Shown: piece by piece, positions 1 to 64,000 of the stretch
How the letters are laid out: each line of letters begins with the position of its first letter
Numbering within the stretch: the stretch's first letter is position 1
Assembly: GCA_039030075.1 (NCBI GenBank)
Contig: JBCCEW010000004.1
Location: 151,826 to 215,825 of the forward strand
Direction of reading: 5' to 3'
DNA: 64,000 nt
From: Myxococcota bacterium
GTDB lineage: Bacteria; Myxococcota_A; UBA9160; SMWR01
The notes under the pieces: generated by a model
What the model was told of the DNA's origin: nothing
Database searches by the model: none
What the model saw: the letters and a program-made list of their open reading frames with translations, nothing else
Position numbers and translations under genes: made by a program

Positions 1-77
1 GTGGCGCCCTCGACGTCGACGAGCGCGCGCCCCTCGGTGGGACCCTGGTACGGCGGCGGAATCTTGACGTTGGGCAT
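1..77 (-). CDS. MoaD/ThiS-like sulfur-carrier protein, N-terminal fragment
   Basis: Only the first 25 codons lie in the window; the gene runs off the left edge. The start is the ATG read from 77 leftwards, preceded by a strong AGGAGG seven bases upstream. The residues (MPNVKIPPPYQGPTEG, then a short ALVDVEG stretch) resemble the opening beta-strand of small ubiquitin-like MoaD/ThiS carriers, which donate sulfur in molybdopterin or thiamin synthesis. The diagnostic C-terminal Gly-Gly is outside the window, so the assignment rests on the N-terminal pattern alone and could be wrong. Confidence 0.45.
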   Translation of the reverse strand, partial: MPNVKIPPPYQGPTEGRALVDVEGA

Positions 78-169
78 GGCGTCCTCCTGGCGAGCGCCGA
101 TGGTAGGGGCCGGTCTCAGGCGCCGCTCGCGCGGGCGCGGCGCTCCGGCTCTTGAGACGCGGCGCTGGA

Positions 170-1009
170 CTAGGCGCTCGGGTCGCGGTGGGCGTAGTAG
201 GCGCGCCGGGCCGGAATCGCCCAGAACCGCTCGTCGGGTACGTCGAAGGGTCGCTCCGCTCCTTCGTCGGGCAGCCAGGCCGTGAGGAACCCATCGCGGC
301 CTCGGCCGTGATGGACACAACCGGTGTCCAGACCGCGCAGGCCGGCGCCGACGTGGAGCCCCTGCAGCGCCCAGTGGCCGTAGACGACACCGTAGTCGTG
401 GCCGCCCTGCCCCCAGATCGCGTGCCAGGGCTGCCAGGGCTCGGCTTCGGGGAGCTCGGAGGACCAGGCTCCGCCGGCATCGACGCTGCGGCAGCGGGTC
501 AGGCGCCCCAGGCGGTCGTCGCGGGGGGCGGTGCTGCCGAGGAAATCGGCGAGGTCGGCGCCCGCGAGGTCTGCCTCGAGCTCCCGCGCCGTTTTCTCGA
601 GCTGGGCAAGGTCCCAGTCCGGGTGGACGCTCGCGTGGACCATCGCGAACGCCTGTTCCCCCAGCCGGCCCGTGACGACCAGGGGGCGTTCGCGCAGCCA
701 GTCCACCCATTCGCTGGCGGTCGGGTGATCGAGGACGTCCTGGAAGGAGTCGAAGGGCGACACCGACCGCAGCCCCAGCCAGCAGCGCAGGAGCGAGATC
801 TCGTGATTGCCGAGGATGTATTGGGCGCGGCCCGCCTCGACCAGCTCGCGGACCTGGCGCAGCGGCCCCAGGTTTTCGGGGCCCCGGTTGATCAGGTCTC
901 CGACCACCCAGAGCTCGAAGTCGCGGCCGAACTCCCGCTCGGCCCGGGCCAGCAGCTCGGCGAGTTCGTCCGCGCAGCCCTGCACGTCCCCCACGAAGAT
1001 CCTCTGCAC
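170..1009 (-). CDS. apaH: ApaH-like symmetrical diadenosine tetraphosphatase
   Basis: A 279-aa metallophosphoesterase, close to the usual 280 aa of ApaH, which splits Ap4A into two ADP. The motifs are in order: GDVQG near residue 8, GDLINRGP near 38 and GNHE near 68 (metal ligands), then YGHWALQG and GLDTGC near the C-terminus as in ApaH. I chose the GTG at 1009 because the protein then opens VQRIFVGDVQG exactly as family members do, with a GGGGA upstream; the open frame extends upstream to 1261 but that sequence is low-quality arginine-rich text. It is divergent from the DHH gene at 1274. A related PrpE-like phosphatase role is possible. Confidence 0.8.
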   Translation of the reverse strand: MQRIFVGDVQGCADELAELLARAEREFGRDFELWVVGDLINRGPENLGPLRQVRELVEAGRAQYILGNHEISLLRCWLGLRSVSPFDSFQDVLDHPTASEWVDWLRERPLVVTGRLGEQAFAMVHASVHPDWDLAQLEKTARELEADLAGADLADFLGSTAPRDDRLGRLTRCRSVDAGGAWSSELPEAEPWQPWHAIWGQGGHDYGVVYGHWALQGLHVGAGLRGLDTGCVHHGRGRDGFLTAWLPDEGAERPFDVPDERFWAIPARRAYYAHRDPSA

Positions 1010-1273
1010 GCGTCCGTTTTCCCCGAGCTGGCGGCCTGACGCAAGGGATCGCGTGGCGGAAGTCGATTTTCCCGCGGGGAAAGTTGCCGGTTCGGCGATC
1101 TTGACGGTTGGCCGATGGGGGGACAACTTCGACCCTCGATCCGCTTCCAGGCGATTTCGCATCCACTCGTGGCGGGCGATTCCAGCGCCCCCCGATTTCA
1201 TCGGCCTCTGGTGCCGAGCCTTCCCCGTCTCCCGGTCGCGTTTCCGCAACCGCGATCCCATTCAGGAGTCCCG

Positions 1274-2668
1274 TTGAGCAGCCGGATCATCGTGTGTGAT
1301 GGCTTGCGGTCCGCGCGGCTGTGGAGCCGCATCGGCGCGGGCGAGGACGAGGTCCTGACCTGGATCCCGCGGCCGGAGGAGTCCGCCCGCTCGCGGCCGA
1401 CGGGCTTCGCCGCCTTGCAGGGTGGGCTGTGCGTCGAGGCGATCGAGAAGCTGGGACCGAAGCTGGGCGACGAGTTCGCGGTGCAGACCGAGGATCCGAG
1501 CTTCGCGAAGGCGGCCGTGACGGTCCTGGGCAAAGCCGCACCGGAAGCGCCGGTGCTCGTGCTGTCGGACACGGTCGATCCGGAGGTGCTGCCCTCCCAC
1601 CCGTGCCTGCGCTCGGCCGGTCTGCGGACCCTGATCCGCGACGACGTCGACGAAGAGTTCTCGATGCTCGGAAATCTGCGGCGGGTGGTCGACATCCGCT
1701 CCCTGCTCGAGCGCCGCGAGAAGGTAGGCATCCTGCTCCAGCCCGATCCGGACCCGGACGGCATCGCGGCCGGTTACGCCCTCCGCGCCATCCTCGGTCG
1801 CAAGGCGCCGACCTCCCCGCTGATCTCCTTCGGCGAGGTGAAGCGTCCCGAGAACGTCGCGATGGTGCAGGCCCTCGGCATCGACGTGCGCACCGTGACG
1901 CACGAGGAACTGAACGACTTCGACGCCCTCGCCCTGGTGGACGTCCAGCCGACGGTGTTCGGCGAGAACCCGCCGGCCCGGGTGCGCTCGGTCGACGTCG
2001 TCATCGATCACCACCCCGAGCGCACGGGCTACGACGCCCAGATTCGCGACATCCGCTCGAGCTACGGCGCGACGGCGACGATCCTCACCGAGTACCTCCG
2101 GGCCGCCGGCGTCGAGGTGAAGCCGAAGCTCGCGACCGCCCTCACCTACGGCATCAAGAGTGACACCCAGCTGCTCGGTCGAGAGACCAGCTCCCGGGAC
2201 ATGTCGGCCTTCGCCTATCTGCACGGGCTCCACAGTGCGGCGCTGCTGCGGCGCATCGAGCGCCCGGCGCTGCCGACGGAAGCGTTGCGCACGCTCGGTA
2301 AGGCGCTCGCGAAGACGGAAGTCGTCGACGACCTGCACATCCTGGTGCTCGGTCGGGTCCGCGAGGACGTGATCCCCCAGGTGGCCGACCTCGCCCTGCA
2401 GGCCGAGGGCGCCGAGTGGGCGATCGCCGCCGGAACGGTCGGCGGCGACCTGGTGTTCTCGGTGCGCAACGTCGGGTACGTCCGCGCCGCTGGCGAAGTC
2501 GTGCGCGCCGTGGTCGAAGGCCTCGGCGTCGGCGGTGGGCACCGCTCGATGGCGAAGGGCATCATTCCGCTGAAGGCGTTCCGCGAGACCTACGGAAGCG
2601 CCACCCGCGATCGGGTGCGCGAGGTACTCCACCAGGCCTTCGTCGCGGCGATCAACCGCGAGAGCTGA
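1274..2668 (+). CDS. DHH-family phosphoesterase with N-terminal nucleotide-binding-like domain
   Basis: 464 aa from a TTG start that sits five bases after AGGAG; the in-frame ATG at 1115 would add unconserved residues. Residues 1-120 look like a TrkA/RCK-type Rossmann segment (VLVLSDTVDPEVLPSHPCL). The DHH domain follows, with QPDPDPDGIAAG near 155, DVQP near 220, the signature DHHPE near 240 and GIKSDT near 290. The DHHA1 part ends with GGGHRSMAKG near 425. DHH enzymes hydrolyse oligonucleotides, cyclic dinucleotides or pyrophosphate. The specific substrate cannot be read from sequence, but RecJ and GdpP are excluded by length and missing domains. Confidence 0.8.
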   Translation: MSSRIIVCDGLRSARLWSRIGAGEDEVLTWIPRPEESARSRPTGFAALQGGLCVEAIEKLGPKLGDEFAVQTEDPSFAKAAVTVLGKAAPEAPVLVLSDTVDPEVLPSHPCLRSAGLRTLIRDDVDEEFSMLGNLRRVVDIRSLLERREKVGILLQPDPDPDGIAAGYALRAILGRKAPTSPLISFGEVKRPENVAMVQALGIDVRTVTHEELNDFDALALVDVQPTVFGENPPARVRSVDVVIDHHPERTGYDAQIRDIRSSYGATATILTEYLRAAGVEVKPKLATALTYGIKSDTQLLGRETSSRDMSAFAYLHGLHSAALLRRIERPALPTEALRTLGKALAKTEVVDDLHILVLGRVREDVIPQVADLALQAEGAEWAIAAGTVGGDLVFSVRNVGYVRAAGEVVRAVVEGLGVGGGHRSMAKGIIPLKAFRETYGSATRDRVREVLHQAFVAAINRES

Positions 2669-2700
2669 GCGCGCTAGCCGGACTGGGACGAGCCGGGGAG

Positions 2701-3414
2701 CTAGACCGGGTCGCGTTCCGGAGCCGGATCCGGGTGCGCCGCGATGAACGCCTCGACCCGCTGATAGTCGGCGTCCGTGGCGTAGGCGAAGACGACGCCG
2801 ACACCGGCGCGCACACCCCAGGCGGGCTCCTGGATCCGGATCACGCGGCCCCGCGCTTCGACCGGGTCGCCGTCGAGTTCGAGGCGCAGGAGCAACTCGG
2901 TGCCAACGGGGACGGGCGCCGGCGTGGCCACCAGCGCGCCGCTGATGCTCATGTCGAGCACCTCGCAGGTGACCTGCGGCATCGCGCTGCCGGCATCGAC
3001 CACGTCCGCGCGGGTAGCGGGCCGCGAGCGGATCCGGGGCGGAGACGCCCGCAACGGCCCGCGCGCCAGCAACAGTGCCCGGGCGATCTCGCCGAGCGAG
3101 ATCGGCTTCGTCAGGTACGCGGAAGCACCGAGTGCGAGTGCGCGTTCGCGCTCCGCCGGGTTGGGTCGCGCGGTCACGGCAAGACGGGGCGCGGTCGCGC
3201 CGGCGTCATTCAGCTCCGCAAGCCAGTCGAGCGCACCCTTCAACTCGAGGTCGAGGATCACGACCGGGTCGTCGAGGTCCTCGGCGAGCCGGCGCGCCGT
3301 CTCGACGTCGTCGGCCTCTCGAGATTCGGCGCACTGGAAGCGAAGCGAGCGCAACAAGAGGGAGCGCGCCACCGACGACGCGTCGACCACCAATCCACTC
3401 GCGTATCCGGCCAA
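2701..3414 (-). CDS. Receiver-PilZ two-domain protein
   Basis: 237 aa from a TTG start nine bases after AAGGAGG. The N-terminal half is a response-regulator receiver: LVVDASS near residue 7, the phospho-acceptor strand VVILDLEL near 50 and TKPIS near 100. The second acidic residue of the usual DD pair is Ala, so Mg2+ binding may be weakened. The C-terminal half is a PilZ domain (RxxxR-type start near 130, then DMSISGALV, matching D/NxSxxG), which in characterised proteins binds c-di-GMP. It lies 38 bases downstream of the membrane aldo/keto reductase on the same strand, so the two may be cotranscribed. Likely role: phosphorylation or c-di-GMP responsive adaptor; no output domain is present. 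Confidence 0.8.
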   Translation of the reverse strand: MAGYASGLVVDASSVARSLLLRSLRFQCAESREADDVETARRLAEDLDDPVVILDLELKGALDWLAELNDAGATAPRLAVTARPNPAERERALALGASAYLTKPISLGEIARALLLARGPLRASPPRIRSRPATRADVVDAGSAMPQVTCEVLDMSISGALVATPAPVPVGTELLLRLELDGDPVEARGRVIRIQEPAWGVRAGVGVVFAYATDADYQRVEAFIAAHPDPAPERDPV

Positions 3415-3452
3415 GGCGGCTCGCCTCCTTGGCCGGACTCTTCGGTTGACCG

Positions 3453-5006
3453 CTAGCCGAGAGTGAGGAGATCGTGGGCCCCGCGCATACGGGTGGGAAT
3501 GTCCACACCCACCGGGCAACTCCCGAGACACGGTCCGCTACACGACAGGCAGGCGCTGGCGTTCTTCGGCAGCTCCGCGTAGCGCTGCAGGCCTTCCTTC
3601 TGCTGACCGTAGTCCTCGAAGTACATGCGGTGGCGCAGCACGTCGTGGATCGGGAGATCCTCGGGACAGCTGCTGAGGCACGCCCCGCAGTGCGGACCGC
3701 AGTAGGTGCCGGCGATCTGGCGATCGTACTCACGGAGCAGGGCAATGTCGGCGTCGCTGAGCTTGCCGCCGGAAGCAGCCAGATACTCGTCGACGTGCTG
3801 GAGCTCGAAGAACGAAATCACCGCGCACGAGACGTCCTCGTTGGCGAGCGCCCACTTGAGCGCCGCCTGGGAGTAGCTGTCGGCGTACTTCTGGAAGTCC
3901 ATCAAACCGCGGTGCTTCGCGCCCTTCAGCGTCTTCATCGCGACCACGCCCATGTCCTGCTCGGCACGCGCGCGGCGGAAGAGCTCGTTCATCGGCGCCC
4001 AGATGCCGTGGTGGTACGCGACCATCATCACGTCGAAGCGAGACGAATCGATGCCCGCGTTGACGGTGTCGACGAGGTTGGGCGTGTGGGTCGAGAAGCC
4101 GAGGAAACGCACCTTGCCGGCTTCCTTCAGACGATCGAAGGCCTCGTGGACGTTCGGATCCATCAGCCGCTCTTCGGTGTCGACCGAGTGCACGTGACAC
4201 AGGTCGACGTAGTCGGTACCGAGGCGCTGCAGACTGGCCTCGACGGCTTCGATGTACTTCTCCGGCGACGTGCCGGCGGGCAGGTGACCGATCGGCGTGC
4301 AGAACTTCGTCGCGATGAAGATCTGGTCGCGCGGGATCGACTTCAGCGCCTTCCCCATCGCCTGCTCGCTGCCCGAGCCGGCGTAGTCCGGGGAGGTGTC
4401 GAAGTAGTTGACGCCGCGCTCGATCGCGAGCCGGGCGATCTGCTCGCCGTTCTCGCCGCGGATCGAGCCGGTGCCCAGGACGATGTCGGAGACGTTCCAC
4501 TCGGTGCGACCGAAACGGCGGTACTCCTGGACGCGGCTGCCTTTCCAGGAGTCCTTCCACTCGGGATGGGTCTCGGGCACCCCCTCGTCCGAGAAGATGT
4601 CGGTCAGCACGGGGCGCCAGCCCTTCGTCCCGGTCCCGACGCCGTACATCGCACGCGCAGCACCAGCCGCGCCAGCTGCCACGACGGAGCCCAGAGCCAC
4701 GCCGGCCCCGCTGCCCGCGCCGGTCAGGAAGCTGCGGCGACCGGGATCGACGCTGGCGGCGACCGAGCGCTTCACCAGCCAGAAGCCGAAGCCGCCCAAC
4801 GCCAACAGGGTGAGGACTGCCCAGACGAGGCCGCCAATCGCCCGCGTGGCACCGGGGGCAAGGGACTGGAAGAACTCGCCCGCCCAGAAGCCACTGGCGT
4901 CGAGACCGATCGACGAGTCGTAGAGGAGGCCTCCGACGATGACGAATCCGAAAACGAGCGCGACTCCGATGGCCAGGAGAGCGGCGTTGCGGGGACGGGC
5001 GAACAT
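3453..5006 (-). CDS. Membrane-anchored aldo/keto reductase with C-terminal Fe-S cluster region
   Basis: 517 aa from the ATG at 5006 (GGAGGAG six bases upstream). Two predicted membrane segments (about 8-28 and 57-78) precede a twin-arginine-like RRSFL at 90 with an alanine/glycine-rich hydrophobic run. The aldo/keto reductase barrel follows (FDTSPDYAGSGSEQAMGKAL, IATKF, CHVHS), with the Asp-Tyr-Lys-His catalytic set visible. The C-terminus carries two cysteine clusters, CGPHCGACLSSCP and CLSCSGPCLGSCP, typical of ferredoxin-like 4Fe-4S domains in this AKR subgroup. The two membrane segments plus a Tat-like motif suggest that the reductase domain is attached to the membrane, possibly outside the cytoplasm. 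The substrate is unknown. Confidence 0.85.
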   Translation of the reverse strand: MFARPRNAALLAIGVALVFGFVIVGGLLYDSSIGLDASGFWAGEFFQSLAPGATRAIGGLVWAVLTLLALGGFGFWLVKRSVAASVDPGRRSFLTGAGSGAGVALGSVVAAGAAGAARAMYGVGTGTKGWRPVLTDIFSDEGVPETHPEWKDSWKGSRVQEYRRFGRTEWNVSDIVLGTGSIRGENGEQIARLAIERGVNYFDTSPDYAGSGSEQAMGKALKSIPRDQIFIATKFCTPIGHLPAGTSPEKYIEAVEASLQRLGTDYVDLCHVHSVDTEERLMDPNVHEAFDRLKEAGKVRFLGFSTHTPNLVDTVNAGIDSSRFDVMMVAYHHGIWAPMNELFRRARAEQDMGVVAMKTLKGAKHRGLMDFQKYADSYSQAALKWALANEDVSCAVISFFELQHVDEYLAASGGKLSDADIALLREYDRQIAGTYCGPHCGACLSSCPEDLPIHDVLRHRMYFEDYGQQKEGLQRYAELPKNASACLSCSGPCLGSCPVGVDIPTRMRGAHDLLTLG

Positions 5007-5175
5007 GGCGACTCCTCCGATAAGAGAATCCGGGCGTACCGGCCCGAGGGCTGGAGCGACGCGCCCAACAGTGGTTGGCGCAGTATAGACGGGCCTCGCC
5101 CCGGCCCGCCGTGCGGCCGCTGGTCGGCCCGGCAGGGGGCGGGGTAGGCTTCCGGGTCGAGGTTCCCGGAGAGTC

Positions 5176-5640
5176 ATGTCTCGCCCCGTCGTCATCCCGA
5201 GTATGAGCGCTGCGCGCCACTACCAGGGCACCGAGCTCGGCGCGACCGAGTGGGTCACGATCGATCAGGCCCGGATCGACGGGTTCGCGGCCGCTACCGG
5301 GGACACCCGCTGGATCCACGTCGATCCCGAGCGGGCCGCGGTCGAGTCGCCCTGGAAGAGCACCATTGCCGACGGCCTGCTGCTCCTCTCGCTGATTCCC
5401 GATCTGCTGCCCCAGCTGATCGTGCTGATCGGGTGGTCGAAGGCCATCAACACGGGTGTCGATCACACCGAGTTCCCGGGCGTCGTCACGGCCGGGTCGC
5501 GGGTGCGGCTCGGGGCGCGGTTGGCCCGGGCGCGCGTCCTTCCGAACGGCTGCCGGCTGGGCTTCGATGCCTGGTTCGACATCGAGGGAAGCGAAACGCC
5601 GGGCTGCCGAACCCGCGTGAACTACGCCTATTTCGAATAG
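5176..5640 (+). CDS. MaoC/NodN-like hot-dog hydratase
   Basis: 154 aa, the usual size of NodN-like MaoC dehydratases, which hydrate or dehydrate acyl-CoA thioesters. The hydratase-2 signature is visible (FAAATGDTRWIHVD, residues 37-50), giving candidate catalytic Asp43 and His48, followed by IADGLLLLSL where most relatives have IAHG. The start ATG follows GGAGAG at 5168-5173. The gene is divergent from the aldo/keto reductase and stands 126 bases before mscS, so no clear operon partner is visible. The acyl substrate cannot be deduced. Confidence 0.85.
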   Translation: MSRPVVIPSMSAARHYQGTELGATEWVTIDQARIDGFAAATGDTRWIHVDPERAAVESPWKSTIADGLLLLSLIPDLLPQLIVLIGWSKAINTGVDHTEFPGVVTAGSRVRLGARLARARVLPNGCRLGFDAWFDIEGSETPGCRTRVNYAYFE

Positions 5641-5766
5641 GACGCTCCCGGCACACACCGCTTTGCGAGCCGCCCCGCGACGTGATACCCCGCGGTGCTC
5701 GAAGCGGATGTGCCCGGCGCATCCGGGCGGCGGATCCGAGCGCCGGGACACGAGAGGAGTGGGCAC

Positions 5767-6618
5767 GTGGACATCAGCATGGACGAGGCGACGATTCGTC
5801 AGACCCTCGAGCGCCTGATCGAGCTGGTCTCGACCTGGGGACTCCAGGTCATCGGGGCCATCGCGGTTCTGGTGATCGGACGCATCGTCGCCGGGGCCCT
5901 GCGGAACGGTGCGACCCGCGCGCTCGAGCGTGCCGAAACCGACCCGACCCTGGTCCCGTTCATCTCGGGGATCGTCTACTACCTCGCCCTCGCCGTCGTC
6001 ATCATCGCGGTGCTCGGCCTGTTCGGCATCGAGACGACGTCGCTCGTGGCGGTGCTCGGCGCCGCCGGTCTCGCGATCGGCCTGGCTCTCCAGGGAACGC
6101 TGTCCAACTTCTCCGCCGGCGTGATGCTGCTGGTCTTCCGTCCCTTCAAGAACGGCGACTTCGTCGAGGCGTCCGGCGTCAAGGGCAGCGTCGCCCAGAT
6201 CGGCATCTTCACCACCGTGCTGAACACACCGGACAACGTGAGGATCATCATCCCCAACAGCACGATCTACAACGACACCATCACCAACTACTCGGCCTAC
6301 GATACGCGCCGCAACGACATGGTGGTGGGCGTCAGCTACGACGACGATCTGAGCGTCGCGCGCGATACGATCCTGCGCGTCCTGAACGCGGACGGTCGGG
6401 TCCTGGCCGACCCGGAGCCCGTGGTCGCCGTGTCCGAACTCGCCGACTCGTCGGTGAACTTCGTCGTGCGCCCCTGGTGCAACGCGGACGACTACTGGGA
6501 CCTGCGCTTCGATCTCACTCGAGCGTTCAAGGAACAGCTCGAGGCGGCGGGGTGCTCGATCCCCTACCCGCAGACCGATGTCCATCTCCCCCAACCCGCA
6601 GGAGCGAAGACCTCATGA
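5767..6618 (+). CDS. mscS: Small-conductance mechanosensitive channel, MscS family
   Basis: 283 aa, matching the 286 aa of E. coli MscS. Membrane helices lie near 20-42, 60-82 and 85-110. The pore helix reads LGAAGLAIGLALQGTLSNF, followed by FRPFKNGDFVEA, both family hallmarks, and the beta domain has IIIPNST. The GTG at 5767 was chosen because GAGGAG lies seven bases upstream; an ATG at 5779 is the alternative. MscS opens under membrane tension and releases solutes during osmotic downshock. Its stop overlaps the start of the BON lipoprotein by four bases (ATGA), so the two are almost certainly cotranscribed. Confidence 0.93.
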   Translation: MDISMDEATIRQTLERLIELVSTWGLQVIGAIAVLVIGRIVAGALRNGATRALERAETDPTLVPFISGIVYYLALAVVIIAVLGLFGIETTSLVAVLGAAGLAIGLALQGTLSNFSAGVMLLVFRPFKNGDFVEASGVKGSVAQIGIFTTVLNTPDNVRIIIPNSTIYNDTITNYSAYDTRRNDMVVGVSYDDDLSVARDTILRVLNADGRVLADPEPVVAVSELADSSVNFVVRPWCNADDYWDLRFDLTRAFKEQLEAAGCSIPYPQTDVHLPQPAGAKTS

Positions 6619-7124
6619 CCCCCGCAACCCCCCGACGACTCGGCCTCCTCTCTCTCGCGTGCGTGCTCGCGCTGGGAACGGCGTGCGCCGAGAAGAGCTC
6701 CGAAGAGAAGATCCTCGAGGCCAACGAGAAGGTCGAGCGCATCCAGCGCGACGTCGAGTTGGCGCAGAAGGCCGTCGAACGGGAGGTCGGCGAACTCGCG
6801 ACGGCCCAGGAAGAACTCGCCGAGGCCCAGGAGTGGCTGCGCGAGGCCCAGGAGCGCCTGTCCAACGCCGAGGTCGCCGTCGCCGAGGCGGCCGACGACG
6901 CCTACCTCTTCCGCGCGATCCAGCAGGCGCTGCTCGAGGACGCGAGCCTCGAGAAGCTCGCGATCAGCGCCCGGGTCCGGGATCGCGTCGTGACCCTCGA
7001 GGGAAGCGTCCCGAAGGAGGCCCAGCGCACGCGTGCCGAAGAGGTCGCGGCGAAGACGCTCGGCGTCGAGCGGGTCGAGAATCGGGTGACGGTGCAGGCG
7101 CCGGCGCCCCCGCCCTCGTCTTGA
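6615..7124 (+). CDS. BON-domain lipoprotein with coiled coil
   Basis: 169 aa. A signal peptide with lipobox LGTAC puts the lipidated cysteine at 24. Residues about 30-95 are a heptad-rich, Glu/Ala-rich coiled coil (ILEANEKVERIQRDVELAQ). The C-terminal third is a BON domain (LEKLAISARVRDRVVTLEG, then VERVENRVTV), a phospholipid-associated module found in envelope-stress proteins such as OsmY. The 4-bp overlap with mscS suggests a joint role in envelope tension or osmotic stress; that pairing is inference. Confidence 0.85.
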   Translation: MTPATPRRLGLLSLACVLALGTACAEKSSEEKILEANEKVERIQRDVELAQKAVEREVGELATAQEELAEAQEWLREAQERLSNAEVAVAEAADDAYLFRAIQQALLEDASLEKLAISARVRDRVVTLEGSVPKEAQRTRAEEVAAKTLGVERVENRVTVQAPAPPPSS

Positions 7125-7155
7125 CGCTCTCGCGGGGCGCCGCGATCTTCGTTCC

Positions 7156-8790
7156 ATGAGGATCGCCCTCGCACAGGTCAACCCCACCGTCGGCGACCTC
7201 GACGGCAACCGGCGGCTCGTCGAGGAAGCGGCCGAGCGCGCTGCGTCCGAGCGCGCCGATCTGCTCGTGCTGCCCGAGATGGTGCTCACCGGCTACCCGC
7301 CGATGGACCTGCTGGAGCGCGACGGCTTCGTGCGCGACCAGCTCCAGGAGCTGGCGAAGCTCGAGACCGTGTCGCAGAAGGTGGCGATCGTGCTCGGGGC
7401 GGTGCTGCCGTCCGAGCGCGGGGCGTGGCACAACGCGGCGGTCTTCCTGGCCGGCGGCAAGCGGATGGCCACGCGGGCCAAGACCCATCTGCCGACCTAC
7501 GACGTCTTCGACGAGCGCCGCTACTTCGCGCCCGCCCGGCGACGGACCCCGGTGCCCTTCGGCGACGGCGAGACGGCGCTCGGCTTGACCGTCTGCGAGG
7601 ACGTCTGGGTCGAACCCCTGGGCTACTCGATCGACCCGGCCGGCGAGCTCGCGAAGGCGGGCGCCCACCTCATCATCAATCCGTCCTGTTCGCCCTGGCA
7701 CGTTGGCAAGGCCGGCGAGCGGCGCGCGATGATCGCGCGACTCGCCGAGCGCCACGCTACGCCGGTGGTGTTCGTGAACCAGGTCGGGGGCAACGACGAG
7801 CTCGTCTTCGACGGCGGCTCCTTCATCGCCGACGGCCAGGGGCGTATCCACGGCGCCCTGCCCCTGTTCGAGCCGGCCTTCAGCGTCGTCGACCTCCCCG
7901 CTCCCGGGCTCGGGAAACGCCCGGAGGAGATCGAGGGGATGGACCGGGTCGAGCAGCTCGAAGCCGGCCTCGTCCTCGGCATTCGCGACTACTTCGGCAA
8001 GCAGGGGCTGCCGCCCGGCGCGGTGATCGGACTCTCGGGCGGCATCGACTCGGCGGTCACGGCGCACCTCGCGGCCCGCGCTCTCGGCCCGGACCGCGTA
8101 CTCGGCATCGCCATGCCGAGCCCGTTCTCCTCGGACCACAGCATCGAGGACGCGGTCGCCCTGGGCCAGAACCTCGGGATCAAGACCCAGGTGGTCGACA
8201 TCGAGAAGGTGTTCCGCGCCTACCTCGAACTCTTCGGGGAACTCTTCGGCTCGAGGGACGACTACGGACTCGCGCAGCAGAACATCCAGAGCCGCATCCG
8301 CGGCGCGCTCCTGATGGCGATCTCGAACGCCGAGGGGCGCCTGGTGCTCGCCACCGGCAACAAGAGCGAGCTCTCGGTCGGCTACTGCACGCTCTACGGC
8401 GATACCGTCGGCGGCCTCGCCGTCCTGGGCGACGTCTACAAGCGCGACGTCTACGCCCTGGCGCGGCTCGCGAACGCCCACGGCGAGCGCATTCCCCGGC
8501 GCACGATCGACAAGCCGCCGTCGGCCGAACTCGCCCCCGACCAGCTCGACACCGACGACCTGCCCGACTACGACGTCCTCGATGCGATCCTGATGCAGGC
8601 CATCGAGGGCCGGCTCGGCGCGAGCGCGATCGAACCCCCGCCTGGCGCGAGCGAGCAGCTCGTGGAACAGGTGGTCACGCGACTCGATCGCAACGAGTAC
8701 AAGCGCCGCCAGACGCCGCTGGTGATTCGCACCTCGACGAAGGCGTTCGGTACCGGACGCAGGCTCCCGATCGTTCACCGCTACGCGTAG
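7156..8790 (+). CDS. nadE: Glutamine-dependent NAD+ synthetase
   Basis: 544 aa, the two-domain form. Residues 1-255 are a nitrilase-type glutaminase with Glu (LPEM), Lys (KTHLPTYDVFDE) and Cys (TVCEDVW). Residues 280-544 are the synthetase with the PPi-loop SGGIDS near 294 and TGNKSELSVGYCTLYGD near 400. It converts deamido-NAD+ to NAD+ using glutamine-derived ammonia, the last cytoplasmic step of NAD biosynthesis. Start ATG 7156. It is convergent with the cold-shock-domain gene; a palindromic element separates them and may serve as a shared terminator. Confidence 0.95.
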   Translation: MRIALAQVNPTVGDLDGNRRLVEEAAERAASERADLLVLPEMVLTGYPPMDLLERDGFVRDQLQELAKLETVSQKVAIVLGAVLPSERGAWHNAAVFLAGGKRMATRAKTHLPTYDVFDERRYFAPARRRTPVPFGDGETALGLTVCEDVWVEPLGYSIDPAGELAKAGAHLIINPSCSPWHVGKAGERRAMIARLAERHATPVVFVNQVGGNDELVFDGGSFIADGQGRIHGALPLFEPAFSVVDLPAPGLGKRPEEIEGMDRVEQLEAGLVLGIRDYFGKQGLPPGAVIGLSGGIDSAVTAHLAARALGPDRVLGIAMPSPFSSDHSIEDAVALGQNLGIKTQVVDIEKVFRAYLELFGELFGSRDDYGLAQQNIQSRIRGALLMAISNAEGRLVLATGNKSELSVGYCTLYGDTVGGLAVLGDVYKRDVYALARLANAHGERIPRRTIDKPPSAELAPDQLDTDDLPDYDVLDAILMQAIEGRLGASAIEPPPGASEQLVEQVVTRLDRNEYKRRQTPLVIRTSTKAFGTGRRLPIVHRYA

Positions 8791-8802
8791 CGGCCCGGGG
8801 AG

Positions 8803-8969
8803 CTAGCAGGATGCTGAAAAACCCATTCCCGTCGCCACGCCGCGTCTGCCGGCCGCCTTCTTCGTTCCCGAAACTCGCTGTAGCGACACTACGGCTTCGC
8901 TTCGGCGCCTCCAAGGCAACCGGAACCCGCTCGCGTGGCTCGGCCCAGGGTTCTTCGGCAAGCTGCTAG
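8803..8969. repeat. 167-bp palindromic (MITE/REP-like) intergenic element
   Basis: The ends (8803-8824 and 8948-8969) are 22-bp inverted repeats matching at 18 positions, each bounded by CTAG. Pairing continues inward (GCCACGC against GCGTGGC) and the centre is GTAG-CGACA-CTAC, so the whole element could fold into one long hairpin. It fills the space between convergent nadE and the cold-shock-domain gene, and its right CTAG supplies the TAG stop of the latter. A diverged relative lies near 33970. It could be a non-autonomous mobile element, a terminator, or both. Confidence 0.65.
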
Positions 8970-9451
8970 GAGGCGGCGGCTCCGTCGGCCCCGACCGCCC
9001 GCACGTTCTCGGCCCGCGGACCCCGCGGCCCTTCCTGCACGACGTACTCCACGACGTCGCCCTCGGAGAGGGAGTCGTAGTCGTTCGTGCCGAGCCCGGA
9101 CCGGTGGAAGAAGACTTCCTTCCCGTCGTCACCGCGCACGAAGCCGAAGCCCCGGTCGGGCACGAGCTTCTTCACGCGGCCCCGCACCTTCGGCCCCGAG
9201 GGCACGGTGCGCTGCTGGGCGGTGCGGCGCCCACGGCCGCGGCCGCCGCGCGAGCGCGGCGCGCTGTAGCGATCGCCGTCGACGAATTCGGCCCGGAATA
9301 GCTCCATCGGGACCATCAGGTCCTGCATGGTCGAGTCGGACTGGGGCGAAAGCAGCACTTCCTCGTCGCTGATGTCGACGACGGTGTAGCGGAGGCCCGT
9401 GTTCTTGTGGACCACGAGGGATCCTTCTTCGAGCTCTTCGATCGACAGCAT
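8966..9451 (-). CDS. Cold-shock-domain RNA-binding protein with N-terminal extension
   Basis: 161 aa from the ATG at 9451, preceded by AAAGGAGG. The C-terminal 65 residues form a cold-shock domain with RNP-1 (GFGFV) and RNP-2-like VFFHRS motifs. Residues 1-55 are a small beta-rich module (LVVHKNTGLRYTVVDIS) I cannot name. Between them sits an RGG-rich linker (RSRGGRGRGRR), common in RNA-binding proteins. The usual CspA is about 70 aa, so this is an extended form. Its stop codon lies inside the right inverted repeat of the 8803-8969 element. Confidence 0.88.
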   Translation of the reverse strand: MLSIEELEEGSLVVHKNTGLRYTVVDISDEEVLLSPQSDSTMQDLMVPMELFRAEFVDGDRYSAPRSRGGRGRGRRTAQQRTVPSGPKVRGRVKKLVPDRGFGFVRGDDGKEVFFHRSGLGTNDYDSLSEGDVVEYVVQEGPRGPRAENVRAVGADGAAAS

Positions 9452-9666
9452 GGCGGCGCCTCCTTTCGAAGGGGATTCGGTCCTGCGGGGGCGGAACCGG
9501 GATTCCCGGCCTGGCCGACGGGGGGACTGGGCCCGGGAGGGGACACCGTCGGGGATGCGGGGGTTCCGCAGCGACCTGGCGGAACGCCAGAAACGCAGGA
9601 GGAGCCGCAGGTTAGGGGATCGCCCCAGGTGGGTCAATTCGGGCCGCGCTTCGCTAGCGTGCGGGC

Positions 9667-11010
9667 TTGCGAGCTTCCTTCCCGCGCCGCTGGCCGCCGC
9701 TCGCGGCCCTCTCCCTGTTCCTGGCGGCAGCCGTCGGCTCCGTCGCGGAGCCAGGCGATCCGCTACCGGCGGGCGCGGTGCGGGTCGGCACCAGCGGCGA
9801 CTACCAGCCCTTCAGCGTGGCCGCCGAGGGGGAAGCTCCCCTGCGCGGGTTCGACATCGCCTTGATCGAAGCCTGGGCCGAGGACACCGGCCGCCCGGTG
9901 ATCTGGGTGCCCTTCCGCTGGCCGAAGCTGATGGCCGCCTTCGAGGACGGGAAGTTCGACATCGTCGCCTCGGGGATCACGATGCGCCCGGAGCGATCGG
10001 TCGCGGGGCGCTTCACGGTGCCGGTCGCCGAGACGTCGCCCGTCGTGTTGGCGCGGCCCCCCGAGCGCTTCCGCGGCCTGCCCGATCTCGACCGCCCCCA
10101 GATCCGGATCGCCGTGAACGCGGGCGGCCATCTCGAGCGTGTCGCCCGGGCCCGCTTTCCGCGCGCCCACCTGGTCGCCGTCCCGGACAACCACGCGGTG
10201 CTGCCCCTGCTCCAGGAGGAGCGCGTGCACGCAGTGGTCACCGACAGCGTCGAGGCAACGCACTGGAAGGCCGCGGTCGGCGTGCCCGTCCGGCAACTCG
10301 GACCGCTGTCGGCGGACCGCAAGGCCTGGTGGGTGCATCCGGCCCGCGCCGAACTCGTCCGCGAACTCGACGCCTGGCTGCTCGCACGCGAGGCCGACGG
10401 CACGCTCGCGCGCCTCCGGCAGGAGTGGCTCGGCTCGGAAGCCGCCGCGACGGCCGACCCGCTGGGCGCGCTGCTTGGCGCCATCGACGAACGCTTGACG
10501 CTGATGCCCCTCGTTGGCGTGGTCAAGCGTCGCGACGGCGTCGCGCTCGAGGTGCCCGAGCGGGAGGTGTACGTCATCGACCGCGCCATCGCCGACTTGG
10601 AGGCGGCGGCCGAACGCGAGGAGAAGGAGGCGCCGGCGACGCCGGCCCTGCACGCGTTGTTCCAGGCGCAGATCGACGCGGCGAAGCGCGTGCAGTGGCG
10701 CGCGGTGAAGGACGCGGAGTACGTCCCGCCGGCACTCCCCGACCTGGACGCCGCGCTGCGCCCAGCGCTGGTGCGCATCGGTGAGCGGGTAGCCCAGCTC
10801 GTGTTGCAGCTTCCGGCCGACCTCCCGCTCGAGACGATTCGTGCGCGCGCACGCAGTGAACTGCGCGCGCCCTACCTCGACGACGAGCTGCGGCTCGCGT
10901 TGGCCGATGCCATCGGGGACTGCCTGCCGAAGGATCCGGAGGAGCTCGAGGCGCCCGCCCCGCCGGAGATCCTGCCCGAAGACGCGGTGCTCCCGCCTAC
11001 GGACGCGTGA
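9667..11010 (+). CDS. Fusion of periplasmic cyclohexadienyl dehydratase and AroQ-type chorismate mutase
   Basis: 447 aa from a TTG start with a signal peptide (LAALSLFLAAAVGSVA). Residues 37-260 are a solute-binding-like fold of the PheC subgroup (RVGTSGDYQPFS, RWPKLMAAFEDGKFDI, AVNAGGHLERVAR, PDNHAVL, VVTDSVEA). PheC decarboxylates prephenate to phenylpyruvate and arogenate to phenylalanine. Residues about 265-430 match secreted AroQ chorismate mutases (LLGAIDERLTLMPLVGVVKRRDG, then FQAQIDAAKRVQ), including the active-site Lys and Glu/Gln positions. The protein should convert chorismate via prephenate to phenylpyruvate outside the cytoplasm. The alternative is a transport-binding protein with an unrelated helical tail. 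Its end overlaps the convergent permease by 14 bp. Confidence 0.78.
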   Translation: MRASFPRRWPPLAALSLFLAAAVGSVAEPGDPLPAGAVRVGTSGDYQPFSVAAEGEAPLRGFDIALIEAWAEDTGRPVIWVPFRWPKLMAAFEDGKFDIVASGITMRPERSVAGRFTVPVAETSPVVLARPPERFRGLPDLDRPQIRIAVNAGGHLERVARARFPRAHLVAVPDNHAVLPLLQEERVHAVVTDSVEATHWKAAVGVPVRQLGPLSADRKAWWVHPARAELVRELDAWLLAREADGTLARLRQEWLGSEAAATADPLGALLGAIDERLTLMPLVGVVKRRDGVALEVPEREVYVIDRAIADLEAAAEREEKEAPATPALHALFQAQIDAAKRVQWRAVKDAEYVPPALPDLDAALRPALVRIGERVAQLVLQLPADLPLETIRARARSELRAPYLDDELRLALADAIGDCLPKDPEELEAPAPPEILPEDAVLPPTDA

Positions 11011-11512
11011 GCGCCCGGGCCACCAGACCCGCCACGAAGGGCAGCGCCAGGCAGGTGGCGTAGCGAAGCAGCGCGAAGCGCCAGCCGAGGATCGGCACCT
11101 CCCAGGCCAGCAGACGGTGGACGGCGAGCAGCGACCACGCCGCCAGGAACGCGACGACGGGACCGGCCCCGGCGCCACTGCGCAGCATGACCGCCGCGAT
11201 CGGCATCGACACGAACGGGCCGGCGGGCGTCACCATGCCGGCGCCCATCGCGATGACGAGGCCGCGCGCCCCCGAGTCGGCACCGAGCTGCTCCCTTACC
11301 CAGTCGGCGGGAATCAACTGGCTGACCAGGCCGGCGGCGAAGAAGGAAACGGCGATCACCAAGCCGAAGCGCAGCAACAGCTGACCGCCCTCGCCGAGCC
11401 CGGACACGAGGAGATCGCGCCCGCCCTGCGCGTAGGCGAGCGCCGCGAGGGCGGCGAGCAGCACCACCATCACGATCAGGGTTCCGTCGATCACGCTCCG
11501 CTGTGCCGGCAT
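10997..11512 (-). CDS. Small integral membrane permease (UPF0718/YraQ-like half)
   Basis: 171 aa with about five hydrophobic segments. The stretch GAGMVTPAGPFVSMPIAAVML resembles the conserved Gly/Pro membrane motif of the DUF318/UPF0718 permeases, which are normally about 300 aa with two such halves; this protein contains one. The substrate is unknown. It ends inside the 3' end of the convergent PheC-AroQ gene and starts 39 bases downstream of the queuosine-salvage gene on the same strand, so it may be the last gene of the operon that includes aconitase. A cytoplasmic-membrane location is expected. Confidence 0.6.
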   Translation of the reverse strand: MPAQRSVIDGTLIVMVVLLAALAALAYAQGGRDLLVSGLGEGGQLLLRFGLVIAVSFFAAGLVSQLIPADWVREQLGADSGARGLVIAMGAGMVTPAGPFVSMPIAAVMLRSGAGAGPVVAFLAAWSLLAVHRLLAWEVPILGWRFALLRYATCLALPFVAGLVARALTRP

Positions 11513-11551
11513 CGACCGGGCTCTCCCATTGGGTACTCCCCGTGAATCGTC

Positions 11552-12508
11552 TCAATAGTAGTAGGAGCGTGCTCGATGCCGGGGGTGGGCCTTGATCTCG
11601 GGCCGCTGCCCGCGATTCCACAGCGCGGTGTCGAGCTGCTGGGCCGTGAGCGTTACACCGCGCGCACGCAGCTCTGCCACCGCCGACTCGACGACGTCCA
11701 GGGCGACCGCGCGGATCTCGACCTCTTCCGGCGAGCCCACCTCGAGCTGCTCCTCGGCGGCAATCCGCGACGCCAGCGCTTCGTCGTAGACGAGCACGCC
11801 CGAGCAGCGCAGCACATGGGGCACGAGGTTGTCGGCGAAGATCGTGAGCGCATCGAGGTCGTCGAAGGCGCCGAGCCCCTTCCCCTCGAAGGCCGCCGCG
11901 AGGTCCGAGGCCGTGATCTGGGCGCGCTTGTAGAGCGGAACGGCGAAGTCGTCGTAGCTCGCGACGTCCCGGTAGAAGGGCATCTGGGCCAGGTCGGCAG
12001 CCAGCGTCGATGCGCGCCCGCCTGCCGCCTCGACCGCCCGACGAAACGATCCGGCGTGGTGCGTCTCGAGCCAGCTCCCCAGATCGTGGAGGGCACGCGC
12101 GAAGAGCTCCATCAGGGGCTGCACTTCGGCGACGCCTTCCTGCTCGAAGATCCGGTTGCAGCGCGCGACGTCGAGCGTGCGGAGGTCGGCGGCGCTCCAG
12201 GCGCCGGCGGCTTCGAAGTGTTCGTAGAGGCGGGCCGAGAGGCTCAGGTAACCCGACTTCCCCGGGCGCTTCCGCAGATGGGGAAACCAGCCCGAGCCGA
12301 AGTTGATCGCGTCCATCGTGATGACGTAGGCGAGGGTCGTGTCCGCGTCGGGGAAGGCGCGGTGCGCGGGATCCTGGCTCGGCGTCGGCGGCGCGACGGC
12401 CTCCTCGTCGATCCACCGCGCGAAGGCGTCGGCATCGACGCGCACGTGGCGCGCACGCTCCCGCACACGCGCGCAGGCCGTCCGGATCTCGGCGAAGAAG
12501 TCGCTCAC
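11552..12508 (-). CDS. Queuosine salvage protein (DUF2419/Qng1)
   Basis: 318 aa. The family landmarks are present: MDAINFGSGWF near residue 85, YKRAQITASDL near 193, LTIFADNLVPHVLRCSGVL near 223 and the terminal RARSYYY. Members hydrolyse queuosine 5'-phosphate to free queuine for tRNA modification; the Asp of the FADN segment matches the catalytic region. Its ATG overlaps the stop of the upstream lipid kinase by four bases. The family is best known in eukaryotes and is patchy in bacteria, where it permits queuine recycling. No Tgt or Queuine transporter gene is nearby. Confidence 0.85.
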   Translation of the reverse strand: MSDFFAEIRTACARVRERARHVRVDADAFARWIDEEAVAPPTPSQDPAHRAFPDADTTLAYVITMDAINFGSGWFPHLRKRPGKSGYLSLSARLYEHFEAAGAWSAADLRTLDVARCNRIFEQEGVAEVQPLMELFARALHDLGSWLETHHAGSFRRAVEAAGGRASTLAADLAQMPFYRDVASYDDFAVPLYKRAQITASDLAAAFEGKGLGAFDDLDALTIFADNLVPHVLRCSGVLVYDEALASRIAAEEQLEVGSPEEVEIRAVALDVVESAVAELRARGVTLTAQQLDTALWNRGQRPEIKAHPRHRARSYYY

Positions 12509-13428
12509 CCCTTCGGGCCGATCCAGGCCAGCGCGTCGGGCAGGATCCGCACACGCGCCGGCGCCAGCCCGAGCGGCTCGCCGTCGGCCTCGAGTCGCAC
12601 CGCGGCGTCGGACTCGATCGCGATCTCGCGTCCCCGCCAGCTCGAGACGATCGGGTCGCTGAGGTGGGTTCCGACGAAGAGCTTGCGCAGCCGAAAGAGC
12701 AGCACGGGCAGCGGCAACGGCGCCACGTGCACGAGATCGAACTGGCCGTCGTCGAGGCGCGACTCGGGAGCCATCGGCATGCCGCCGCCGAAGTAGCCGC
12801 CGCCCGCGACGACGAGCAGCACCGTCGGACCGTCGAAGACCTTCTCGCCGTCGACCGTCAACGCGATGCGGTCGGCGCGGAACTGGAGCAGCGCGCGCAC
12901 GGTGCCGAGGGCGAATGCGAGCCGGCCCCCGAGCGCAGCGGCCTGCCGCGCGAGCTCCACGGTCAGCGCACTCACGCCGAAGCTCACCTCGTTGACGAAG
13001 TGGGTGACACGTGTCGCTCCGTCGGCATCGGTGTAGGTGAGGTGCCCGGCGTCGAACCGGCGTGCACTTCCCGTGACCAGGGTCTCGATCGCCGCTTCGG
13101 GATCCGTGGGCACCCCGAGGCTGCGCGCAAAGTCGCAGCCGGTTCCCAGCGGGAGCACGCCGATCTCGGTGCGTCCACCGAGGTCCGCAGCGAGCAAGCC
13201 GCTCGCGACCTCACCGAGCGTGCCGTCGCCGCCGGCCACGACGAGTCGCTCGATGCCCGCCTGCACGGCCTCGCGGGCCAGACGTCCGGCGTCACCCGGG
13301 CCTTCGGTCCAGGCGACGTCGAGTGCACCGAGCCGCTCGCGCAGCGGCGCCTCCAGACGACGCCAGCGCCCCGCACCGGATCCCTGCCCGCTCTGCGGGT
13401 TCACGATCACCAGCGTGCGGGGCGTCAT
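12505..13428 (-). CDS. Diacylglycerol/lipid kinase, YegS/DagK family
   Basis: 307 aa from the ATG at 13428. The DAGK catalytic motifs are clear: VNPQSGQGSG near residue 9, VVAGGDGTLGEVASGL near 65 and LPLGTGCDFARSLGV near 92. The C-terminal beta domain contains GGGYFGGGMPMAPES and a final VRLEADGEPL. Enzymes of this family phosphorylate diacylglycerol, sphingosine or related lipids with ATP. The precise lipid is not readable. It lies 27 bases downstream of aconitase on the same strand and overlaps the queuosine-salvage gene (ATGA), suggesting one transcript for at least acn, this gene and the salvage gene. Confidence 0.88.
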   Translation of the reverse strand: MTPRTLVIVNPQSGQGSGAGRWRRLEAPLRERLGALDVAWTEGPGDAGRLAREAVQAGIERLVVAGGDGTLGEVASGLLAADLGGRTEIGVLPLGTGCDFARSLGVPTDPEAAIETLVTGSARRFDAGHLTYTDADGATRVTHFVNEVSFGVSALTVELARQAAALGGRLAFALGTVRALLQFRADRIALTVDGEKVFDGPTVLLVVAGGGYFGGGMPMAPESRLDDGQFDLVHVAPLPLPVLLFRLRKLFVGTHLSDPIVSSWRGREIAIESDAAVRLEADGEPLGLAPARVRILPDALAWIGPKG

Positions 13429-13454
13429 GCGACTGGGAGCTCGCGAAGTGGCGG

Positions 13455-15719
13455 CTATTGGCTGCGCAGCAGATTCAGGGCCGAGCCCGCCTGGAACCAC
13501 TCGATCTGCTCTTCGTTCAGCGTGTGGTCGGCCGCGAACTCGTCTTCGCTGCCGTCGGCGTGGTGCAGCACGACGGTCACGGGCTGGCCCGGGGCCAGGG
13601 CCGCGAGACCCTTTACGCTGAGGCGATCGCCTTCCTGCACCTTCTCGTAGTCGGCGGCGTTCGCGAAGGTGAGCGGCAGGACGCCCTGCTTCTTGAGATT
13701 CGTCTCGGCGATGCGCGCGAAGCTGCGCACCAGCACGGCGGCGGCCCCGAGCAGGCGCGGCGACATCGCCGCGTGCTCGCGGCTCGACCCTTCGCCGTAG
13801 TTCTCGTCGCCCACCGCGATCCAGCGACTGCCCGCGCCACGAATGTGCTTCGCGATCTCCGCGAAGGTCTTGCCGCCATCGCCGGTGAGCGGATTCTTGC
13901 CGAGGCCCGCTTCGTCGGTGAAGGCATTGATCGCGCCGGAGAACATGTTGTCGCTGATGTTCTCGAGGTGGCCCCGGAACTTGAGCCACTTCCCAGCTGG
14001 CGAGATGTGGTCGGTCGTGCACTTCCCCTTCGCCTTGAGCAGGAGCGGAACGCCCTGGATGTCCTGGCCGTCCCACGCCGCGAACGGCTCGAGGAGCTGG
14101 AGGCGTTCGGAGGTCGGGCTCACCGACACGTCCGGTGCACCTCCCGCCGGCGGATCGGCGTAGCCGGCACGGCTCGATACGAAGCCGTCGCGCGGAATCT
14201 CGGGGGCAGGAGCCGGCGGCTCGAGGGTGTACTTCGTGCCCTCGTAGTCGATCTCGTCGGTGAGCGGGTTGAACTCGAGGGTGCCCGCCAGGGCGTAGGC
14301 CACCACGATCTCTGGGCTCGCGATGAAGGACGACGTGCCGGTGTTGCCGTCGTTGCGCTTCTTGAAGTTGCGGTTGTACGAGTTGATGATCGAGTTCTCT
14401 TCGCCCTCGGCGATGTCGTCGCGCTTCCACTGACCGATGCAGGGGCCGCAGGCATTCGCGAGCACGAGTCCGCCGATCTCGTCGAAGTCCTCCATCTGAC
14501 CGTCACGCTGGATGGTCAGGTGGATCTGTTCAGAGCCGGGCGTCACCCACAGCTTCGTCTTCGCCTTCGCGCCGGCCTCGCGCGCCTGTCGCGCCACGTC
14601 CGCGGCGCGTTCGAGATCCTCGTAGGAGGAGTTGGTGCAGCTGCCGATCAGGGCCGAGGTGAGCGCCGGCGGATACCCGTTCGAGCGGACGTCGGCCGCC
14701 ATCTGGGAAACCGGACGCGCGAGATCCGGCGTGTGGGGCCCGACGATGTGGGGCTCGAGGGTCGAGAGGTCGATCTCGACCACCTCGTCGAAGAAGCGCC
14801 CGGGATCGGCTTCGATCTCCGGATCCGCGCGCAGCAGCTCAGCGTGTCGGTTCGCCAGGTCGGCGATCTCCTCGCGACCGGTCGCCTTCAGGTAGGTCGC
14901 CATGCGCTCGTCATAGGGGAAGATCGACGTGGTGGCGCCGAGCTCGGCACCCATGTTCGTGATCGTCCCCTTGCCGGTGCAGCTGATCGAAGCGGTGCCC
15001 GGCCCGAAGTACTCGATGACCCGGTTGGTGCCGCCCTTCACGGTGAGGATCTCGCATACCTTGAGGATCACATCCTTCGGCGCGGCCCAACCGCTGAGGC
15101 TGCCGGTCAGACGCACGCCGACGAGCTTCGGGTAGAGCACCTCCCACGGGAAGCCGGCCATCACGTCGACGGCGTCGGCACCGCCGACGCCACACGCAAA
15201 CATGCCGAGGCCGCCCGCATTCGGCGTGTGCGAGTCGGTGCCGATCATCATGCCGCCGGGGAAGGCGTACTGCTCGAGCACGACCTGGTGGATGATCCCC
15301 GCGCCCGGTCCCCAGAAGCCGATGCCGTAGCGCGCGGAGGCGCCCTTCAGGAAGTCGTAGACCTCCTGGTTCGTCGTCCTCGCCGTCTCCATGTCCTGGG
15401 CGGCACCGACGTAGGCTTGGATCAGGTGGTCGCAGTGCACCGTGGAGGGGACGGCAGTCTCGTCCTTGCCGGCGAGCATGAACTGCAAGACCGCCATCTG
15501 GGCGGTGGCATCCTGCATCGCCACGCGATCGGGGCGCAGACCGACGTAGCTCTGGCCCGGGTCGAGGTCCTCGCCCTCGGGATCGGCGAGGTGGCCGAGG
15601 AAGACCTTCTCGGCGTAGGTCAGCGGGCGGTCCTTGCGGTCGCGCGCCGTCTCGACGTTCTTGGCGAGCGTCCGATAGACGCTTTCGACGAGGGCGGGCG
15701 TGGTCTCGATCGACGGCAT
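13455..15719 (-). CDS. acn: Aconitate hydratase, mitochondrial-type
   Basis: 754 aa, the length of mitochondrial-type aconitases and shorter than AcnA (about 890) or AcnB (about 865). It interconverts citrate and isocitrate in the TCA cycle. The 4Fe-4S ligands are visible as GSCTNSSYED near 350 and NACGPCIGQW near 413. Substrate-binding segments include GTDSHTPNAGGLG near 160, NRNFKKRNDG near 440 and GEGSSREHAA near 640. The start follows GGAGGAG. A long open frame on the opposite strand is an artefact of base composition. Confidence 0.96.
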   Translation of the reverse strand: MPSIETTPALVESVYRTLAKNVETARDRKDRPLTYAEKVFLGHLADPEGEDLDPGQSYVGLRPDRVAMQDATAQMAVLQFMLAGKDETAVPSTVHCDHLIQAYVGAAQDMETARTTNQEVYDFLKGASARYGIGFWGPGAGIIHQVVLEQYAFPGGMMIGTDSHTPNAGGLGMFACGVGGADAVDVMAGFPWEVLYPKLVGVRLTGSLSGWAAPKDVILKVCEILTVKGGTNRVIEYFGPGTASISCTGKGTITNMGAELGATTSIFPYDERMATYLKATGREEIADLANRHAELLRADPEIEADPGRFFDEVVEIDLSTLEPHIVGPHTPDLARPVSQMAADVRSNGYPPALTSALIGSCTNSSYEDLERAADVARQAREAGAKAKTKLWVTPGSEQIHLTIQRDGQMEDFDEIGGLVLANACGPCIGQWKRDDIAEGEENSIINSYNRNFKKRNDGNTGTSSFIASPEIVVAYALAGTLEFNPLTDEIDYEGTKYTLEPPAPAPEIPRDGFVSSRAGYADPPAGGAPDVSVSPTSERLQLLEPFAAWDGQDIQGVPLLLKAKGKCTTDHISPAGKWLKFRGHLENISDNMFSGAINAFTDEAGLGKNPLTGDGGKTFAEIAKHIRGAGSRWIAVGDENYGEGSSREHAAMSPRLLGAAAVLVRSFARIAETNLKKQGVLPLTFANAADYEKVQEGDRLSVKGLAALAPGQPVTVVLHHADGSEDEFAADHTLNEEQIEWFQAGSALNLLRSQ

Positions 15720-15796
15720 GGCTGGCTCCTCCGGGGGGCGCGAGGATAGCGGGCCCGGCGGGGCTTGGGGCCCTCAGGCCGGGCCACAACGCCTCG

Positions 15797-17206
15797 CTAG
15801 GTGCCTTTGGCGAGGGCGCTGCGCAGCTCTTGGAGCAGGTGCGCCGAGCTGTGCGCGGCGCGCCGGAAGTCGGCGAGGTCGAGACTCTCGTTCTCGCCGT
15901 GGGCGTTGCAGGGCGGGTCTTCCAAGCCGAGCAGCAGTGCGGGCACACCGCCCAACACGTCGACGAAGGGTCCCACGAAGGGAATCGTCCCGCCGCAGCC
16001 GATCACCGTGGCGGCGCAGCCGTACCCCCGCTCGAGTGCGCGCTTCGCGGCGTCGAAGGCGGGGCCTTCGGCGCGCGTCTTCCAACCCGGCACCGCCGCC
16101 GGCACCTCGGTGATCACGTCGACCCCGACCGGCGGGTCCGCGCACACGAAGTCGGCCACGCAACGCGCCACCCGATCGGCGTCCTGACCGGGAGCGACGC
16201 GAACCCCGATCCGCGCCTTCGCCTCGGCCATTAGCTGATTCGCGGCGGTCGCCAGCGGCATGCCCTCGAGTGCGGTGACGGCCAGCGCGGGCCGATGCCA
16301 CAGCCGCTCGTACACGCTGCGGTCGCCCTCGCCGGCGAAGCGCGAGGCGGCGGTCATACCCGCGTCGCGCCGAAATGCGTCGGCGTCGAAGGGGAGTGCA
16401 GCGAGTTCGCGGCGCTCCTCGGCGTCGAGCTCGGGGACGTCGTCGAGTAGGCCAGGCACCTGGATCGCCCCATCTGCGTCGACCAGACGGGCCAGCAGCA
16501 CGGCCATCGCGGTGGCTGCGTCGGGCACGGGCCCACCCCACATGCCGCTGTGAATGGGATGGTCGAGCGCCCGCACGGTGACGTCGACCTGGACGATGCC
16601 GCGCAGACTCGTCGTCAACGACGGCACGCCCGTCGCCAGGTTCGCCGTGTCCGACAAGAGCAGTACGTCGCAATCGAGACGTTCGCGGTGCGCGCGCAGG
16701 AACTCGGCCAGGTGTTCCGACCCGATCTCCTCTTCGCCTTCGACGACGAACTTGAGGTTCACGGGCAGGCGGCCTTCGGCTTCGAACCAGGCGCGCAGTG
16801 CCGCGACGTGGAGCACGACACCGGCTTTGTCGTCGACGACACCGCGCCCGTAGAGTCGTCCGTCGTCGCGGCGCGTGGGCTCGAAGGGCGGGCTCTGCCA
16901 GTGGGGCTCGCGGCCCGGCGGCTGGACGTCGTGGTGGGCGTAGACGAGCGCGGTCGGCGCTTCGGGTCCGGCGTGGAGCCAGTCGCCCACGACGTAGGGG
17001 TGGGCATCGCCGAGTCGCAGCACCTCGACGTTCTCGAGACCGGTGCGACGCAAGAGGTCGGCGACGGCGTCGGCACTCTTCTCGACCTCGGCCGGGTCGA
17101 AGCCGGCCGCGGAGACGCTGGGGATCCGTGACAGCGCGACGAGTTCGTCGATCGCGGCGTCCATGCCGGCGTCGAGGGCGCGAAGAACGGCTTCCGGTGC
17201 GCTCAC
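15797..17206 (-). CDS. M20-family metallopeptidase/dipeptidase
   Basis: 469 aa from a GTG start. The binuclear-zinc ligands are in order: YAHHDVQ near 88, GVVDDKAG near 121 (bridging Asp), EGEEEIGS near 155 and NAHGENES near 437. The dimerisation (lid) domain lies between about 200 and 370, with DHPIHSGMWGG. The family includes CNDP-like dipeptidases and acetylornithine or succinyl-DAP deacylases; the length and the PPGREPHWQSPPF segment favour the dipeptidase branch. It is expected to be cytoplasmic because no signal peptide is present. It is divergent from the alpha/beta hydrolase at 17248. Confidence 0.9.
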   Translation of the reverse strand: MSAPEAVLRALDAGMDAAIDELVALSRIPSVSAAGFDPAEVEKSADAVADLLRRTGLENVEVLRLGDAHPYVVGDWLHAGPEAPTALVYAHHDVQPPGREPHWQSPPFEPTRRDDGRLYGRGVVDDKAGVVLHVAALRAWFEAEGRLPVNLKFVVEGEEEIGSEHLAEFLRAHRERLDCDVLLLSDTANLATGVPSLTTSLRGIVQVDVTVRALDHPIHSGMWGGPVPDAATAMAVLLARLVDADGAIQVPGLLDDVPELDAEERRELAALPFDADAFRRDAGMTAASRFAGEGDRSVYERLWHRPALAVTALEGMPLATAANQLMAEAKARIGVRVAPGQDADRVARCVADFVCADPPVGVDVITEVPAAVPGWKTRAEGPAFDAAKRALERGYGCAATVIGCGGTIPFVGPFVDVLGGVPALLLGLEDPPCNAHGENESLDLADFRRAAHSSAHLLQELRSALAKGT

Positions 17207-17247
17207 GGGGCGAACGTAGCACCCGTCGGACGGGGTAAGATGGCGGC

Positions 17248-18114
17248 ATGGAACCCACCGACGTTCGCGTGAAAGGGGCCGGCGGCCTCGAACTGCGTCT
17301 CCTCGAGTGGAGCCAAGAGGGCGTCCCGATGCTCTTGCTCCACGGCTTCGGAAACGAAGCCCACATCTGGGACGACTTCGCGCCGCTCGTCGCGCCCTAC
17401 TACCGGGTCGTCGCCTTGGATCACCGCGGGCACGGCCAGTCGGGCTGGGCGAGCGATGGGATCTACGACCTCGATCACCTCGTCGACGACGTCGAGGCAG
17501 TCACGGCGGCGCTCGGGATCGAGCGCATGGTGCTAGTGGCCCATTCCCTGGGCGGACGCGTCGCCACGCTGTTCGCCGGCCGACATCCCGAGCGCGTCGC
17601 CGGGCTCGTGATCGTCGACATCGGGCCCGAGGTCGATGCGCGCGGCAGCATGCGGATTCGTCAGGACGTCGAGGACAACATGACGCCCACCTTCGAGAGC
17701 GTCGACGAGTACGCGCGCGCTCTCTCGATCTCCTACCCCGCTGCGACACCGACGGCGCTGCGCCGCATGGCCGAGCACGGGGTCCGGCAACGCGACGATG
17801 GGCGCTACGAACTCGTGATGGACCCCGCGTGGCGCGGACTCACCGCCGGCCGCGGCAGCGAAGCCGACGCCGAGGCCGCCGAAGCGGTGCTGCAGAAACG
17901 ACAGTGGGATGCGCTCGGGGCATTGCCGTGTCCGACCCTCGTCGTGCGTGGCGCGGCCTCGGACATCCTCTCGCCGGAGATCGCCGATCGCATGGTCGAC
18001 GACGTCCTGCAGAACGGGCGGCTCGCCGTCGTGGGCCAGGCGGGCCATTCGGTCATGACCGACAACCCGGACGGGTTCGGAGAAGCCGTCTCCGACTTCG
18101 TGCTCAGCGGCTGA
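17248..18114 (+). CDS. Alpha/beta hydrolase
   Basis: 288 aa with a complete alpha/beta-hydrolase layout: oxyanion motif LLLHGFGNEAHIWDD near 29, LDHRGHGQSGW near 60, nucleophile elbow VAHSLGGRVA near 98 (Ser), the acid near DILSPEIADRM at 240 and the final histidine in QAGHSVMTD near 269. Related proteins act on esters, lactones or epoxides; the substrate is not deducible. There is no signal peptide. Its stop overlaps the convergent HpnN-like gene by 11 bp. Confidence 0.88.
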   Translation: MEPTDVRVKGAGGLELRLLEWSQEGVPMLLLHGFGNEAHIWDDFAPLVAPYYRVVALDHRGHGQSGWASDGIYDLDHLVDDVEAVTAALGIERMVLVAHSLGGRVATLFAGRHPERVAGLVIVDIGPEVDARGSMRIRQDVEDNMTPTFESVDEYARALSISYPAATPTALRRMAEHGVRQRDDGRYELVMDPAWRGLTAGRGSEADAEAAEAVLQKRQWDALGALPCPTLVVRGAASDILSPEIADRMVDDVLQNGRLAVVGQAGHSVMTDNPDGFGEAVSDFVLSG

Positions 18115-20770
18115 CCGAAGCGGCATCCGGCAGCCAGCGCCACTGGATCAGCGCCGGCAACACGATCAGGTTGCAAAAGAGCGTCATCGCCACGCCGAGG
18201 GTGAGCAGCTGCCCGAGTGTTGCGAGACCCAGGTGGGATGCGAAGCCCATCGTGCCGAAGCTCGCGATCGTCGTCATCGCGCTGTAGCCGACGGCGCGCG
18301 CGGTACTCGTGCCCAACAGGTTGCGCACGTCGCCGGAGCTGCGCGCCCGATGCACCAGGTGGATGCCGCTGTCGACGCCGATGCCGAGCAGCAGTGGCAG
18401 CACGATCACGTCCGCGAAGTTGAACGGGATGTCGAGGAGCACGGCCGCCGCAACGGTGAGCGCCGATGCCAAGGCGAGCGGCAGCAACACGAGCGCGGTG
18501 TCGGTCCAGCGTCTCCAGAGGAAGAGCATCACGAGGGTGACGGCGAGGGTGGCCAGCAACAGCGCTTGCTGTAGCGCGCCGACCACCGTGCGGGCGCTCT
18601 CGACCATCTCGTTCGCCGGGCCGGCGGCGCGCGGTTCGACAGCGCGGACCGCGTCGAGGAAGGCGGCCAGCTCGGCCTGCTGAGAGACGTCGCGCCGCGG
18701 GAAGATCTGGACGCGGGCGCGCCCATCCGCCGCCTGCATCTGGGCGACCAACTCCTCGGGAAGATCGTCGAGCGCGATCGGACGCGCGCCGAGCGCCGCC
18801 TCGAGGAGCCGTAGCTGTTCGGGCAGGGTCCCGAGCAGGCTCTCTTCGAGGCCATCGAGCTGACGGTCCGCTTCCGGCCCCGTCGGCAGCTGAGCGAGAT
18901 ACGTGCCGAGCGCCTCGACGAGCCGGCTCGCGCTGCGTCCGAAGGGCGTGTCCGGTGCGTCGCGCGCGAGCTTTCCGGCCTCGTCGGCCAGGTGAACGAG
19001 CGCTTCGCGACGCTCCTCGCTCGTCGCGTCGGGACCCGGCTCGGGATCCAGCGGTTCGAGGAAGAGCGTCAGGTCTTCGATGATCGAAAGCTTCTCGTCC
19101 TGTTCGTCCGGTACGAAGTCGCCGAGCGTGACCACCCGCTCGACTTCGGGAAGTGCACGCAGCCGCTCGGCCACGCGTTCCGCGTCCTCCACGTCGTCGG
19201 CGACGACGTTCAGACTCCAGGGCGACGTCGCGCTGTCTTCGAGCAGATCGCGGAGCGCCTGGACCGACTCGCTGCCCGGGTCGCGCACGTTCAGCGTGTT
19301 GTTGTCGAAGCGCGCCTGGGGCAGCAAGAAGGCCGCCCCCAGAGCGAGCACCAGGGCCAGCCCGCGCACCGCGCGCGGGAAACGCACCGGGATCTCGATC
19401 AGCTTGCCGGTCCAGACCGGTGCGGACAGCCCACTGCGTGCGCGGGGCTTCGGCGGCAGGCTCAGCAGCGCCGGCAGCAGCGTGAGCGTGCAGAAGAAGC
19501 TCACGAGCATCCCGCCACCCGAGATGATGCCGAGCTCGGCCACCCCGACGAAGGGCGTCGGCGCGAAGGCGAAGAAGCCGATCGCCGTGGTGAAGGCGCA
19601 GAGCGCCAGCGAGCTTCCCACGTCGCGCACCGTGGCGTCGAGGGCGCCCTCGTGACTCTCGCCGAAGCCCAGACGCTCGCGGTAGCGAACACAGAAGTGG
19701 ATCGCGAAGTCGACGCCGAGTCCGATGAAGAGGACGGCGAACGCGACCGAGATCATGTTGAAGCGGCCGACGGTGAGCGTCGTGAGGCCGGCGGTCAGCA
19801 CGAGCCCGACCATGAGGGTGAGCAGGGTCGACAGCACGAGCCGCAGCGAGCGCAGCCCCGCGGCCAGGATCACGCCGACCAACACGAACGAAGCCAACCC
19901 GGCAGCCGCCGCTTGTGCCTGGACGACCTCGAGTTCCTCGAAGGACAGGGCCACGTCGCCCGTGATGCGAACGCGTACGTCGCCCTTCGCCTCGAGACCC
20001 AGCGCCTCCACCGACGCTCGCACGCTCGCGATCGCCGCGGCGGCGGGCTGGAGGTCGTTGGTATCCAGCGTCGGCTGCACCAGGATCACGCGCCGGCGCG
20101 GGTCCTCCTCGAACTCGCGGGCCGCCACCACCTCGGTCCACGAGAGGGTGTAGGGACGGCCTTCCGCCGATGCCTCGAGCGCTGCGGTGAAGCGGTCGTA
20201 GATCGCGCCAAGCTGATCTCCGGTGAAGTCTCCCTCGCGAGTGGCGCGTGCACCGCGCGCCAGGATCGACGCGAATCCGCGCAGCGACCCGTCACGGGAC
20301 AGCTCGGCCAGATAGGGCTGGGCCTGGGCCAGTTGGTCCGAGAGTTCTTCGAGGGCGTCGGTATCCAGATAGAGGAAGGCCTGGCGCTCGAAGAAGCTGC
20401 CGCCCCCCGGCAGGAACACCATCGGGAAGAGCGCGGGCTCCGCGGACAAGTGTTCGGCCAGCGCCTGGGCCGCCACTCCCGCCCGTTCGGGCGTGGTCGC
20501 ATCGACGACCACGAACATCGGCTCGAACTGGTCGGGGAAGGCGTCGTAGTAGCCGCGCTCGATCTGCTTGAAGGCCAGGTCCTGGGAGAAGAGCGCCTCG
20601 GTGGACCCCTCGATGCCCAGTCGCGTCGCTGCGAGGAACAGGGACACGGCGACCAACGCCGCGAAGCCGAGTAGGACCAGCGCAGGTCGGCTGGCCGCAC
20701 CGGTCACCCAGCGGGCCAGCAGGGTGCCCAGACGGGTCTCGAAGTCGGACGCTTGACCGCTCACGGCCAC
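18104..20770 (-). CDS. hpnN: HpnN-like hopanoid/lipid RND transporter (MMPL family)
   Basis: 888 aa, the length of HpnN, an inner-membrane RND protein that moves hopanoids toward the outer membrane. It has the two-fold RND layout: a TM near 30, a periplasmic loop with LPGGGSFFERQAFLYLD near 125, a TM bundle with FIGLGVDFAIHFCVRYRE near 350, a second loop, and a C-terminal bundle with LLGIGVDSGIHLVHRAR near 800. The start GTG is preceded by GAGG. It is divergent from the MlaC/HpnM-like gene, strengthening a lipid-trafficking role. No squalene-hopene cyclase gene lies in the window, so another lipid cargo is possible. Confidence 0.78.
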   Translation of the reverse strand: MAVSGQASDFETRLGTLLARWVTGAASRPALVLLGFAALVAVSLFLAATRLGIEGSTEALFSQDLAFKQIERGYYDAFPDQFEPMFVVVDATTPERAGVAAQALAEHLSAEPALFPMVFLPGGGSFFERQAFLYLDTDALEELSDQLAQAQPYLAELSRDGSLRGFASILARGARATREGDFTGDQLGAIYDRFTAALEASAEGRPYTLSWTEVVAAREFEEDPRRRVILVQPTLDTNDLQPAAAAIASVRASVEALGLEAKGDVRVRITGDVALSFEELEVVQAQAAAAGLASFVLVGVILAAGLRSLRLVLSTLLTLMVGLVLTAGLTTLTVGRFNMISVAFAVLFIGLGVDFAIHFCVRYRERLGFGESHEGALDATVRDVGSSLALCAFTTAIGFFAFAPTPFVGVAELGIISGGGMLVSFFCTLTLLPALLSLPPKPRARSGLSAPVWTGKLIEIPVRFPRAVRGLALVLALGAAFLLPQARFDNNTLNVRDPGSESVQALRDLLEDSATSPWSLNVVADDVEDAERVAERLRALPEVERVVTLGDFVPDEQDEKLSIIEDLTLFLEPLDPEPGPDATSEERREALVHLADEAGKLARDAPDTPFGRSASRLVEALGTYLAQLPTGPEADRQLDGLEESLLGTLPEQLRLLEAALGARPIALDDLPEELVAQMQAADGRARVQIFPRRDVSQQAELAAFLDAVRAVEPRAAGPANEMVESARTVVGALQQALLLATLAVTLVMLFLWRRWTDTALVLLPLALASALTVAAAVLLDIPFNFADVIVLPLLLGIGVDSGIHLVHRARSSGDVRNLLGTSTARAVGYSAMTTIASFGTMGFASHLGLATLGQLLTLGVAMTLFCNLIVLPALIQWRWLPDAASVSR

Positions 20771-20978
20771 CTCGTGCCTCGCGCCCTCGACCGGAGTCGC
20801 GGGGCTGTCGAATCAACCGCTGGGCTGTGGCGTCGGAGGGCTTAGCAAATTCGCCGTGCCCTCCCCGCCTGCGCGCGCGGGCACGGCCGGTCGGAGCCGC
20901 AGCAGCGGTTTCGCTACATTGCGGCGCGCCGCGTACCTCCCTCGGTGCGCGTCTCCGCCTTCGTCACCGAGGTACGCC

Positions 20979-21689
20979 ATGCCCTCATCCGATTCCGGCT
21001 CTCGCGGCTCCGGATCTGTCGACTCGCGGAACCGCCCGAGCCTCTTTGCCGCCGGCCTGCTCGCCTTGTTGCTGCTCTGCAGCTGGGGAACCCCCGCGAT
21101 CGCGGAAGAGCCGCCGCCGGCGAAGCCCGATTCCACGGTGCCCGGCGCCGGGCCCACCGCGAGCATCGACGGCCTGCATGCCGAGTTGCTCGAGGTCATG
21201 AAGAACGCGGACCGACTGGGCTACGCGGGTCGCGAAGAAGAGCTGTCCACCGTGATCCCGGCCTACTTCGACGTGGACTTCATGGCGAAGAAGTCGCTGG
21301 GGCGGCACTGGAAGAGCGCATCGCCCGAAGCCCGCGAACGCTACCTGGCCGTGTTCTCGCGCTTCATGGTGGCGAACTACGCGGGACGCTTCGACGGCTA
21401 CTCGGGCCAGTCCTTCCACAGCGTCTCCGAGGAAGACGCCCGCCTGGGAACGAAGATCGTCAAGGCCCGCCTGGCGAACCCGGAAGGCGACGATGTGGCG
21501 CTCGACTACCGCCTGCGCGAAGTCGACGGGCACTGGAAGGTGATCGACGTCTATCTCGACGGAACCGTGAGCGAGCTCGCGCTGCGTCGCTCCGAGTTCA
21601 TGTCGATCGTGAAGCGCGAAGATCTGGACGCCCTGCTCGTCGCGCTGGACGAGAAGATCGCGAACTTCGCGGCCGGCAAGGGCAGCTGA
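20979..21689 (+). CDS. mlaC: MlaC/HpnM-like periplasmic lipid-binding protein
   Basis: 236 aa from the ATG at 20979 (GAGGTA upstream); an open frame extends to 20856 without conserved sequence. The signal peptide LFAAGLLALLLLCSWGTPAIA precedes the Ttg2/MlaC domain: IPAYFDVDFMAKKSLGRHW, FSRFMVANYAGRFDGYSG, LDYRLREVDGHWKVIDVYLDG. MlaC shuttles phospholipids between MlaA at the outer membrane and the MlaFEDB ABC transporter; the HpnM branch is tied to hopanoids. The genes on either side (HpnN-like RND and MlaA) support this. No mlaFED genes are present here. Confidence 0.87.
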   Translation: MPSSDSGSRGSGSVDSRNRPSLFAAGLLALLLLCSWGTPAIAEEPPPAKPDSTVPGAGPTASIDGLHAELLEVMKNADRLGYAGREEELSTVIPAYFDVDFMAKKSLGRHWKSASPEARERYLAVFSRFMVANYAGRFDGYSGQSFHSVSEEDARLGTKIVKARLANPEGDDVALDYRLREVDGHWKVIDVYLDGTVSELALRRSEFMSIVKREDLDALLVALDEKIANFAAGKGS

Positions 21690-21690
21690 G

Positions 21691-22704
21691 TCAGCGCAGG
21701 GTTTCGGGCGTCGCGCCGAAGCTCATGACGACGTCGACGGGCTCGCCTTCCCCGCGCGCCTCGCGCGCCGCCGCATCGCGGCTCTGCAGGTAGGCGCTGC
21801 GCAGCGCCGAGTAGAAGTCGATCGAACCGGCTTCGAGCGCTTCCAGGTCCGCCACCGTGGCTTCGCGCACGACCAGCCCTTCCCCGCCGCCGAGCACGAG
21901 CGTCCACCACTGGAAGGGCCCGAGGAGATAGGTCACCGGGTCGACGACGACGTCGACGACCTGGCCGAGACCGTCGCGCACGGTGCTGGGTCCGAAGATC
22001 GGCAGCATCAGATAGGGACCACTGGGCGCGCCGTAACGCGCGAGGGTCTGACCGAAGTCGGCGTCCGTGCGCGGGATGCCGGCCGCGGCACCCGGGTCGA
22101 GGAACCCGGCACAGCCGGCGGTCGTGTTGAGGACGAAGCGCGCCGCCGTCCCCGCCGCATCGACCGGTTTCACCTGGAGAACCTGGTTCGCCAGCACGAC
22201 CGGCGTGTCGAGGTTCAGGAAGAAGCGGTGGACCGCGCGACGGCCGGTTCGCGGAATCAACCACTGGTAGCCGCGGGTGATCGGATCGAGGAGCACGTAG
22301 TCGACGCCGCGGTTGAAGCGGAAGATGCCGCGGTTGAAACCTTCGAAGGGATCGCGGAGCGCGGCCTCGCTCTCGAACTCACTCTCGAACTCGGCTTCGC
22401 CGAAGAGCTCGTCCTCGAAGGGATCTTCTTCTGCGAGGAGTGCCTCTTCCTGGGCCTGGGCGTCCAGCGCGTCGGCGTCCGCGGGCGTGGCCGGCACGGG
22501 CGCGCCGGGTGCGGGTGCGAGCGCTGCACCCGAGGCCTCCGGCGCGATCGCCGCCGGGCCGGCACCGACCGGCGGCTCGGGCTGCGGCTCGTCGTGGAGC
22601 GCCCCGGCCGGCAACGCCGCAGCAAGCAGCAGGGCGAAGATCGCCGAAAAGCTGCGGGCGAAACCGTGGAGAGCGCACCGGGACGGGCGGCAGGCGACGC
22701 GCAT
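21691..22704 (-). CDS. mlaA: MlaA (VacJ)-family outer-membrane lipid-asymmetry protein
   Basis: 337 aa. A signal peptide (AIFALLLAAALPAGA) is followed by about 90 residues rich in Ala, Pro and Glu, then the MlaA domain: DPFEGFNRGIFRFNRGVD, RFVLNTTAGCAGFLDPGA, GPSTVRDGLGQVVD and SIDFYSALRSAYLQSRD. MlaA removes misplaced phospholipids from the outer leaflet and passes them to MlaC. The usual lipobox cysteine is absent, so it may not be lipidated. The ATG at 22704 or the TTG just upstream at 22707 could be used (GGAGG upstream). It is tail-to-tail with mlaC, one base apart. Confidence 0.9.
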   Translation of the reverse strand: MRVACRPSRCALHGFARSFSAIFALLLAAALPAGALHDEPQPEPPVGAGPAAIAPEASGAALAPAPGAPVPATPADADALDAQAQEEALLAEEDPFEDELFGEAEFESEFESEAALRDPFEGFNRGIFRFNRGVDYVLLDPITRGYQWLIPRTGRRAVHRFFLNLDTPVVLANQVLQVKPVDAAGTAARFVLNTTAGCAGFLDPGAAAGIPRTDADFGQTLARYGAPSGPYLMLPIFGPSTVRDGLGQVVDVVVDPVTYLLGPFQWWTLVLGGGEGLVVREATVADLEALEAGSIDFYSALRSAYLQSRDAAAREARGEGEPVDVVMSFGATPETLR

Positions 22705-22891
22705 CAACCAGAATTCCTCCGAGAGTCCCGCAGGTTGCGTCCGGCCGCGGGGTGACCGGAAACCAAAAGCGCTCGGGGGGACTGTCGACCGAAGGCGAGG
22801 GAAAGTGAAGTCGGCAGTCTAGAACCGCGGCCTCGCGAGAGCCAATCCGGACTACCCCTCGGGGCGGGCCGGCGGCCGGGCCGAAAATGCC

Positions 22892-23971
22892 TCAGTCGCT
22901 GCCGGCCGGGGTCGGCTCGTCGTGCTCGTCCTCGATCTCACCCACGATCTCTTCGAGCACGTCTTCGAGGGTGCAGACGCCGAGCACCGGCCCGTCGCCG
23001 TCGCGCACGATCGCGAGGTGCCGGCGCCCGCGCCGGTACTGGCGCAGGGCGTCGACCACGGGAAGGTCCGAGCGAATGAAGGTCGCCGGCCGGATCGCGT
23101 CCTCGAGGATCACCAACCTCCGGTCGGCGTAGATCGCGAACAGGTCCTTCGTGTGGAGGATGCCCACGATGTCGTCGAGGGTTCCTTCGTAGACGGGGAT
23201 ACGCGTGAATCCCGACTCCTTCACGAGATCGAGCAGCCCCTCGGAAGGGATGTTTCGATCGATCGCGAGCACCTTCTCGCGCGGCACCATCACGTCACTC
23301 ACGCGGGTTCGGGTCAGCCGGAAGACGTTGCCGAGAATGCGCCCCGCGTAGGGCCGGATCTTCCCCGCGGCGCGCGACTCGGACACCAGCATCGAGAGCT
23401 CCTCGGGCGAGTGCACCGAGGTGGCATGACCTGCGGGCTGCACGCCCAATAGACGCACGAGGCCATTGCCCGCGCCGTTCATCAGCCAGAGCACCGGCCG
23501 GAAGACACGCGCAAACACCAGCAGGGGCTGGGCGAAGAGGATCGACACGCGGCCCGGGTGCTCGAGCGCGATCGCCTTCGGAGCGAGCTCGCCGACGACC
23601 ACGTGCAGGAAGGTGATCACCGAGAAGGACAGCACCAGCGCGATCGTGTGGATGGTCGCGGCGCTCTCGATGCCGCCCAGCTCGAGCAGCGGGGTGATCC
23701 AACGCGCGAGAGTGGGTTCGCCGACGAACCCGAGGGCGATGCTCGCGAGCGTGATGCCGAGCTGGGTGGCCGCGATCGCCCCATCGAGGTCATCGATGGC
23801 CGCGGCGGCCGCGCGCGCACCGCTCCGTCCCTCCTTCACCCAGAGATCGATCTGGGTGTTGCGGACGGCGACCAACGCGAACTCGGTCGCGACGAAATAG
23901 GCGTTCATGAGAACCAGGGCGAAGATCGCCAGGAATCCCACGAGGGAAAGACCGATAGCTGGACTCTCCAT
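22892..23971 (-). CDS. CNNM/HCC-family membrane protein (DUF21 + CBS pair)
   Basis: 359 aa from the ATG at 23971; a GTG 15 bases upstream is an alternative. Residues 1-190 are the DUF21 membrane domain (NAYFVATEFALVAVR, LGFVGEPTLARWI, VVGELAPKAIALEHP). Residues about 200-345 are two CBS domains (VSDVMVPREKVLAIDR, FTRIPVYEG, ILHTKDLF). The C-terminal CorC/HlyC transporter-associated domain of longer members is missing; the protein ends in an acidic tail just after the second CBS. The family is linked to Mg2+/Co2+ efflux and is often called hemolysin-like. No ligand-specific residues could be assigned. Confidence 0.87.
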   Translation of the reverse strand: MESPAIGLSLVGFLAIFALVLMNAYFVATEFALVAVRNTQIDLWVKEGRSGARAAAAAIDDLDGAIAATQLGITLASIALGFVGEPTLARWITPLLELGGIESAATIHTIALVLSFSVITFLHVVVGELAPKAIALEHPGRVSILFAQPLLVFARVFRPVLWLMNGAGNGLVRLLGVQPAGHATSVHSPEELSMLVSESRAAGKIRPYAGRILGNVFRLTRTRVSDVMVPREKVLAIDRNIPSEGLLDLVKESGFTRIPVYEGTLDDIVGILHTKDLFAIYADRRLVILEDAIRPATFIRSDLPVVDALRQYRRGRRHLAIVRDGDGPVLGVCTLEDVLEEIVGEIEDEHDEPTPAGSD

Positions 23972-24069
23972 GCCTCCCCCGTCCACTCGCAGCGCGTCCC
24001 GCTCGTTCGGGCCACAGCGCGAAGGACTCTCGGACGCAGTATGTCGGATGGCTCAGCGGCTCACCAGCG

Positions 24070-24981
24070 CTAGGAGCCGTCCTTCGCGCTTCCCCGCGCT
24101 CGGGCCAGGGCCTTGCGGCCCGCGAAATCGTCGATGAACTGGCGCGCCGTGCGCCCGGATCGGCTCGCCCGGCGCACGGACCAGCGCAGCGCCTCCTCCC
24201 GGATCTCTTCCCAGGGCGTGTCGAGCTCGGCGCGATCGGCGTAGTGCCGCACCACGTTCAGGTAGGCGTCCTGGTGAAGCGGGTAGAAGCCGATCACCAG
24301 ACCGAAGCGGTCCGAGAGGGCCAGCCGCTCGTCGATGGTCTCGCCGACGTGGAGATCGCCGTCTTCATCGAGCCGGGCTCCGAGGTTGTCCGAGACCCGT
24401 TCCTGGATCAGGTGGCGACGATTGCTGGTCGCCACGATGCAGACGTGGGGCGGGGGCGCCGCCAGGCTGCCTTCGAGAGCGGCCTTCAGCTCGCGGTAGC
24501 CCGGGTCTTCGGCGTCGAAGGACAGGTCGTCGCAGAAGACCAGGAAGTGACCGGGCGCTTCGTCCAGCGCCTCGAGCAGGTCCGGCAGATCCGCGAGGTC
24601 GGCGCGCTGCAGCTCGACGGCGCGCAGCCCGCGACCGTGGTAGCGCGCGAGCAGCCCCCGCACGGCCGAGGATTTCCCGGTTCCGCGCTCCCCATGGAGC
24701 AGGACGTGGTTGAAGGGCAGCCCGGAGAGAAACTGTTCGGTGTTGTCGACCAGGCGCTGGCGGGCGGCGTCGACCCCCACCAGGTCGTCCAGGTCGAAGA
24801 GCTGGGGGCTCCGGATCGCTCGCAGGCGTCCGGCGCCGCGACGGGCGTCCCAGCGGAAGGCAATGGCCTCGCGAACGGCCGGATCGGACCAGCTGGGGCC
24901 CTGGCGGGCGGCGAGGGCCTGCTCCCCGAGCGCGAGCACCCGCTCCAATCTTTCGAGGAGCCCCTTCCAGCGCCCGGACAT
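24070..24981 (-). CDS. DUF815-family AAA-type ATPase
   Basis: 303 aa. Walker A is GERGTGKSS at 97-105 and a Walker B-like FLVFCDDLSF lies near 146-155; TSNRRHLIQER near 190 is a sensor-1-like segment. The pattern (DDLVGVDAARQRLVDNTEQFL before Walker A) matches DUF815 proteins, small AAA ATPases of unknown function. The start is uncertain: ATG 24981 or ATG 25005, the latter overlapping the divergent GH31 start. The two genes share only some 20 bp between starts, so they must share a control region. Confidence 0.83.
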   Translation of the reverse strand: MSGRWKGLLERLERVLALGEQALAARQGPSWSDPAVREAIAFRWDARRGAGRLRAIRSPQLFDLDDLVGVDAARQRLVDNTEQFLSGLPFNHVLLHGERGTGKSSAVRGLLARYHGRGLRAVELQRADLADLPDLLEALDEAPGHFLVFCDDLSFDAEDPGYRELKAALEGSLAAPPPHVCIVATSNRRHLIQERVSDNLGARLDEDGDLHVGETIDERLALSDRFGLVIGFYPLHQDAYLNVVRHYADRAELDTPWEEIREEALRWSVRRASRSGRTARQFIDDFAGRKALARARGSAKDGS

Positions 24982-25003
24982 CACGCGCTGTAGACTGCCA
25001 CCC

Positions 25004-27382
25004 ATGATGGGGGAGCGCTACGCGGCGTCGCTGCGTGGCTATCGGTCCGAATTGATCTCCGACGCCGCCCCGGGCCGCGCCGCGGCAGGGGGAGCGGGAG
25101 CCTCCGCTTCGCGCGCCGAGGACGACGCGCAAGCGACGAGCGGTGCGCTTTCGGTGATCCGGCTGGCGCTGGGCGAAGGCGAGGGCGAACTCGCCTGGTC
25201 GCAACAGGGTTGTGTACGCCTGCGCCTCGGCGCGGCTGCGCTGCCGCGCCGGCCCGAGCAGTTCGTCGACCGAGCGGCCTGGCCCGCACTGCGTCCCAAT
25301 CTTCGCGAAGCACCGACGGGCGGCTTTGCGCTCACCTCTCCCCAGCTGCGATCGCGCGTCGAAGTCGAGGCGAAGCCGTTCCGACTGCGGTTGCTGGATC
25401 GCCACGGCGACACCCTGCTCTCGCTCGGAGACTTGCGCTGGGAACAGGGAGCGACCCAACTCGCGATCGACCTCGGTCCGGGCGACGCGGTATACGGGCT
25501 GGCCGACGCCGGCGCCAAGGGCAACCTCCGAGGGACCCGGGTCGAGACCGGCGGGACGCGCGGCGCCGGGTCGACTCCGCGCTTCTCCACGCCCTTCGTC
25601 TGGATCCTGCGCGGCGAGCCCCATCGCGGGAACGCCTGCGGGCTCCTGGTCGACGGGTTCGCACCGTGTCGCTTCGACATCGGGAGCGAGCGCCCGGACA
25701 TCCTCGAGCTACACGCCTCCGCGGGCCTGGACCTCTTGCTGCTGCCCGGCCCGACCCCCGCCGACGTCCTCACCCAGCTCGCCGACCGGGTCGGACACTG
25801 CCCCCTGCCTCCGCGCTGGGCCCTCGGCCCCCAGCTCGTGTGCGGGCCCAAGGAAGCCCGGGCGGTGAGCCGGCACTCGCCGGAGATCCCGCCGACCGGG
25901 ATCCACATCCGGCTGGGCGAGAAGCCGCGCTGGTCGAGACGCGAATGGCCCCGCGCCGAAGAGATCGCCGCGCAGCTGTCGCGCCGGGGCATCCACGCGG
26001 TCGCCGAGCTGCCCTCGACCCTGTCCGTCGACCCGATGGACCCGCGCTATCGGGAAGGCCTGGCCGAGAACGCCTTCGCCCTGGCCGACGACGGCGCGCC
26101 CTTCGTCGGTGGCTCGCGACAGCGCCGCGCGGTCGCGCCCGACCTCAACCGCTCCGATGTCCAGCAGTGGTGGACCCGGCATCACCGCCGACTCCTCACC
26201 GCCGGCGTCGACGGCCTGTGGACCGAAGCCGCCCTCGACGACTGGCAAGCGCAGGGCGTGCCGCGCTTCGCCGATCCGACCCAGCCCGATGTGCGCATCG
26301 CGGGCGATGCCCTGCCCGACCTCGTCGGGCATCAGCAGGTGCGTGCCGCGCGCTGGGTCGTGGAGAGTGAGCGCCCCGAACAGCGCGGCTTCACGCTGAC
26401 GAGCCGCGGTGGCGTCGGTGCCCAGCGCTTGGCCGGTGCCCTGCTCCCGGTCGGACCGGCGTCGTGGTCGACCCTGGAGCGCGTCGTTCCCCAGCTCCTC
26501 GGACTCTCGATGTCGGGACTGGCGCTCTGTGGCGCCGAGATCGGCGGCGCGAGCGGACGCTGTGGTCCCGAACTCTACGCGCGTTGGGTGCAGCTCGGAG
26601 CCCTGCAGCCCCTGGCCCGGACGCGGCTGGGCGCGGAGCCGCGCGGGTCGGGAACCGCGCGACTGCAACAGATCGTGCGCGGTGCCTGGGGGCTGCGCCA
26701 GCGACTGCTGCCCTACCTCGAAGCCTGCGTTCGCGAGGCCTGCGAGAGCGGTACGCCGGTCTGGCGATCAATGGCCTACGCCTTCCCCGCCGAAGAAAGC
26801 GTGCGCGACGTCGACGACCAGTTCCTGCTAGGTCCGTCGCTCCTGATCGCGCCGGTCGTGACAGCCGGTGCGCGTTGGCGCGAAGTCGTGCTTCCGCCGG
26901 GCACCTGGTTCGACGGTCATGACGACGCGATGTACCGGGGACCGCGGCGTGTGCGCATCGCGGCGCCGCTCGATCGGATTCCGTTCTTCGTGCGCGCGGG
27001 CAGCGTGCTGCCCACCTGGAACGAACATCGCGGCGCGCGCCTCGAGGTCTTCCCGGGTGCGGATTCCGCCTTCGATTGGGTCGAGGACGACGGGCTGCAT
27101 CTCGACGCCGCGTCCCGCTCGGTCGTCCCGATTCACCTGTTCGCGAACGTGGGCGGCCGGCTGCGCCTCGACCTCGGCAGTCGGAGTGGAAAGCCCCAGA
27201 CACCGCGGACGCTCCAGGTGCGCTTCCGGGGCTGCCCCTGCGCCGACGAAGTCCAGCTCGACGGCGAACCCCTGCGCGAGACCGAGAGCGTTCCCGGTTG
27301 GCTGAGCAAGGGCGGACGACTGCTGGTGTCGTTGCGCGATGAGGGCCGCGGCGCCGGCCTCGAGATCGCACCGGCGCCGTGA
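25004..27382 (+). CDS. Glycoside hydrolase family 31 homologue with altered catalytic motifs
   Basis: 792 aa from the ATG at 25004 (a second ATG follows at once). The overall GH31 order is present: N-terminal sandwich with DAVYGLADAGAKG, (beta/alpha)8 barrel, and late motifs LGLSMSGLALCGAEIGGASG, ELYARWVQLGALQPLAR and FLLGPSLLIAPVV. The usual nucleophile segment (WNDMNE-type) reads GLWTEAALDD near 404-413, with Glu where the Asp should be. The acid/base segment (WTGDN-type) reads LLPVGPASW near 480-488, without the Asp. It may therefore be an inactive or divergent alpha-glucosidase-fold protein. No signal peptide is seen. Confidence 0.8.
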   Translation: MMGERYAASLRGYRSELISDAAPGRAAAGGAGASASRAEDDAQATSGALSVIRLALGEGEGELAWSQQGCVRLRLGAAALPRRPEQFVDRAAWPALRPNLREAPTGGFALTSPQLRSRVEVEAKPFRLRLLDRHGDTLLSLGDLRWEQGATQLAIDLGPGDAVYGLADAGAKGNLRGTRVETGGTRGAGSTPRFSTPFVWILRGEPHRGNACGLLVDGFAPCRFDIGSERPDILELHASAGLDLLLLPGPTPADVLTQLADRVGHCPLPPRWALGPQLVCGPKEARAVSRHSPEIPPTGIHIRLGEKPRWSRREWPRAEEIAAQLSRRGIHAVAELPSTLSVDPMDPRYREGLAENAFALADDGAPFVGGSRQRRAVAPDLNRSDVQQWWTRHHRRLLTAGVDGLWTEAALDDWQAQGVPRFADPTQPDVRIAGDALPDLVGHQQVRAARWVVESERPEQRGFTLTSRGGVGAQRLAGALLPVGPASWSTLERVVPQLLGLSMSGLALCGAEIGGASGRCGPELYARWVQLGALQPLARTRLGAEPRGSGTARLQQIVRGAWGLRQRLLPYLEACVREACESGTPVWRSMAYAFPAEESVRDVDDQFLLGPSLLIAPVVTAGARWREVVLPPGTWFDGHDDAMYRGPRRVRIAAPLDRIPFFVRAGSVLPTWNEHRGARLEVFPGADSAFDWVEDDGLHLDAASRSVVPIHLFANVGGRLRLDLGSRSGKPQTPRTLQVRFRGCPCADEVQLDGEPLRETESVPGWLSKGGRLLVSLRDEGRGAGLEIAPAP

Positions 27383-27579
27383 CCACTTCGGATGCGGAGC
27401 GCGTCGGCCTCTGCGCCGCGTGCGCCCACGCCATCCGCCAACGCAGCGCGAAGGGCCAGGCGTTCTGGCGCTGCCGCCAGAGCGACGTGGACCCACGCCT
27501 GCTCCGCTATCCACCGCTGCCGGTGCTGGCCTGCCGGGCGCATCGTCCCGGCACGCCCGAGGAGCGCGGCGAGCGCTAG
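27379..27579 (+). CDS. Small four-cysteine zinc-ribbon-like protein
   Basis: 66 aa from a GTG that overlaps the GH31 stop (GTGA), so translation is probably coupled. It contains CAAC near residue 12, then C at 32 (FWRCRQS) and a final ACRAH, a spacing that suggests a small zinc-binding knuckle. The segment DPRLLRYPPLPVL is a recurring motif in short hypothetical proteins of high-GC proteobacteria. No function is known. It ends tail-to-tail with the NUDIX gene, sharing four bases. Confidence 0.65.
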   Translation: MTTSDAERVGLCAACAHAIRQRSAKGQAFWRCRQSDVDPRLLRYPPLPVLACRAHRPGTPEERGER

Positions 27580-28211
27580 CGCTCTCTTTCGAGCTCGCGC
27601 GAGTAGGCGCGCATCTGCTCGGTCCAGCGATCGGGGAGCGGCGAGGCGATCGCGTGGAAGAATGACTCGAGAAAGCTGTACGTCAGCCCCCAGACCACGT
27701 GTCGATCGGGCTCCCCGACCAGGATCCCGGGAAACTCGAGCTCGCCATGGGTGGCGTACTGCACGTGGCGCGCCGGATCGAGCAGGCCGTGCACCGGGAA
27801 CCAGAAGGCTTCCTGCACTTCGTGGTTGATCTGGAGTCGCCCGGGCTGCTCGACGTGAAAGACGTAGGCCGAGATCACGAGGGCCGGGTGCCGCACCGGG
27901 TTGCCCTGCTTGTCGTCGAGTCGGCCGAGCAGCTCGGCCCCGTCGAGGCGCAGCCCCACCTCTTCGTGGGTCTCGCGCATGGCGGCGCCCTGCCCGCCCG
28001 GGTCCGACGCCTCGACGCCACCGCCGGGAAACGCCATGTGGCCCGACCACGGGTCGCCTTCGTGTCGCGCCCGCTCGATGAACAGCACTTCGGCGCCCGC
28101 CTCGCCCTCGGTCAGGACCATCGCCACGGCGGCGTGTCGGACCTGGTCGACCGACAGGACGGTCGGCTCGTGGTCCACCAGGGAGGTCCGGATCGCGTCT
28201 ACGGCGAGCAC
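27576..28211 (-). CDS. NUDIX hydrolase, CoA-pyrophosphatase-like
   Basis: 211 aa from a GTG start. The NUDIX box reads GGGVEASDPGGQGAAMRETHEEVGL in part, with the REx2EExG core intact and metal-binding glutamates present. The preceding FIERARHEGDPWSGHMAFPGG resembles the NudL/CoA-diphosphatase type, which cleaves CoA to 4'-phosphopantetheine and 3',5'-ADP, but the UPF0035 signature is not fully matched, so the substrate may differ. It is expected to be cytoplasmic. It is divergent from the DUF6178 gene 82 bases away. Confidence 0.82.
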   Translation of the reverse strand: MLAVDAIRTSLVDHEPTVLSVDQVRHAAVAMVLTEGEAGAEVLFIERARHEGDPWSGHMAFPGGGVEASDPGGQGAAMRETHEEVGLRLDGAELLGRLDDKQGNPVRHPALVISAYVFHVEQPGRLQINHEVQEAFWFPVHGLLDPARHVQYATHGELEFPGILVGEPDRHVVWGLTYSFLESFFHAIASPLPDRWTEQMRAYSRELERER

Positions 28212-28293
28212 GCGGGGAGCATAGCCGCAGCCGCGCGGGCCCGGGGGCGGGGCCGGGAGCGGGAATCCGCCGCGTTGCTACGCTGCGCGAGCG

Positions 28294-29433
28294 ATGGATC
28301 CGGTCGCGGTTACGCACCAGGCATCTCGCCAGCTGCTGCAACTCGCGCGACGCGACAAAGCGGCCGCCGAAGAGGCGCTCGCGAAGCTGCCGCTCGAAGC
28401 TCAGCTCGCGCTCGTCTGCGAAGCGCCTCTGGCGGATCGCGCCCTGCTGCTCGGCATGGTCGCGGAGCCCGAGAAGCTCGTCCCGGCGCTGCCGCCGGCG
28501 GAGCTCTGCTTCACGGTGAAGGCCATCGGGCTCGCCGACGCGGGCTGGCTGCTGGAGCACGCAACACCGGATCAGACCGTGGCCGCCGTCGACCTCGACG
28601 CCTGGAACGGCACCGAGCTGGACGTCGCCTCGGTCGACGGCTGGCTCGGGGCGATCGCGCGGATCCCCACGGCCGTGGCCTTGCGCAACCTCGAGTCCCT
28701 CGACGCCGAGGTGCTGCACCTGACGCTCGCGCACCGCATCGGCGTCGTACAGAAGCCCGACGACGCCGAGGGATGGTCGCCGCCCGAGGGTGCTCAGACC
28801 CTCGAAGGCGCCTTCCACTACTGGGCCCGCCACGACGACGACGACCTCGCCGACGTCACGACACTCCTGCGGACGCTCTTCGAAGGCGCCTACTGGAGCT
28901 ACTTCCGTTTGATGCAGAGCCTGCTCTGGGAACTCAAGTCCGACACCGAGGAATGGGCGCTGCGCTGGCGGACGGGCCGGCTCGAAGACCTGGGCTTCCC
29001 GAGCTGGGACGACGCCATGCGGATCTACCGCTTCCTGCCGCCGGCCCAGCGCAATGACCTGCCCCCGATCGCCGAACCCTTCGACGTGGAGGCCTGGCGG
29101 CTGCCGGTGTGGCTGCCTCAGCTGCCGCGCGTCGGTGGCGTCGGCGATCGCCTCTTCGAAGCCCTGGCGAGCCTCGAAGACGACGAGCGTCGCGGCGCCT
29201 TCTTCGCGTTCGTGGCGCTCGCGAACCGCGTGGCCGTCGCCGACCGCCTCTCGCTCGGCGACGCCGAGTCGACCCCTCAGGCGATTGCCAAGGCCGCGCG
29301 CTTCGCGGCCGAGGGGCTCGCCCATCTGGCCAACGAACACGGACTCTCCGACGGGGAAGTGCTGCGCCGCGTGACGCTCGAGCGCCTGTTCCGGGTCGGT
29401 GCCAATCTCGACCCGGAGGTCGCGCGTCCTTGA
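28294..29433 (+). CDS. DUF6178-family protein
   Basis: 379 aa, all-helical in appearance, without signal peptide or membrane segment. The stretch ELCFTVKAIGLADAGWLLEHA near residue 70, RIGVVQKPDD near 150, YWSYFRLMQSLLWELKSDTEEWALRWR near 205 and GRLEDLGFPSWDDAMRIY near 230 match DUF6178, a family typical of deltaproteobacterial lineages with no known function. Its TGA overlaps the TTG start of the CocE-like hydrolase, so the two are translationally coupled. Confidence 0.75.
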   Translation: MDPVAVTHQASRQLLQLARRDKAAAEEALAKLPLEAQLALVCEAPLADRALLLGMVAEPEKLVPALPPAELCFTVKAIGLADAGWLLEHATPDQTVAAVDLDAWNGTELDVASVDGWLGAIARIPTAVALRNLESLDAEVLHLTLAHRIGVVQKPDDAEGWSPPEGAQTLEGAFHYWARHDDDDLADVTTLLRTLFEGAYWSYFRLMQSLLWELKSDTEEWALRWRTGRLEDLGFPSWDDAMRIYRFLPPAQRNDLPPIAEPFDVEAWRLPVWLPQLPRVGGVGDRLFEALASLEDDERRGAFFAFVALANRVAVADRLSLGDAESTPQAIAKAARFAAEGLAHLANEHGLSDGEVLRRVTLERLFRVGANLDPEVARP

Positions 29434-31037
29434 AACTCGCCGAACGCATCGTGCGCCGCTGGAAGGGACTGCCCCCGGCGCGCTGCGAGGTAGAGGCGAG
29501 CCGCGTCTGGGTTCCGGCGACCGATGGCGCCCGACTCGCCACCGAGATCCTGCGCCCGAAAGGCAGCCCCGCGCGCGGGGTGGTGCTGGTGCGCAGCGAG
29601 CGCGTCGGTGCCCATCCAGTCGCGACCCTCGCGCGCTGGCTCGCCGAAGACGGCCGCACGGTCGTGCTTCAGCAGTGTCGCGGTCGCGGCGACTCGGAGG
29701 GAAAGTTCCGGCCCTTCCTAGACGAAGCCGACGATGCGCTCGCCACCCTCGCGTGGCTCGACGGAGAGGCGAGCCTCGCCGGACCTCCCGTGCTCTTCGG
29801 CCTGGGCTACTCGGCCTGGACCGCCTGGTCCGCGAGTGCCGCGGCCACCGAGCGCGGCACGCCGATCGCGGGGATCGCCGCCGGCTTCGGAGCCCGCGAT
29901 CCCTACGCCTGGCTCTACCCCGGCGGCGTCCTGCAACAGGAAGCCGCGCTCGCGCTCGCCGCGCGACTCGACGGCCGCAACGGACACGAACCCGATGCCC
30001 TCGACTGGGAACGCGCCGCCCGCGCATTCGACACGGCCTGCGACCGGGTCGCGCTGCGCGAGCTCGAGGCCTACCGCGAGTGGATCGACCACCCACGACC
30101 CGACGACTACTGGCGCGCGCGCACCCCCGCCGCGCCGGCGGCGACGATCCCGCGCCTCTACGTCTCGGGCTGGTTCGACCCGAGCCTTCCAGCGCTGCTC
30201 GCAGAGCCGTCCCCGGGCAAGGGAGAGGAGGTGCGGGTCTGCCTCGGCCCCTGGGGCCCGACCGCACTGGCCCGCCGCGATCGCGAGGGGAAGACGGATC
30301 CCCTCGGTGTGGTGGGCGAGAGCCTGCTCGCGTTCGTCGCGCGGGTCGTCGGTGCTGCAGAGACGCGACCCGCTCCGGCGCGCGTCTTCGTGGTCGGCGA
30401 GGGCTGGCGCGAGTTCGCGGATTGGCCGCCGGCGGCTGCCGAGACGCGCACGCTCCGTTTCGGTGCCTCCGACCCGGGAGAAGCGGGCGATGCGGGCGAT
30501 GCGGGCGATGGGGTGTTGCAGACGGAGCCGGCGGCGGAATCGACGCACTTCGACTTCGTGCACGATCCCGCGGCGCCACCGCCCGCCTGCGGAGGCGTCT
30601 CGTATTCCCAGCCGTGCGGTCCGGCGAGCCTCGATCGCGTCGGGGAGCGCGGCGACGTGCTCACCTTCACCGGCCCGCCGCTCACCGAGCCGTGGGTGCT
30701 GGTCGGACCGGTCGAGGCCACGCTCTTCGTCGAGGCGCGAGATCCCGAAGCGCCGTGGTGCGTGCGTCTCGCCGCCGTCGACGCGAACGGGGAGAGCCGT
30801 TGGTTGGCCGAGGGAGTGGGACTCGAAGGCGACGAGGGACGCGTCGAGGTTTCGCTGGGTGCCGTCGGTGTGCGCGTCGCTTCGGGCGAACGGCTGCGCG
30901 TGTTGATCAGCGGTGCCTCGGTCGGGCGCTACGCGCGCGCGGAACGCCGCACGCCCGAGCCGCGCGCGCTGCACGTCGGCGCGACCGAGGCGTCGAGTCT
31001 GCGCGTACCCGTATTGGGCACGATCGGGCGCGGCTGA
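29430..31037 (+). CDS. CocE/NonD-family (X-Pro dipeptidyl-peptidase-like) hydrolase
   Basis: 535 aa from a TTG overlapping the upstream stop, with GGAG about ten bases before. The S15-type hydrolase domain has VWVPATDGARLATEI near 25, QQCRGRGDSEG near 75 and the nucleophile elbow FGLGYSAWTAW near 120 (Ser). The C-terminal X-Pro beta-sandwich is visible from about 350 (SYSQPCGPASLDR, VLVGPVEATLFVEARDPEAPW). Family members hydrolyse esters, amides or prolyl peptides. There is no signal peptide. A loop GEAGDAGDAGD near residue 352 is encoded by a 9-bp tandem repeat (30483-30509). Confidence 0.85.
   Translation: MKLAERIVRRWKGLPPARCEVEASRVWVPATDGARLATEILRPKGSPARGVVLVRSERVGAHPVATLARWLAEDGRTVVLQQCRGRGDSEGKFRPFLDEADDALATLAWLDGEASLAGPPVLFGLGYSAWTAWSASAAATERGTPIAGIAAGFGARDPYAWLYPGGVLQQEAALALAARLDGRNGHEPDALDWERAARAFDTACDRVALRELEAYREWIDHPRPDDYWRARTPAAPAATIPRLYVSGWFDPSLPALLAEPSPGKGEEVRVCLGPWGPTALARRDREGKTDPLGVVGESLLAFVARVVGAAETRPAPARVFVVGEGWREFADWPPAAAETRTLRFGASDPGEAGDAGDAGDGVLQTEPAAESTHFDFVHDPAAPPPACGGVSYSQPCGPASLDRVGERGDVLTFTGPPLTEPWVLVGPVEATLFVEARDPEAPWCVRLAAVDANGESRWLAEGVGLEGDEGRVEVSLGAVGVRVASGERLRVLISGASVGRYARAERRTPEPRALHVGATEASSLRVPVLGTIGRG
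30483..30509 (+). repeat. Three tandem copies of a 9-bp unit inside the CocE gene
   Basis: Three perfect copies of GCGGGCGAT follow one another and encode AGD repeats in a surface loop. The unit is a multiple of three, so copy-number changes would keep the frame. Confidence 0.9.
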
Positions 31038-31121
31038 ACCCGCCCCCCGTCGAACCGGGCTTCGCGTCGATGGGCCGAGGTGCGTCGACGGGGCGAGATG
31101 CGCCCGGGCTCGGGAACGCAA

Positions 31122-31153
31122 ACGGGCCCGCCGGCAAACGCCAGCGGGCCCGT
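31122..31153 (-). terminator. Hairpin terminator after the histone-fold gene
   Basis: A perfect 10-bp stem, ACGGGCCCGC against GCGGGCCCGT, encloses a 12-base loop. Read on the minus strand it lies 22 bases after the stop of the histone-fold gene and is followed by TTTGCGTT, a weak T-rich run. It could also stop transcription arriving from the convergent CocE gene. Confidence 0.65.
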
Positions 31154-31175
31154 CGATTCGAACGTGAAGCGTCGC

Positions 31176-31385
31176 CTAGAGGTCGACGGCCTTCAGCGTC
31201 TTGCGCTTGTTGCCGACGGCACGCGCCTCGGCCTCAGCGATCAGGCCGCGCACGGCCTTGTCGAGGGCACCGTAGAACTCGCCGCCCACGTTGCACTTCT
31301 TGACGGCCGCCTTCGTGCGGGCCTTGGAGATGATGAGCTCCGCCGGTGCGGACTTGCGACTGGTCTTCTTCTTGCGAGCTGCCAT
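31176..31385 (-). CDS. Bacterial histone-fold protein
   Basis: 69 aa from the ATG at 31385 with AAGGAA upstream. A basic tail (MAARKKKTSRKSA) precedes a first helix (ELIISKARTKAAVKK, 16-30), a short turn, a long second helix (EFYGALDKAVRGLIAEAEARA, about 36-56) and the loop NKRKTLKAVDL. The RKT followed by a short hydrophobic end is the hallmark of the second DNA-binding loop in archaeal and Bdellovibrio-type single histones, which compact or coat DNA. The third helix is short, as in the bacterial forms. The gene has its own promoter and terminator, consistent with high expression. Confidence 0.78.
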   Translation of the reverse strand: MAARKKKTSRKSAPAELIISKARTKAAVKKCNVGGEFYGALDKAVRGLIAEAEARAVGNKRKTLKAVDL

Positions 31386-31525
31386 GACGTTTCCTTTTCC
31401 TCTCGTTCTCGGTTTGCGTCGGGTGGGGGAGTGCCTTGCACTGCTCACCCACTCGCTGCGCGCCGGTTGGAACCCCCCGATGGACACGACTGCCTGCCGT
31501 GCATCGCGGCTTGGTCAGCGGCCGG

Positions 31526-31554
31526 AGGATAGGCGGATCCCCCGTCGGTGACAA
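31526..31554 (-). promoter_or_regulatory. Sigma-70-like promoter of the histone-fold gene
   Basis: On the minus strand TTGTCA (-35) and TATCCT (-10) are 17 bases apart, about 140 bases before the ATG, which implies a leader of roughly 130 nt. The consensus match is five and four of six; the sigma-factor preference of this organism is not known. Confidence 0.45.
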
Positions 31555-31672
31555 TCAGAAAACCCTCGAAATCGAGGGGGAGAGGCCGATTCTCGGGCTT
31601 CTCGGATTCCGCGTCGACGATCCGGGCGACGCGCCGCAAAGGCGCGGCGCGGAAGCTAAGCTCGGCCGCGCC

Positions 31673-32494
31673 ATGACTGCGCGTCGCTTCGGTCGCCCCG
31701 AACTCGGCGACGTTCAACTCCACGCCTCCTTCGAAGGTCCCCCGAACGCACCGTGCGTCGTGCTCTTGCACGGGGGTGGCGCGAACCTGCACTGGTGGGA
31801 CGAAATCGCCCCGGCGCTTGCGCGCGAATACCGCGTGGTGCGACTCGACTTTCGCGGACACGGCGACAGTGACTTTCCCGAAACCCGCGAAGTTGGAGCG
31901 TTTCATCGAGATCTCGAGGCGCTGTGCGCCGAGCTCGGAGAACCGCCGATGGCGCTGGTGGGACACTCGATGGGAGGGCACATCGCCCTCGACCACGCGG
32001 CGCGGCACGCCGAGGTCTGGGCGGTCGTCGCCGTCGAGGTGTCCTTCGGTTCGGCGCGCAAGGAGCGCCGACGCACCCAGCTCGCATTGGCCCTGCGGCG
32101 GTCCTACGCGACGCGCGAGGAAGCGGTCGAGCGCTACCGCTTGCTGCCGCGCTCCCCGGGCGTCCCCGAGGAGCGCCGCCGGCGCCTGGCCGAGGATTCG
32201 GTGGTCGCCCTGCCCGACGGCCGCTTCGCCTACAAGTTCGACCCCGGCTGGTTCGGGCTGCCGCCGGCCCCCCATGCGGCGCTCTCCGAGGTGGGATGCC
32301 CGACCCTGGTGATCCGGGGCGGCAAGAGCAGCCTGCTCACCGAGGAGGGCGCAGAGCAGGCCGCGGCCGCACTTCCCCGAGGCGACCTGCTGGAGATTCC
32401 CGACGCGGGGCACAACGTGCACCTCGAGTGCCCCGAACGGGTGGCGGACGCCGTCCTCGCCCACCTGCGCCCCCACGCTCCCGAGTCGTCCTGA
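31673..32494 (+). CDS. Alpha/beta hydrolase
   Basis: 273 aa from the ATG at 31673. The fold landmarks are VVLLHGGGANLHWWDE near 29, LDFRGHGDSDFP near 58, the nucleophile elbow VGHSMGGHIALDH near 95 (Ser), the acid region LVIRGGKSSLL near 215 and the terminal DAGHNVHLECPE near 245 (His). It is a paralogue in style of the hydrolase at 17248 but is not closely similar outside the motifs. The substrate is unknown and no signal peptide is visible. It is followed 64 bases later by an amidase on the same strand. Confidence 0.87.
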   Translation: MTARRFGRPELGDVQLHASFEGPPNAPCVVLLHGGGANLHWWDEIAPALAREYRVVRLDFRGHGDSDFPETREVGAFHRDLEALCAELGEPPMALVGHSMGGHIALDHAARHAEVWAVVAVEVSFGSARKERRRTQLALALRRSYATREEAVERYRLLPRSPGVPEERRRRLAEDSVVALPDGRFAYKFDPGWFGLPPAPHAALSEVGCPTLVIRGGKSSLLTEEGAEQAAAALPRGDLLEIPDAGHNVHLECPERVADAVLAHLRPHAPESS

Positions 32495-32558
32495 TAGGCT
32501 GAGCGGCGAGGGGCTGGCCACTTGCGATGCAGCCAGCCCGTCTTCGGGAGGATCGCAG

Positions 32559-33956
32559 GTGGATCTGTTGCGCCGACCGCTCACCGAACAGCTCGACGCT
32601 CTGGCGTCGGGCACGTGTTCGTGTCGTGAACTGATGGAAGCCACGCTGGCGCGCATCGACGCCACCCAGGCGAAGCTGGGTGCGTTCACCTGGGTGGCAG
32701 ATCACGACGAACTGCTCGAAGCGGCGGACGCCGCCGACGCCGCGCGCAGCGGCGGACGCGCACGCCCCCTCGAAGGCATTCCGCTCGGCGTGAAGGATCT
32801 CGAGGACGTCGCAGGCGTCGTCACTTCGATGGGATCGATCCCCTTCCGCGACAACCGCGCCGAACGCGACTCGGTCCAGGTCGAACGCCTGCGCGCGGCC
32901 GGCGCGATCGTCGTCGGCAAGACCAACACCCCCGAGTTCGGCTTTACCGCGATCACGAAGAACCTGCTCTTCGGGGTCACGCACAACCCGTGGAACCTCG
33001 ATCACACCCCCGGCGGTTCCTCGGGCGGCTCCTCCGCCGCGATCGCCGGCGGCGTCGTATCCCTGGCCACCGCCAGCGACGGCGGCGGCTCGGTGCGACT
33101 CCCCGCGTCGATGACGGGCTGCTTCGGCCTGAAGCCGAGCCTAGGTCGCATCCCGCACGAGACGAAGCTCTGGAGCATGGACGACACGGCGGTGTTCGGG
33201 CCGCTCACGCGCAGCGTCGAGGATGCGGCGATCCACCTCGACGAAGTGGTCGGTGCACATCCCTTCGACCCGAACTCGCTGCCCCATCCCGGACTCTCGT
33301 ACCGCGAGATCCTGCCGAACCTGCCTTCGGGTCTGCGCGTCGCCTACTCGGCCGACCTCGGCTCGGCTGCGGTGCAGAGCGACATCGCCACCGTCGTGCG
33401 CGACGCCGCGCGCTTCTTCGAGCGCGGACATCAGTTCCGCGAGATCGATGGCGGTCCGCCGGCGCTCGGAAAGGCGTGGGGGCTCGGGACCTCCTTCGAT
33501 CTGGCGGGCGCAATCGAGCCGCTACTCCCGGAGCGCGAAGACGACTTCGCGCGCGCCTTCTTGGTCGGGATTCGCGCCGCGCGCAAGATGACGCCGACGC
33601 TCTGGGGGGAGATTCGCCAGGAGCGCCAGGCGTTGAACCACTGGTGTGCCGATCTCTTCGATCGCTTCGATCTGCTGGTGACCCCGACGGTCCCCTTCGA
33701 TCCGCCGCCGGCACGCGGCCCGTTCCCGGACAGCGTCGAGGGGCGCAGCGTGCCGCCGGCCGGCGTCGCGAGCTTCACGATCCCCTTCAACCTGTCGTGG
33801 CATCCGGCCGCCACCGTGCGCGCCGGGTTCTCGCGCGCCGGCCTCCCGGTCGGTCTCCAGATCGTCGGCCCGCGTCACCGCGACGACCTGGTCCTGCAGG
33901 CGGCGTACGCCTTCGAGCAGGCCTTCCCCTGGCACGACGACTGGCCCGAGGTCTAG
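32559..33956 (+). CDS. Amidase-signature family hydrolase
   Basis: 465 aa from a GTG eight bases after GGGAGG. The Ser-cisSer-Lys triad is visible: Lys in IPLGVKDLEDVAG near 77, the first Ser in TPGGSSGGSSAA near 153 and the nucleophile Ser in SDGGGSVRLPAS near 175. Amidase-signature enzymes hydrolyse amides, including GatA-bound glutamine, nitrile-derived amides and acyl amides. No gatB/gatC genes are next to it, so this is more likely a stand-alone catabolic amidase. It has no signal peptide. Confidence 0.9.
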   Translation: MDLLRRPLTEQLDALASGTCSCRELMEATLARIDATQAKLGAFTWVADHDELLEAADAADAARSGGRARPLEGIPLGVKDLEDVAGVVTSMGSIPFRDNRAERDSVQVERLRAAGAIVVGKTNTPEFGFTAITKNLLFGVTHNPWNLDHTPGGSSGGSSAAIAGGVVSLATASDGGGSVRLPASMTGCFGLKPSLGRIPHETKLWSMDDTAVFGPLTRSVEDAAIHLDEVVGAHPFDPNSLPHPGLSYREILPNLPSGLRVAYSADLGSAAVQSDIATVVRDAARFFERGHQFREIDGGPPALGKAWGLGTSFDLAGAIEPLLPEREDDFARAFLVGIRAARKMTPTLWGEIRQERQALNHWCADLFDRFDLLVTPTVPFDPPPARGPFPDSVEGRSVPPAGVASFTIPFNLSWHPAATVRAGFSRAGLPVGLQIVGPRHRDDLVLQAAYAFEQAFPWHDDWPEV

Positions 33957-33969
33957 CGGGCATCTCGTG

Positions 33970-34060
33970 AACCCCTCGGTCGCCAGGCACCCGCCTGCGC
34001 GCCGATCTCTTCGTTGCGAAACCTCGCCTGGCGATGGCCTTGCCTGCGGTCTCGCTCCTC
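33970..34060. repeat. Diverged relative of the 8803-8969 palindromic element
   Basis: About 50 bases here align by eye with the left half of the 8803-8969 element at roughly three quarters identity (shared blocks TCGCCA, CTGC, TCTTCGTT, GAAAC, TCGC in the same order). The local copy has its own perfect 9-bp inverted repeat, 33980-33988 against 34026-34034. It sits in the intergenic space before the threonine aldolase gene. Exact ends are uncertain. Confidence 0.4.
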
Positions 34061-34147
34061 GACCTCGGGCCGGATTCGGGGCCCAGACTCGGTCGGGGCT
34101 CATGAGACGCCCGCTAGCCGTCCCCGCCTCGCGGTACACTGCCGCTC

Positions 34148-35170
34148 ATGCGGACGATCGACCTGCGCAGCGACACGGTGACCCGACCCACCGACGCCAT
34201 GCGCGAGGCGATCGCCAAGGCGCCGGTGGGCGACGACGTGTACGGCGAGGACCCGACCGTCGCGGCCCTGGAAGAACGCGCGGCCGCGCTCCTCGGAACC
34301 GAAGCCGCGCTCTTCGTGCCGTCGGGGAGCATGGCCAACCAGGCGGCGCTGCGAACCCTGACGCGCCCGGGCGATGTCGTGCTGGCGAGCGAAGGCGCCC
34401 ACATCCTGCGCTACGAGGGCGGCGCGCCCGCGGCGCTCTGGGGCGTGCAGGTCCAGACCCTCGGGACCGGGGGCCTCTTCACGGCCGACGACGTCTGCGG
34501 CGCCGTCGGACCGAACGATGCGCACGTCGCCCCCACCCGTGTCCTCGCCTTCGAGAACACCCACAACTTCGCCGGCGGGCGCATCTTCCCCCTCGACGCG
34601 TTGCGCGCGGCCTGCGAAGCCGGACGCGAACTCGGGCTCGGCTTGCACCTCGACGGGGCGCGCCTGTGGAATGCCGTGATCGAAACCGGCGTGCCCGCGA
34701 CGGATTGGGCGGCTCCCTTCGACACCGTGAGCTTCTGTCTGTCGAAGGGACTCGGCGCACCGGTCGGGTCGCTGGTGTGCGGCAGTCGCGAGCGCATTCG
34801 CGAAGTGCACCGCGCGCGGAAGCTGCTCGGCGGTGGGATGCGCCAGGCGGGCATCCTGGCCGCAGCGGGCCTGCACGCCTTGGATCACCACATCGCGCGC
34901 CTCGCCGATGACCACGCCCACGCCCGGCGTCTCGCCGAGGGTCTCGAAGCCCGCGGGATCGCCGTCGAGGGCGCTCCCGAAACCAACATCGTGATGTTCC
35001 GCGCTCGGAACACCCGCGCCTTCGCCGGCGCTCTCCGGGAGCGGTCGGTGCTCGCGAACCCGGTCGCGCCCGGCCGGTTCCGCGCCGTCACCCACCTCGA
35101 CGTGTCGCGGGCCGACATCGACGAGGCGCTCGATCGAATCGAAGAAGCCCACCGCGTCGCCCACGCCTGA
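34148..35170 (+). CDS. ltaE: Low-specificity L-threonine aldolase
   Basis: 340 aa, the usual length. It is a PLP fold-type I enzyme that splits L-threonine and L-allo-threonine to glycine and acetaldehyde. Visible landmarks are [19 protein letters not shown] at the N-terminus, [11 protein letters not shown] near 30, [10 protein letters not shown] near 135, [11 protein letters not shown] near 165 and the PLP lysine in [13 protein letters not shown] near 199. It precedes the phospholipase D-like gene by ten bases on the same strand, suggesting cotranscription, though the two functions are not obviously linked. Confidence 0.92.
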
Positions 35171-35179
35171 GGAATCATC

Positions 35180-36559
35180 GTGACCACCACCCCCCGCCCG
35201 CCCGCAGCCGCCCGCGCGAGCTACCCCCGGCGCCCCGGAAACGAAGTCGTCCCCTGGCTGGAGGGTGGACCGGCCTTCGCACGCATCGTGGCGGCGGTCG
35301 ATGCCGCCGAGCACAGCGTCTGGGTCACCGTGGCCTTCATCGAGCGGGACGTCGTCCTTCCGGGCGGCCGCAGCTTCTTCGATGTGATCGACGCCGCCGC
35401 AGCGCGCGGTGTCGACGTGCGCGTGTTGTTCTGGCGCGAGCCCCAGCTCCAGGCACTCGACCCGGGCTCGACCCACTTCGGCGGCGACGCGACCGACCGG
35501 GCCTTCCTGCGCAGTCGCCAATCCCGGATCCGCGTCCGCTGGGACCGACTGCCCGGTGGGTTCGCGCAGCACCAGAAGAGCTGGCTCCTCGACGCGGGAA
35601 CCGGTTCCGAGCTCTGTTTCGTCGGCGGCCTCAACCCGACATCCAGCTCGATGAGCGACCCGGAGTACACGGCGCTCGACGCCGGCAACGTCCACGACTG
35701 CTGCCTCGAGATTCGCGGCCCGGCCACCACCGACGTCCACCACAACTTCGTGCAGCGCTGGAACGAAGCCAGCGACGGCCAGGCGGAAGACGGGCACTGG
35801 CCCGAGGGCGAGCCGGCGGGCCCGCTCACGTTCCCCGACTTCGTGACGCCCCCCGCCGGAGACGTCGCGGTCCAGATCACGCGCACCGTCCGCGCCGGCA
35901 CCTACCGAGACGACACGGCGAGCCCGGGAGCGAAGCCCTTTGCGATCGCGGAAGGCGAGCAGAGCGCGCTCGAGCAGTACGTCTCGGCGGTCGCGAGTGC
36001 CGAGCGCACCCTGTACATCGAGAATCAGGCGATCGCGTCGCCGATCTTCGTGGAGGAGATGCAGCAGGCCCTGGCGCGCGGCGTCCGGGTCGTGTGCCTG
36101 GTTCCCGGCCGGGCACATCCCGCCTTCGTGATGGCGCGCCGCGACCCGCGCGCGACTCCTTTCTTCGAGCAGCTCGCCGGACTCGCGCGCTTCGAACACT
36201 TTACCCTCGCCGCGCTCTGCCAGACGCGTGCGCCCGGCCGCTACGACGAGATCGGCATCCACGCGAAGGTGGCGATCGTCGACGACGAGTGGGCCAGCGT
36301 CGGCTCCACCAACGTCGCCGAGCGCTCCTTCCGCCACGACACCGAACTCAACGCGGCCTTCTGGCACCCGGTGCAGGCGCGGGGGCTGCGCGAATCACTG
36401 TTCGCGAATGCCCTCGGCGCGTCCGTCGCGGGCGACGGCGAGGTGGCCGCCTTCGATCGCTTCCGCGACGTCGCGCGGGCCAACCTGGACCGACGCACGC
36501 TCTGGGAACCCCTCGAAGGCCGGGCCTACGCGCTCGATCCGGCCCAGTACGGCGCCTGA
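35180..36559 (+). CDS. Phospholipase D-like / cardiolipin synthase-type protein
   Basis: 459 aa from a GTG start. Two HKD motifs are present: HQKSWLLDAGTG near 131 and HAKVAIVDDEW near 362, the latter followed by ASVGSTN as in cardiolipin synthases. Typical bacterial cardiolipin synthases carry two N-terminal membrane helices; this protein lacks them and resembles soluble PLD-type phosphodiesterases with FVGGLNPTSSS after the first HKD. Phospholipid head-group exchange or hydrolysis is the likely reaction. It lies in a run of four same-strand genes ending with the selenoprotein. Confidence 0.85.
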   Translation: MTTTPRPPAAARASYPRRPGNEVVPWLEGGPAFARIVAAVDAAEHSVWVTVAFIERDVVLPGGRSFFDVIDAAAARGVDVRVLFWREPQLQALDPGSTHFGGDATDRAFLRSRQSRIRVRWDRLPGGFAQHQKSWLLDAGTGSELCFVGGLNPTSSSMSDPEYTALDAGNVHDCCLEIRGPATTDVHHNFVQRWNEASDGQAEDGHWPEGEPAGPLTFPDFVTPPAGDVAVQITRTVRAGTYRDDTASPGAKPFAIAEGEQSALEQYVSAVASAERTLYIENQAIASPIFVEEMQQALARGVRVVCLVPGRAHPAFVMARRDPRATPFFEQLAGLARFEHFTLAALCQTRAPGRYDEIGIHAKVAIVDDEWASVGSTNVAERSFRHDTELNAAFWHPVQARGLRESLFANALGASVAGDGEVAAFDRFRDVARANLDRRTLWEPLEGRAYALDPAQYGA

Positions 36560-36566
36560 GGGGGGC

Positions 36567-36860
36567 GTGGGCGAAGCGCGCCTGCCCGCGGACGTCCGCG
36601 CGCGACTCGGTCGCGAGTTCGCCGGGGAGAGTTTCTTCGAAGCCCTGCGCCTGCTCGAGACCCTCGGCCAACCCGGACGGGTCACGCGGGCGGTGGTGTT
36701 CCTCGCCGCGGGAAACTTCGACGACCTCCGCCTCTACGCCCGGCAAGCGGAGCGCGACTGGCGCGACGTGGTGTTCTGGGCGGAGTACCAGGACCACGAG
36801 TCCGACGCGCCTCGCCACGTGCGCTCGATGGAAGATCCGTTTCCGGACCCGATCGACTGA
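36567..36860 (+). CDS. Small conserved-looking protein of unknown function
   Basis: 97 aa from a GTG just after GAGGGGGG, seven bases past the stop of the phospholipase D-like gene, so probably cotranscribed. It is amphipathic with helix-rich FFEALRLLETLGQ and a hydrophobic strand TRAVVFLAAGNF, and ends acidic (MEDPFPDPID). No cysteine, signal peptide or membrane segment is present. I do not recognise the family. Codon use looks like the neighbours, which supports a real gene. Confidence 0.6.
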   Translation: MGEARLPADVRARLGREFAGESFFEALRLLETLGQPGRVTRAVVFLAAGNFDDLRLYARQAERDWRDVVFWAEYQDHESDAPRHVRSMEDPFPDPID

Positions 36861-36877
36861 ATCCCGGAGGAAGCCGG

Positions 36878-36905
36878 TTGAGTCGGGCACGCGGGCGGCT
36901 AGATT
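36878..36905 (+). promoter_or_regulatory. Possible promoter of the selenoprotein gene
   Basis: TTGAGT (-35) and TAGATT (-10) are 16 bases apart, each matching four of six consensus positions. The predicted transcript would have a leader of about 20 nt containing the GGAGG ribosome-binding site. Confidence 0.35.
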
Positions 36906-36931
36906 GGTCGCAACGACAGTTGGAGGTGACG

Positions 36932-37273
36932 ATGGCCAAGAAGGTCGACTGGTACTACCACCGCAAGGGCTGAACGTCCTGCACCCGAGCGTCCAAGTTT
37001 CTGGACGCCCAAGGAATCGAGCCCGCCGAGACCGTGTCCGCCAGCAAGAAGCTGGGCAAGACGGACGCGGCCGCACTCGCGAAAGCCGCCAGCCTGGTGA
37101 TCGTCGCCAAGGGCAAGAAGGTCAGCGAGTTCAAACCGGGCGGAAAGGCTTCGGCCGACGTGGTCGAAGCGATGTTGGGGCCCACGGGAAACCTGCGGGC
37201 TCCCACGCTGCGTCGCGGGAAGACGGTGATCGTCGGCTACAACGACGACGTCTTCGACGCGCAGCTCGGCTGA
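36932..37273 (+). CDS. ArsC/Spx-family selenoprotein (in-frame UGA = selenocysteine)
   Basis: 113 aa if the UGA at 36971-36973 is read as selenocysteine (residue 14). The ATG at 36932 follows GGAGG at 36922-36926. The N-terminus WYYHRKG-U-TSCTRASKFL aligns with Spx/ArsC proteins, whose redox motif is CTSCRKA, so the UGA falls exactly on the catalytic cysteine and leaves a UxxC pair (Sec14, Cys17). The C-terminal half keeps the family end (GNLRAPTLRRGKTVIVGYND). Reading UGA as stop would give a 13-aa peptide and an orphan tail. A SECIS-like hairpin lies just downstream. Expected role: thiol/selenol reductase, with the substrate unknown. Confidence 0.85.
36989..37008 (+). promoter_or_regulatory. 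Bacterial SECIS-like hairpin
   Basis: GCGTCCA pairs perfectly with TGGACGC around a six-base loop AGTTTC. The loop begins 22 bases after the in-frame UGA (36971-36973), and G is among its first two bases. These values fit the published bacterial SECIS pattern for SelB-directed selenocysteine insertion (stem at least four pairs, loop 16-37 bases after UGA). The hairpin lies inside the coding sequence, as expected in bacteria. Confidence 0.75.
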
Positions 37274-37280
37274 CGTCGCT

Positions 37281-37308
37281 GCGGGGCTCGTCTTCGGGCG
37301 AGTCCCGC
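37281..37308. terminator. Hairpin between convergent genes
   Basis: A 10-bp stem with one G-T wobble (GCGGGGCTCG against CGAGTCCCGC) and an eight-base loop lies eight bases after the selenoprotein stop and before the convergent glycosyltransferase stop. No T-run follows, so its termination strength is uncertain. Confidence 0.45.
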
Positions 37309-37339
37309 TCGGCAACCCCGAGCAGAACGGCCCGCGCGC

Positions 37340-38029
37340 TCAACGCCGCAGGTTGTACTTCAGGATGCACCAGACCGCGCGCACACCGTCGCGCCAGCCG
37401 ATCTTCTTTCCCTCTTCGTAGGTGCGACCCGAGTAGGAGATGCCCACCTCGTAGATGCGGCAGCCGAGGCGGGCGACCTTTGCCGTGATCTCGGGCTCGA
37501 AGCCGAAGCGGTCCTCTTCGATGGTGATCTGCTGCAGCACTTCGCGTCGGAACGCCTTGTAGCAGACCTCCATGTCGGTGAGGTTCAGATCGGTGAGGAT
37601 GTTCGACAGGAGCGTGAGGCCCTTGTTGACGATCGAGTGCCAGAAGTAGAGCACGCGGTGGGAGTCGCCCCCGATGAAGCGCGACCCGAACACCACGTCG
37701 GCCTTGTTCTCGAAGATCGGCTTCAGGAGCTTCGGGTACTCGCGCGGGTCGTACTCGAGATCGGCATCCTGGATCAGGACGACGTCTCCCGTCGCCGCCG
37801 CGAAGCCCGTGCGGAGGGCCGCGCCTTTCCCCTGATTGACTTCGTGCTGCAGCACGCGGTGCACGCGATCGACGAGCTTCTGCTGGATCACGTCCCAGGT
37901 GCCGTCCGTCGAGGCGTCGTCGACGAGGATCACCTCGAGATCGTCGACCTCGGACGCGAGGACCGCATCGACGAGCGTCTCGAGGGTCTTCGCCTCGTTG
38001 AAGCAGGGGACGACGACCGAGACCTTCAC
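37340..38029 (-). CDS. Family 2 glycosyltransferase (dolichyl-phosphate mannosyltransferase-like)
   Basis: 229 aa from the GTG at 38029, giving the canonical opening [17 protein letters not shown]; an upstream GTG at 38077 would add 16 unconserved residues. GT-A landmarks are [12 protein letters not shown] near 37, [15 protein letters not shown] near 63, the DxD-like [10 protein letters not shown] near 84 and GSRFIGGD near 113. The protein lacks C-terminal membrane helices. Enzymes of this type transfer hexoses to a lipid carrier (polyprenyl phosphate) or to cell-surface glycans. It is convergent with the selenoprotein gene. Confidence 0.88.
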
Positions 38030-38143
38030 CGAGAGGACACCGCCGCGTCGGGGTTCGCTGATACGTCCATCTGGCACCCATTCGGCCGGGTGATGTACCG
38101 GCTGTAGTCGAGAGACAAGGGCTCCTCCGGCTGGCGCTCGGGC

Positions 38144-38602
38144 CTAGGAATCGCGCGGCAGCATCCGCATGATCATGGGGTTGCTGCCGCGGATCGGAGT
38201 GATCAGCACGTCCGAGAAGCCGTACTTCTCGCGGAAGGTTTCGGTCACGCGCTCGCGCAGGGACTCGTCCTCGATGAACTCGGCGCGCAGGGGGAACTCC
38301 TCGCCCTCGATGCGCAGCACCAGGGTGGGGTCGCGCTCGAGATTCTGCCCCCAGCTACTGCCGCCGGTGCGCACGAACCCCTCTCCGTCGACCACCGCGA
38401 GCCAGATCGTGGTCTCGCGCAGGGCTCCGTCCTCGTCGTGGGTGAGGACCTCGATCTCTTCGACGGCTGCGACGTCGGCCCAGTCCGGCGGCGGCGCTGC
38501 GGCGCTTTCCGCGTGGTCGCCGTGGTGCGCCGCATGGGCGGTCAGGGCGAGCGCGAGCAGGCAGGCGGCGATCGAAACGAAGGACGGGAACGAGCGGACC
38601 AT
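38144..38602 (-). CDS. Secreted protein of split-barrel (DUF2255-like) appearance
   Basis: 152 aa with a clear signal peptide (SFVSIAACLLALALTAHAA) followed by a His-rich HHGDH. The mature part contains TIWLAVVDGEGFVRTGGSSW and LVLRIEGEEFPLRAEFI, which resembles the core strands of DUF2255/split-barrel flavin- or F420-binding proteins, although those are usually cytoplasmic. This is a fold guess only. It stands between the glycosyltransferase (same strand) and a small membrane protein (divergent). Confidence 0.6.
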   Translation of the reverse strand: MVRSFPSFVSIAACLLALALTAHAAHHGDHAESAAAPPPDWADVAAVEEIEVLTHDEDGALRETTIWLAVVDGEGFVRTGGSSWGQNLERDPTLVLRIEGEEFPLRAEFIEDESLRERVTETFREKYGFSDVLITPIRGSNPMIMRMLPRDS

Positions 38603-38676
38603 GGATGGATCTCCGGCGGACGCGGACGAGCAGGATAGCCCAGGGCCTGGCCGGCACGGCGCGGTAGCCTCCCGTC

Positions 38677-38871
38677 ATGGGAGAACCCCGGAGCGCCTGG
38701 AACGGACCCGAACCGGGCGAACGCGTGAGTGCGGTCCCGCGTTGGCTGGCCGTCGTGATGTTGGTGGTCTTCCTGGTGGCCGGGGGCTGCAGTGCCTGGC
38801 TGCTCGTCTCGGGTGACTTCGACGAAGCGAGCGGCGCCGCGCCGCCCTCCGCCACGACCGCGCCTCGGTGA
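38677..38871 (+). CDS. Small single-pass membrane protein
   Basis: 64 aa with one hydrophobic helix (WLAVVMLVVFLVAGGCSAWLLV, about 23-44) and polar ends. No strong ribosome-binding site precedes the ATG. It lies 40 bases before the LLM oxidoreductase gene on the same strand. I do not recognise it; it could be a non-coding open frame, but the membrane segment is well formed. Confidence 0.45.
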   Translation: MGEPRSAWNGPEPGERVSAVPRWLAVVMLVVFLVAGGCSAWLLVSGDFDEASGAAPPSATTAPR

Positions 38872-38911
38872 GCGCTCGCACGCCCGCGCTCCGCGGCCGG
38901 AGGAGGAACGC

Positions 38912-39727
38912 ATGAAGCTCGGTGTCGCGGTGCGCACCATGGGACCCCAGTCTCGTCGCGAGGTGCTCGAGGCCGCGGTGCGGGACGCGGAAGCCGCCGG
39001 CCTGGCCCACGTCTGGGTGCAGGACCATCTCGCGATTCCGCCTGACGACGCCGAGGGATCGGGCGGTCGTTACCTCGACCCCCTCACGACGCTCGCCTGG
39101 TTGGCAGGGCGTACCGAGCGGATCGGGCTCGGAACCGGAGTGATCAACCTGCCCTACCGCCCGCCCCTGCCCACCGCGAAAGCCATCGCGACGGTGCAAG
39201 AGCTCTCGGGCGGCAGGCTCCACCTCGGGATCGGTGTCGGCTGGATGAAGCCCGAGTTCCGGGCACTCGGCGTCCCGCGGCACGAGCGCGGGGCCCGCAC
39301 GGACACCACCCTCGACTTCCTGCACCGCGCCTTCGCCGACGACGTGGTTCGGGAGAACGGGCAGGACTTCCTGTTCCTACCGCGCCCGACGCGGCCTCCG
39401 ATCTACGTAGGGGGCCACGGCGAGCATGCCCTGCGCCGCGCGGCGCGCTTCGGCGATGCGTGGCTGCCGATGGGGGGATCCCCGGAAGATCTGTCCAAGG
39501 CGCGCGCGCGGCTCGGGGAACTCGCTCAGGAGGCCGGACGCCCGACTCCCCGCGTCGCCTGCATGACCGGCTTCGACCCGGATCACCCCGAGCGCGTGCC
39601 GGATCAGCTCGGAGGCCTCCGCGAGGCCGGCGTGTCCGAGCTGATCGTGGGGATGCGCTACGCGGATCTCGACGACTATCGACGCCACCTCGGGTTCCTT
39701 GCGGAGCACGTCCTGTCTGTAGTGTAA
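38912..39727 (+). CDS. LLM-class (F420/FMN-dependent luciferase-like) oxidoreductase
   Basis: 271 aa from the ATG at 38912, after AGGAGGA. Luciferase-like barrel motifs are MKLGVAVRTMGPQSR at the start, HVWVQDHLAIP near 36, RIGLGTGVINLPYR near 70, LHLGIGVGWMKPEFRALGVP near 104 and IYVGGHGEHALRRAARFGDAWLP near 164. The TIGR03619-like pattern is typical of F420-dependent enzymes in actinobacteria and some proteobacterial lineages; FMN cannot be excluded. The substrate is unknown. Confidence 0.87.
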   Translation: MKLGVAVRTMGPQSRREVLEAAVRDAEAAGLAHVWVQDHLAIPPDDAEGSGGRYLDPLTTLAWLAGRTERIGLGTGVINLPYRPPLPTAKAIATVQELSGGRLHLGIGVGWMKPEFRALGVPRHERGARTDTTLDFLHRAFADDVVRENGQDFLFLPRPTRPPIYVGGHGEHALRRAARFGDAWLPMGGSPEDLSKARARLGELAQEAGRPTPRVACMTGFDPDHPERVPDQLGGLREAGVSELIVGMRYADLDDYRRHLGFLAEHVLSVV

Positions 39728-39761
39728 TCCGGGTCCTGGGAGGGGCTTCGCGGGAGCCACC

Positions 39762-40625
39762 GTGACTCACCCCCGATCCCGACTTGTGCTCTTCGTCATC
39801 GCCCTCGTTCCGCTCGTGTCGGAACCGGCGGTCGCCGCTTCGATCGAGATGTCGGAAACGCTGTGTTCGCCCCAGCGGGCCTCGGTTCCGATCGACGACG
39901 TGTCCGACGCGGGAAACCCGGCGACCTGCGTCGCGCGCTTCGCGACCAACGAGATCTTCGCGACGGCAACGGCCCAGGCGGGGTTCACGCCGTTCGGCGG
40001 TCTCGCGGTCTCCTCCGCTTCCGCCGCCGGTGGCCAACCCCTCGCCCAAAGTATCCAGGGAACGGCTGCCAGCAGCTACGTCGTCGATGTCGTCCTGAGC
40101 GGTCCTGCGGCGTCGGTCTCGACCTCGTTGAACGGCTTCCTCGACGTGCAGACGCTGACGGGCAGCGGACAACCCGGCCTCGCCTCCGTGTTCTTCGACA
40201 TGGGTCTGGTCGGAGCGCAAAGCGCCCTCTTCTATCAGGAAGGCTGCCTGAATCGCGCCTCGTGCGCCGGCATCGTCAGCAGCCGGAGCGAGCTACTTCC
40301 GGTCGGTGTCCCCCTGTCGATTCAGGTTCGATTGATCGGGGTCGCCCTGACGGGCATCCTGGGGCAGCCGGGGAACTCCACCGTGGCGGTCACCGCCTTC
40401 GCCCACCCGGATCTCGACGCGGTCTTCGACCTGCCCGCCGGCTTCACTGCCAACTCCACCGACGGCAGCATCGTCGACAACCGCTGGATGGGATCGGTCG
40501 CGGAGCTCGAAGCCCTGGCCGGGTCGATCGCCGTCGATCCGATCGTCATCCCCGAGCCCTCGACCGGCGCGCTGGTTGCACTCGGGGTGGCGCTGCTCGG
40601 GGCCCGGAGCCGGCTGCGGCGCTGA
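39762..40625 (+). CDS. PEP-CTERM-sorted secreted protein
   Basis: 287 aa from a GTG start. It has a signal peptide (LVLFVIALVPLVSEPAVA), a Ser/Ala-rich mature region with paired cysteines, and a C-terminal sorting tail: IPEPSTGALVALGVALLG followed by the basic ARSRLRR. This is the PEP-CTERM signal, processed by a membrane exosortase (EpsH/XrtA family) and often linked to exopolysaccharide. The mature domain is not recognisable. The presence of this tail predicts an exosortase gene elsewhere in the genome. Confidence 0.87.
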   Translation: MTHPRSRLVLFVIALVPLVSEPAVAASIEMSETLCSPQRASVPIDDVSDAGNPATCVARFATNEIFATATAQAGFTPFGGLAVSSASAAGGQPLAQSIQGTAASSYVVDVVLSGPAASVSTSLNGFLDVQTLTGSGQPGLASVFFDMGLVGAQSALFYQEGCLNRASCAGIVSSRSELLPVGVPLSIQVRLIGVALTGILGQPGNSTVAVTAFAHPDLDAVFDLPAGFTANSTDGSIVDNRWMGSVAELEALAGSIAVDPIVIPEPSTGALVALGVALLGARSRLRR

Positions 40626-40628
40626 GCG

Positions 40629-41321
40629 CTACTCGCGGAGGCGGAGCTTGAGCTCGCCTTCGCGGATCTCCATGGCGTCGATGCCCGCCGCGAAGCTGCG
40701 CCAGAAGCCCGGCGTTTCGCCGAAGCGCTCGACCAGGTCCACGTGCTTCAGGTTGCCGAGCCAGGCGTTCGGGATCGGGACGCCCATCAGGCTGACACCG
40801 CGCAGGATCACGACCGGGCGACCCTCGGCGTACTGCAGCTCGACGCCGGCGCTCACGCGCAGGATGCGTCCGCCGAGCACCGGGAAGTCGGGGTCCATGG
40901 GAATCAAGAGCTTCGCGCTGGCCAGGTCGTCCGAGAGATCGATCGCCAGGCGATCGCCCAGGTTCGTGTTGTGCGCGAGCGCCGCGTTGAGCTCGCGCTC
41001 GGTGAGCCCGATCTCTCGCTTCGTGGGATCTTCGCGGTAGGGCTCGGGCTCGAGCTTCGGGAGCGGGGGCGTCTCTCGGGGCGGGCGCGCGGCCACGTCC
41101 GGGGTCTGCTTGCGTTCGGGCGGGTCGATCCCGAGTGCGCGCAACTTGCTGTCGAAGACACGCTGCTCGGCTTGGTTCAGTGCAACGGGTTCGAAGCGGT
41201 CCGGGAACACGTAGGTGCGAACGATCCAGGCGCCCGCGACGACGACCGCCAGCAGCACGCCCAGCACTGCCAGCACCGAGCCTTGCTCACGCCGATTCCG
41301 CGTTTCGTGCTTCCGTTTCAT
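40629..41321 (-). CDS. Membrane-anchored protein with conserved C-terminal domain, function unknown
   Basis: 230 aa from the ATG at 41321 (AAGGAG upstream). An N-terminal membrane anchor (VLAVLGVLLAVVVAGAWIV, about 16-34) and a proline-rich linker (70-95) precede a domain with LTERELNAALAHNTNLGDRLAIDLSDDLASAKLLIPMD and a final GVPIPNAWLGNLKHVDLVERFG. This arrangement recurs in hypothetical proteins of marine proteobacteria, possibly lipid or envelope related, but no reaction is known. It is tail-to-tail with the PEP-CTERM gene, three bases apart. Confidence 0.65.
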   Translation of the reverse strand: MKRKHETRNRREQGSVLAVLGVLLAVVVAGAWIVRTYVFPDRFEPVALNQAEQRVFDSKLRALGIDPPERKQTPDVAARPPRETPPLPKLEPEPYREDPTKREIGLTERELNAALAHNTNLGDRLAIDLSDDLASAKLLIPMDPDFPVLGGRILRVSAGVELQYAEGRPVVILRGVSLMGVPIPNAWLGNLKHVDLVERFGETPGFWRSFAAGIDAMEIREGELKLRLRE

Positions 41322-41525
41322 CGGTCTTCTCCTTCGCTCCCGGCTCTGCCTGGTGTCGTTCCCACCCGGTCGAATGCACGTCGGGCCTTCGACGTCACCG
41401 TCGACCCATCCATTCCCGACGGATGGCCGATACCGCTTCCGATCCCCGATATCGCTTCCGATCCCGGGAAGGCGCGTGCATTCTAGGGCCCCAGGCGCGA
41501 TCCGCGCCGGAACCAGGGGGAGCGG

Positions 41526-43661
41526 ATGCGACGCACGACCGTGGCGGACTCGAGGGAACGGATCAGCCGGTGCAGCCGCCGGCGACGCCGGCAGCCCTGC
41601 GGCATCGGACTCGCGGTCGCGCTGTTCGGCCTCGCGTGCGGCGATACGGCGCCCTCTCCTGCGCCCACGACCGAAACGGAAACGGCGGCCGAGGCGCCGG
41701 AGCCCGAACCGGCGCCGCCCGCCCTCGCGCCTTCCGGCCAGCCGTACAGCGAAGAACGTGTGGCCTGCGCGAACCGCGACCCCGAGCGCCAGGTCTTCTG
41801 GGGCGAGCTCCACGTGCACTCGCGGCTGTCGATGGACGCCTACCTGTGGGATGTGCGCGGGGGACCCGACGAGACCTACCGCTTCGCGAAAGGTGAGGAG
41901 ATCGCGTTCCCGCCCCTCGACGAGGCCGGCGTGCCGACGCGCCCGGCGCAGCTGGAACGCCCGCTCGACTTCGCGGCCCTCACCGACCACGCGAGCTACC
42001 AGGGCGAGGTCTCCCTGTGCACCACGCCCGGCTCGGAGATCTACGACAGCCAGGGCTGCGGCGTCTTCCGGGGCGAGATCCCGGTCGAAGACGCAACGGG
42101 CTTCGGCAACTTCGCCGCGCGCATGGGGTCGATCGGCGGTGCGGGGGATGAGCAGAACATCGTGCCGAAGCGCAACACCGCGCTCTGCGGCGAGGACGGA
42201 ACGACTTGCAAGGACGCGATGCGCGCGGTCTGGGATGAGCAGCAGGCCGCTGCCGAACGCCACTACGACCGCAGCGCCGAGTGCTCCTTCACCACCTTTC
42301 ACGGCTACGAATACACGGCGACCCCCGGTCTCGCGAAGGTCCACCACAACGTGATCTTCCGAAACGCCGCAGTGCCCGCGTCTCCCCTGCCCTGGGTGGA
42401 CATCCCCGACGTCTACGATCTCTGGAAGGGCCTTCGCAGCGAATGTCTCGACGCGGGAATCGGCTGCGACGTCATCACGATTCCCCACAACTCGAACCTC
42501 TCGAACGGCAACATGTTCGCTGTCACCGGCAAGGATCTGCCCCTCGAAGAGCAGCGCGCGCGCGCCGTCCTGCGTCGCGACGTCGAGCGGCTCGTCGAGA
42601 TCACCCAGATCAAGGGCGACTCGGAGTGCCGCAACGGCATGTACCAGGTGATGGGCGCCCCCGACGAGTTCTGCGACTACGAGCACTGGCGGTGGCGGCC
42701 GCCGGAGACGCCGGACTGCGAAGAAGGCACCGGCGTCGGCGCGCTAATGGGTCAGGGCTGCGTCTCGCGCAACGACTTCGTGCGCTACGCGCTCCTCGAA
42801 GGCCAGCGCGAACAGAACCGCCTCGGCGTGAACCCCTACAAGCTCGGCTTCATCGCGGCGACCGACGCGCACAATGCGAACCCCGGCGACGCCGAAGAGT
42901 ACTCCTACCAGGGCTGGTCCGGCGCCCAGGACGCGACGCCCGGGCAGCGCCTCACCGCGATGCCTCCGCAGGTGCCGTCGGCGGCGACGCCCCTCGCGTC
43001 GAACCCCGGCGGGCTCGCCGCCGTGTGGGCCGAGGAGAACTCGCGCGACGCGCTCTTCGACGCCATGAAGCGTCGCGAGACCTTCGCAACGAGCGGCCCA
43101 CGGATGACCGCGCGCTTCTTCGGCGGCTGGGACTACCCGGCGGATTGGTGCGAGAGCGCCGACCGCGTGGCGGCCGGCTACGCCGGCGGGGTCCCGATGG
43201 GCGGCGATCTCCCCGGCGCCCCGGAAGGCGCGACCGCTCCCGTGTTCGCGATCTCGACGCTCCGGGATCCAGGCGTGGCCGCGCACCCAGGCGGTCTGCT
43301 CCAACGCGCCCAGGTGGTGAAGGGCTGGGTCGACGACGAGGGGCGCTACCACCAGGCGGTCTACGACGTGGCCGGCGGTGACAACGACGCCAGCGTCGAC
43401 ACGAACACCTGCGAAGTGTCCGCGGTCGGCCACGATGACCTATGCGCCGTCTGGCAAGACCCGGAGTTCGACGCATCGCGCCGGGCCGTCTACTACCTGC
43501 GCGTCCTCGAGAACCCGAGCTGCCGCTGGAATCAGCTCCAGTGCCTCGCCCTACCCGAGGGTGAGCGACCCAGCGGCTGCAACGACCCGAACGTGCCGCG
43601 CGTCATCCAGGAGCGGCTCTGGACCTCGCCCATCTGGTACGAAGGCCCCGCAGCGGGCTGA
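41526..43661 (+). CDS. DUF3604 lipoprotein (PHP-like metal-binding hydrolase fold)
   Basis: 711 aa; the ATG follows GGGGGAG. A long basic N-terminus ends in a lipobox-like LFGLAC, then an acidic Pro/Ala linker. The DUF3604 domain has FWGELHVHSRLSMDAYL near 90, DFAALTDHASYQG near 145, ITIPHNSNLSNGNMF near 318, EVTQIKGDSE-like ITQIKGDSE near 360, GFIAATDAHNAN near 440 and RRETFATSGPRM near 517. The repeated His/Asp motifs suggest a di- or trimetal PHP-type site. No substrate is known. It is a paralogue of the gene at 50135, with which it shares all these motifs in order. Confidence 0.87.
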   Translation: MRRTTVADSRERISRCSRRRRRQPCGIGLAVALFGLACGDTAPSPAPTTETETAAEAPEPEPAPPALAPSGQPYSEERVACANRDPERQVFWGELHVHSRLSMDAYLWDVRGGPDETYRFAKGEEIAFPPLDEAGVPTRPAQLERPLDFAALTDHASYQGEVSLCTTPGSEIYDSQGCGVFRGEIPVEDATGFGNFAARMGSIGGAGDEQNIVPKRNTALCGEDGTTCKDAMRAVWDEQQAAAERHYDRSAECSFTTFHGYEYTATPGLAKVHHNVIFRNAAVPASPLPWVDIPDVYDLWKGLRSECLDAGIGCDVITIPHNSNLSNGNMFAVTGKDLPLEEQRARAVLRRDVERLVEITQIKGDSECRNGMYQVMGAPDEFCDYEHWRWRPPETPDCEEGTGVGALMGQGCVSRNDFVRYALLEGQREQNRLGVNPYKLGFIAATDAHNANPGDAEEYSYQGWSGAQDATPGQRLTAMPPQVPSAATPLASNPGGLAAVWAEENSRDALFDAMKRRETFATSGPRMTARFFGGWDYPADWCESADRVAAGYAGGVPMGGDLPGAPEGATAPVFAISTLRDPGVAAHPGGLLQRAQVVKGWVDDEGRYHQAVYDVAGGDNDASVDTNTCEVSAVGHDDLCAVWQDPEFDASRRAVYYLRVLENPSCRWNQLQCLALPEGERPSGCNDPNVPRVIQERLWTSPIWYEGPAAG

Positions 43662-43689
43662 TCGCGAGCGTCACGCACACAAGCGGCCG

Positions 43690-43824
43690 GCGCCGACGGT
43701 TTCCGGAGCGGAACTCAGCGCAGCCGGAAACGCCACTCGACGAGAAACCGGTGCCCCGGCCCGGAGGCAACGCAGAGACTCGGGGCCACCCGCGAGCCAT
43801 TTCGCGGAGGAAATCCGTCGGCGC
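43690..43824. repeat. Imperfect inverted repeat between convergent genes
   Basis: The 15 bases at 43690-43704 are the reverse complement of 43809-43824 except for one inserted base. They enclose 104 bases without a coding frame, between the DUF3604 gene and the convergent amidohydrolase. No obvious pairing extends inward, unlike the 8803-8969 element. Confidence 0.55.
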
Positions 43825-43845
43825 AGGCCAGCGCGACTCGCTTGC

Positions 43846-45030
43846 CTAAACAGGCCTTCGCTGCGAAAGCGCGAGCGCGTTCTCGCGCATGACGAGCCGG
43901 ATCTCGTCGTCCGAAAGCCCGGCGAGGTCCTTCGCGTAGTCGGTCGGATCCGCGAGCCCTTCGGCGTGGGGCCAGTCCGAGCCCGCCACCATGTTCGCGG
44001 CGCCGACGAGATCGCGCAGCAGGGTGATGTCGTCCTCGTGGAACGGTGCGATCCACACGTGACGCCGGAAGGTCTCGCACGGATCTTCGACGAAGTACCC
44101 CGGATCCTGCCCGTACACGCGCTCCATCGACTGGAAGAGCCACGGTACCCAGAACGAACCCATCTCGATGCTCGCCATCCGCAGGTTCGGGAAGCGGTGG
44201 AAGAGCTGGTGGGAGATCAGCGCCGCGAAGAGATCGAAGGGGGCCTTCGACGGCATCGCGATGCTGCGGAACGGCGAGTTCTTGAAGCTCTGGGTGGTCC
44301 CGCCTTCGCCCCAGTCGTGCATGTAGTCGCCGTAGCCGGAATCACCGCCGTGGTACACGACGGTGATGCCCGAGTCGTTCACGACCTGCCAGAACGGATC
44401 GTAGTAGGGATCGGCGGGCGAGCGGCTGCCCGCCTTGTCGTAGACGAAGGACGGCCGCATCACGATGAAGCGCGCGTCGTTCTCGAGGGCCCACTCGAGC
44501 TCGCGGATGCCGCGATCGCGATCCATGATCGAGATGTAGGGCGCGCCATAGATGCGGTCCTGGTACGCGAAACCCCAGTCTTCGAGGAGCCAACGGTTGA
44601 AGGCTTCGAAGGCCGTGTGGACGGCCTCGGTGTCGTCGCGCAGGGCCTCTTCCATGCCGACCCCCAGGGTCGGGAAGTAGATCGCCTTCTCGACGTTCTG
44701 ATCCGTCATGACCGACAGGCGGAGGTCACGATCGCGGTACTCGGGACGAATCGGCTCGAGCTCGCCGAAGGCCTCGCGGATCGTCAGACCCTCGGGATTC
44801 TTGCCTCGGTAGTACTGGTCGAGACAGCCGGGCTTCGCGACCGGATCGAAGGTCGGGTTCGGGATGAAGCGGTTCACCTTCCCCGCCACGAGTAGCGACT
44901 TGCGGCCGTTCACCTCTGCCCAGTCGAGGCAGCGTCGGCGCATCTTCGGGTCGATGTGCCGGGTGAAGGCGTCCTCGGCCTCGTAGTAGTGGTTGTCCGC
45001 ATCGAAGATGGCGTAGGGAAGCTCGACCAT
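43846..45030 (-). CDS. Amidohydrolase-2 family (ACMSD-like) metal hydrolase
   Basis: 394 aa from the ATG at 45030 (GGAG upstream). Features are IFDADNHYYEAEDAF at the N-terminus (D-N-H in place of the usual HxH), VVYHGGDSGY near 250, FPNLRMASIEMGSFWVPWLFQ near 305 and AGSDWPHAEGLADP near 360, the pattern of the amidohydrolase-2 branch related to ACMSD decarboxylases. Enzymes of this group use Zn2+ to decarboxylate or hydrolyse aromatic acids. The substrate is unknown. It is divergent from the AlkB-like gene at 45155. Confidence 0.87.
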   Translation of the reverse strand: MVELPYAIFDADNHYYEAEDAFTRHIDPKMRRRCLDWAEVNGRKSLLVAGKVNRFIPNPTFDPVAKPGCLDQYYRGKNPEGLTIREAFGELEPIRPEYRDRDLRLSVMTDQNVEKAIYFPTLGVGMEEALRDDTEAVHTAFEAFNRWLLEDWGFAYQDRIYGAPYISIMDRDRGIRELEWALENDARFIVMRPSFVYDKAGSRSPADPYYDPFWQVVNDSGITVVYHGGDSGYGDYMHDWGEGGTTQSFKNSPFRSIAMPSKAPFDLFAALISHQLFHRFPNLRMASIEMGSFWVPWLFQSMERVYGQDPGYFVEDPCETFRRHVWIAPFHEDDITLLRDLVGAANMVAGSDWPHAEGLADPTDYAKDLAGLSDDEIRLVMRENALALSQRRPV

Positions 45031-45154
45031 GGCGACTCCAGCGAAGAGAGGGAGGATGCGGCGAGGGGTGCGCTCGCCGGTCGGCAAGGATATCCGCTGA
45101 CTCGCCGAGAGCGAGCGCCCGCTACGTTCGGGTGATGGAGATCGTCAACCCGGC

Positions 45155-45772
45155 GTGAGCGAACCGGCGGCACGCTCCGAGAACTCCGCGCGCATCGACC
45201 TCGGCGAGGGCGCCTGGCTCGAATGGTGGCCCCGCTTCCTGGCTCCAGAGGACCGGCCGGGCGTCGAAGCCTTGGCCAGCGAGCTGCCGCTGCGCCCGGA
45301 CACCTTCACCCTCTTCGGCAAGACCGTGCCCGTGCCGCGGCTCCTGTCGTGGCACGGCGATCCCGGCTGCAGCTATCGCTACTCGGGCCAGACCTATCCG
45401 CCCACCCCCTGGACGCCAACCCTGCTGCGGCTGCGCGCGGCGCTCTTCGAAGAGACCGGGCTCGATTTCAACGGCGTCCTCGCCAACTACTACCGCGACG
45501 GCGCCGATTCGATGGGCTGGCATTCCGACGACGAGCGCGAGCTGGGCCCGTCCCCGGACGACATCGCCATCGCGTCGATCAGCCTGGGCGCCGAGCGCCG
45601 CTTCCGCATGCGTCACCGGCAGGACGGAAGAGGCCGCGACGGGCCGCTCCCCGACGGCAGCCTGCTGCTCATGCGCGGGACGACCCAGCGCCACTGGAAG
45701 CACAGCCTGCCGAAGACGCGCCGCCCGATCGGGCCGCGCCTCAATCTGACGTTTCGGATGCTGTGTCGGTGA
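45155..45772 (+). CDS. AlkB-like 2-oxoglutarate/Fe(II) dioxygenase
   Basis: 205 aa from a GTG start with only a distant GGAG. The jelly-roll ligands are seen as GWHSDDE near 125 (H-x-D), HWKHSLPK near 176 (distal His) and RLNLTFR at the end (2-oxoglutarate Arg). VLANYYRDGADSMGWHSD matches AlkB/ALKBH3-type repair enzymes, which remove alkyl groups from DNA or RNA bases by oxidative demethylation. The C-terminal 32 bp overlap the convergent epimerase gene. Confidence 0.88.
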   Translation: MSEPAARSENSARIDLGEGAWLEWWPRFLAPEDRPGVEALASELPLRPDTFTLFGKTVPVPRLLSWHGDPGCSYRYSGQTYPPTPWTPTLLRLRAALFEETGLDFNGVLANYYRDGADSMGWHSDDERELGPSPDDIAIASISLGAERRFRMRHRQDGRGRDGPLPDGSLLLMRGTTQRHWKHSLPKTRRPIGPRLNLTFRMLCR

Positions 45773-46877
45773 AGGTCTCGTGCATCCGGGAGCGACCGCC
45801 GGGCCCGGAGTAGGCCATGCCATAGCCGGGCTCGGTCTCGAAGGGAATCTCGGGCATGGCCGCGACGGCCTTCCGCCAGGCGGCGACCAGGGCGTCCTCG
45901 GCGGCGTATTCGAAGGGATCCTCGAGAATCCGCTCTTCCCAGCCGCCGGGCTCGGGCGGGTTCGCGGCCAGCCAACGGGCGGTGCGTCGCAACGCCTCGC
46001 GCGGCGGCACAGCGTCCCGATAGCCGAGCTCGCGCTCGAGCTTCGCGGTGCTCATCACGCGGTGGGTGGTCAGGGGCTGGGTCACAAGCGGTCGCGCCGG
46101 CGTCGCGAGTGCCCAGGGCATCGAGACGATCTCGAGCGGGCGCTCCTGGCGATCGGCCAGCGCGGCGATCAACACCTCGGTGACCTGTCGGAGTGTCAGG
46201 ATCTCCGCATCCGCCGCGTTGTAGAGCTGCCCACAGGCGGCTTCGGGTTGGTCGACGGCGAGCAGCAGTGCGTGGGCGAGGTTCTCGGCATAGCCGAAGT
46301 GGTGCAGGGTCAGCCCGCCGTCGGGGAGCACGATGAAGGGACGGCCGTCGAGGACTCGCCGGACGATGCACCACTCGCGCGGCACGGGCTGATAAGGGCC
46401 GTAGACGTAGGGGTATCGGAGGTGGGTGGCGTCGGGGTGGAATTGGAAGACCCGGTCTTCGGTCTGGGCAACGCGATATCCCTTCGAGTCTTCAACCGGG
46501 TCTTCGGTGCGCGGTGCGTCCTCGCGCGAAGGCACCGGCATCCCCGCCGGCTCGAAGAGCATCGGGTTCATGTAGCCCCGTACGCCGGGCAAGCCGCCGA
46601 TCGAGACGAAGCGCCCGACCTGCCCCACCGTGACCTCGGCGATCGCGCGCAGGCGTCCGTAGGCCGCGACGCACAGGTCGAAGCCGTGGCCGCGAATCGC
46701 GTCGGCCACCTTCGCGCCGTCGTAGGCGTCCGTGTGGATGTGCTCGACCTCGGGCGGGATCTCGTCCACCTCGTGGCGACCGCTGTGGAGGATCGAGACG
46801 GTGTAGCCGCGTCGCAGCAAGCCATTGACGATGAAATGGCCGGTCGGTCCGGTTCCTCCGATCACGATGGCTTTCAA
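45741..46877 (-). CDS. NAD-dependent epimerase/dehydratase (SDR family)
   Basis: 378 aa from a TTG start after GGGAG, opening LKAIVIGGTGPTGHFIVNGLLRRGY with the Rossmann GGTGPTG motif at 8-14. The extended-SDR order is present, with IGGLPGVRGY near 97, RYPYVYGPYQP near 155 and a substrate half that includes QLYNAADAEILTLRQVTEVL near 240. The canonical YxxxK reads KGYRVAQTE near 136, so the catalytic Lys is not in place and the reaction may differ from sugar epimerisation. The start region precedes a 4-copy 21-bp repeat. Confidence 0.82.
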   Translation of the reverse strand: MKAIVIGGTGPTGHFIVNGLLRRGYTVSILHSGRHEVDEIPPEVEHIHTDAYDGAKVADAIRGHGFDLCVAAYGRLRAIAEVTVGQVGRFVSIGGLPGVRGYMNPMLFEPAGMPVPSREDAPRTEDPVEDSKGYRVAQTEDRVFQFHPDATHLRYPYVYGPYQPVPREWCIVRRVLDGRPFIVLPDGGLTLHHFGYAENLAHALLLAVDQPEAACGQLYNAADAEILTLRQVTEVLIAALADRQERPLEIVSMPWALATPARPLVTQPLTTHRVMSTAKLERELGYRDAVPPREALRRTARWLAANPPEPGGWEERILEDPFEYAAEDALVAAWRKAVAAMPEIPFETEPGYGMAYSGPGGRSRMHETFTDTASETSD

Positions 46878-46902
46878 AACGGCTCCCTCGCTTGCCCCCG
46901 AT

Positions 46903-46986
46903 CGAACGCGAGAGCGGTTCCACTGGACGCAAGAGCGTGTCCCCGGGACGCGAGACCATGCTCCTGGGACGCGAGAGCGTAGTCCA
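46903..46986. repeat. Four tandem copies of a 21-bp repeat in a divergent control region
   Basis: Four 21-bp units (46903-46923, 46924-46944, 46945-46965, 46966-46986) share the core GGACGCgAGAGCgT with a few substitutions. They lie between the divergent starts of the SDR gene (46877) and the glycosyltransferase gene (47026). Period 21 equals two helical turns, so bound proteins would stack on the same DNA face. Because 21 is a multiple of three, open frames run through the repeats on both strands. Confidence 0.75.
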
Positions 46987-47025
46987 GGGCGAGATCGTAG
47001 ACTGCGGGGCGATGCCGGTGCCGGG

Positions 47026-48711
47026 ATGTCCAAGGAATCGGTGACCCCGGAAACGACCGAGCCGGGTGACCCGCGGCGCTGGAACCGCGCGAGTGCGCTC
47101 GGCTTCGGTGCGCTCCTCGTCGCGGCGGCCGTTCTGCGCCTGGGCCATTTCTGGGCGATCGGCACTCACGACCCGTTCTACGAGATCCCGAGCGTCGATG
47201 GGCAGCTCTACGACGCCTGGGCGAAGAAGCTCCTCGAAGGCGACCCCCTGAGCGACGGCGTGCTCTTCCTGGGGCCGCTCTACGCCTACTTCATGGCCGG
47301 GGTGTACGCCGTGTTCGGGAGCTCGCCGGCCACGGTGAAGGGTGTGCAGGTCGTGCTCGGAACGGCGAGCGTGGCCCTGGTCGGTCTCGTCGCGCGCGAA
47401 ACCTTCGACCGGCGCGCCGCACTGGTCGCCACGGGCTGCGCCGCGTTCTACGCCATGCTGATCTTCTACGGCGGCACCCTGATGGTGGTGAACCTCCAGG
47501 TGCCCCTGGTCCTCGCGGCCCTCTGGCTCGCCCTGCGCGCGTTGCGCGATCCCACGGCCTGGCGCTGGTTCGCCTGCGGCCTGGTCCTCAGTCTGTCGGC
47601 ACTCGCGCGCCAGACGACGTTGCTCTTCAGCGCGGGACTCGGCGTCTGGCTCTGTCTCGAACTGGGGCGCCGCCTGCCCTGGGAGCGCGTGGCGGGCTAC
47701 GCGGCGGCCTTCGCCGCGGGTGTCTTTCTCTTGATCCTCCCCTTCACCTGGCAGAACTACCAGGCGAGCGGCGAGTTCCTGCTGCTCAACTCGACGAGCG
47801 GTCCGAATCTCTACATGGGCAACAACGCCCGCAGCGACGGGACCTGGGTGCGGCCTTCGATCGCCGCTCGTGTCGACAACCCGATCGCCATGCGCGACGC
47901 CTTCCGCGCCGCTGCTGAACGCGAAGCGGGGCGCCCCCTGTCGGCGAGCGAAGTCTCGCGCTTCTGGAGCGACCAGGCGTGGGGCTTCATCCGCGAGGAC
48001 CCCGGCCGTTGGCTGCGGCTCGAAGCGCGGAAGCTCCTGCTCTTCTGGAACGCGCGCGAGGTGTGGAACAACCGCTCGATCGAGATCTCGCGCGACTTCT
48101 CCTGGGTGCTCCGCCTGCCTTTGCTGTCCTACGCCTGGATCCTGCCCTTCGCGGTCGTCGGTCTCGGCGTGACCTGGCGCCAGGCGCGCACGCTCGTTCC
48201 GCTCTACGGGCTGCTCGCCACCTATCTGTCGACGGCGCTGATCTTCTTCGTGCTTTCCCGGTATCGGATGCCGGCGCTCCCCGTGCTGATGGTCTTCGCC
48301 GGGGCGGGGGCGGTCGCACTCTACGACGGGCTCCGCGCTCAGGAGTGGCGACGGCTGGCGCTCCCGGCGCTCGGGGCCGTTACCGCACTGGCCATTGCCC
48401 TGCTCCCGATGGGCAAGGACAGCCTGCACATGGCCCACTACAACCTGGGCAACAAGTACGCTGATCTCGACCGCACCGACGAGGCCATCGCCAGCTTCGA
48501 GCGATCGATCGCGCTACGACCGCGCTTCATCTCGAGTCACAACAACCTGGCGATCGCCTACGAGAAGCAAGAGCGCAACGAAGACGCGATCGCGGCCTGG
48601 AACCGCGTGCTCGAACTGTCGGTGGAGCAACGCGATCGTCGGCGCTACGTGCGCGCCGTGCGGCACCTGACCCTGCTCGGCGCGCCGCCGCCGCCGCCGC
48701 AGGCGCCCTAG
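47026..48711 (+). CDS. Family 39-type membrane glycosyltransferase with C-terminal TPR
   Basis: 561 aa from the ATG at 47026. The GT-C fold opens after a first helix (GALLVAAAVLRLGHFW) with DPFYEIPSVDGQLYDAW, a DxD-like loop, followed by about ten further helices. The soluble C-terminus (from about 470) contains two TPR-like units (AHYNLGNKYADLDRTDEAIASF, SSHNNLAIAYEKQERNEDAI). PMT-type GT39 enzymes move sugars from polyprenyl phosphate to protein or lipid on the periplasmic face. It is tail-to-tail with the next membrane protein, sharing four bases. Confidence 0.82.
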   Translation: MSKESVTPETTEPGDPRRWNRASALGFGALLVAAAVLRLGHFWAIGTHDPFYEIPSVDGQLYDAWAKKLLEGDPLSDGVLFLGPLYAYFMAGVYAVFGSSPATVKGVQVVLGTASVALVGLVARETFDRRAALVATGCAAFYAMLIFYGGTLMVVNLQVPLVLAALWLALRALRDPTAWRWFACGLVLSLSALARQTTLLFSAGLGVWLCLELGRRLPWERVAGYAAAFAAGVFLLILPFTWQNYQASGEFLLLNSTSGPNLYMGNNARSDGTWVRPSIAARVDNPIAMRDAFRAAAEREAGRPLSASEVSRFWSDQAWGFIREDPGRWLRLEARKLLLFWNAREVWNNRSIEISRDFSWVLRLPLLSYAWILPFAVVGLGVTWRQARTLVPLYGLLATYLSTALIFFVLSRYRMPALPVLMVFAGAGAVALYDGLRAQEWRRLALPALGAVTALAIALLPMGKDSLHMAHYNLGNKYADLDRTDEAIASFERSIALRPRFISSHNNLAIAYEKQERNEDAIAAWNRVLELSVEQRDRRRYVRAVRHLTLLGAPPPPPQAP

Positions 48712-50096
48712 CGCTCCGCCGGGGTTTCCTGCTTCGCGAAGAAGCCCAGCCGGTTCGCTTCCATGAAGCCGAGCACCTTCGGGAACTCGGGACCGTCGTG
48801 GGGAAACACCTCGAGCTGGGCACGATCGTTCGCGCTCGCGACATCGCGGGTCTCGAGGTAGGTCTCGACCCAGCGCTGCTTGCCGCGCGACAGGTGTTCC
48901 ATGAAGCGCGCCTCGTTCGGCCGCATGGGAATCGTGGCCCAGAGCATCGCAACGACCGCCACCGCCGCGAAGCCATGGCGCACCCGCCGCGTCTGGCAGG
49001 CCTGGCTGCGCAGGTAGAGGCCGAGGAACGCGGGCACCAGCAACGGCACGTAGCGCGTCGACTGGGAACCGGGAAGGCCGTAGTCGAGCCGGCCGTAGGC
49101 CGTCGTCGCCACGTACAGCAGCGTGAAACCGCAGAGCACGACGATCGCCGTGGCCTCGGCCCGCCGCGGGGTGTCGCGGAGCAGACGCCATCCCTGTTCG
49201 GCCGCCACGCCGAACGCGAGCAGCGCCGCCGTCCCGCCCAGTCCGAGGGAAGCCCAGTTCGCTCCCTTCAGCCCGAGGACGTTCGCGAACATCAGCGCGG
49301 CGTAGATCGCGTAGCTCGCGACCGGATGGCCCTGCGGGTTGATGTCGTCCAGGCCACCAACTGTCGTGTAGTCCCACAAGAAGATCCCGATCCACGCGCA
49401 GGAGAGCACGACCCCCGCTGCTGGCCACTGCCACCCGCGGCCCTCATCGTCGCTGCGATCGAGCCAGGCACAGAGCACGAGAATCGGGGGAGTGAGGGCA
49501 CCGACGAAGATCCCGAAGCCGGTGTGGATCAGCAGGAAGTCGAGGAAGACGACGCACGCATAGCGCCGACGCCGCGCCTCGATCCCGAACGCCAGGCAGT
49601 AGAGCAACAGCAAGAGCAGCGGACCCGCGCCGTGGGAGAGGTTCGGCGTGTGAACGAAGATTCCGTACTGGGCCGGCGTCAGGACCAGCAGGGGAATCGC
49701 CGCGTCGCCCGCATGGAGCGTTCCACTCGTGCGCATGCGCAGCGCCAGTGCGAGCCCGGCAGCGACGACCACGGCGCCGCCCACCACGAAGGCATCGACG
49801 CGGGCGTTCCAATCCGTGGCCTCGGCCACCCAGGCCGTCACCCAGAATCCGATGCCCTGACGGTGGGGACCGTGCTGCCAGCGGAACCAGTCCCACAGCC
49901 CGTGATCGTCCACGAAGGCCTGGAACAGCGTGTACTGATCCCAGTAGAGAACGTTGACCGCGTGCGCATCGATCAGGGAGAAGAGCCGCACGCTCGCCGC
50001 GAGAAAGACGAGTGCGACGGCGGTGACGCCGAGCCAGCGCCAGCGGTCTCCTGTGGCGCTGACGCGGTTCGTTTCGTGCTCCCCGGACGGCGCCAT
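48708..50096 (-). CDS. Polytopic membrane protein, possibly GT-C-like
   Basis: 462 aa with about ten hydrophobic segments. The short acidic loop after the first helix (YWDQYTLFQAF, near 52) and the length suggest a GT-C-type or oligosaccharide-related membrane enzyme, but no family signature is recognisable. Its start lies 38 bases from the start of the divergent DUF3604 gene. It shares its stop bases with the convergent glycosyltransferase, and both may act in surface-glycan assembly. Confidence 0.65.
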   Translation of the reverse strand: MAPSGEHETNRVSATGDRWRWLGVTAVALVFLAASVRLFSLIDAHAVNVLYWDQYTLFQAFVDDHGLWDWFRWQHGPHRQGIGFWVTAWVAEATDWNARVDAFVVGGAVVVAAGLALALRMRTSGTLHAGDAAIPLLVLTPAQYGIFVHTPNLSHGAGPLLLLLLYCLAFGIEARRRRYACVVFLDFLLIHTGFGIFVGALTPPILVLCAWLDRSDDEGRGWQWPAAGVVLSCAWIGIFLWDYTTVGGLDDINPQGHPVASYAIYAALMFANVLGLKGANWASLGLGGTAALLAFGVAAEQGWRLLRDTPRRAEATAIVVLCGFTLLYVATTAYGRLDYGLPGSQSTRYVPLLVPAFLGLYLRSQACQTRRVRHGFAAVAVVAMLWATIPMRPNEARFMEHLSRGKQRWVETYLETRDVASANDRAQLEVFPHDGPEFPKVLGFMEANRLGFFAKQETPAER

Positions 50097-50134
50097 CGGC
50101 GCGTATGCTAGACGCCCGCCACCTGGGAGGAAAC

Positions 50135-52003
50135 GTGCCGCGGACCTGCGCTCTCCTGTGTCTCTTCGCGACCCTGCCCCTGGCTGCGCACAGCCTGGGC
50201 GACGAGGGCACCTACTCGCCCTACGCGGGCGACCCCATCCCCCAGCAGGTGTTCTGGGGCGACACCCACCTGCACACCACCAACTCGCCCGACGCCTATC
50301 TGTTCGGTGTGCGGCTCGCGCCCGATACCGCCTTTGCCTTTGCGCGCGGCGAGCAGGTGACCGCCACCCACGGTCTGCCGGTGCGCCTCGAGCGGCCGCT
50401 CGACTTCCTGGTGGTGTCGGACCATGCCGAGTACCTGGGCCTGGTGAAGCGCCTCTTCGAAGGCGACCCGAAGCTCCTCGCGACGGAGTACGGGGCGGAG
50501 CTGTCGGCGCTGAACCAATCGGGGGAGGACGGCCCGATGCAGGCCGCCATGCAGCTGGTGGACGACCTGTCCAACAACCGACAGAAGATGAAACTCCCCG
50601 AGCTCTCCACCGGGATCTGGCAAGAGGTGGCCGAAACGGCCGACCGCAACGACCGGCCCGGCGTGTTCACCGCCTTCATCGGCTACGAGTGGACCTCGAT
50701 GATCTCGGGGAACAACCTCCACCGCGTGGTGATCTACCGCGACGGGGCGGATCGGGCGGCGCAGATGGTCCCGGTGTCGAGCTTCGAGTCCGTCGACCCG
50801 GAGAATCTGTGGGCCTTCTTCGAGCGCTACGAGGAGAAGACCGGCGGCGACGTCCTGGCGATCCCGCACAATCCCAACCTCTCGAACGGCATGATGTTCC
50901 AGACCGAACGCATCGAACGCCACGGTCTGTCGAAGCGCTTCACCACCGAGTACGCCGAACGGCGCCGGCGCTGGGAGCCGCTCCTCGAGGTGACCCAGAT
51001 CAAGGGCGACAGCGAATCCCACCCGTTCCTGTCTCCGAACGACGAGTTCGCCGACTTCGAGAACTGGGATCACGGCAACCTCAACCTCTCGGAGGCGAAG
51101 GAGAACCACATGCTCGTGGGCGAGTACGCCCGCGAGGCGCTGAAGGTCGGCCTCGAACAGGAGCGCAAGCTGGGGGTGAACCCGTTTCAGTTCGGGCTGA
51201 TCGGCAGCACCGACAGCCACACGGGGCTCGCGACCGCAGGCGAGGACAATTTCTGGGGGAAACACTCCCTGCTCGAGCCGAACGAGAAACGCCCGGAGTC
51301 CCTGCTGGGCGGATTCGGAGAGCAGCGCGTCGAGAGCTGGCAACAGGTGGCCTCGGGCCTGGCCGCCGTGTGGGCGACCGAGAACACGCGCGCCGCCATC
51401 TTCGATGCGATGGAACGACGCGAGACCTACGCCACTACGGGCCCGCGGATGACCGTGCGCGTCTTCGCGGGCTGGGACTTCCGGCCGGAGGATTTCGAAA
51501 CGCCGAACTTCGCGCGCCTGGGCTATGCGCGGGGCGTCCCGATGGGTGGCGTTCTGGAGGAACCGCCGAAGGGCGCGGCTCCGCGGTTCCTGGTGCAGGC
51601 CCTGCGGGACCCGGCGGGCGCCAACCTCGATCGGGTCCAGATCATCAAGGGCTGGCAGGACTCCCGGGGACGCCTGCACGAGAAGATCTACGACGTCGCG
51701 CTCTCGGACGGCCGGGTGCGCGACGACGACGGCAGCGTGCCGCCCGTCGGCAGCACCGTCGACGACGAGAAGGCTACCTTCACCAACGCCATCGGTGATC
51801 CGCACCTCGACGCCTACTGGCGCGACCCGGACTTCGACCCGAAGGAGCGAGCCTTCTACTACGTGCGCGTGCTCGAGATCCCGACGCCGCGCTGGATCCA
51901 ATACGACGTCGCCCGCTACGAGGTCGAGGCGCCGAGCGAGAGCCCGACCACCGTCCAGGACCGCGCCTACACGTCTCCGATCTGGTATTCCCCTGCGGAC
52001 TGA
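50135..52003 (+). CDS. DUF3604 exported protein (second paralogue)
   Basis: 622 aa from a GTG four bases after GGGAGG; an ATG at 50105 lacks such a site. The signal peptide TCALLCLFATLPLAAHS precedes the DUF3604 domain: VFWGDTHLHTTNSPDAYL near 38, DFLVVSDHAEYLG near 92, AIPHNPNLSNGMMF near 245, LEVTQIKGDSE near 282, FGLIGSTDSHTG near 350 and RRETYATTGPRM near 428. It shares every metal-binding motif with the protein at 41526 and is shorter by about 90 aa. It is followed 13 bases later by the exported methyltransferase-like gene, so the two are probably one operon. Confidence 0.88.
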   Translation: MPRTCALLCLFATLPLAAHSLGDEGTYSPYAGDPIPQQVFWGDTHLHTTNSPDAYLFGVRLAPDTAFAFARGEQVTATHGLPVRLERPLDFLVVSDHAEYLGLVKRLFEGDPKLLATEYGAELSALNQSGEDGPMQAAMQLVDDLSNNRQKMKLPELSTGIWQEVAETADRNDRPGVFTAFIGYEWTSMISGNNLHRVVIYRDGADRAAQMVPVSSFESVDPENLWAFFERYEEKTGGDVLAIPHNPNLSNGMMFQTERIERHGLSKRFTTEYAERRRRWEPLLEVTQIKGDSESHPFLSPNDEFADFENWDHGNLNLSEAKENHMLVGEYAREALKVGLEQERKLGVNPFQFGLIGSTDSHTGLATAGEDNFWGKHSLLEPNEKRPESLLGGFGEQRVESWQQVASGLAAVWATENTRAAIFDAMERRETYATTGPRMTVRVFAGWDFRPEDFETPNFARLGYARGVPMGGVLEEPPKGAAPRFLVQALRDPAGANLDRVQIIKGWQDSRGRLHEKIYDVALSDGRVRDDDGSVPPVGSTVDDEKATFTNAIGDPHLDAYWRDPDFDPKERAFYYVRVLEIPTPRWIQYDVARYEVEAPSESPTTVQDRAYTSPIWYSPAD

Positions 52004-52016
52004 CTGGAGGAGTTTC

Positions 52017-52802
52017 GTGTCCCTTCCCGGCTGGCGTCCCGCACGGCGCCTCTCCCTCGCTCTCCTGTCGCTCGCGTTCACGGCCGTGGCCTGCGCGACC
52101 CCCTACTTCCCGAGCGAGGACGTTCCCGCGCACCTGGTCGCCGCCGTCGATCATCCCGATCGGCATCCGGAAGACGTCCAACGCGACGCGGATCGCAAGC
52201 CGGGCGAAGTGCTGGCCTTCTTCCAGATCGAGCCCGGCATGAAGGTCGTGGACCTGATGGCCGGCGGGGGTTACTACACGGAACTCGTGGCGCGCGCGGT
52301 CGGCCCCGAAGGAGCCGTCTACGCCCACGACACTGCCTGGAAGATCCAGAAGTACGGCGAGCGCCGACTCACCGAGGTGCGCTCGAAGCCCGGGCTCGGC
52401 CACATCAAGCGCTGGGTGCAGGACCTCGACGATCCGAAACTGCCCGAAGGCCAGCTCGACGCGGCGCTCCTGCTCCTCTTCTACCACGACACCTTCTGGC
52501 AGGAAGTCGACCGCGAGGCGATGAATCGCGCGATCTTCCGCGCCCTCACCCCGGGTGGCGTGTATGGCGTCATCGATCACACGGCCGAACCCGGCAGCGG
52601 CGACCGCGACGTCGAGACGCTGCATCGCGGTGACCCGGACCTGATCCGCGAAGAGATCCTGGCGGCGGGCTTCGTCCTCGAGGAAGAGAGCGATCTCCTG
52701 CGCAACCCGGAAGACGATCGGACGCGCAACGTCTTCGCGCCCTTCCTGCGCGGCAAGACCGATCGCTTCGTCTATCGCTTCCGCAAGCCCTTCGGGCCCT
52801 GA
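52017..52802 (+). CDS. Exported class I methyltransferase-like lipoprotein
   Basis: 261 aa from a GTG after GGAGGAG. The N-terminus (SLALLSLAFTAVAC, lipobox cysteine near 26) is a lipoprotein signal, yet the body is a Rossmann methyltransferase: MKVVDLMAGGGYYTELVARAVG near 75 (SAM motif I), LLLFYHDTFWQ near 155 and LTPGGVYGVIDH near 182. Active SAM is normally cytoplasmic, so the exported form is puzzling and it may use a different ligand or none. It follows the DUF3604 gene in the same operon. Confidence 0.8.
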   Translation: MSLPGWRPARRLSLALLSLAFTAVACATPYFPSEDVPAHLVAAVDHPDRHPEDVQRDADRKPGEVLAFFQIEPGMKVVDLMAGGGYYTELVARAVGPEGAVYAHDTAWKIQKYGERRLTEVRSKPGLGHIKRWVQDLDDPKLPEGQLDAALLLLFYHDTFWQEVDREAMNRAIFRALTPGGVYGVIDHTAEPGSGDRDVETLHRGDPDLIREEILAAGFVLEEESDLLRNPEDDRTRNVFAPFLRGKTDRFVYRFRKPFGP

Positions 52803-52891
52803 GGGCAGAGCCCCCCACTGCGATTTAGGGCGAACCCGAGACCCGCGAAAGGCAACCTAGGAACGAAGGGTGCGGCGGGAGACTTCTTCGG

Positions 52892-53101
52892 ATGGCCCGA
52901 TCGCATTGGCGCTGCTCGTGGTGCGACCCCGAGTGCGAGAACAACGCAGCCGTCGTGACCGACGACGTGAACTTCGGCATCTGCGACGACTGTCTGACGC
53001 GATGTCTGGCCGACGTGCGCAGAACACGGGCGCGACGCGACACCCGCCGACCGCTCCCCGGCCGACGCGCGCGCCCAGCGCGCAGCGCAACGACTTCGTA
53101 G
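52892..53101 (+). CDS. Small ClpX-type zinc-finger-like protein
   Basis: 69 aa. The N-terminal half reads CSWCDPECENNAAVVTD, then ICDDCLTRC, the C4 arrangement of the ClpX zinc-binding domain, which recruits adaptors and substrates in ClpXP. The rest is an arginine-rich tail. No AAA domain follows, so this is a free-standing zinc-finger module. The ATG at 52892 is about ten bases after GGGAG. Real-gene status is supported by the cysteine spacing but not proven. Confidence 0.55.
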   Translation: MARSHWRCSWCDPECENNAAVVTDDVNFGICDDCLTRCLADVRRTRARRDTRRPLPGRRARPARSATTS

Positions 53102-53108
53102 CGGGCCG

Positions 53109-54839
53109 CTAGGCCGTCGGCGCCGTCTGCGGACCGCGGATCAGACGCCCGGGCATCGCGCCGGTCGCTTCGCCGTCCTCGTAGGTCACCTCGCCGCTCT
53201 GGATCGTGTAGCGGTAGCCGTCGACCTTCTGGATCAGCCGACGCCCCTCGGCCGGCAGGTCATGGACCATCTCCGGCGCGTGAATGTGCAGGGCGTCGAA
53301 GTCGATCACGTTGACGTCGGCCTTCATGCCGGGCTCGAGCAGCCCGCGGTCTTCGAGACCGTAGAGTTCCGCCGTGCGACGCGTCTGCGACGCCACGATC
53401 CACTCGAGGGGCAGCTTCTCGCCGCGGTCGCGGTCGCGCACCCAGTGGGTGAGCAGGAAGGTCGGCATGCTGGCGTCGCACACCAGACCACAGTGCGCGC
53501 CGCCGTCCGAGAGACCGAAGACGGCCTGCGGGTGCTGCATCATGGTGCGGATCGCCTCGAGGTCACCACCCGAGTAGCCGAGCAGCGGCAGGTAGATCAG
53601 CCCCTGTCCGTCGCGCTCCATCATGAGGTCATAGGCGACCTCTCGCGCGCTGCGCCCCTCGCGCTCGGCGATCGCCGCGATGCTGCGGTCGGGGGCCGGC
53701 TCGTACACCGGCGGATCGCCGAGCGGATACTGACGCTCGAAGCCCTTCGCGAGGAACTCGAGGATCCCCGGGAGCGGACGATCCCCGAAGTCGGGGAACG
53801 AGTTCAGGACGGCCTCGCGCACCGCCGGGTCGGCGAGCTTCGCGCGCCGCTCGGCGATCGGGAGATCCTGGATCTCCTGGTAGGCCTTGCTGAACGAGAA
53901 GGGGTGGAAGGAGTTCTCCCAACCCAGCAGCAGGCCGGCCGGGCGCTGGGCGACCTGCGGCGTCAGACGTCCCCCTTCCGCGGCGTCTTCGTCGACCGCC
54001 TCGAGCAGGCGCTTCCACTGATCCGGGTCGTTCGGGTTCTGCAGGCAGGCGAAGGCGACCGGCTGGCCGGTCTCCTTGCCAAGGCGCCGCATCCAGGCGA
54101 GCTCGTCGCCTTCCGGCGCCAGGTCGCTCGCCACTTCGAAGACCCCGTGCCCGACCTCGCCGAGCATGCGGCCGATGCCGAGCAGCTCTTCGTCTTCGGC
54201 GTGGGTGCCGGGGACGAGCTCGCCCTCGACGTCGCGGTGCAGGATGGTGCGCGACGTGGAGAAGCCGAGCGCTCCCGCTTCGAGGCCTTCCTTCACGAGC
54301 GACGCCATCGATGCGATGTCGTCGGACGTGGCCTTCTCGTTCTTCGCACCGCGCTCGCCCATCACGTAGGCGCGCACCGCGCCGTGGGGGATCTGGGTGC
54401 CGACGTCGAGCGCGCGGGGTTGGGCGTCCAGCGCGTCGAGATACTCGGGGAAGCTCTCCCAGTTCCACTGGATGCCCTCGGCGAGCGCCGTGCCCGGGAT
54501 GTCCTCCACTCCTTCCATCAGCTGGATCAGGAACTGTTCCTTGCCGCGCTCGACCGGCGCGAACCCGACGCCGCAGTTGCCCATCACGACCGTGGTCACG
54601 CCGTGCCAGCCCGAGGGCGAGAGATAGGGATCCCAGGTGACCTGGCCGTCGTAGTGGGTGTGGATGTCGACCCAGCCGGGCGCCACCAGCAGGCCCGTCG
54701 CGTCGATCTCGCGGGTGGCGGGTCCGAGGTCGTCGCCTACCGCAGCGATGCGTCCGTCCTGGATCGCCACATCGGCCGGTCGCGCCGGGGCGCCGCTGCC
54801 GTCGACGACGGTTCCGCCGCGAATCACGAGATCGTACAT
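53109..54839 (-). CDS. N-acyl-D-amino-acid deacylase-like amidohydrolase
   Basis: 576 aa from the ATG at 54839, preceded by CAGGAGGA. The metal-site HTHYD (WVDIHTHYDGQVTWDP near 60) and the opening MYDLVIRGGTVVDGSG are typical of the D-aminoacylase/dihydroorotase-like branch. Later motifs are TTVVMGNCGVGFAP near 85, LGFSTSRTILH near 192 and LSDGGAHCGLVCD near 446. Such enzymes deacylate N-acyl-D-amino acids or hydrolyse related amides. The substrate is unknown. Confidence 0.87.
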   Translation of the reverse strand: MYDLVIRGGTVVDGSGAPARPADVAIQDGRIAAVGDDLGPATREIDATGLLVAPGWVDIHTHYDGQVTWDPYLSPSGWHGVTTVVMGNCGVGFAPVERGKEQFLIQLMEGVEDIPGTALAEGIQWNWESFPEYLDALDAQPRALDVGTQIPHGAVRAYVMGERGAKNEKATSDDIASMASLVKEGLEAGALGFSTSRTILHRDVEGELVPGTHAEDEELLGIGRMLGEVGHGVFEVASDLAPEGDELAWMRRLGKETGQPVAFACLQNPNDPDQWKRLLEAVDEDAAEGGRLTPQVAQRPAGLLLGWENSFHPFSFSKAYQEIQDLPIAERRAKLADPAVREAVLNSFPDFGDRPLPGILEFLAKGFERQYPLGDPPVYEPAPDRSIAAIAEREGRSAREVAYDLMMERDGQGLIYLPLLGYSGGDLEAIRTMMQHPQAVFGLSDGGAHCGLVCDASMPTFLLTHWVRDRDRGEKLPLEWIVASQTRRTAELYGLEDRGLLEPGMKADVNVIDFDALHIHAPEMVHDLPAEGRRLIQKVDGYRYTIQSGEVTYEDGEATGAMPGRLIRGPQTAPTA

Positions 54840-54981
54840 GGGGTCCTCCTGGGAGCGCGGGGATCGACCCCGTTCGCTGCGAGCCTGCGCGCATTGCCTC
54901 ACATCCGAGCGGTTCGAACCGGCGCGGGTGGGGACGCGTCGCGCGGCGACCCGATCAGGAAACCCGAGTTCCCTGGCCGCG

Positions 54982-55899
54982 TCAAACCGCCGCGTCGGCC
55001 TCGTCCCGGGGCCGCCAGCCACCCGGCACCGCCCCCTCGGGCACACCGGCGGGCACGTCGATCTCCACCGGCCGGATCGGGCGGCGCAGCTCGGGAAGCT
55101 CGGCCCGGGCCATCTCCTCGCGCACCTCTTCCGGGAACTGGTCGAGCCAGTCCTGGGGCAGGGGCAGGCCCTCGACCCGGGCACGCGCATAGGCAGTGAG
55201 CTGGCAGAGGTAGCGCTCGGTCTCGCGGCACAGCTCCTCGAAGCGCTTCGGCTCCCAGGCATCGCGGGGTGGATGGATCGGCCCCCCGTAGACGTGCACG
55301 ATGTGATTGAAGGGCAGCGGGATCAGCGAGCGATCCCAGGTGGGCAGCCGGTAGTAGCGCTTGCACCAGGTCTTCTCGGCAAACAGGCGCGACTCACACG
55401 CGACCGCGATGCTGACGGCGCCGCGCTTCATCCGGTACACGGGGCCCGTCGAGCCGTCTGTGGTGATGCCGTAGAGCACCCCGGGCGTGTGCTTCATGTG
55501 ATCGATCATCGCCTGCACGGTGTCGACCGAAGTGCGCCGCTTCTGACTCGAGCTGGAACCACCACGGAACACGTTGAAGTTACACAGCTGCAGCATCTTC
55601 GTGATGATCGCGCCCGAGTCACCGCGACTCGCCAGCGTGTCGGGTCGGTAGTTGCGGAACGACCAGGCCACGAAGAAGACCTCGTCGTGCCAGAGCGCCC
55701 AGACGCCTTCGCCAACCTCGGCGCGCACCTGGTCGGGACGGAAGCCGATCTCTTCCACGCGGCTCGTCTTGTAGACGAACCACATGTACGCGACATAGAG
55801 ATAGGGAACCGTGTAGAGGCCGAGCGTCATCAGGACGCGACGCAGCGCCTTCTTGGCGCGGCGCTTCCCCGAGGTCGTGCGGCGCTCCGAAGCTCCCAT
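54982..55899 (-). CDS. DUF374-like lysophospholipid acyltransferase
   Basis: 305 aa with an N-terminal membrane helix (LYTVPYLYVAYMWFVY, about 28-43). The acyltransferase landmarks are LWHDEVFFVAW near 70 (H-x4-D-type), FNVFRGGSSSS near 109, GITTDGSTGPVYRMKRGA near 142 and PLPFNHIVHVYGGPI near 190. This pattern matches DUF374, an LPLAT-like clade predicted to acylate lipid A or lysophospholipid precursors in the envelope. It is on the same strand as the aldo/keto reductase just upstream (31 bases). Confidence 0.78.
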   Translation of the reverse strand: MGASERRTTSGKRRAKKALRRVLMTLGLYTVPYLYVAYMWFVYKTSRVEEIGFRPDQVRAEVGEGVWALWHDEVFFVAWSFRNYRPDTLASRGDSGAIITKMLQLCNFNVFRGGSSSSQKRRTSVDTVQAMIDHMKHTPGVLYGITTDGSTGPVYRMKRGAVSIAVACESRLFAEKTWCKRYYRLPTWDRSLIPLPFNHIVHVYGGPIHPPRDAWEPKRFEELCRETERYLCQLTAYARARVEGLPLPQDWLDQFPEEVREEMARAELPELRRPIRPVEIDVPAGVPEGAVPGGWRPRDEADAAV

Positions 55900-55930
55900 C
55901 GCGGCGAACTCTAGCAGCTCGCCCGTCGCC

Positions 55931-56920
<990 letters not shown>

Positions 56921-56932
56921 GAACTGCTCCTG

Positions 56933-56987
56933 TGGGCGCCCATGGCGCCGTGGGATGGGCGGACGGCGGGTCCGCCAAGGGCGCCCA
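56933..56987. promoter_or_regulatory. Nested inverted repeats (possible operator) in divergent region
   Basis: TGGGCGCCC (56933-56941) pairs perfectly with GGGCGCCCA (56979-56987). Inside it, GGCGGAC pairs with GTCCGCC around a five-base loop. The structure lies 12 bases upstream of the reductase start on one side and about 230 bases from the efflux operon start on the other. It could be a transcriptional operator or an RNA hairpin in the reductase leader. No regulator gene is adjacent. Confidence 0.45.
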
Positions 56988-57183
56988 GAATAGAGCGCCT
57001 TCCAGGCCCTCCGCGATGAGCGCCGGACGGCCCACCCCGGATGACGCAGACCGCCCGGTCCTTGGGTGGCACAGACCGCCGAGCCCGGAATGGGCGCGGC
57101 GTTTCGCCCCACGCGGAAGCGCGCTCCAGGCACTCCCCCACCGATCGAAGTGGGCCCGCTGCGATCCCTGCCGCTCCCATAGT

Positions 57184-57211
57184 TTGGGAGGTCGAGAGAG
57201 CCCGGTAGACT
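57184..57211 (+). promoter_or_regulatory. Possible promoter of the RND efflux operon
   Basis: TTGGGA (-35) and TAGACT (-10) are 16 bases apart, ending eight bases before the ATG at 57219, which would give a nearly leaderless mRNA. Similar TAGACT or TAGATT boxes precede several other genes in the window. Confidence 0.3.
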
Positions 57212-57218
57212 GGAGACG

Positions 57219-58385
57219 ATGCCGGACCCCCGACCGGCCGCGTCCTCCCGCGGTCTTCGCCTTCAACCGATCCCTCGGGCCCAGCGCTGGCCTGGAATCG
57301 CCGTCGCCCTGGCTTCGGCGATGCTCCTGGGCGCGTGCGGTCAGGGCACCGATGCGCCCCGCGAGCGTCCGCCGGTGCGGGTGCAGGTGGTCACCGCGAA
57401 CCCCGAAGCCCTCGATCGCACCCTGACTTCGGTGGGGTCCTTCGAGAGCCCGGAGATGACGACGATCGCCTCCGAGGTCGAGGGCCGGGTCGCCTCGCTC
57501 GAGATCCCGGAAGGCCAGCGCGTCGAGGCCGGCCACATCCTCGCCTACCTGGACGACGGCGAGGATCGCGCGAGCCTGAGCGTCGCGCGCGCGCGCCTCA
57601 AGAACGCCCGCGACCGGCTGAAGCGGCTCGAGAACCTGCGCGCCCAGAGCGTCAGTTCCGAGCAGGCCTACGACGACGCGCGCTCCGAGTTCGACGCCGC
57701 CTACGGCGGCTTCACCGAAGCCCGCACCCGGCTGGCGAAGACGACGATCGCCACGCCCTTCGCTGGCGTGCTCGGGCTCCGCATGGTGAACGTCGGCCAG
57801 TACGTGCAGGGCGGCACCGAGATCGTCGAGCTCACCCAGGTCGATCCGCTCGAGCTCCGCTTCGCCGTCCCCCAGCGCTACGCGGCCGACGTCGCGGTCG
57901 GTCAGCGCGTGGTCGGACGCGTCGGCAGCTGCGGCACGACCTTCGAGGGCGTGGTCGAAGCGATCGATCCGCGCGTCGATCCCGCGACCCGCAGCGTACG
58001 CCTGCAGGCCACGGTGCCGAACGCCGGCTCGAACCTGCTGCCGGGCATGGCCGTGTCCCTGCGGTTGGTCGTCGGAAAGATCCCCGACGCGCTCGTGGTC
58101 CCGCAGGAGGCGATCATCCGCCAGGGCACGAAGCACGTCGTCTACGTGCTCGACGCCGAGAACCGCGTCGAGAGCCGGACCGTCACCCTCGGCGAGTTCT
58201 CCCCGCGCGGTGTGCACCTCGTCAGCGGCCTCGAGCCCGGCGTGCGCGTGATCGCCGCCGGCCACCAGCGGCAGAAGCTGCGCCCCGGAAGCGTGACCGC
58301 GCCCGAACCCTTCGAGCCCGTCGACAACCCGAACCTCGCTCTCGGCGACGTCGACACCGAAGGACGCTGCGACCCGCCGGCGTGA
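57219..58385 (+). CDS. RND efflux periplasmic adaptor (membrane-fusion lipoprotein)
   Basis: 388 aa with a lipobox MLLGACGQG (cysteine near 33). The adaptor layout is complete: a barrel-sandwich strand ([25 protein letters not shown]), a coiled-coil hairpin about 118-160 ([22 protein letters not shown]), a lipoyl return ([18 protein letters not shown]) and a C-terminal beta barrel. It links the inner-membrane pump to an outer-membrane channel, which is absent here. The stop overlaps the pump start by four bases (GTGA). No substrate is implied by sequence. Confidence 0.92.
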
Positions 58386-61300
58386 GGCTGTCCGACCTCT
58401 CGATCGAGCGGCCGGTGCTCGCCACCGTGATGAGCCTGCTCATCGTCGTGATGGGCAGCGTCGCCTTCTTCACCCTCCCCGTCCGCGAGCTGCCCGACGT
58501 CGATCGGCCGCTGGTCTCGGTGACCACGGTCTATTCCGGGGCGAGCCCCGAGACCGTCGAAGCCACCATCACCGAGCCCCTCGAGCGCGTGCTCAACGGG
58601 ATCGAGGGCATCCGCAACATCGACTCCCAGAGCTCCTTCGGCGGCAGCTCGATCAACATCGAGTTCGAGGCGGGGCGCGACATCGACCTGGCGGCGACGG
58701 AAGTCTCGAACGCGGTGTTGCGCGCCGTGGACCGGCTGCCCGACGACGCGAAGCGTCCCGAAGTGCGAAAGTCGGCGGCGAACGCGCGACCGATCATGTT
58801 CATCAACGTGATCGGGCCCGAGTACTCGCCCGTCGACCTGACCGACTTCGCCGACCGCTACGTGCGCACGCCGCTGCAGCTCCTGCCGGGCGTCGCGCAG
58901 GCGATCATCAGTGGCGAGCGCCGCTACGCGATGCGCGTCTGGCTCGATCCGGCCCGTATGGCCGCGCGCGGCGTCGACGCCCTCGACGTCCGGCGCGCCA
59001 TCCAAGAAAGCAATCTGCAGCTCCCCGCCGGCGAGCTCGAGAGCGAAGGGCGGAAGTTCACGATCAACGCCGACGCGCGCATCGCCGACCCCGAGGTGTT
59101 CGGACGGATCGTGATCCGCGAGGACGACGATCTCCCCATCCGCATCGAAGACGTCGGCCACGTCGAGCTCGGCTCGGAGAACTACCAGAGCATCACGCGC
59201 CACACCGGCCGTGACGTCGTGGGCGTGGGCATCATCCGCCAGTCGCGCTCGAACGAGCTGGCGATCTCCCAGGCCGTCCGCGAGAAGCTCGACGACATCA
59301 ACGCGACGCTACCCGAGGGCGTCTACGTCGATGTGGCCGTCGACTTCACCAAGTTCGTTCGCGAGGCGCTGAAGGAAGTGACGATCACCCTGGCGATCGC
59401 CTTCGCGATCGTGGTGATCGTGAACCTCGTGTTCCTGCGCTCGCCCACGACGACGGCGATCACCACCGCGGTGATCCCCGTGGCGCTGGTCGGCACCCTG
59501 GCGGGCCTGCTCGTGCTCGACTTCTCGATCAACGTGCTGACCCTGTTGGCCCTGGTGCTCTCGGTCGGGCTGCTCGTCGACGATTCGATCGTGGTCCAGG
59601 AGAACATCTACCGGCGCCAGGAACGCGGCGAGTCACCCCGCGAAGCGGCGCTGCGCGGCGCGCGCGAGGTCGGCTTCCCGGTGATCGCCACCACGGCCGC
59701 GGTGCTCGCCGTGCTGCTGCCGCTCTCGCTGATGACCGGCAACACGGGCCGGCTCTTCCGCGAGTTCGCGATCACGATGGCGGTCGCCGTCACGATCTCG
59801 ACCTTCGTCGCGCTCACGCTCGTGCCCATGCTCTGCTCGCGCTTCCTGCACGTGGCCAGCGGTGAGAACGAACTGGCGAAGAAGTTCGAGCACGGACTCG
59901 AGAGCACCCGCAGCCGCTACCTCGGTTGGCTGGATGCCGCCCTCGCCCATCCGAAGCGCATCGCCGTTGCGCTGGTCGTCGTGGTCGTCGGGGTCGCCTT
60001 CGTCTTCGGCGACATCCGCCAGACCTTCCTGCCCGTCGAGGATCGCGGCCGGATGTTCGTCCAGATCCGCGCCCCCGAGGGCTCGACGGCGGCCTACACG
60101 CGGCGCGCGCTCTCCCAGCTCGAAGAGGTGCTGCTCTCGACCGACGAGATCTCCACCTTCTTCGCGGCGATCGGCATGGGCTTCGGCGCCCGGGCCAACA
60201 CGGCGAACGGCATGGTCTTCACCACCATGACCCACTGGGACGAGCGCGCCGAGAAGCAGCAAGCCGTCGTGGAGCGGGTCCGCAATCAACTCTTCGGGAT
60301 CCCGGAGGCTCTGGTCTACGCCTTCAGCCCGGCCTCGATCTCCCAGCGCAGCTACAGCGACGTCGAGGTGGTGGTGAAGAGCTCGAATGCCAGCCTCGAC
60401 GAGTTCGCTGCGCTTCGGGACCAGGTGGTGGCCGCGATGCACGAGGTCCCCGGCCTCGTGAACGCCGACAGCGACCTGCGCCTCGAGAACCCACAGCTCG
60501 ACATCCTCTTCGACCGCGAGCGCGCCGCCGACATCGGCGTTCCCGTCAGCGCCGTCTCCGAGAGCCTGCGCCTGCTGGTCTCGCAGAACCCGGCCGACGA
60601 CTTCATCCTGCGCAACAAGAGCTACGACGTGGTGACGGCCCTGGCCTCGCCCTTCCGCAGCGTTCCCGAGCACCTGGGCGAAGTGCACGTCCGCACCCAG
60701 GACGGCGCGATGGTCGCGCTCTCGGGCCTGATCGACACGGTGCCCCGCTCGGCGCCCACCTGGCTCAACCACTACGACCTGCAGCGGTCGGTCACCTTCA
60801 CGGGCAACCTCGCCGATGGCGCGGCGCTCGGCGACGTCTTGCCCGCAGTGCAAGCGATCGTGCGCGAGAACCTGCCGCGCGGCTTCTCCGTCGACCTGCG
60901 CAACGCCTCCCGCGAGTTCGTGGAGTCGGGCGCCCAGATCTATCTGACCTTCGTGATCGCGCTCCTCGTGATCTACCTGGTCTTGGCGGCCCAGTTCGAG
61001 AGCTTCATCGACCCGCTGTCGGTGATGCTGACGGTACCGCTCGCGACCTTCGGCGCTCTATTCTGTCTCTGGTTCCCGGGGGAGGTGAACGAGAAGCTCG
61101 CATGGATCGGGGTCGGCCCCCTGCTCCCCCAGTTCACCCTCAACCTCTACAGCCAGATCGGCATCATCCTGCTGGTCGGGCTGGTGACGAAGAACGCGAT
61201 CCTGCTGGTCGACTTCGCCAACCAGGCCCGCGCCCGCGGACTCGAGCTGGGCGACGCCCTGCGCGAAGCGGGGAAGACGCGCTTCCGGCCCATCCTGATG

Positions 61301-61531
61301 ACGAGCGTGACGTCGATCCTCGGCGCCATGCCGCTGGTGCTGGCGAGCAGCGCCGGCGCCGAGAGCCGTCAGGCGATCGGCGTTGCGGTCGTGGGCGGGC
61401 TCGTCTTCTCGACGGCGCTCACCCTGCTGGTGGTGCCCGTCGTCCACGGCGCCATCGTCCGCGCCGCGACACGCTTCGGCTGGGGTGCGCCGCCGCCGCT
61501 GGTCGAACTCGGCGACTCGGCCGAAGCCTGA
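58382..61531 (+). CDS. RND multidrug/solute efflux permease (AcrB-type)
   Basis: 1049 aa, the usual pump length, from the GTG overlapping the adaptor stop. The proton-relay Asp pair is in VGLLVDDSIVVQENIYR near 396-412, and the TM10 Lys is in LVTKNAILLVDFAN near 935. The pore-domain repeats start at RELPDVDRPLVSVTTVYSGASPE near 37. It pumps substrates from the inner membrane or periplasm using the proton gradient. No TolC-like channel gene follows. Confidence 0.94.
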   Translation: MRLSDLSIERPVLATVMSLLIVVMGSVAFFTLPVRELPDVDRPLVSVTTVYSGASPETVEATITEPLERVLNGIEGIRNIDSQSSFGGSSINIEFEAGRDIDLAATEVSNAVLRAVDRLPDDAKRPEVRKSAANARPIMFINVIGPEYSPVDLTDFADRYVRTPLQLLPGVAQAIISGERRYAMRVWLDPARMAARGVDALDVRRAIQESNLQLPAGELESEGRKFTINADARIADPEVFGRIVIREDDDLPIRIEDVGHVELGSENYQSITRHTGRDVVGVGIIRQSRSNELAISQAVREKLDDINATLPEGVYVDVAVDFTKFVREALKEVTITLAIAFAIVVIVNLVFLRSPTTTAITTAVIPVALVGTLAGLLVLDFSINVLTLLALVLSVGLLVDDSIVVQENIYRRQERGESPREAALRGAREVGFPVIATTAAVLAVLLPLSLMTGNTGRLFREFAITMAVAVTISTFVALTLVPMLCSRFLHVASGENELAKKFEHGLESTRSRYLGWLDAALAHPKRIAVALVVVVVGVAFVFGDIRQTFLPVEDRGRMFVQIRAPEGSTAAYTRRALSQLEEVLLSTDEISTFFAAIGMGFGARANTANGMVFTTMTHWDERAEKQQAVVERVRNQLFGIPEALVYAFSPASISQRSYSDVEVVVKSSNASLDEFAALRDQVVAAMHEVPGLVNADSDLRLENPQLDILFDRERAADIGVPVSAVSESLRLLVSQNPADDFILRNKSYDVVTALASPFRSVPEHLGEVHVRTQDGAMVALSGLIDTVPRSAPTWLNHYDLQRSVTFTGNLADGAALGDVLPAVQAIVRENLPRGFSVDLRNASREFVESGAQIYLTFVIALLVIYLVLAAQFESFIDPLSVMLTVPLATFGALFCLWFPGEVNEKLAWIGVGPLLPQFTLNLYSQIGIILLVGLVTKNAILLVDFANQARARGLELGDALREAGKTRFRPILMTSVTSILGAMPLVLASSAGAESRQAIGVAVVGGLVFSTALTLLVVPVVHGAIVRAATRFGWGAPPPLVELGDSAEA

Positions 61532-61622
61532 AGGCTCGGCCCGTCTCGCGGGCGACCGCAGCAAAGGCACACCCCGCCGCCGGTTCCGGGGGCCTGGCCC
61601 GGGGGACGACGACGGAGTGCCT

Positions 61623-61686
61623 TGGGGGGAGGGTGCGTTCTTTGGGTGTGGTTGGTGGGTTGTTGGGGGGAAGGAAGGAGCGGGGG
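61623..61686 (+). other. G-rich tract with G-quadruplex potential
   Basis: A run of G-triplets (GGGGGG, GGG, GGG, GGG, GGGGGG) separated by loops of 1-10 bases falls between the convergent RND permease and the carrier-protein gene. The base composition differs sharply from the flanks: almost no C on this strand. On the minus strand the same bases form a pyrimidine-rich tract just beyond the carrier-protein stop. Confidence 0.5.
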
Positions 61687-61697
61687 CTCCAGAAAAC

Positions 61698-61955
61698 TCA
61701 GGCGGCGCGCGCGCGGAGCTGACGCAGGTACTGGACCACGTCGAAGACGGTTTCGAAGAGGCTCGCCGCCGTGTCCGGAATCGACATCCCGAAGGCTTCC
61801 TCGAGCGCGTCGAGCAGTTCGAGGGTGTCGAAGCGATCGAGTCCGAGTTCACTGTCGAGGCGGGTGGTCCAGTCGAGCTCTTCGAGGGGAACGCCGAGGT
61901 GCTCTGCCAGGATCTGACAGACGGCGGTGTCGGGTTCGTGTGCGTCTCGGAACAT
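61698..61955 (-). CDS. Acyl-carrier-like protein lacking the phosphopantetheine serine
   Basis: 85 aa from the ATG at 61955. The four-helix ACP pattern is clear: VCQILAEHLGVPLEELDW, a helix with FDTLELLDALEEAFGMSIPD, and LFETVFDVVQYLRQLRA. In active ACPs the second helix begins LGxDSL with the Ser carrying 4'-phosphopantetheine; here it reads LGLDRFD (residues 38-43), with Arg in place of Ser. It therefore cannot be loaded in the usual way. It might be a structural or regulatory partner, like Ser-less ACP homologues. No fatty-acid or polyketide genes are nearby. Confidence 0.8.
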   Translation of the reverse strand: MFRDAHEPDTAVCQILAEHLGVPLEELDWTTRLDSELGLDRFDTLELLDALEEAFGMSIPDTAASLFETVFDVVQYLRQLRARAA

Positions 61956-62142
61956 CTTCCGTCCTCTTTCCTTTGCGTGCGGCCCGTTCCGATTCGTAGG
62001 TCGCGCCGGCGCCGCATTCGGTAACTCGCATTCCGCGATTGGCGTTTCGACGCAGTTCGCCGTTCGCCGCTTCATCGGAGAAGCAGAACCGGGCGGTGCG
62101 GGAATACGAGCGAATCCAGGGGCTTACGCCCCGGCCGCCGGA

Positions 62143-63621
62143 CTAGTCGCGGGGTCCGGGCAGACGGCCGGCCCAGGGCGCCGCGGCCTCGAGCTGGTAG
62201 GCGAGCGCCAGCAGGGTCGACTCCTCGCCGAGGCGGGCGGCGAACTGGCTCCCGATCGGCAGGCCGTTCGCGGACATGCCGAGTGGGACCGACATCGCCG
62301 GGTTACCCGCGGCATTCCACACGGGCGTGTACGAGACGTACTCGATCATCGGGTCGAAGACGTCCTCGAAGGGGAGCGTCCCGGCCTGGGTGCCGAGCGG
62401 GATCGGCGGCGTGCGCAGGACGGGCGAGAGTACGAGGTCGTAGTCGTCGAAGAAACCGTTCACCGCCGGGCCGTAGCCGTGCAGGAACGCGATGGCCTTT
62501 TCGAGACTGCCCTCGGGAAGCTTCGCGAAGAAGTCGGCCATGCCGAGCGTCACCGGTTCGAGCAGCTCGCTCGGGTTGCCGCCCTGGGCCTCGATCTCGC
62601 GGCGCAGCGCGAAGGGGCGCGCCATCCACAGCGCGAGGAAGTGCTCGCGGAACGCCTCGCCCTGATACTCGGGCATCGCTTCGCTGACCTCGTGGCCGAG
62701 AGACGCGCAGAGCTTCGCGGTCTCCTCGACCGAGGCGGCCACCTGCGGGTCGGCGTCCGTTCCGTAGGCCGTCTTCGTGTGATAGCCGATCCGCAGGCGT
62801 CGCTTCTCGGGAGCGGTGACGAATCCCGCCGCAGGCAGCGGCGCCTTCGCGTCGGTGCGCTCGGTTGCGGCGAGGAAGGCCGCGCTGTCGCGCACGGTGC
62901 GGCTGACGACGTGCTTCACCGAGATGTCCACGGGCCTGTTCGAGGCGCGCTGCGGGTTGCGACCACGGCTCGGCTTCAACCCGAAGAGCCCACAGCACGA
63001 CGCGGGCACGCGAATCGAGCCCCCGCCGTCCGAGGCCTGGGCCATCGGCATCATGCCCGCGGCCACCGCGGCAGCGGCCCCACCGGATGAACCGCCGGCC
63101 GAATAGTCGAGGTTCCAGGGGTTCTTGCAGACGCCGAGCAAGGCGGGCTCGGTGGTCGCCACCAGCCCGAACTCGGGCGTGTTCGTCTTGCCGAGGATCA
63201 CGAGTCCGGCCTCGACCGTGCGCTCGGTGTGGAGCGTGCTCTGCTTCGAGATCTGCTTCGCGAACATCCGCGAACCCATCGTGTTCCGCGTGCCCGCGAG
63301 ATCGTTCAGATCCTTCAAGAGAAAGGGCACGCCGCGGAAGGGGCCGTCGGGGAGGCTGCCCTTCGACTCGGCGAGAGCGCGCTCGAAGAACCGCGTGGTC
63401 ACCGCGTTGATCGGCGCGTCGAGGGTTTCGATCCGCGCGATCGTCTCCATCACGAGCTCGGCCGACGTGATCTCCCCCGTGCGGATCAGCTCGGCCTGGC
63501 CGAGGGCGTCGGCGTCGAGGGCGCGCGTCGGCACCGAGCGCAGCGCGGCGCCACCGCCACCGCAGGCGACGAGCCCGCTGCTCGCCAAGGACCACAGGAA
63601 CGCGCGCCGATCGAGTGCCAT
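62143..63621 (-). CDS. Tat-exported amidase-signature lipoprotein
   Basis: 492 aa from the ATG at 63621, after GCAAGGAGG. The signal [21 protein letters not shown] combines a twin-arginine pair with a lipobox (cysteine near 19), suggesting folded export and lipid anchoring. The amidase triad is Lys in [10 protein letters not shown] near 96, Ser in [12 protein letters not shown] near 172 and Ser in [12 protein letters not shown] near 195. It resembles the cytoplasmic amidase at 32559 in motifs but not in location. The expected reaction is amide hydrolysis in the periplasm; the substrate is unknown. Confidence 0.88.
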
Positions 63622-63735
63622 GCCAAGCCTCCTTGCGGCAAACCTGCCGCGACTCGGCATGCTAGCTCGACGACGAGCGACTGTGGGCCGGAACGGGAAG
63701 AAACCGACGCGTGTCGGCCGGGTCTGTGTCCGGGT

Positions 63736-64000
63736 TCAGGCCGACGGGCTCGGTGAACCCGACGGGCGCCAGCGCGCCCAGGCTTCGCGCGGTGAGCGCA
63801 CGAAGACCTTCAGGTCCTCGAGCGCCAGGTAGAAGACCGGCACGATCAAGAGGGTCAGCAGCATCGACGAGAACATGCCGGCGGCGGTCGCGACGGCCAT
63901 CGGGGCGCGCGTCTCGGCGCCGGGCCCGATCCCGAAGGCGGCCGGGAGCACGCCGAAGATCATCGACAGCGCGGTCATCAGGACCGGGCGCATCCGGACG
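63736..64000 (-). CDS. RND efflux permease, C-terminal fragment
   Basis: The last 87 or so residues of an AcrB-type pump; the gene continues beyond the right edge. The frame reads RPVLMTALSMIFGVLPAAFGIGPGAETRAPMA, the TM11-TM12 region of RND permeases, then FSSMLLTLLIVPVFYLALED. It is distinct from the pump at 58382. The upstream partner cannot be seen. It lies 114 bases downstream of nothing coding on its own strand within the window. Confidence 0.88.
   Translation of the reverse strand, partial: VRMRPVLMTALSMIFGVLPAAFGIGPGAETRAPMAVATAAGMFSSMLLTLLIVPVFYLALEDLKVFVRSPREAWARWRPSGSPSPSA

Follow-up and report, generated by a model that had tools for sequence, protein, structure and literature searches.

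Locus and reading frame

The window, by which we refer to the whole 64-kb stretch of DNA that was analysed, carries on its plus strand a short gene that is interrupted by an in-frame UGA codon close to its start and lies between a phospholipase D-like gene and a glycosyltransferase gene. The features of this region are as follows:

35180..36559, plus strand: phospholipase D-like protein, upstream neighbour (Pfam PLDc_2)
36922..36926, plus strand: Shine-Dalgarno sequence GGAGG, seen in the sequence 5 nt upstream of the ATG
36932..37273, plus strand: ArsC/Spx-like predicted selenoprotein gene, 113 residues, selenocysteine (Sec) at residue 14, terminal stop UGA
36971..36973, plus strand: UGA codon 14, assigned as Sec by homologue comparison, residue one of the U-T-S-C motif
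36980..36982, plus strand: Cys17, partner in the UxxC motif
36989..37008, plus strand: putative SECIS hairpin, 7-bp stem 36989-36995/37002-37008, loop AGUUUC 36996-37001
37271..37273, plus strand: terminal UGA, stop; homologues stop near the same point with TGA, TAG or TAA
37340..38077, minus strand: family 2 glycosyltransferase, convergent downstream neighbour (Pfam PF00535)

The frame comprises 114 codons from the ATG at 36932, with 99 sense codons between the UGA at codon 14 and the terminal UGA, and its product (with UGA given as U) begins MAKKVDWYYHRKGUTSCTRASKFLDAQG. The first-pass annotation had described a start codon preceded by GGAGG, a UGA at codon 14 and an open, family-like frame beyond it, and all of these coordinates were reproduced. 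An automatic gene caller using table 11 would either miss such a gene or cut it off at the UGA. When the window was scanned for further coding-like read-through frames with UxxC or CxxU motifs, this gene was joined by just a single poor candidate, at 55325 (minus strand).

There was no sign of a functional link between the selenoprotein gene and either flanking gene: the phospholipase D-like neighbour is conserved within the same genus only, and gene-neighbour comparison revealed none shared beyond close relatives, so that the surroundings offer neither an operon clue nor the signal of an ars operon. A small open frame of 97 aa without a Pfam match lies between the phospholipase D-like and selenoprotein genes (36567-36860). 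Directly after the terminal UGA there is a 12-bp hairpin with a UUCG loop (37281-37310; -31.1 kcal/mol, z -2.24), which is stronger than the SECIS hairpin and lacks a G at either of its first two loop bases; this is perhaps a transcription terminator or a convergent end shared with the glycosyltransferase gene.

Conservation of the UGA site

In order to analyse the UGA in an evolutionary context, we assembled 102 distinct homologous genes, drawing on 48 loci from named genome records of several phyla and on others from a phylum sample. The codon at the UGA site is TGA in 101 genes and TGC in one, which bears out the proposal that UGA occupies the place of the catalytic cysteine, and three residues later 101 genes encode Cys and one encodes Ser; the active-site motif U14-T-S-C17 of the window protein thus has its like throughout the homologues. 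The terminal stops are mixed (47 TGA, 41 TAG and 13 TAA), and the inner TGA therefore reflects more than a preference for one stop codon. Downstream of the UGA, dN was lower than dS in seven comparisons against the window gene. 

Whole-genome searches show that conservation of the frame on either side of the UGA goes beyond chance, and this is a stronger observation than the hairpin of the window sequence by itself. The family model NF041106 found a match in 41 of 61 relative genomes, and in 40 of these a single in-frame TGA is present, either within an undivided match or within one piece of it: in G019 the match is split in two with the TGA in one piece, whilst in the sole exception, G012, the match covers only the C-terminal part beyond the UGA. 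Matches were present in 84 of the 379 genomes of the phylum sample, nearly all with one TGA, and in nine of 294 genomes in an order-wide search around a gammaproteobacterial homologue, each with one TGA; the phage records searched gave no match. Sec is thus near-universal in the sampled family. The frames of two homologues from G002 and G019, L117 and L118, look damaged, possibly through assembly errors or because these are decaying copies.

The first-pass annotation had expected cysteine at this codon in homologues, and one such protein was found: L109, the sole Cys homologue, has TGC and the motif CETC. Its genome (G365) retains selB, so that a lost Sec machinery is not what forced the exchange of Sec for Cys. 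L109 shares a contig with selB, at a distance of about 1.5 kb downstream of it (G365:C28:293041-296766). The single serine at the second motif position belongs to another homologue (L091:3001-3345), in which Sec is kept and the resolving Cys is replaced, giving UxxS instead of UxxC.

Selenium machinery of the genome

It had also been predicted that the genome would carry selA, selB, selC and selD, and our genome search found all four: selA, selB and selD each scored over their curated cut-offs, and a tRNA-Sec (selC) was identified over the cut-off and in agreement with ARAGORN (tRNA-SeC, anticodon TCA). The same genome contains a second selenoprotein candidate, a SelW-like frame whose CARU motif is encoded with an in-frame TGA (L139; G000:C8:159980-160183, minus strand). 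SelB was over the cut-off in all 18 of the family-bearing genomes that were checked separately. Some family-bearing drafts among the 61 relatives showed no selB over the cut-off (for example G011, G016 and G054); these are mostly fragmented assemblies, and incomplete assembly could explain the missing gene.

The hairpin downstream of the UGA

Counted from the UGA, the stem starts after 15 nt and the loop after 22 nt. A published model of bacterial SECIS elements (PMC13188914) calls for a loop of 3-9 nt, a stem of 4-16 bp, a G within the first two loop positions, a distance from UGA to loop of 16-37 nt and an MFE of at most -7.5, and the window hairpin agrees with every one of these terms (loop of 6 nt with G in second place, stem of 7 bp, 22 nt, -12.3 kcal/mol). 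The geometry reported in the first-pass annotation (7 bp, AGUUUC, 15 and 22 nt) hence stands, although the hairpin of a single sequence does not serve as evidence by itself: its fold was not significant against dinucleotide shuffles (z -0.62), and when the same peptide was recoded synonymously about 8% of the sequences formed a 7-bp stem at this place and 17% folded equally well. An Rfam scan of the 64-kb window returned nothing above threshold, and so no ready-made SECIS model is available for this hairpin.

What is within chance for the window sequence alone is lifted far beyond it by the homologues. We examined 98 distinct, ungapped 60-nt stretches starting from the UGA for the 7-bp stem, allowing two registers one base apart, and compared them with 1000 codon shuffles that preserve each protein and the codon pool of each column. 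A perfect 7-bp stem was found in 74 of the 98 homologues, compared to 40.2±3.9 in the shuffles (maximum 55), and at least 6 bp in 91 compared to 81.2±2.7 (maximum 88); as the homologous sequences are related, these shuffle counts do not amount to exact probabilities. The pairing signal is by far strongest at the hairpin's own position: once the stem was moved by 1 to 12 bases the signal was mostly gone, with at most 28 of 98 sequences retaining six pairs. Compensatory pair changes are frequent (G-C, C-G and A-U at offsets 20/35, for example), and the GUU of the loop is retained in 96 of the 98 homologues. Divergent clades display a hairpin at the same place with quite different sequence and GUU at its tip, and it is hard to find another explanation for same-place stems of unlike sequence in clades so distant. 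This hairpin is missing from the Cys homologue L109, as is expected if the structure serves Sec insertion.

Decoding of the UGA

Taken together, we consider UGA 36971-36973 to be decoded as selenocysteine, and the locus to be a genuine selenoprotein gene, with a probability of roughly 0.93 on this comparative evidence. The inference in the first-pass annotation that this genome reads UGA as Sec is accordingly upheld: the machinery is present, every homologue that was read carries Sec or Cys at the site, and the hairpin covaries. Alternatively, the codon could be an ordinary stop, or could stem from a nonsense mutation or an error in sequencing, leaving a shorter protein with a downstream start or a dead gene. 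A GTG at 37034 does open a frame of 79 aa, and the genome does use UGA as a normal stop, including at the end of the selenoprotein gene itself. Against this, the same TGA recurs in 101 of the 102 distinct genes, which come from numerous assemblies and span several phyla; the protein is conserved on both sides of the UGA, with dN < dS downstream of it, the catalytic motif spans the codon, and the Cys exchange in L109 falls on exactly the same codon. We therefore regard these readings as highly improbable. Still further from being credible is that UGA has a different amino acid meaning genome-wide (as in code 4 or 25), for which no support was found: the Sec machinery is complete in this genome, and TGA closes the selenoprotein gene as well as 46 homologues, at the point where others use TAG or TAA.

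For the Sec reading, SelB carrying Sec-tRNA(Sec) would bind the hairpin at 36989-37008, upon which the UGA at 36971 would be decoded as selenocysteine, as the comparative evidence suggests. Judging from motif and fold, Sec14 would then act as the attacking selenolate, with Cys17 most likely being the resolving thiol of a Sec-x-x-Cys selenenylsulfide cycle.

Family and fold

The window protein matches the family model NF041106 ('ArsC family (seleno)protein') with 115.9 bits against a cut-off of 85 and over the complete profile (1-107 of 107), and all 41 proteins of our alignment match this model at an E-value of 0.001 or better. Two broader models remain below their thresholds: Pfam ArsC (PF03960) with 13.8 bits against a gathering score of 24, and the Spx/MgsR model TIGR01617 with 19.4 bits against 75.05. 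Comparison of the family profile with solved chains retrieved Spx and ArsC-related proteins, with Spx as the best match (E 4e-10). The predicted structure (pLDDT 85.7) most resembles an ArsC-related protein (3gkx, Z 9.2) and Spx (3ihq, Z 9.0), with glutaredoxins at Z 6-7.5. The protein is thus predicted to adopt a thioredoxin fold of the ArsC/Spx type, although the fold matches are moderate (Z about 8-9, TM about 0.5), and function can for this reason only be inferred. The invariant positions of the alignment are Arg11, U/C14, Gly61, Gly83, Gly86, Arg89, Pro91 and Gly102; Arg11 and Arg89 are the only invariant arginines, and Pro91, which we take to be the counterpart of the thioredoxin-fold cis-proline, is preceded by alanine (Ala90) in 40 of 41 proteins.

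Possible function

A role in arsenate reduction is suggested by the family name, by the ArsC-like fold and by the N-terminal catalytic position, which aligns with that of both the ArsC arsenate reductase and YffB. Nevertheless, E. coli ArsC requires an arginine triad (Arg60, Arg94 and Arg107; PMC3169414) that is not evident in the alignment of the window protein, where the only invariant arginines are those at positions 11 and 89 and alanine precedes Pro91; the triad is absent from YffB-like proteins. With no ars operon signal and no neighbours conserved beyond close relatives, we consider an arsenate reductase unlikely. The second option, a selenium-containing form of Spx, the RNA polymerase-binding redox-switch regulator, draws on the best profile matches being Spx chains and on alignment of the Spx CxxC with UxxC: the Spx of Bacillus subtilis provides the nearest solved structures by sequence profile, with C-x-x-C at the same place. 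However, the window protein is shorter than Spx, scores far under the cut-off of the Spx model, and appears to lack the segment bearing Gly52, a residue that is needed for contact with the alphaCTD (PMC2801614); in the profile alignment, which is approximate near the gap, this stretch of Spx lies opposite a gap of four residues. An Spx-like regulator thus also appears improbable, and neither arsenate reduction nor Spx-type RNA polymerase binding is supported. As the ArsC triad is not evident, the Gly52 segment falls in a gap and no neighbours are conserved, a stand-alone redox role is the most likely one, and we lean towards a glutaredoxin-like selenol/thiol oxidoreductase that may act on a small-molecule or protein substrate.

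Relation to known selenoproteins

The family to which the window protein belongs is already named and catalogued: NF041106 (ArsC_rel_Se_1), an 'Arsenate reductase-like protein' with UxxC, is listed amongst the known prokaryotic selenoprotein families in a 2026 review (PMC13188914). The window protein falls within this family over the curated cut-off with Sec at the same position of UxxC, and there is no difference in kind: it is one more member, from a draft genome, and hence a well-supported but ordinary selenoprotein. A survey of the GOS metagenome (PMC2398784) described 'Arsenate reductase 2' (cd03032), which resembles the window protein in its UxxC, its Spx-type domain and its Sec within a thioredoxin fold, and which is probably the same as, or overlaps with, the present family. 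Cys forms predominate in 'Arsenate reductase 2' (238 Cys homologues compared to 42 Sec forms), whereas Sec is near-universal in the narrower family sampled here. Proteins of Desulfotalea psychrophila and Desulfuromonas acetoxidans (PMC1794560), both Deltaproteobacteria, are by their description likewise ArsC-like with Sec. A literature search for an Spx-like selenoprotein by that name found none.

What is new here is the codon-controlled covariation of the SECIS hairpin, the hairpin-less Cys form as a natural control and the finding that nearly all sampled members of the family have kept Sec. The covariation at codon level, with the Cys form alongside, allows a bacterial SECIS element within coding sequence to be tested cleanly by comparison, and the almost complete retention of Sec makes this family a good candidate for asking what selenium gains over sulfur. 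The further proposal, that this is a near-obligate selenoprotein family whose chemistry needs selenium, with Cys forms almost never kept even in the presence of SelB, is an unlikely one; if true, it would point to a substrate, or to a role as a redox switch in the manner of a selenium-based Spx, that is unserved by known glutaredoxins and arsenate reductases.

A divergent clade of four homologues (L112, L113, L114 and L115; 23-31% identity) has the motif YGRAUTGC or YGRIUTGC together with a strong hairpin and an in-frame TGA. In whole-genome searches its matches lie below the NF041106 cut-off, and it may represent a separate subfamily.
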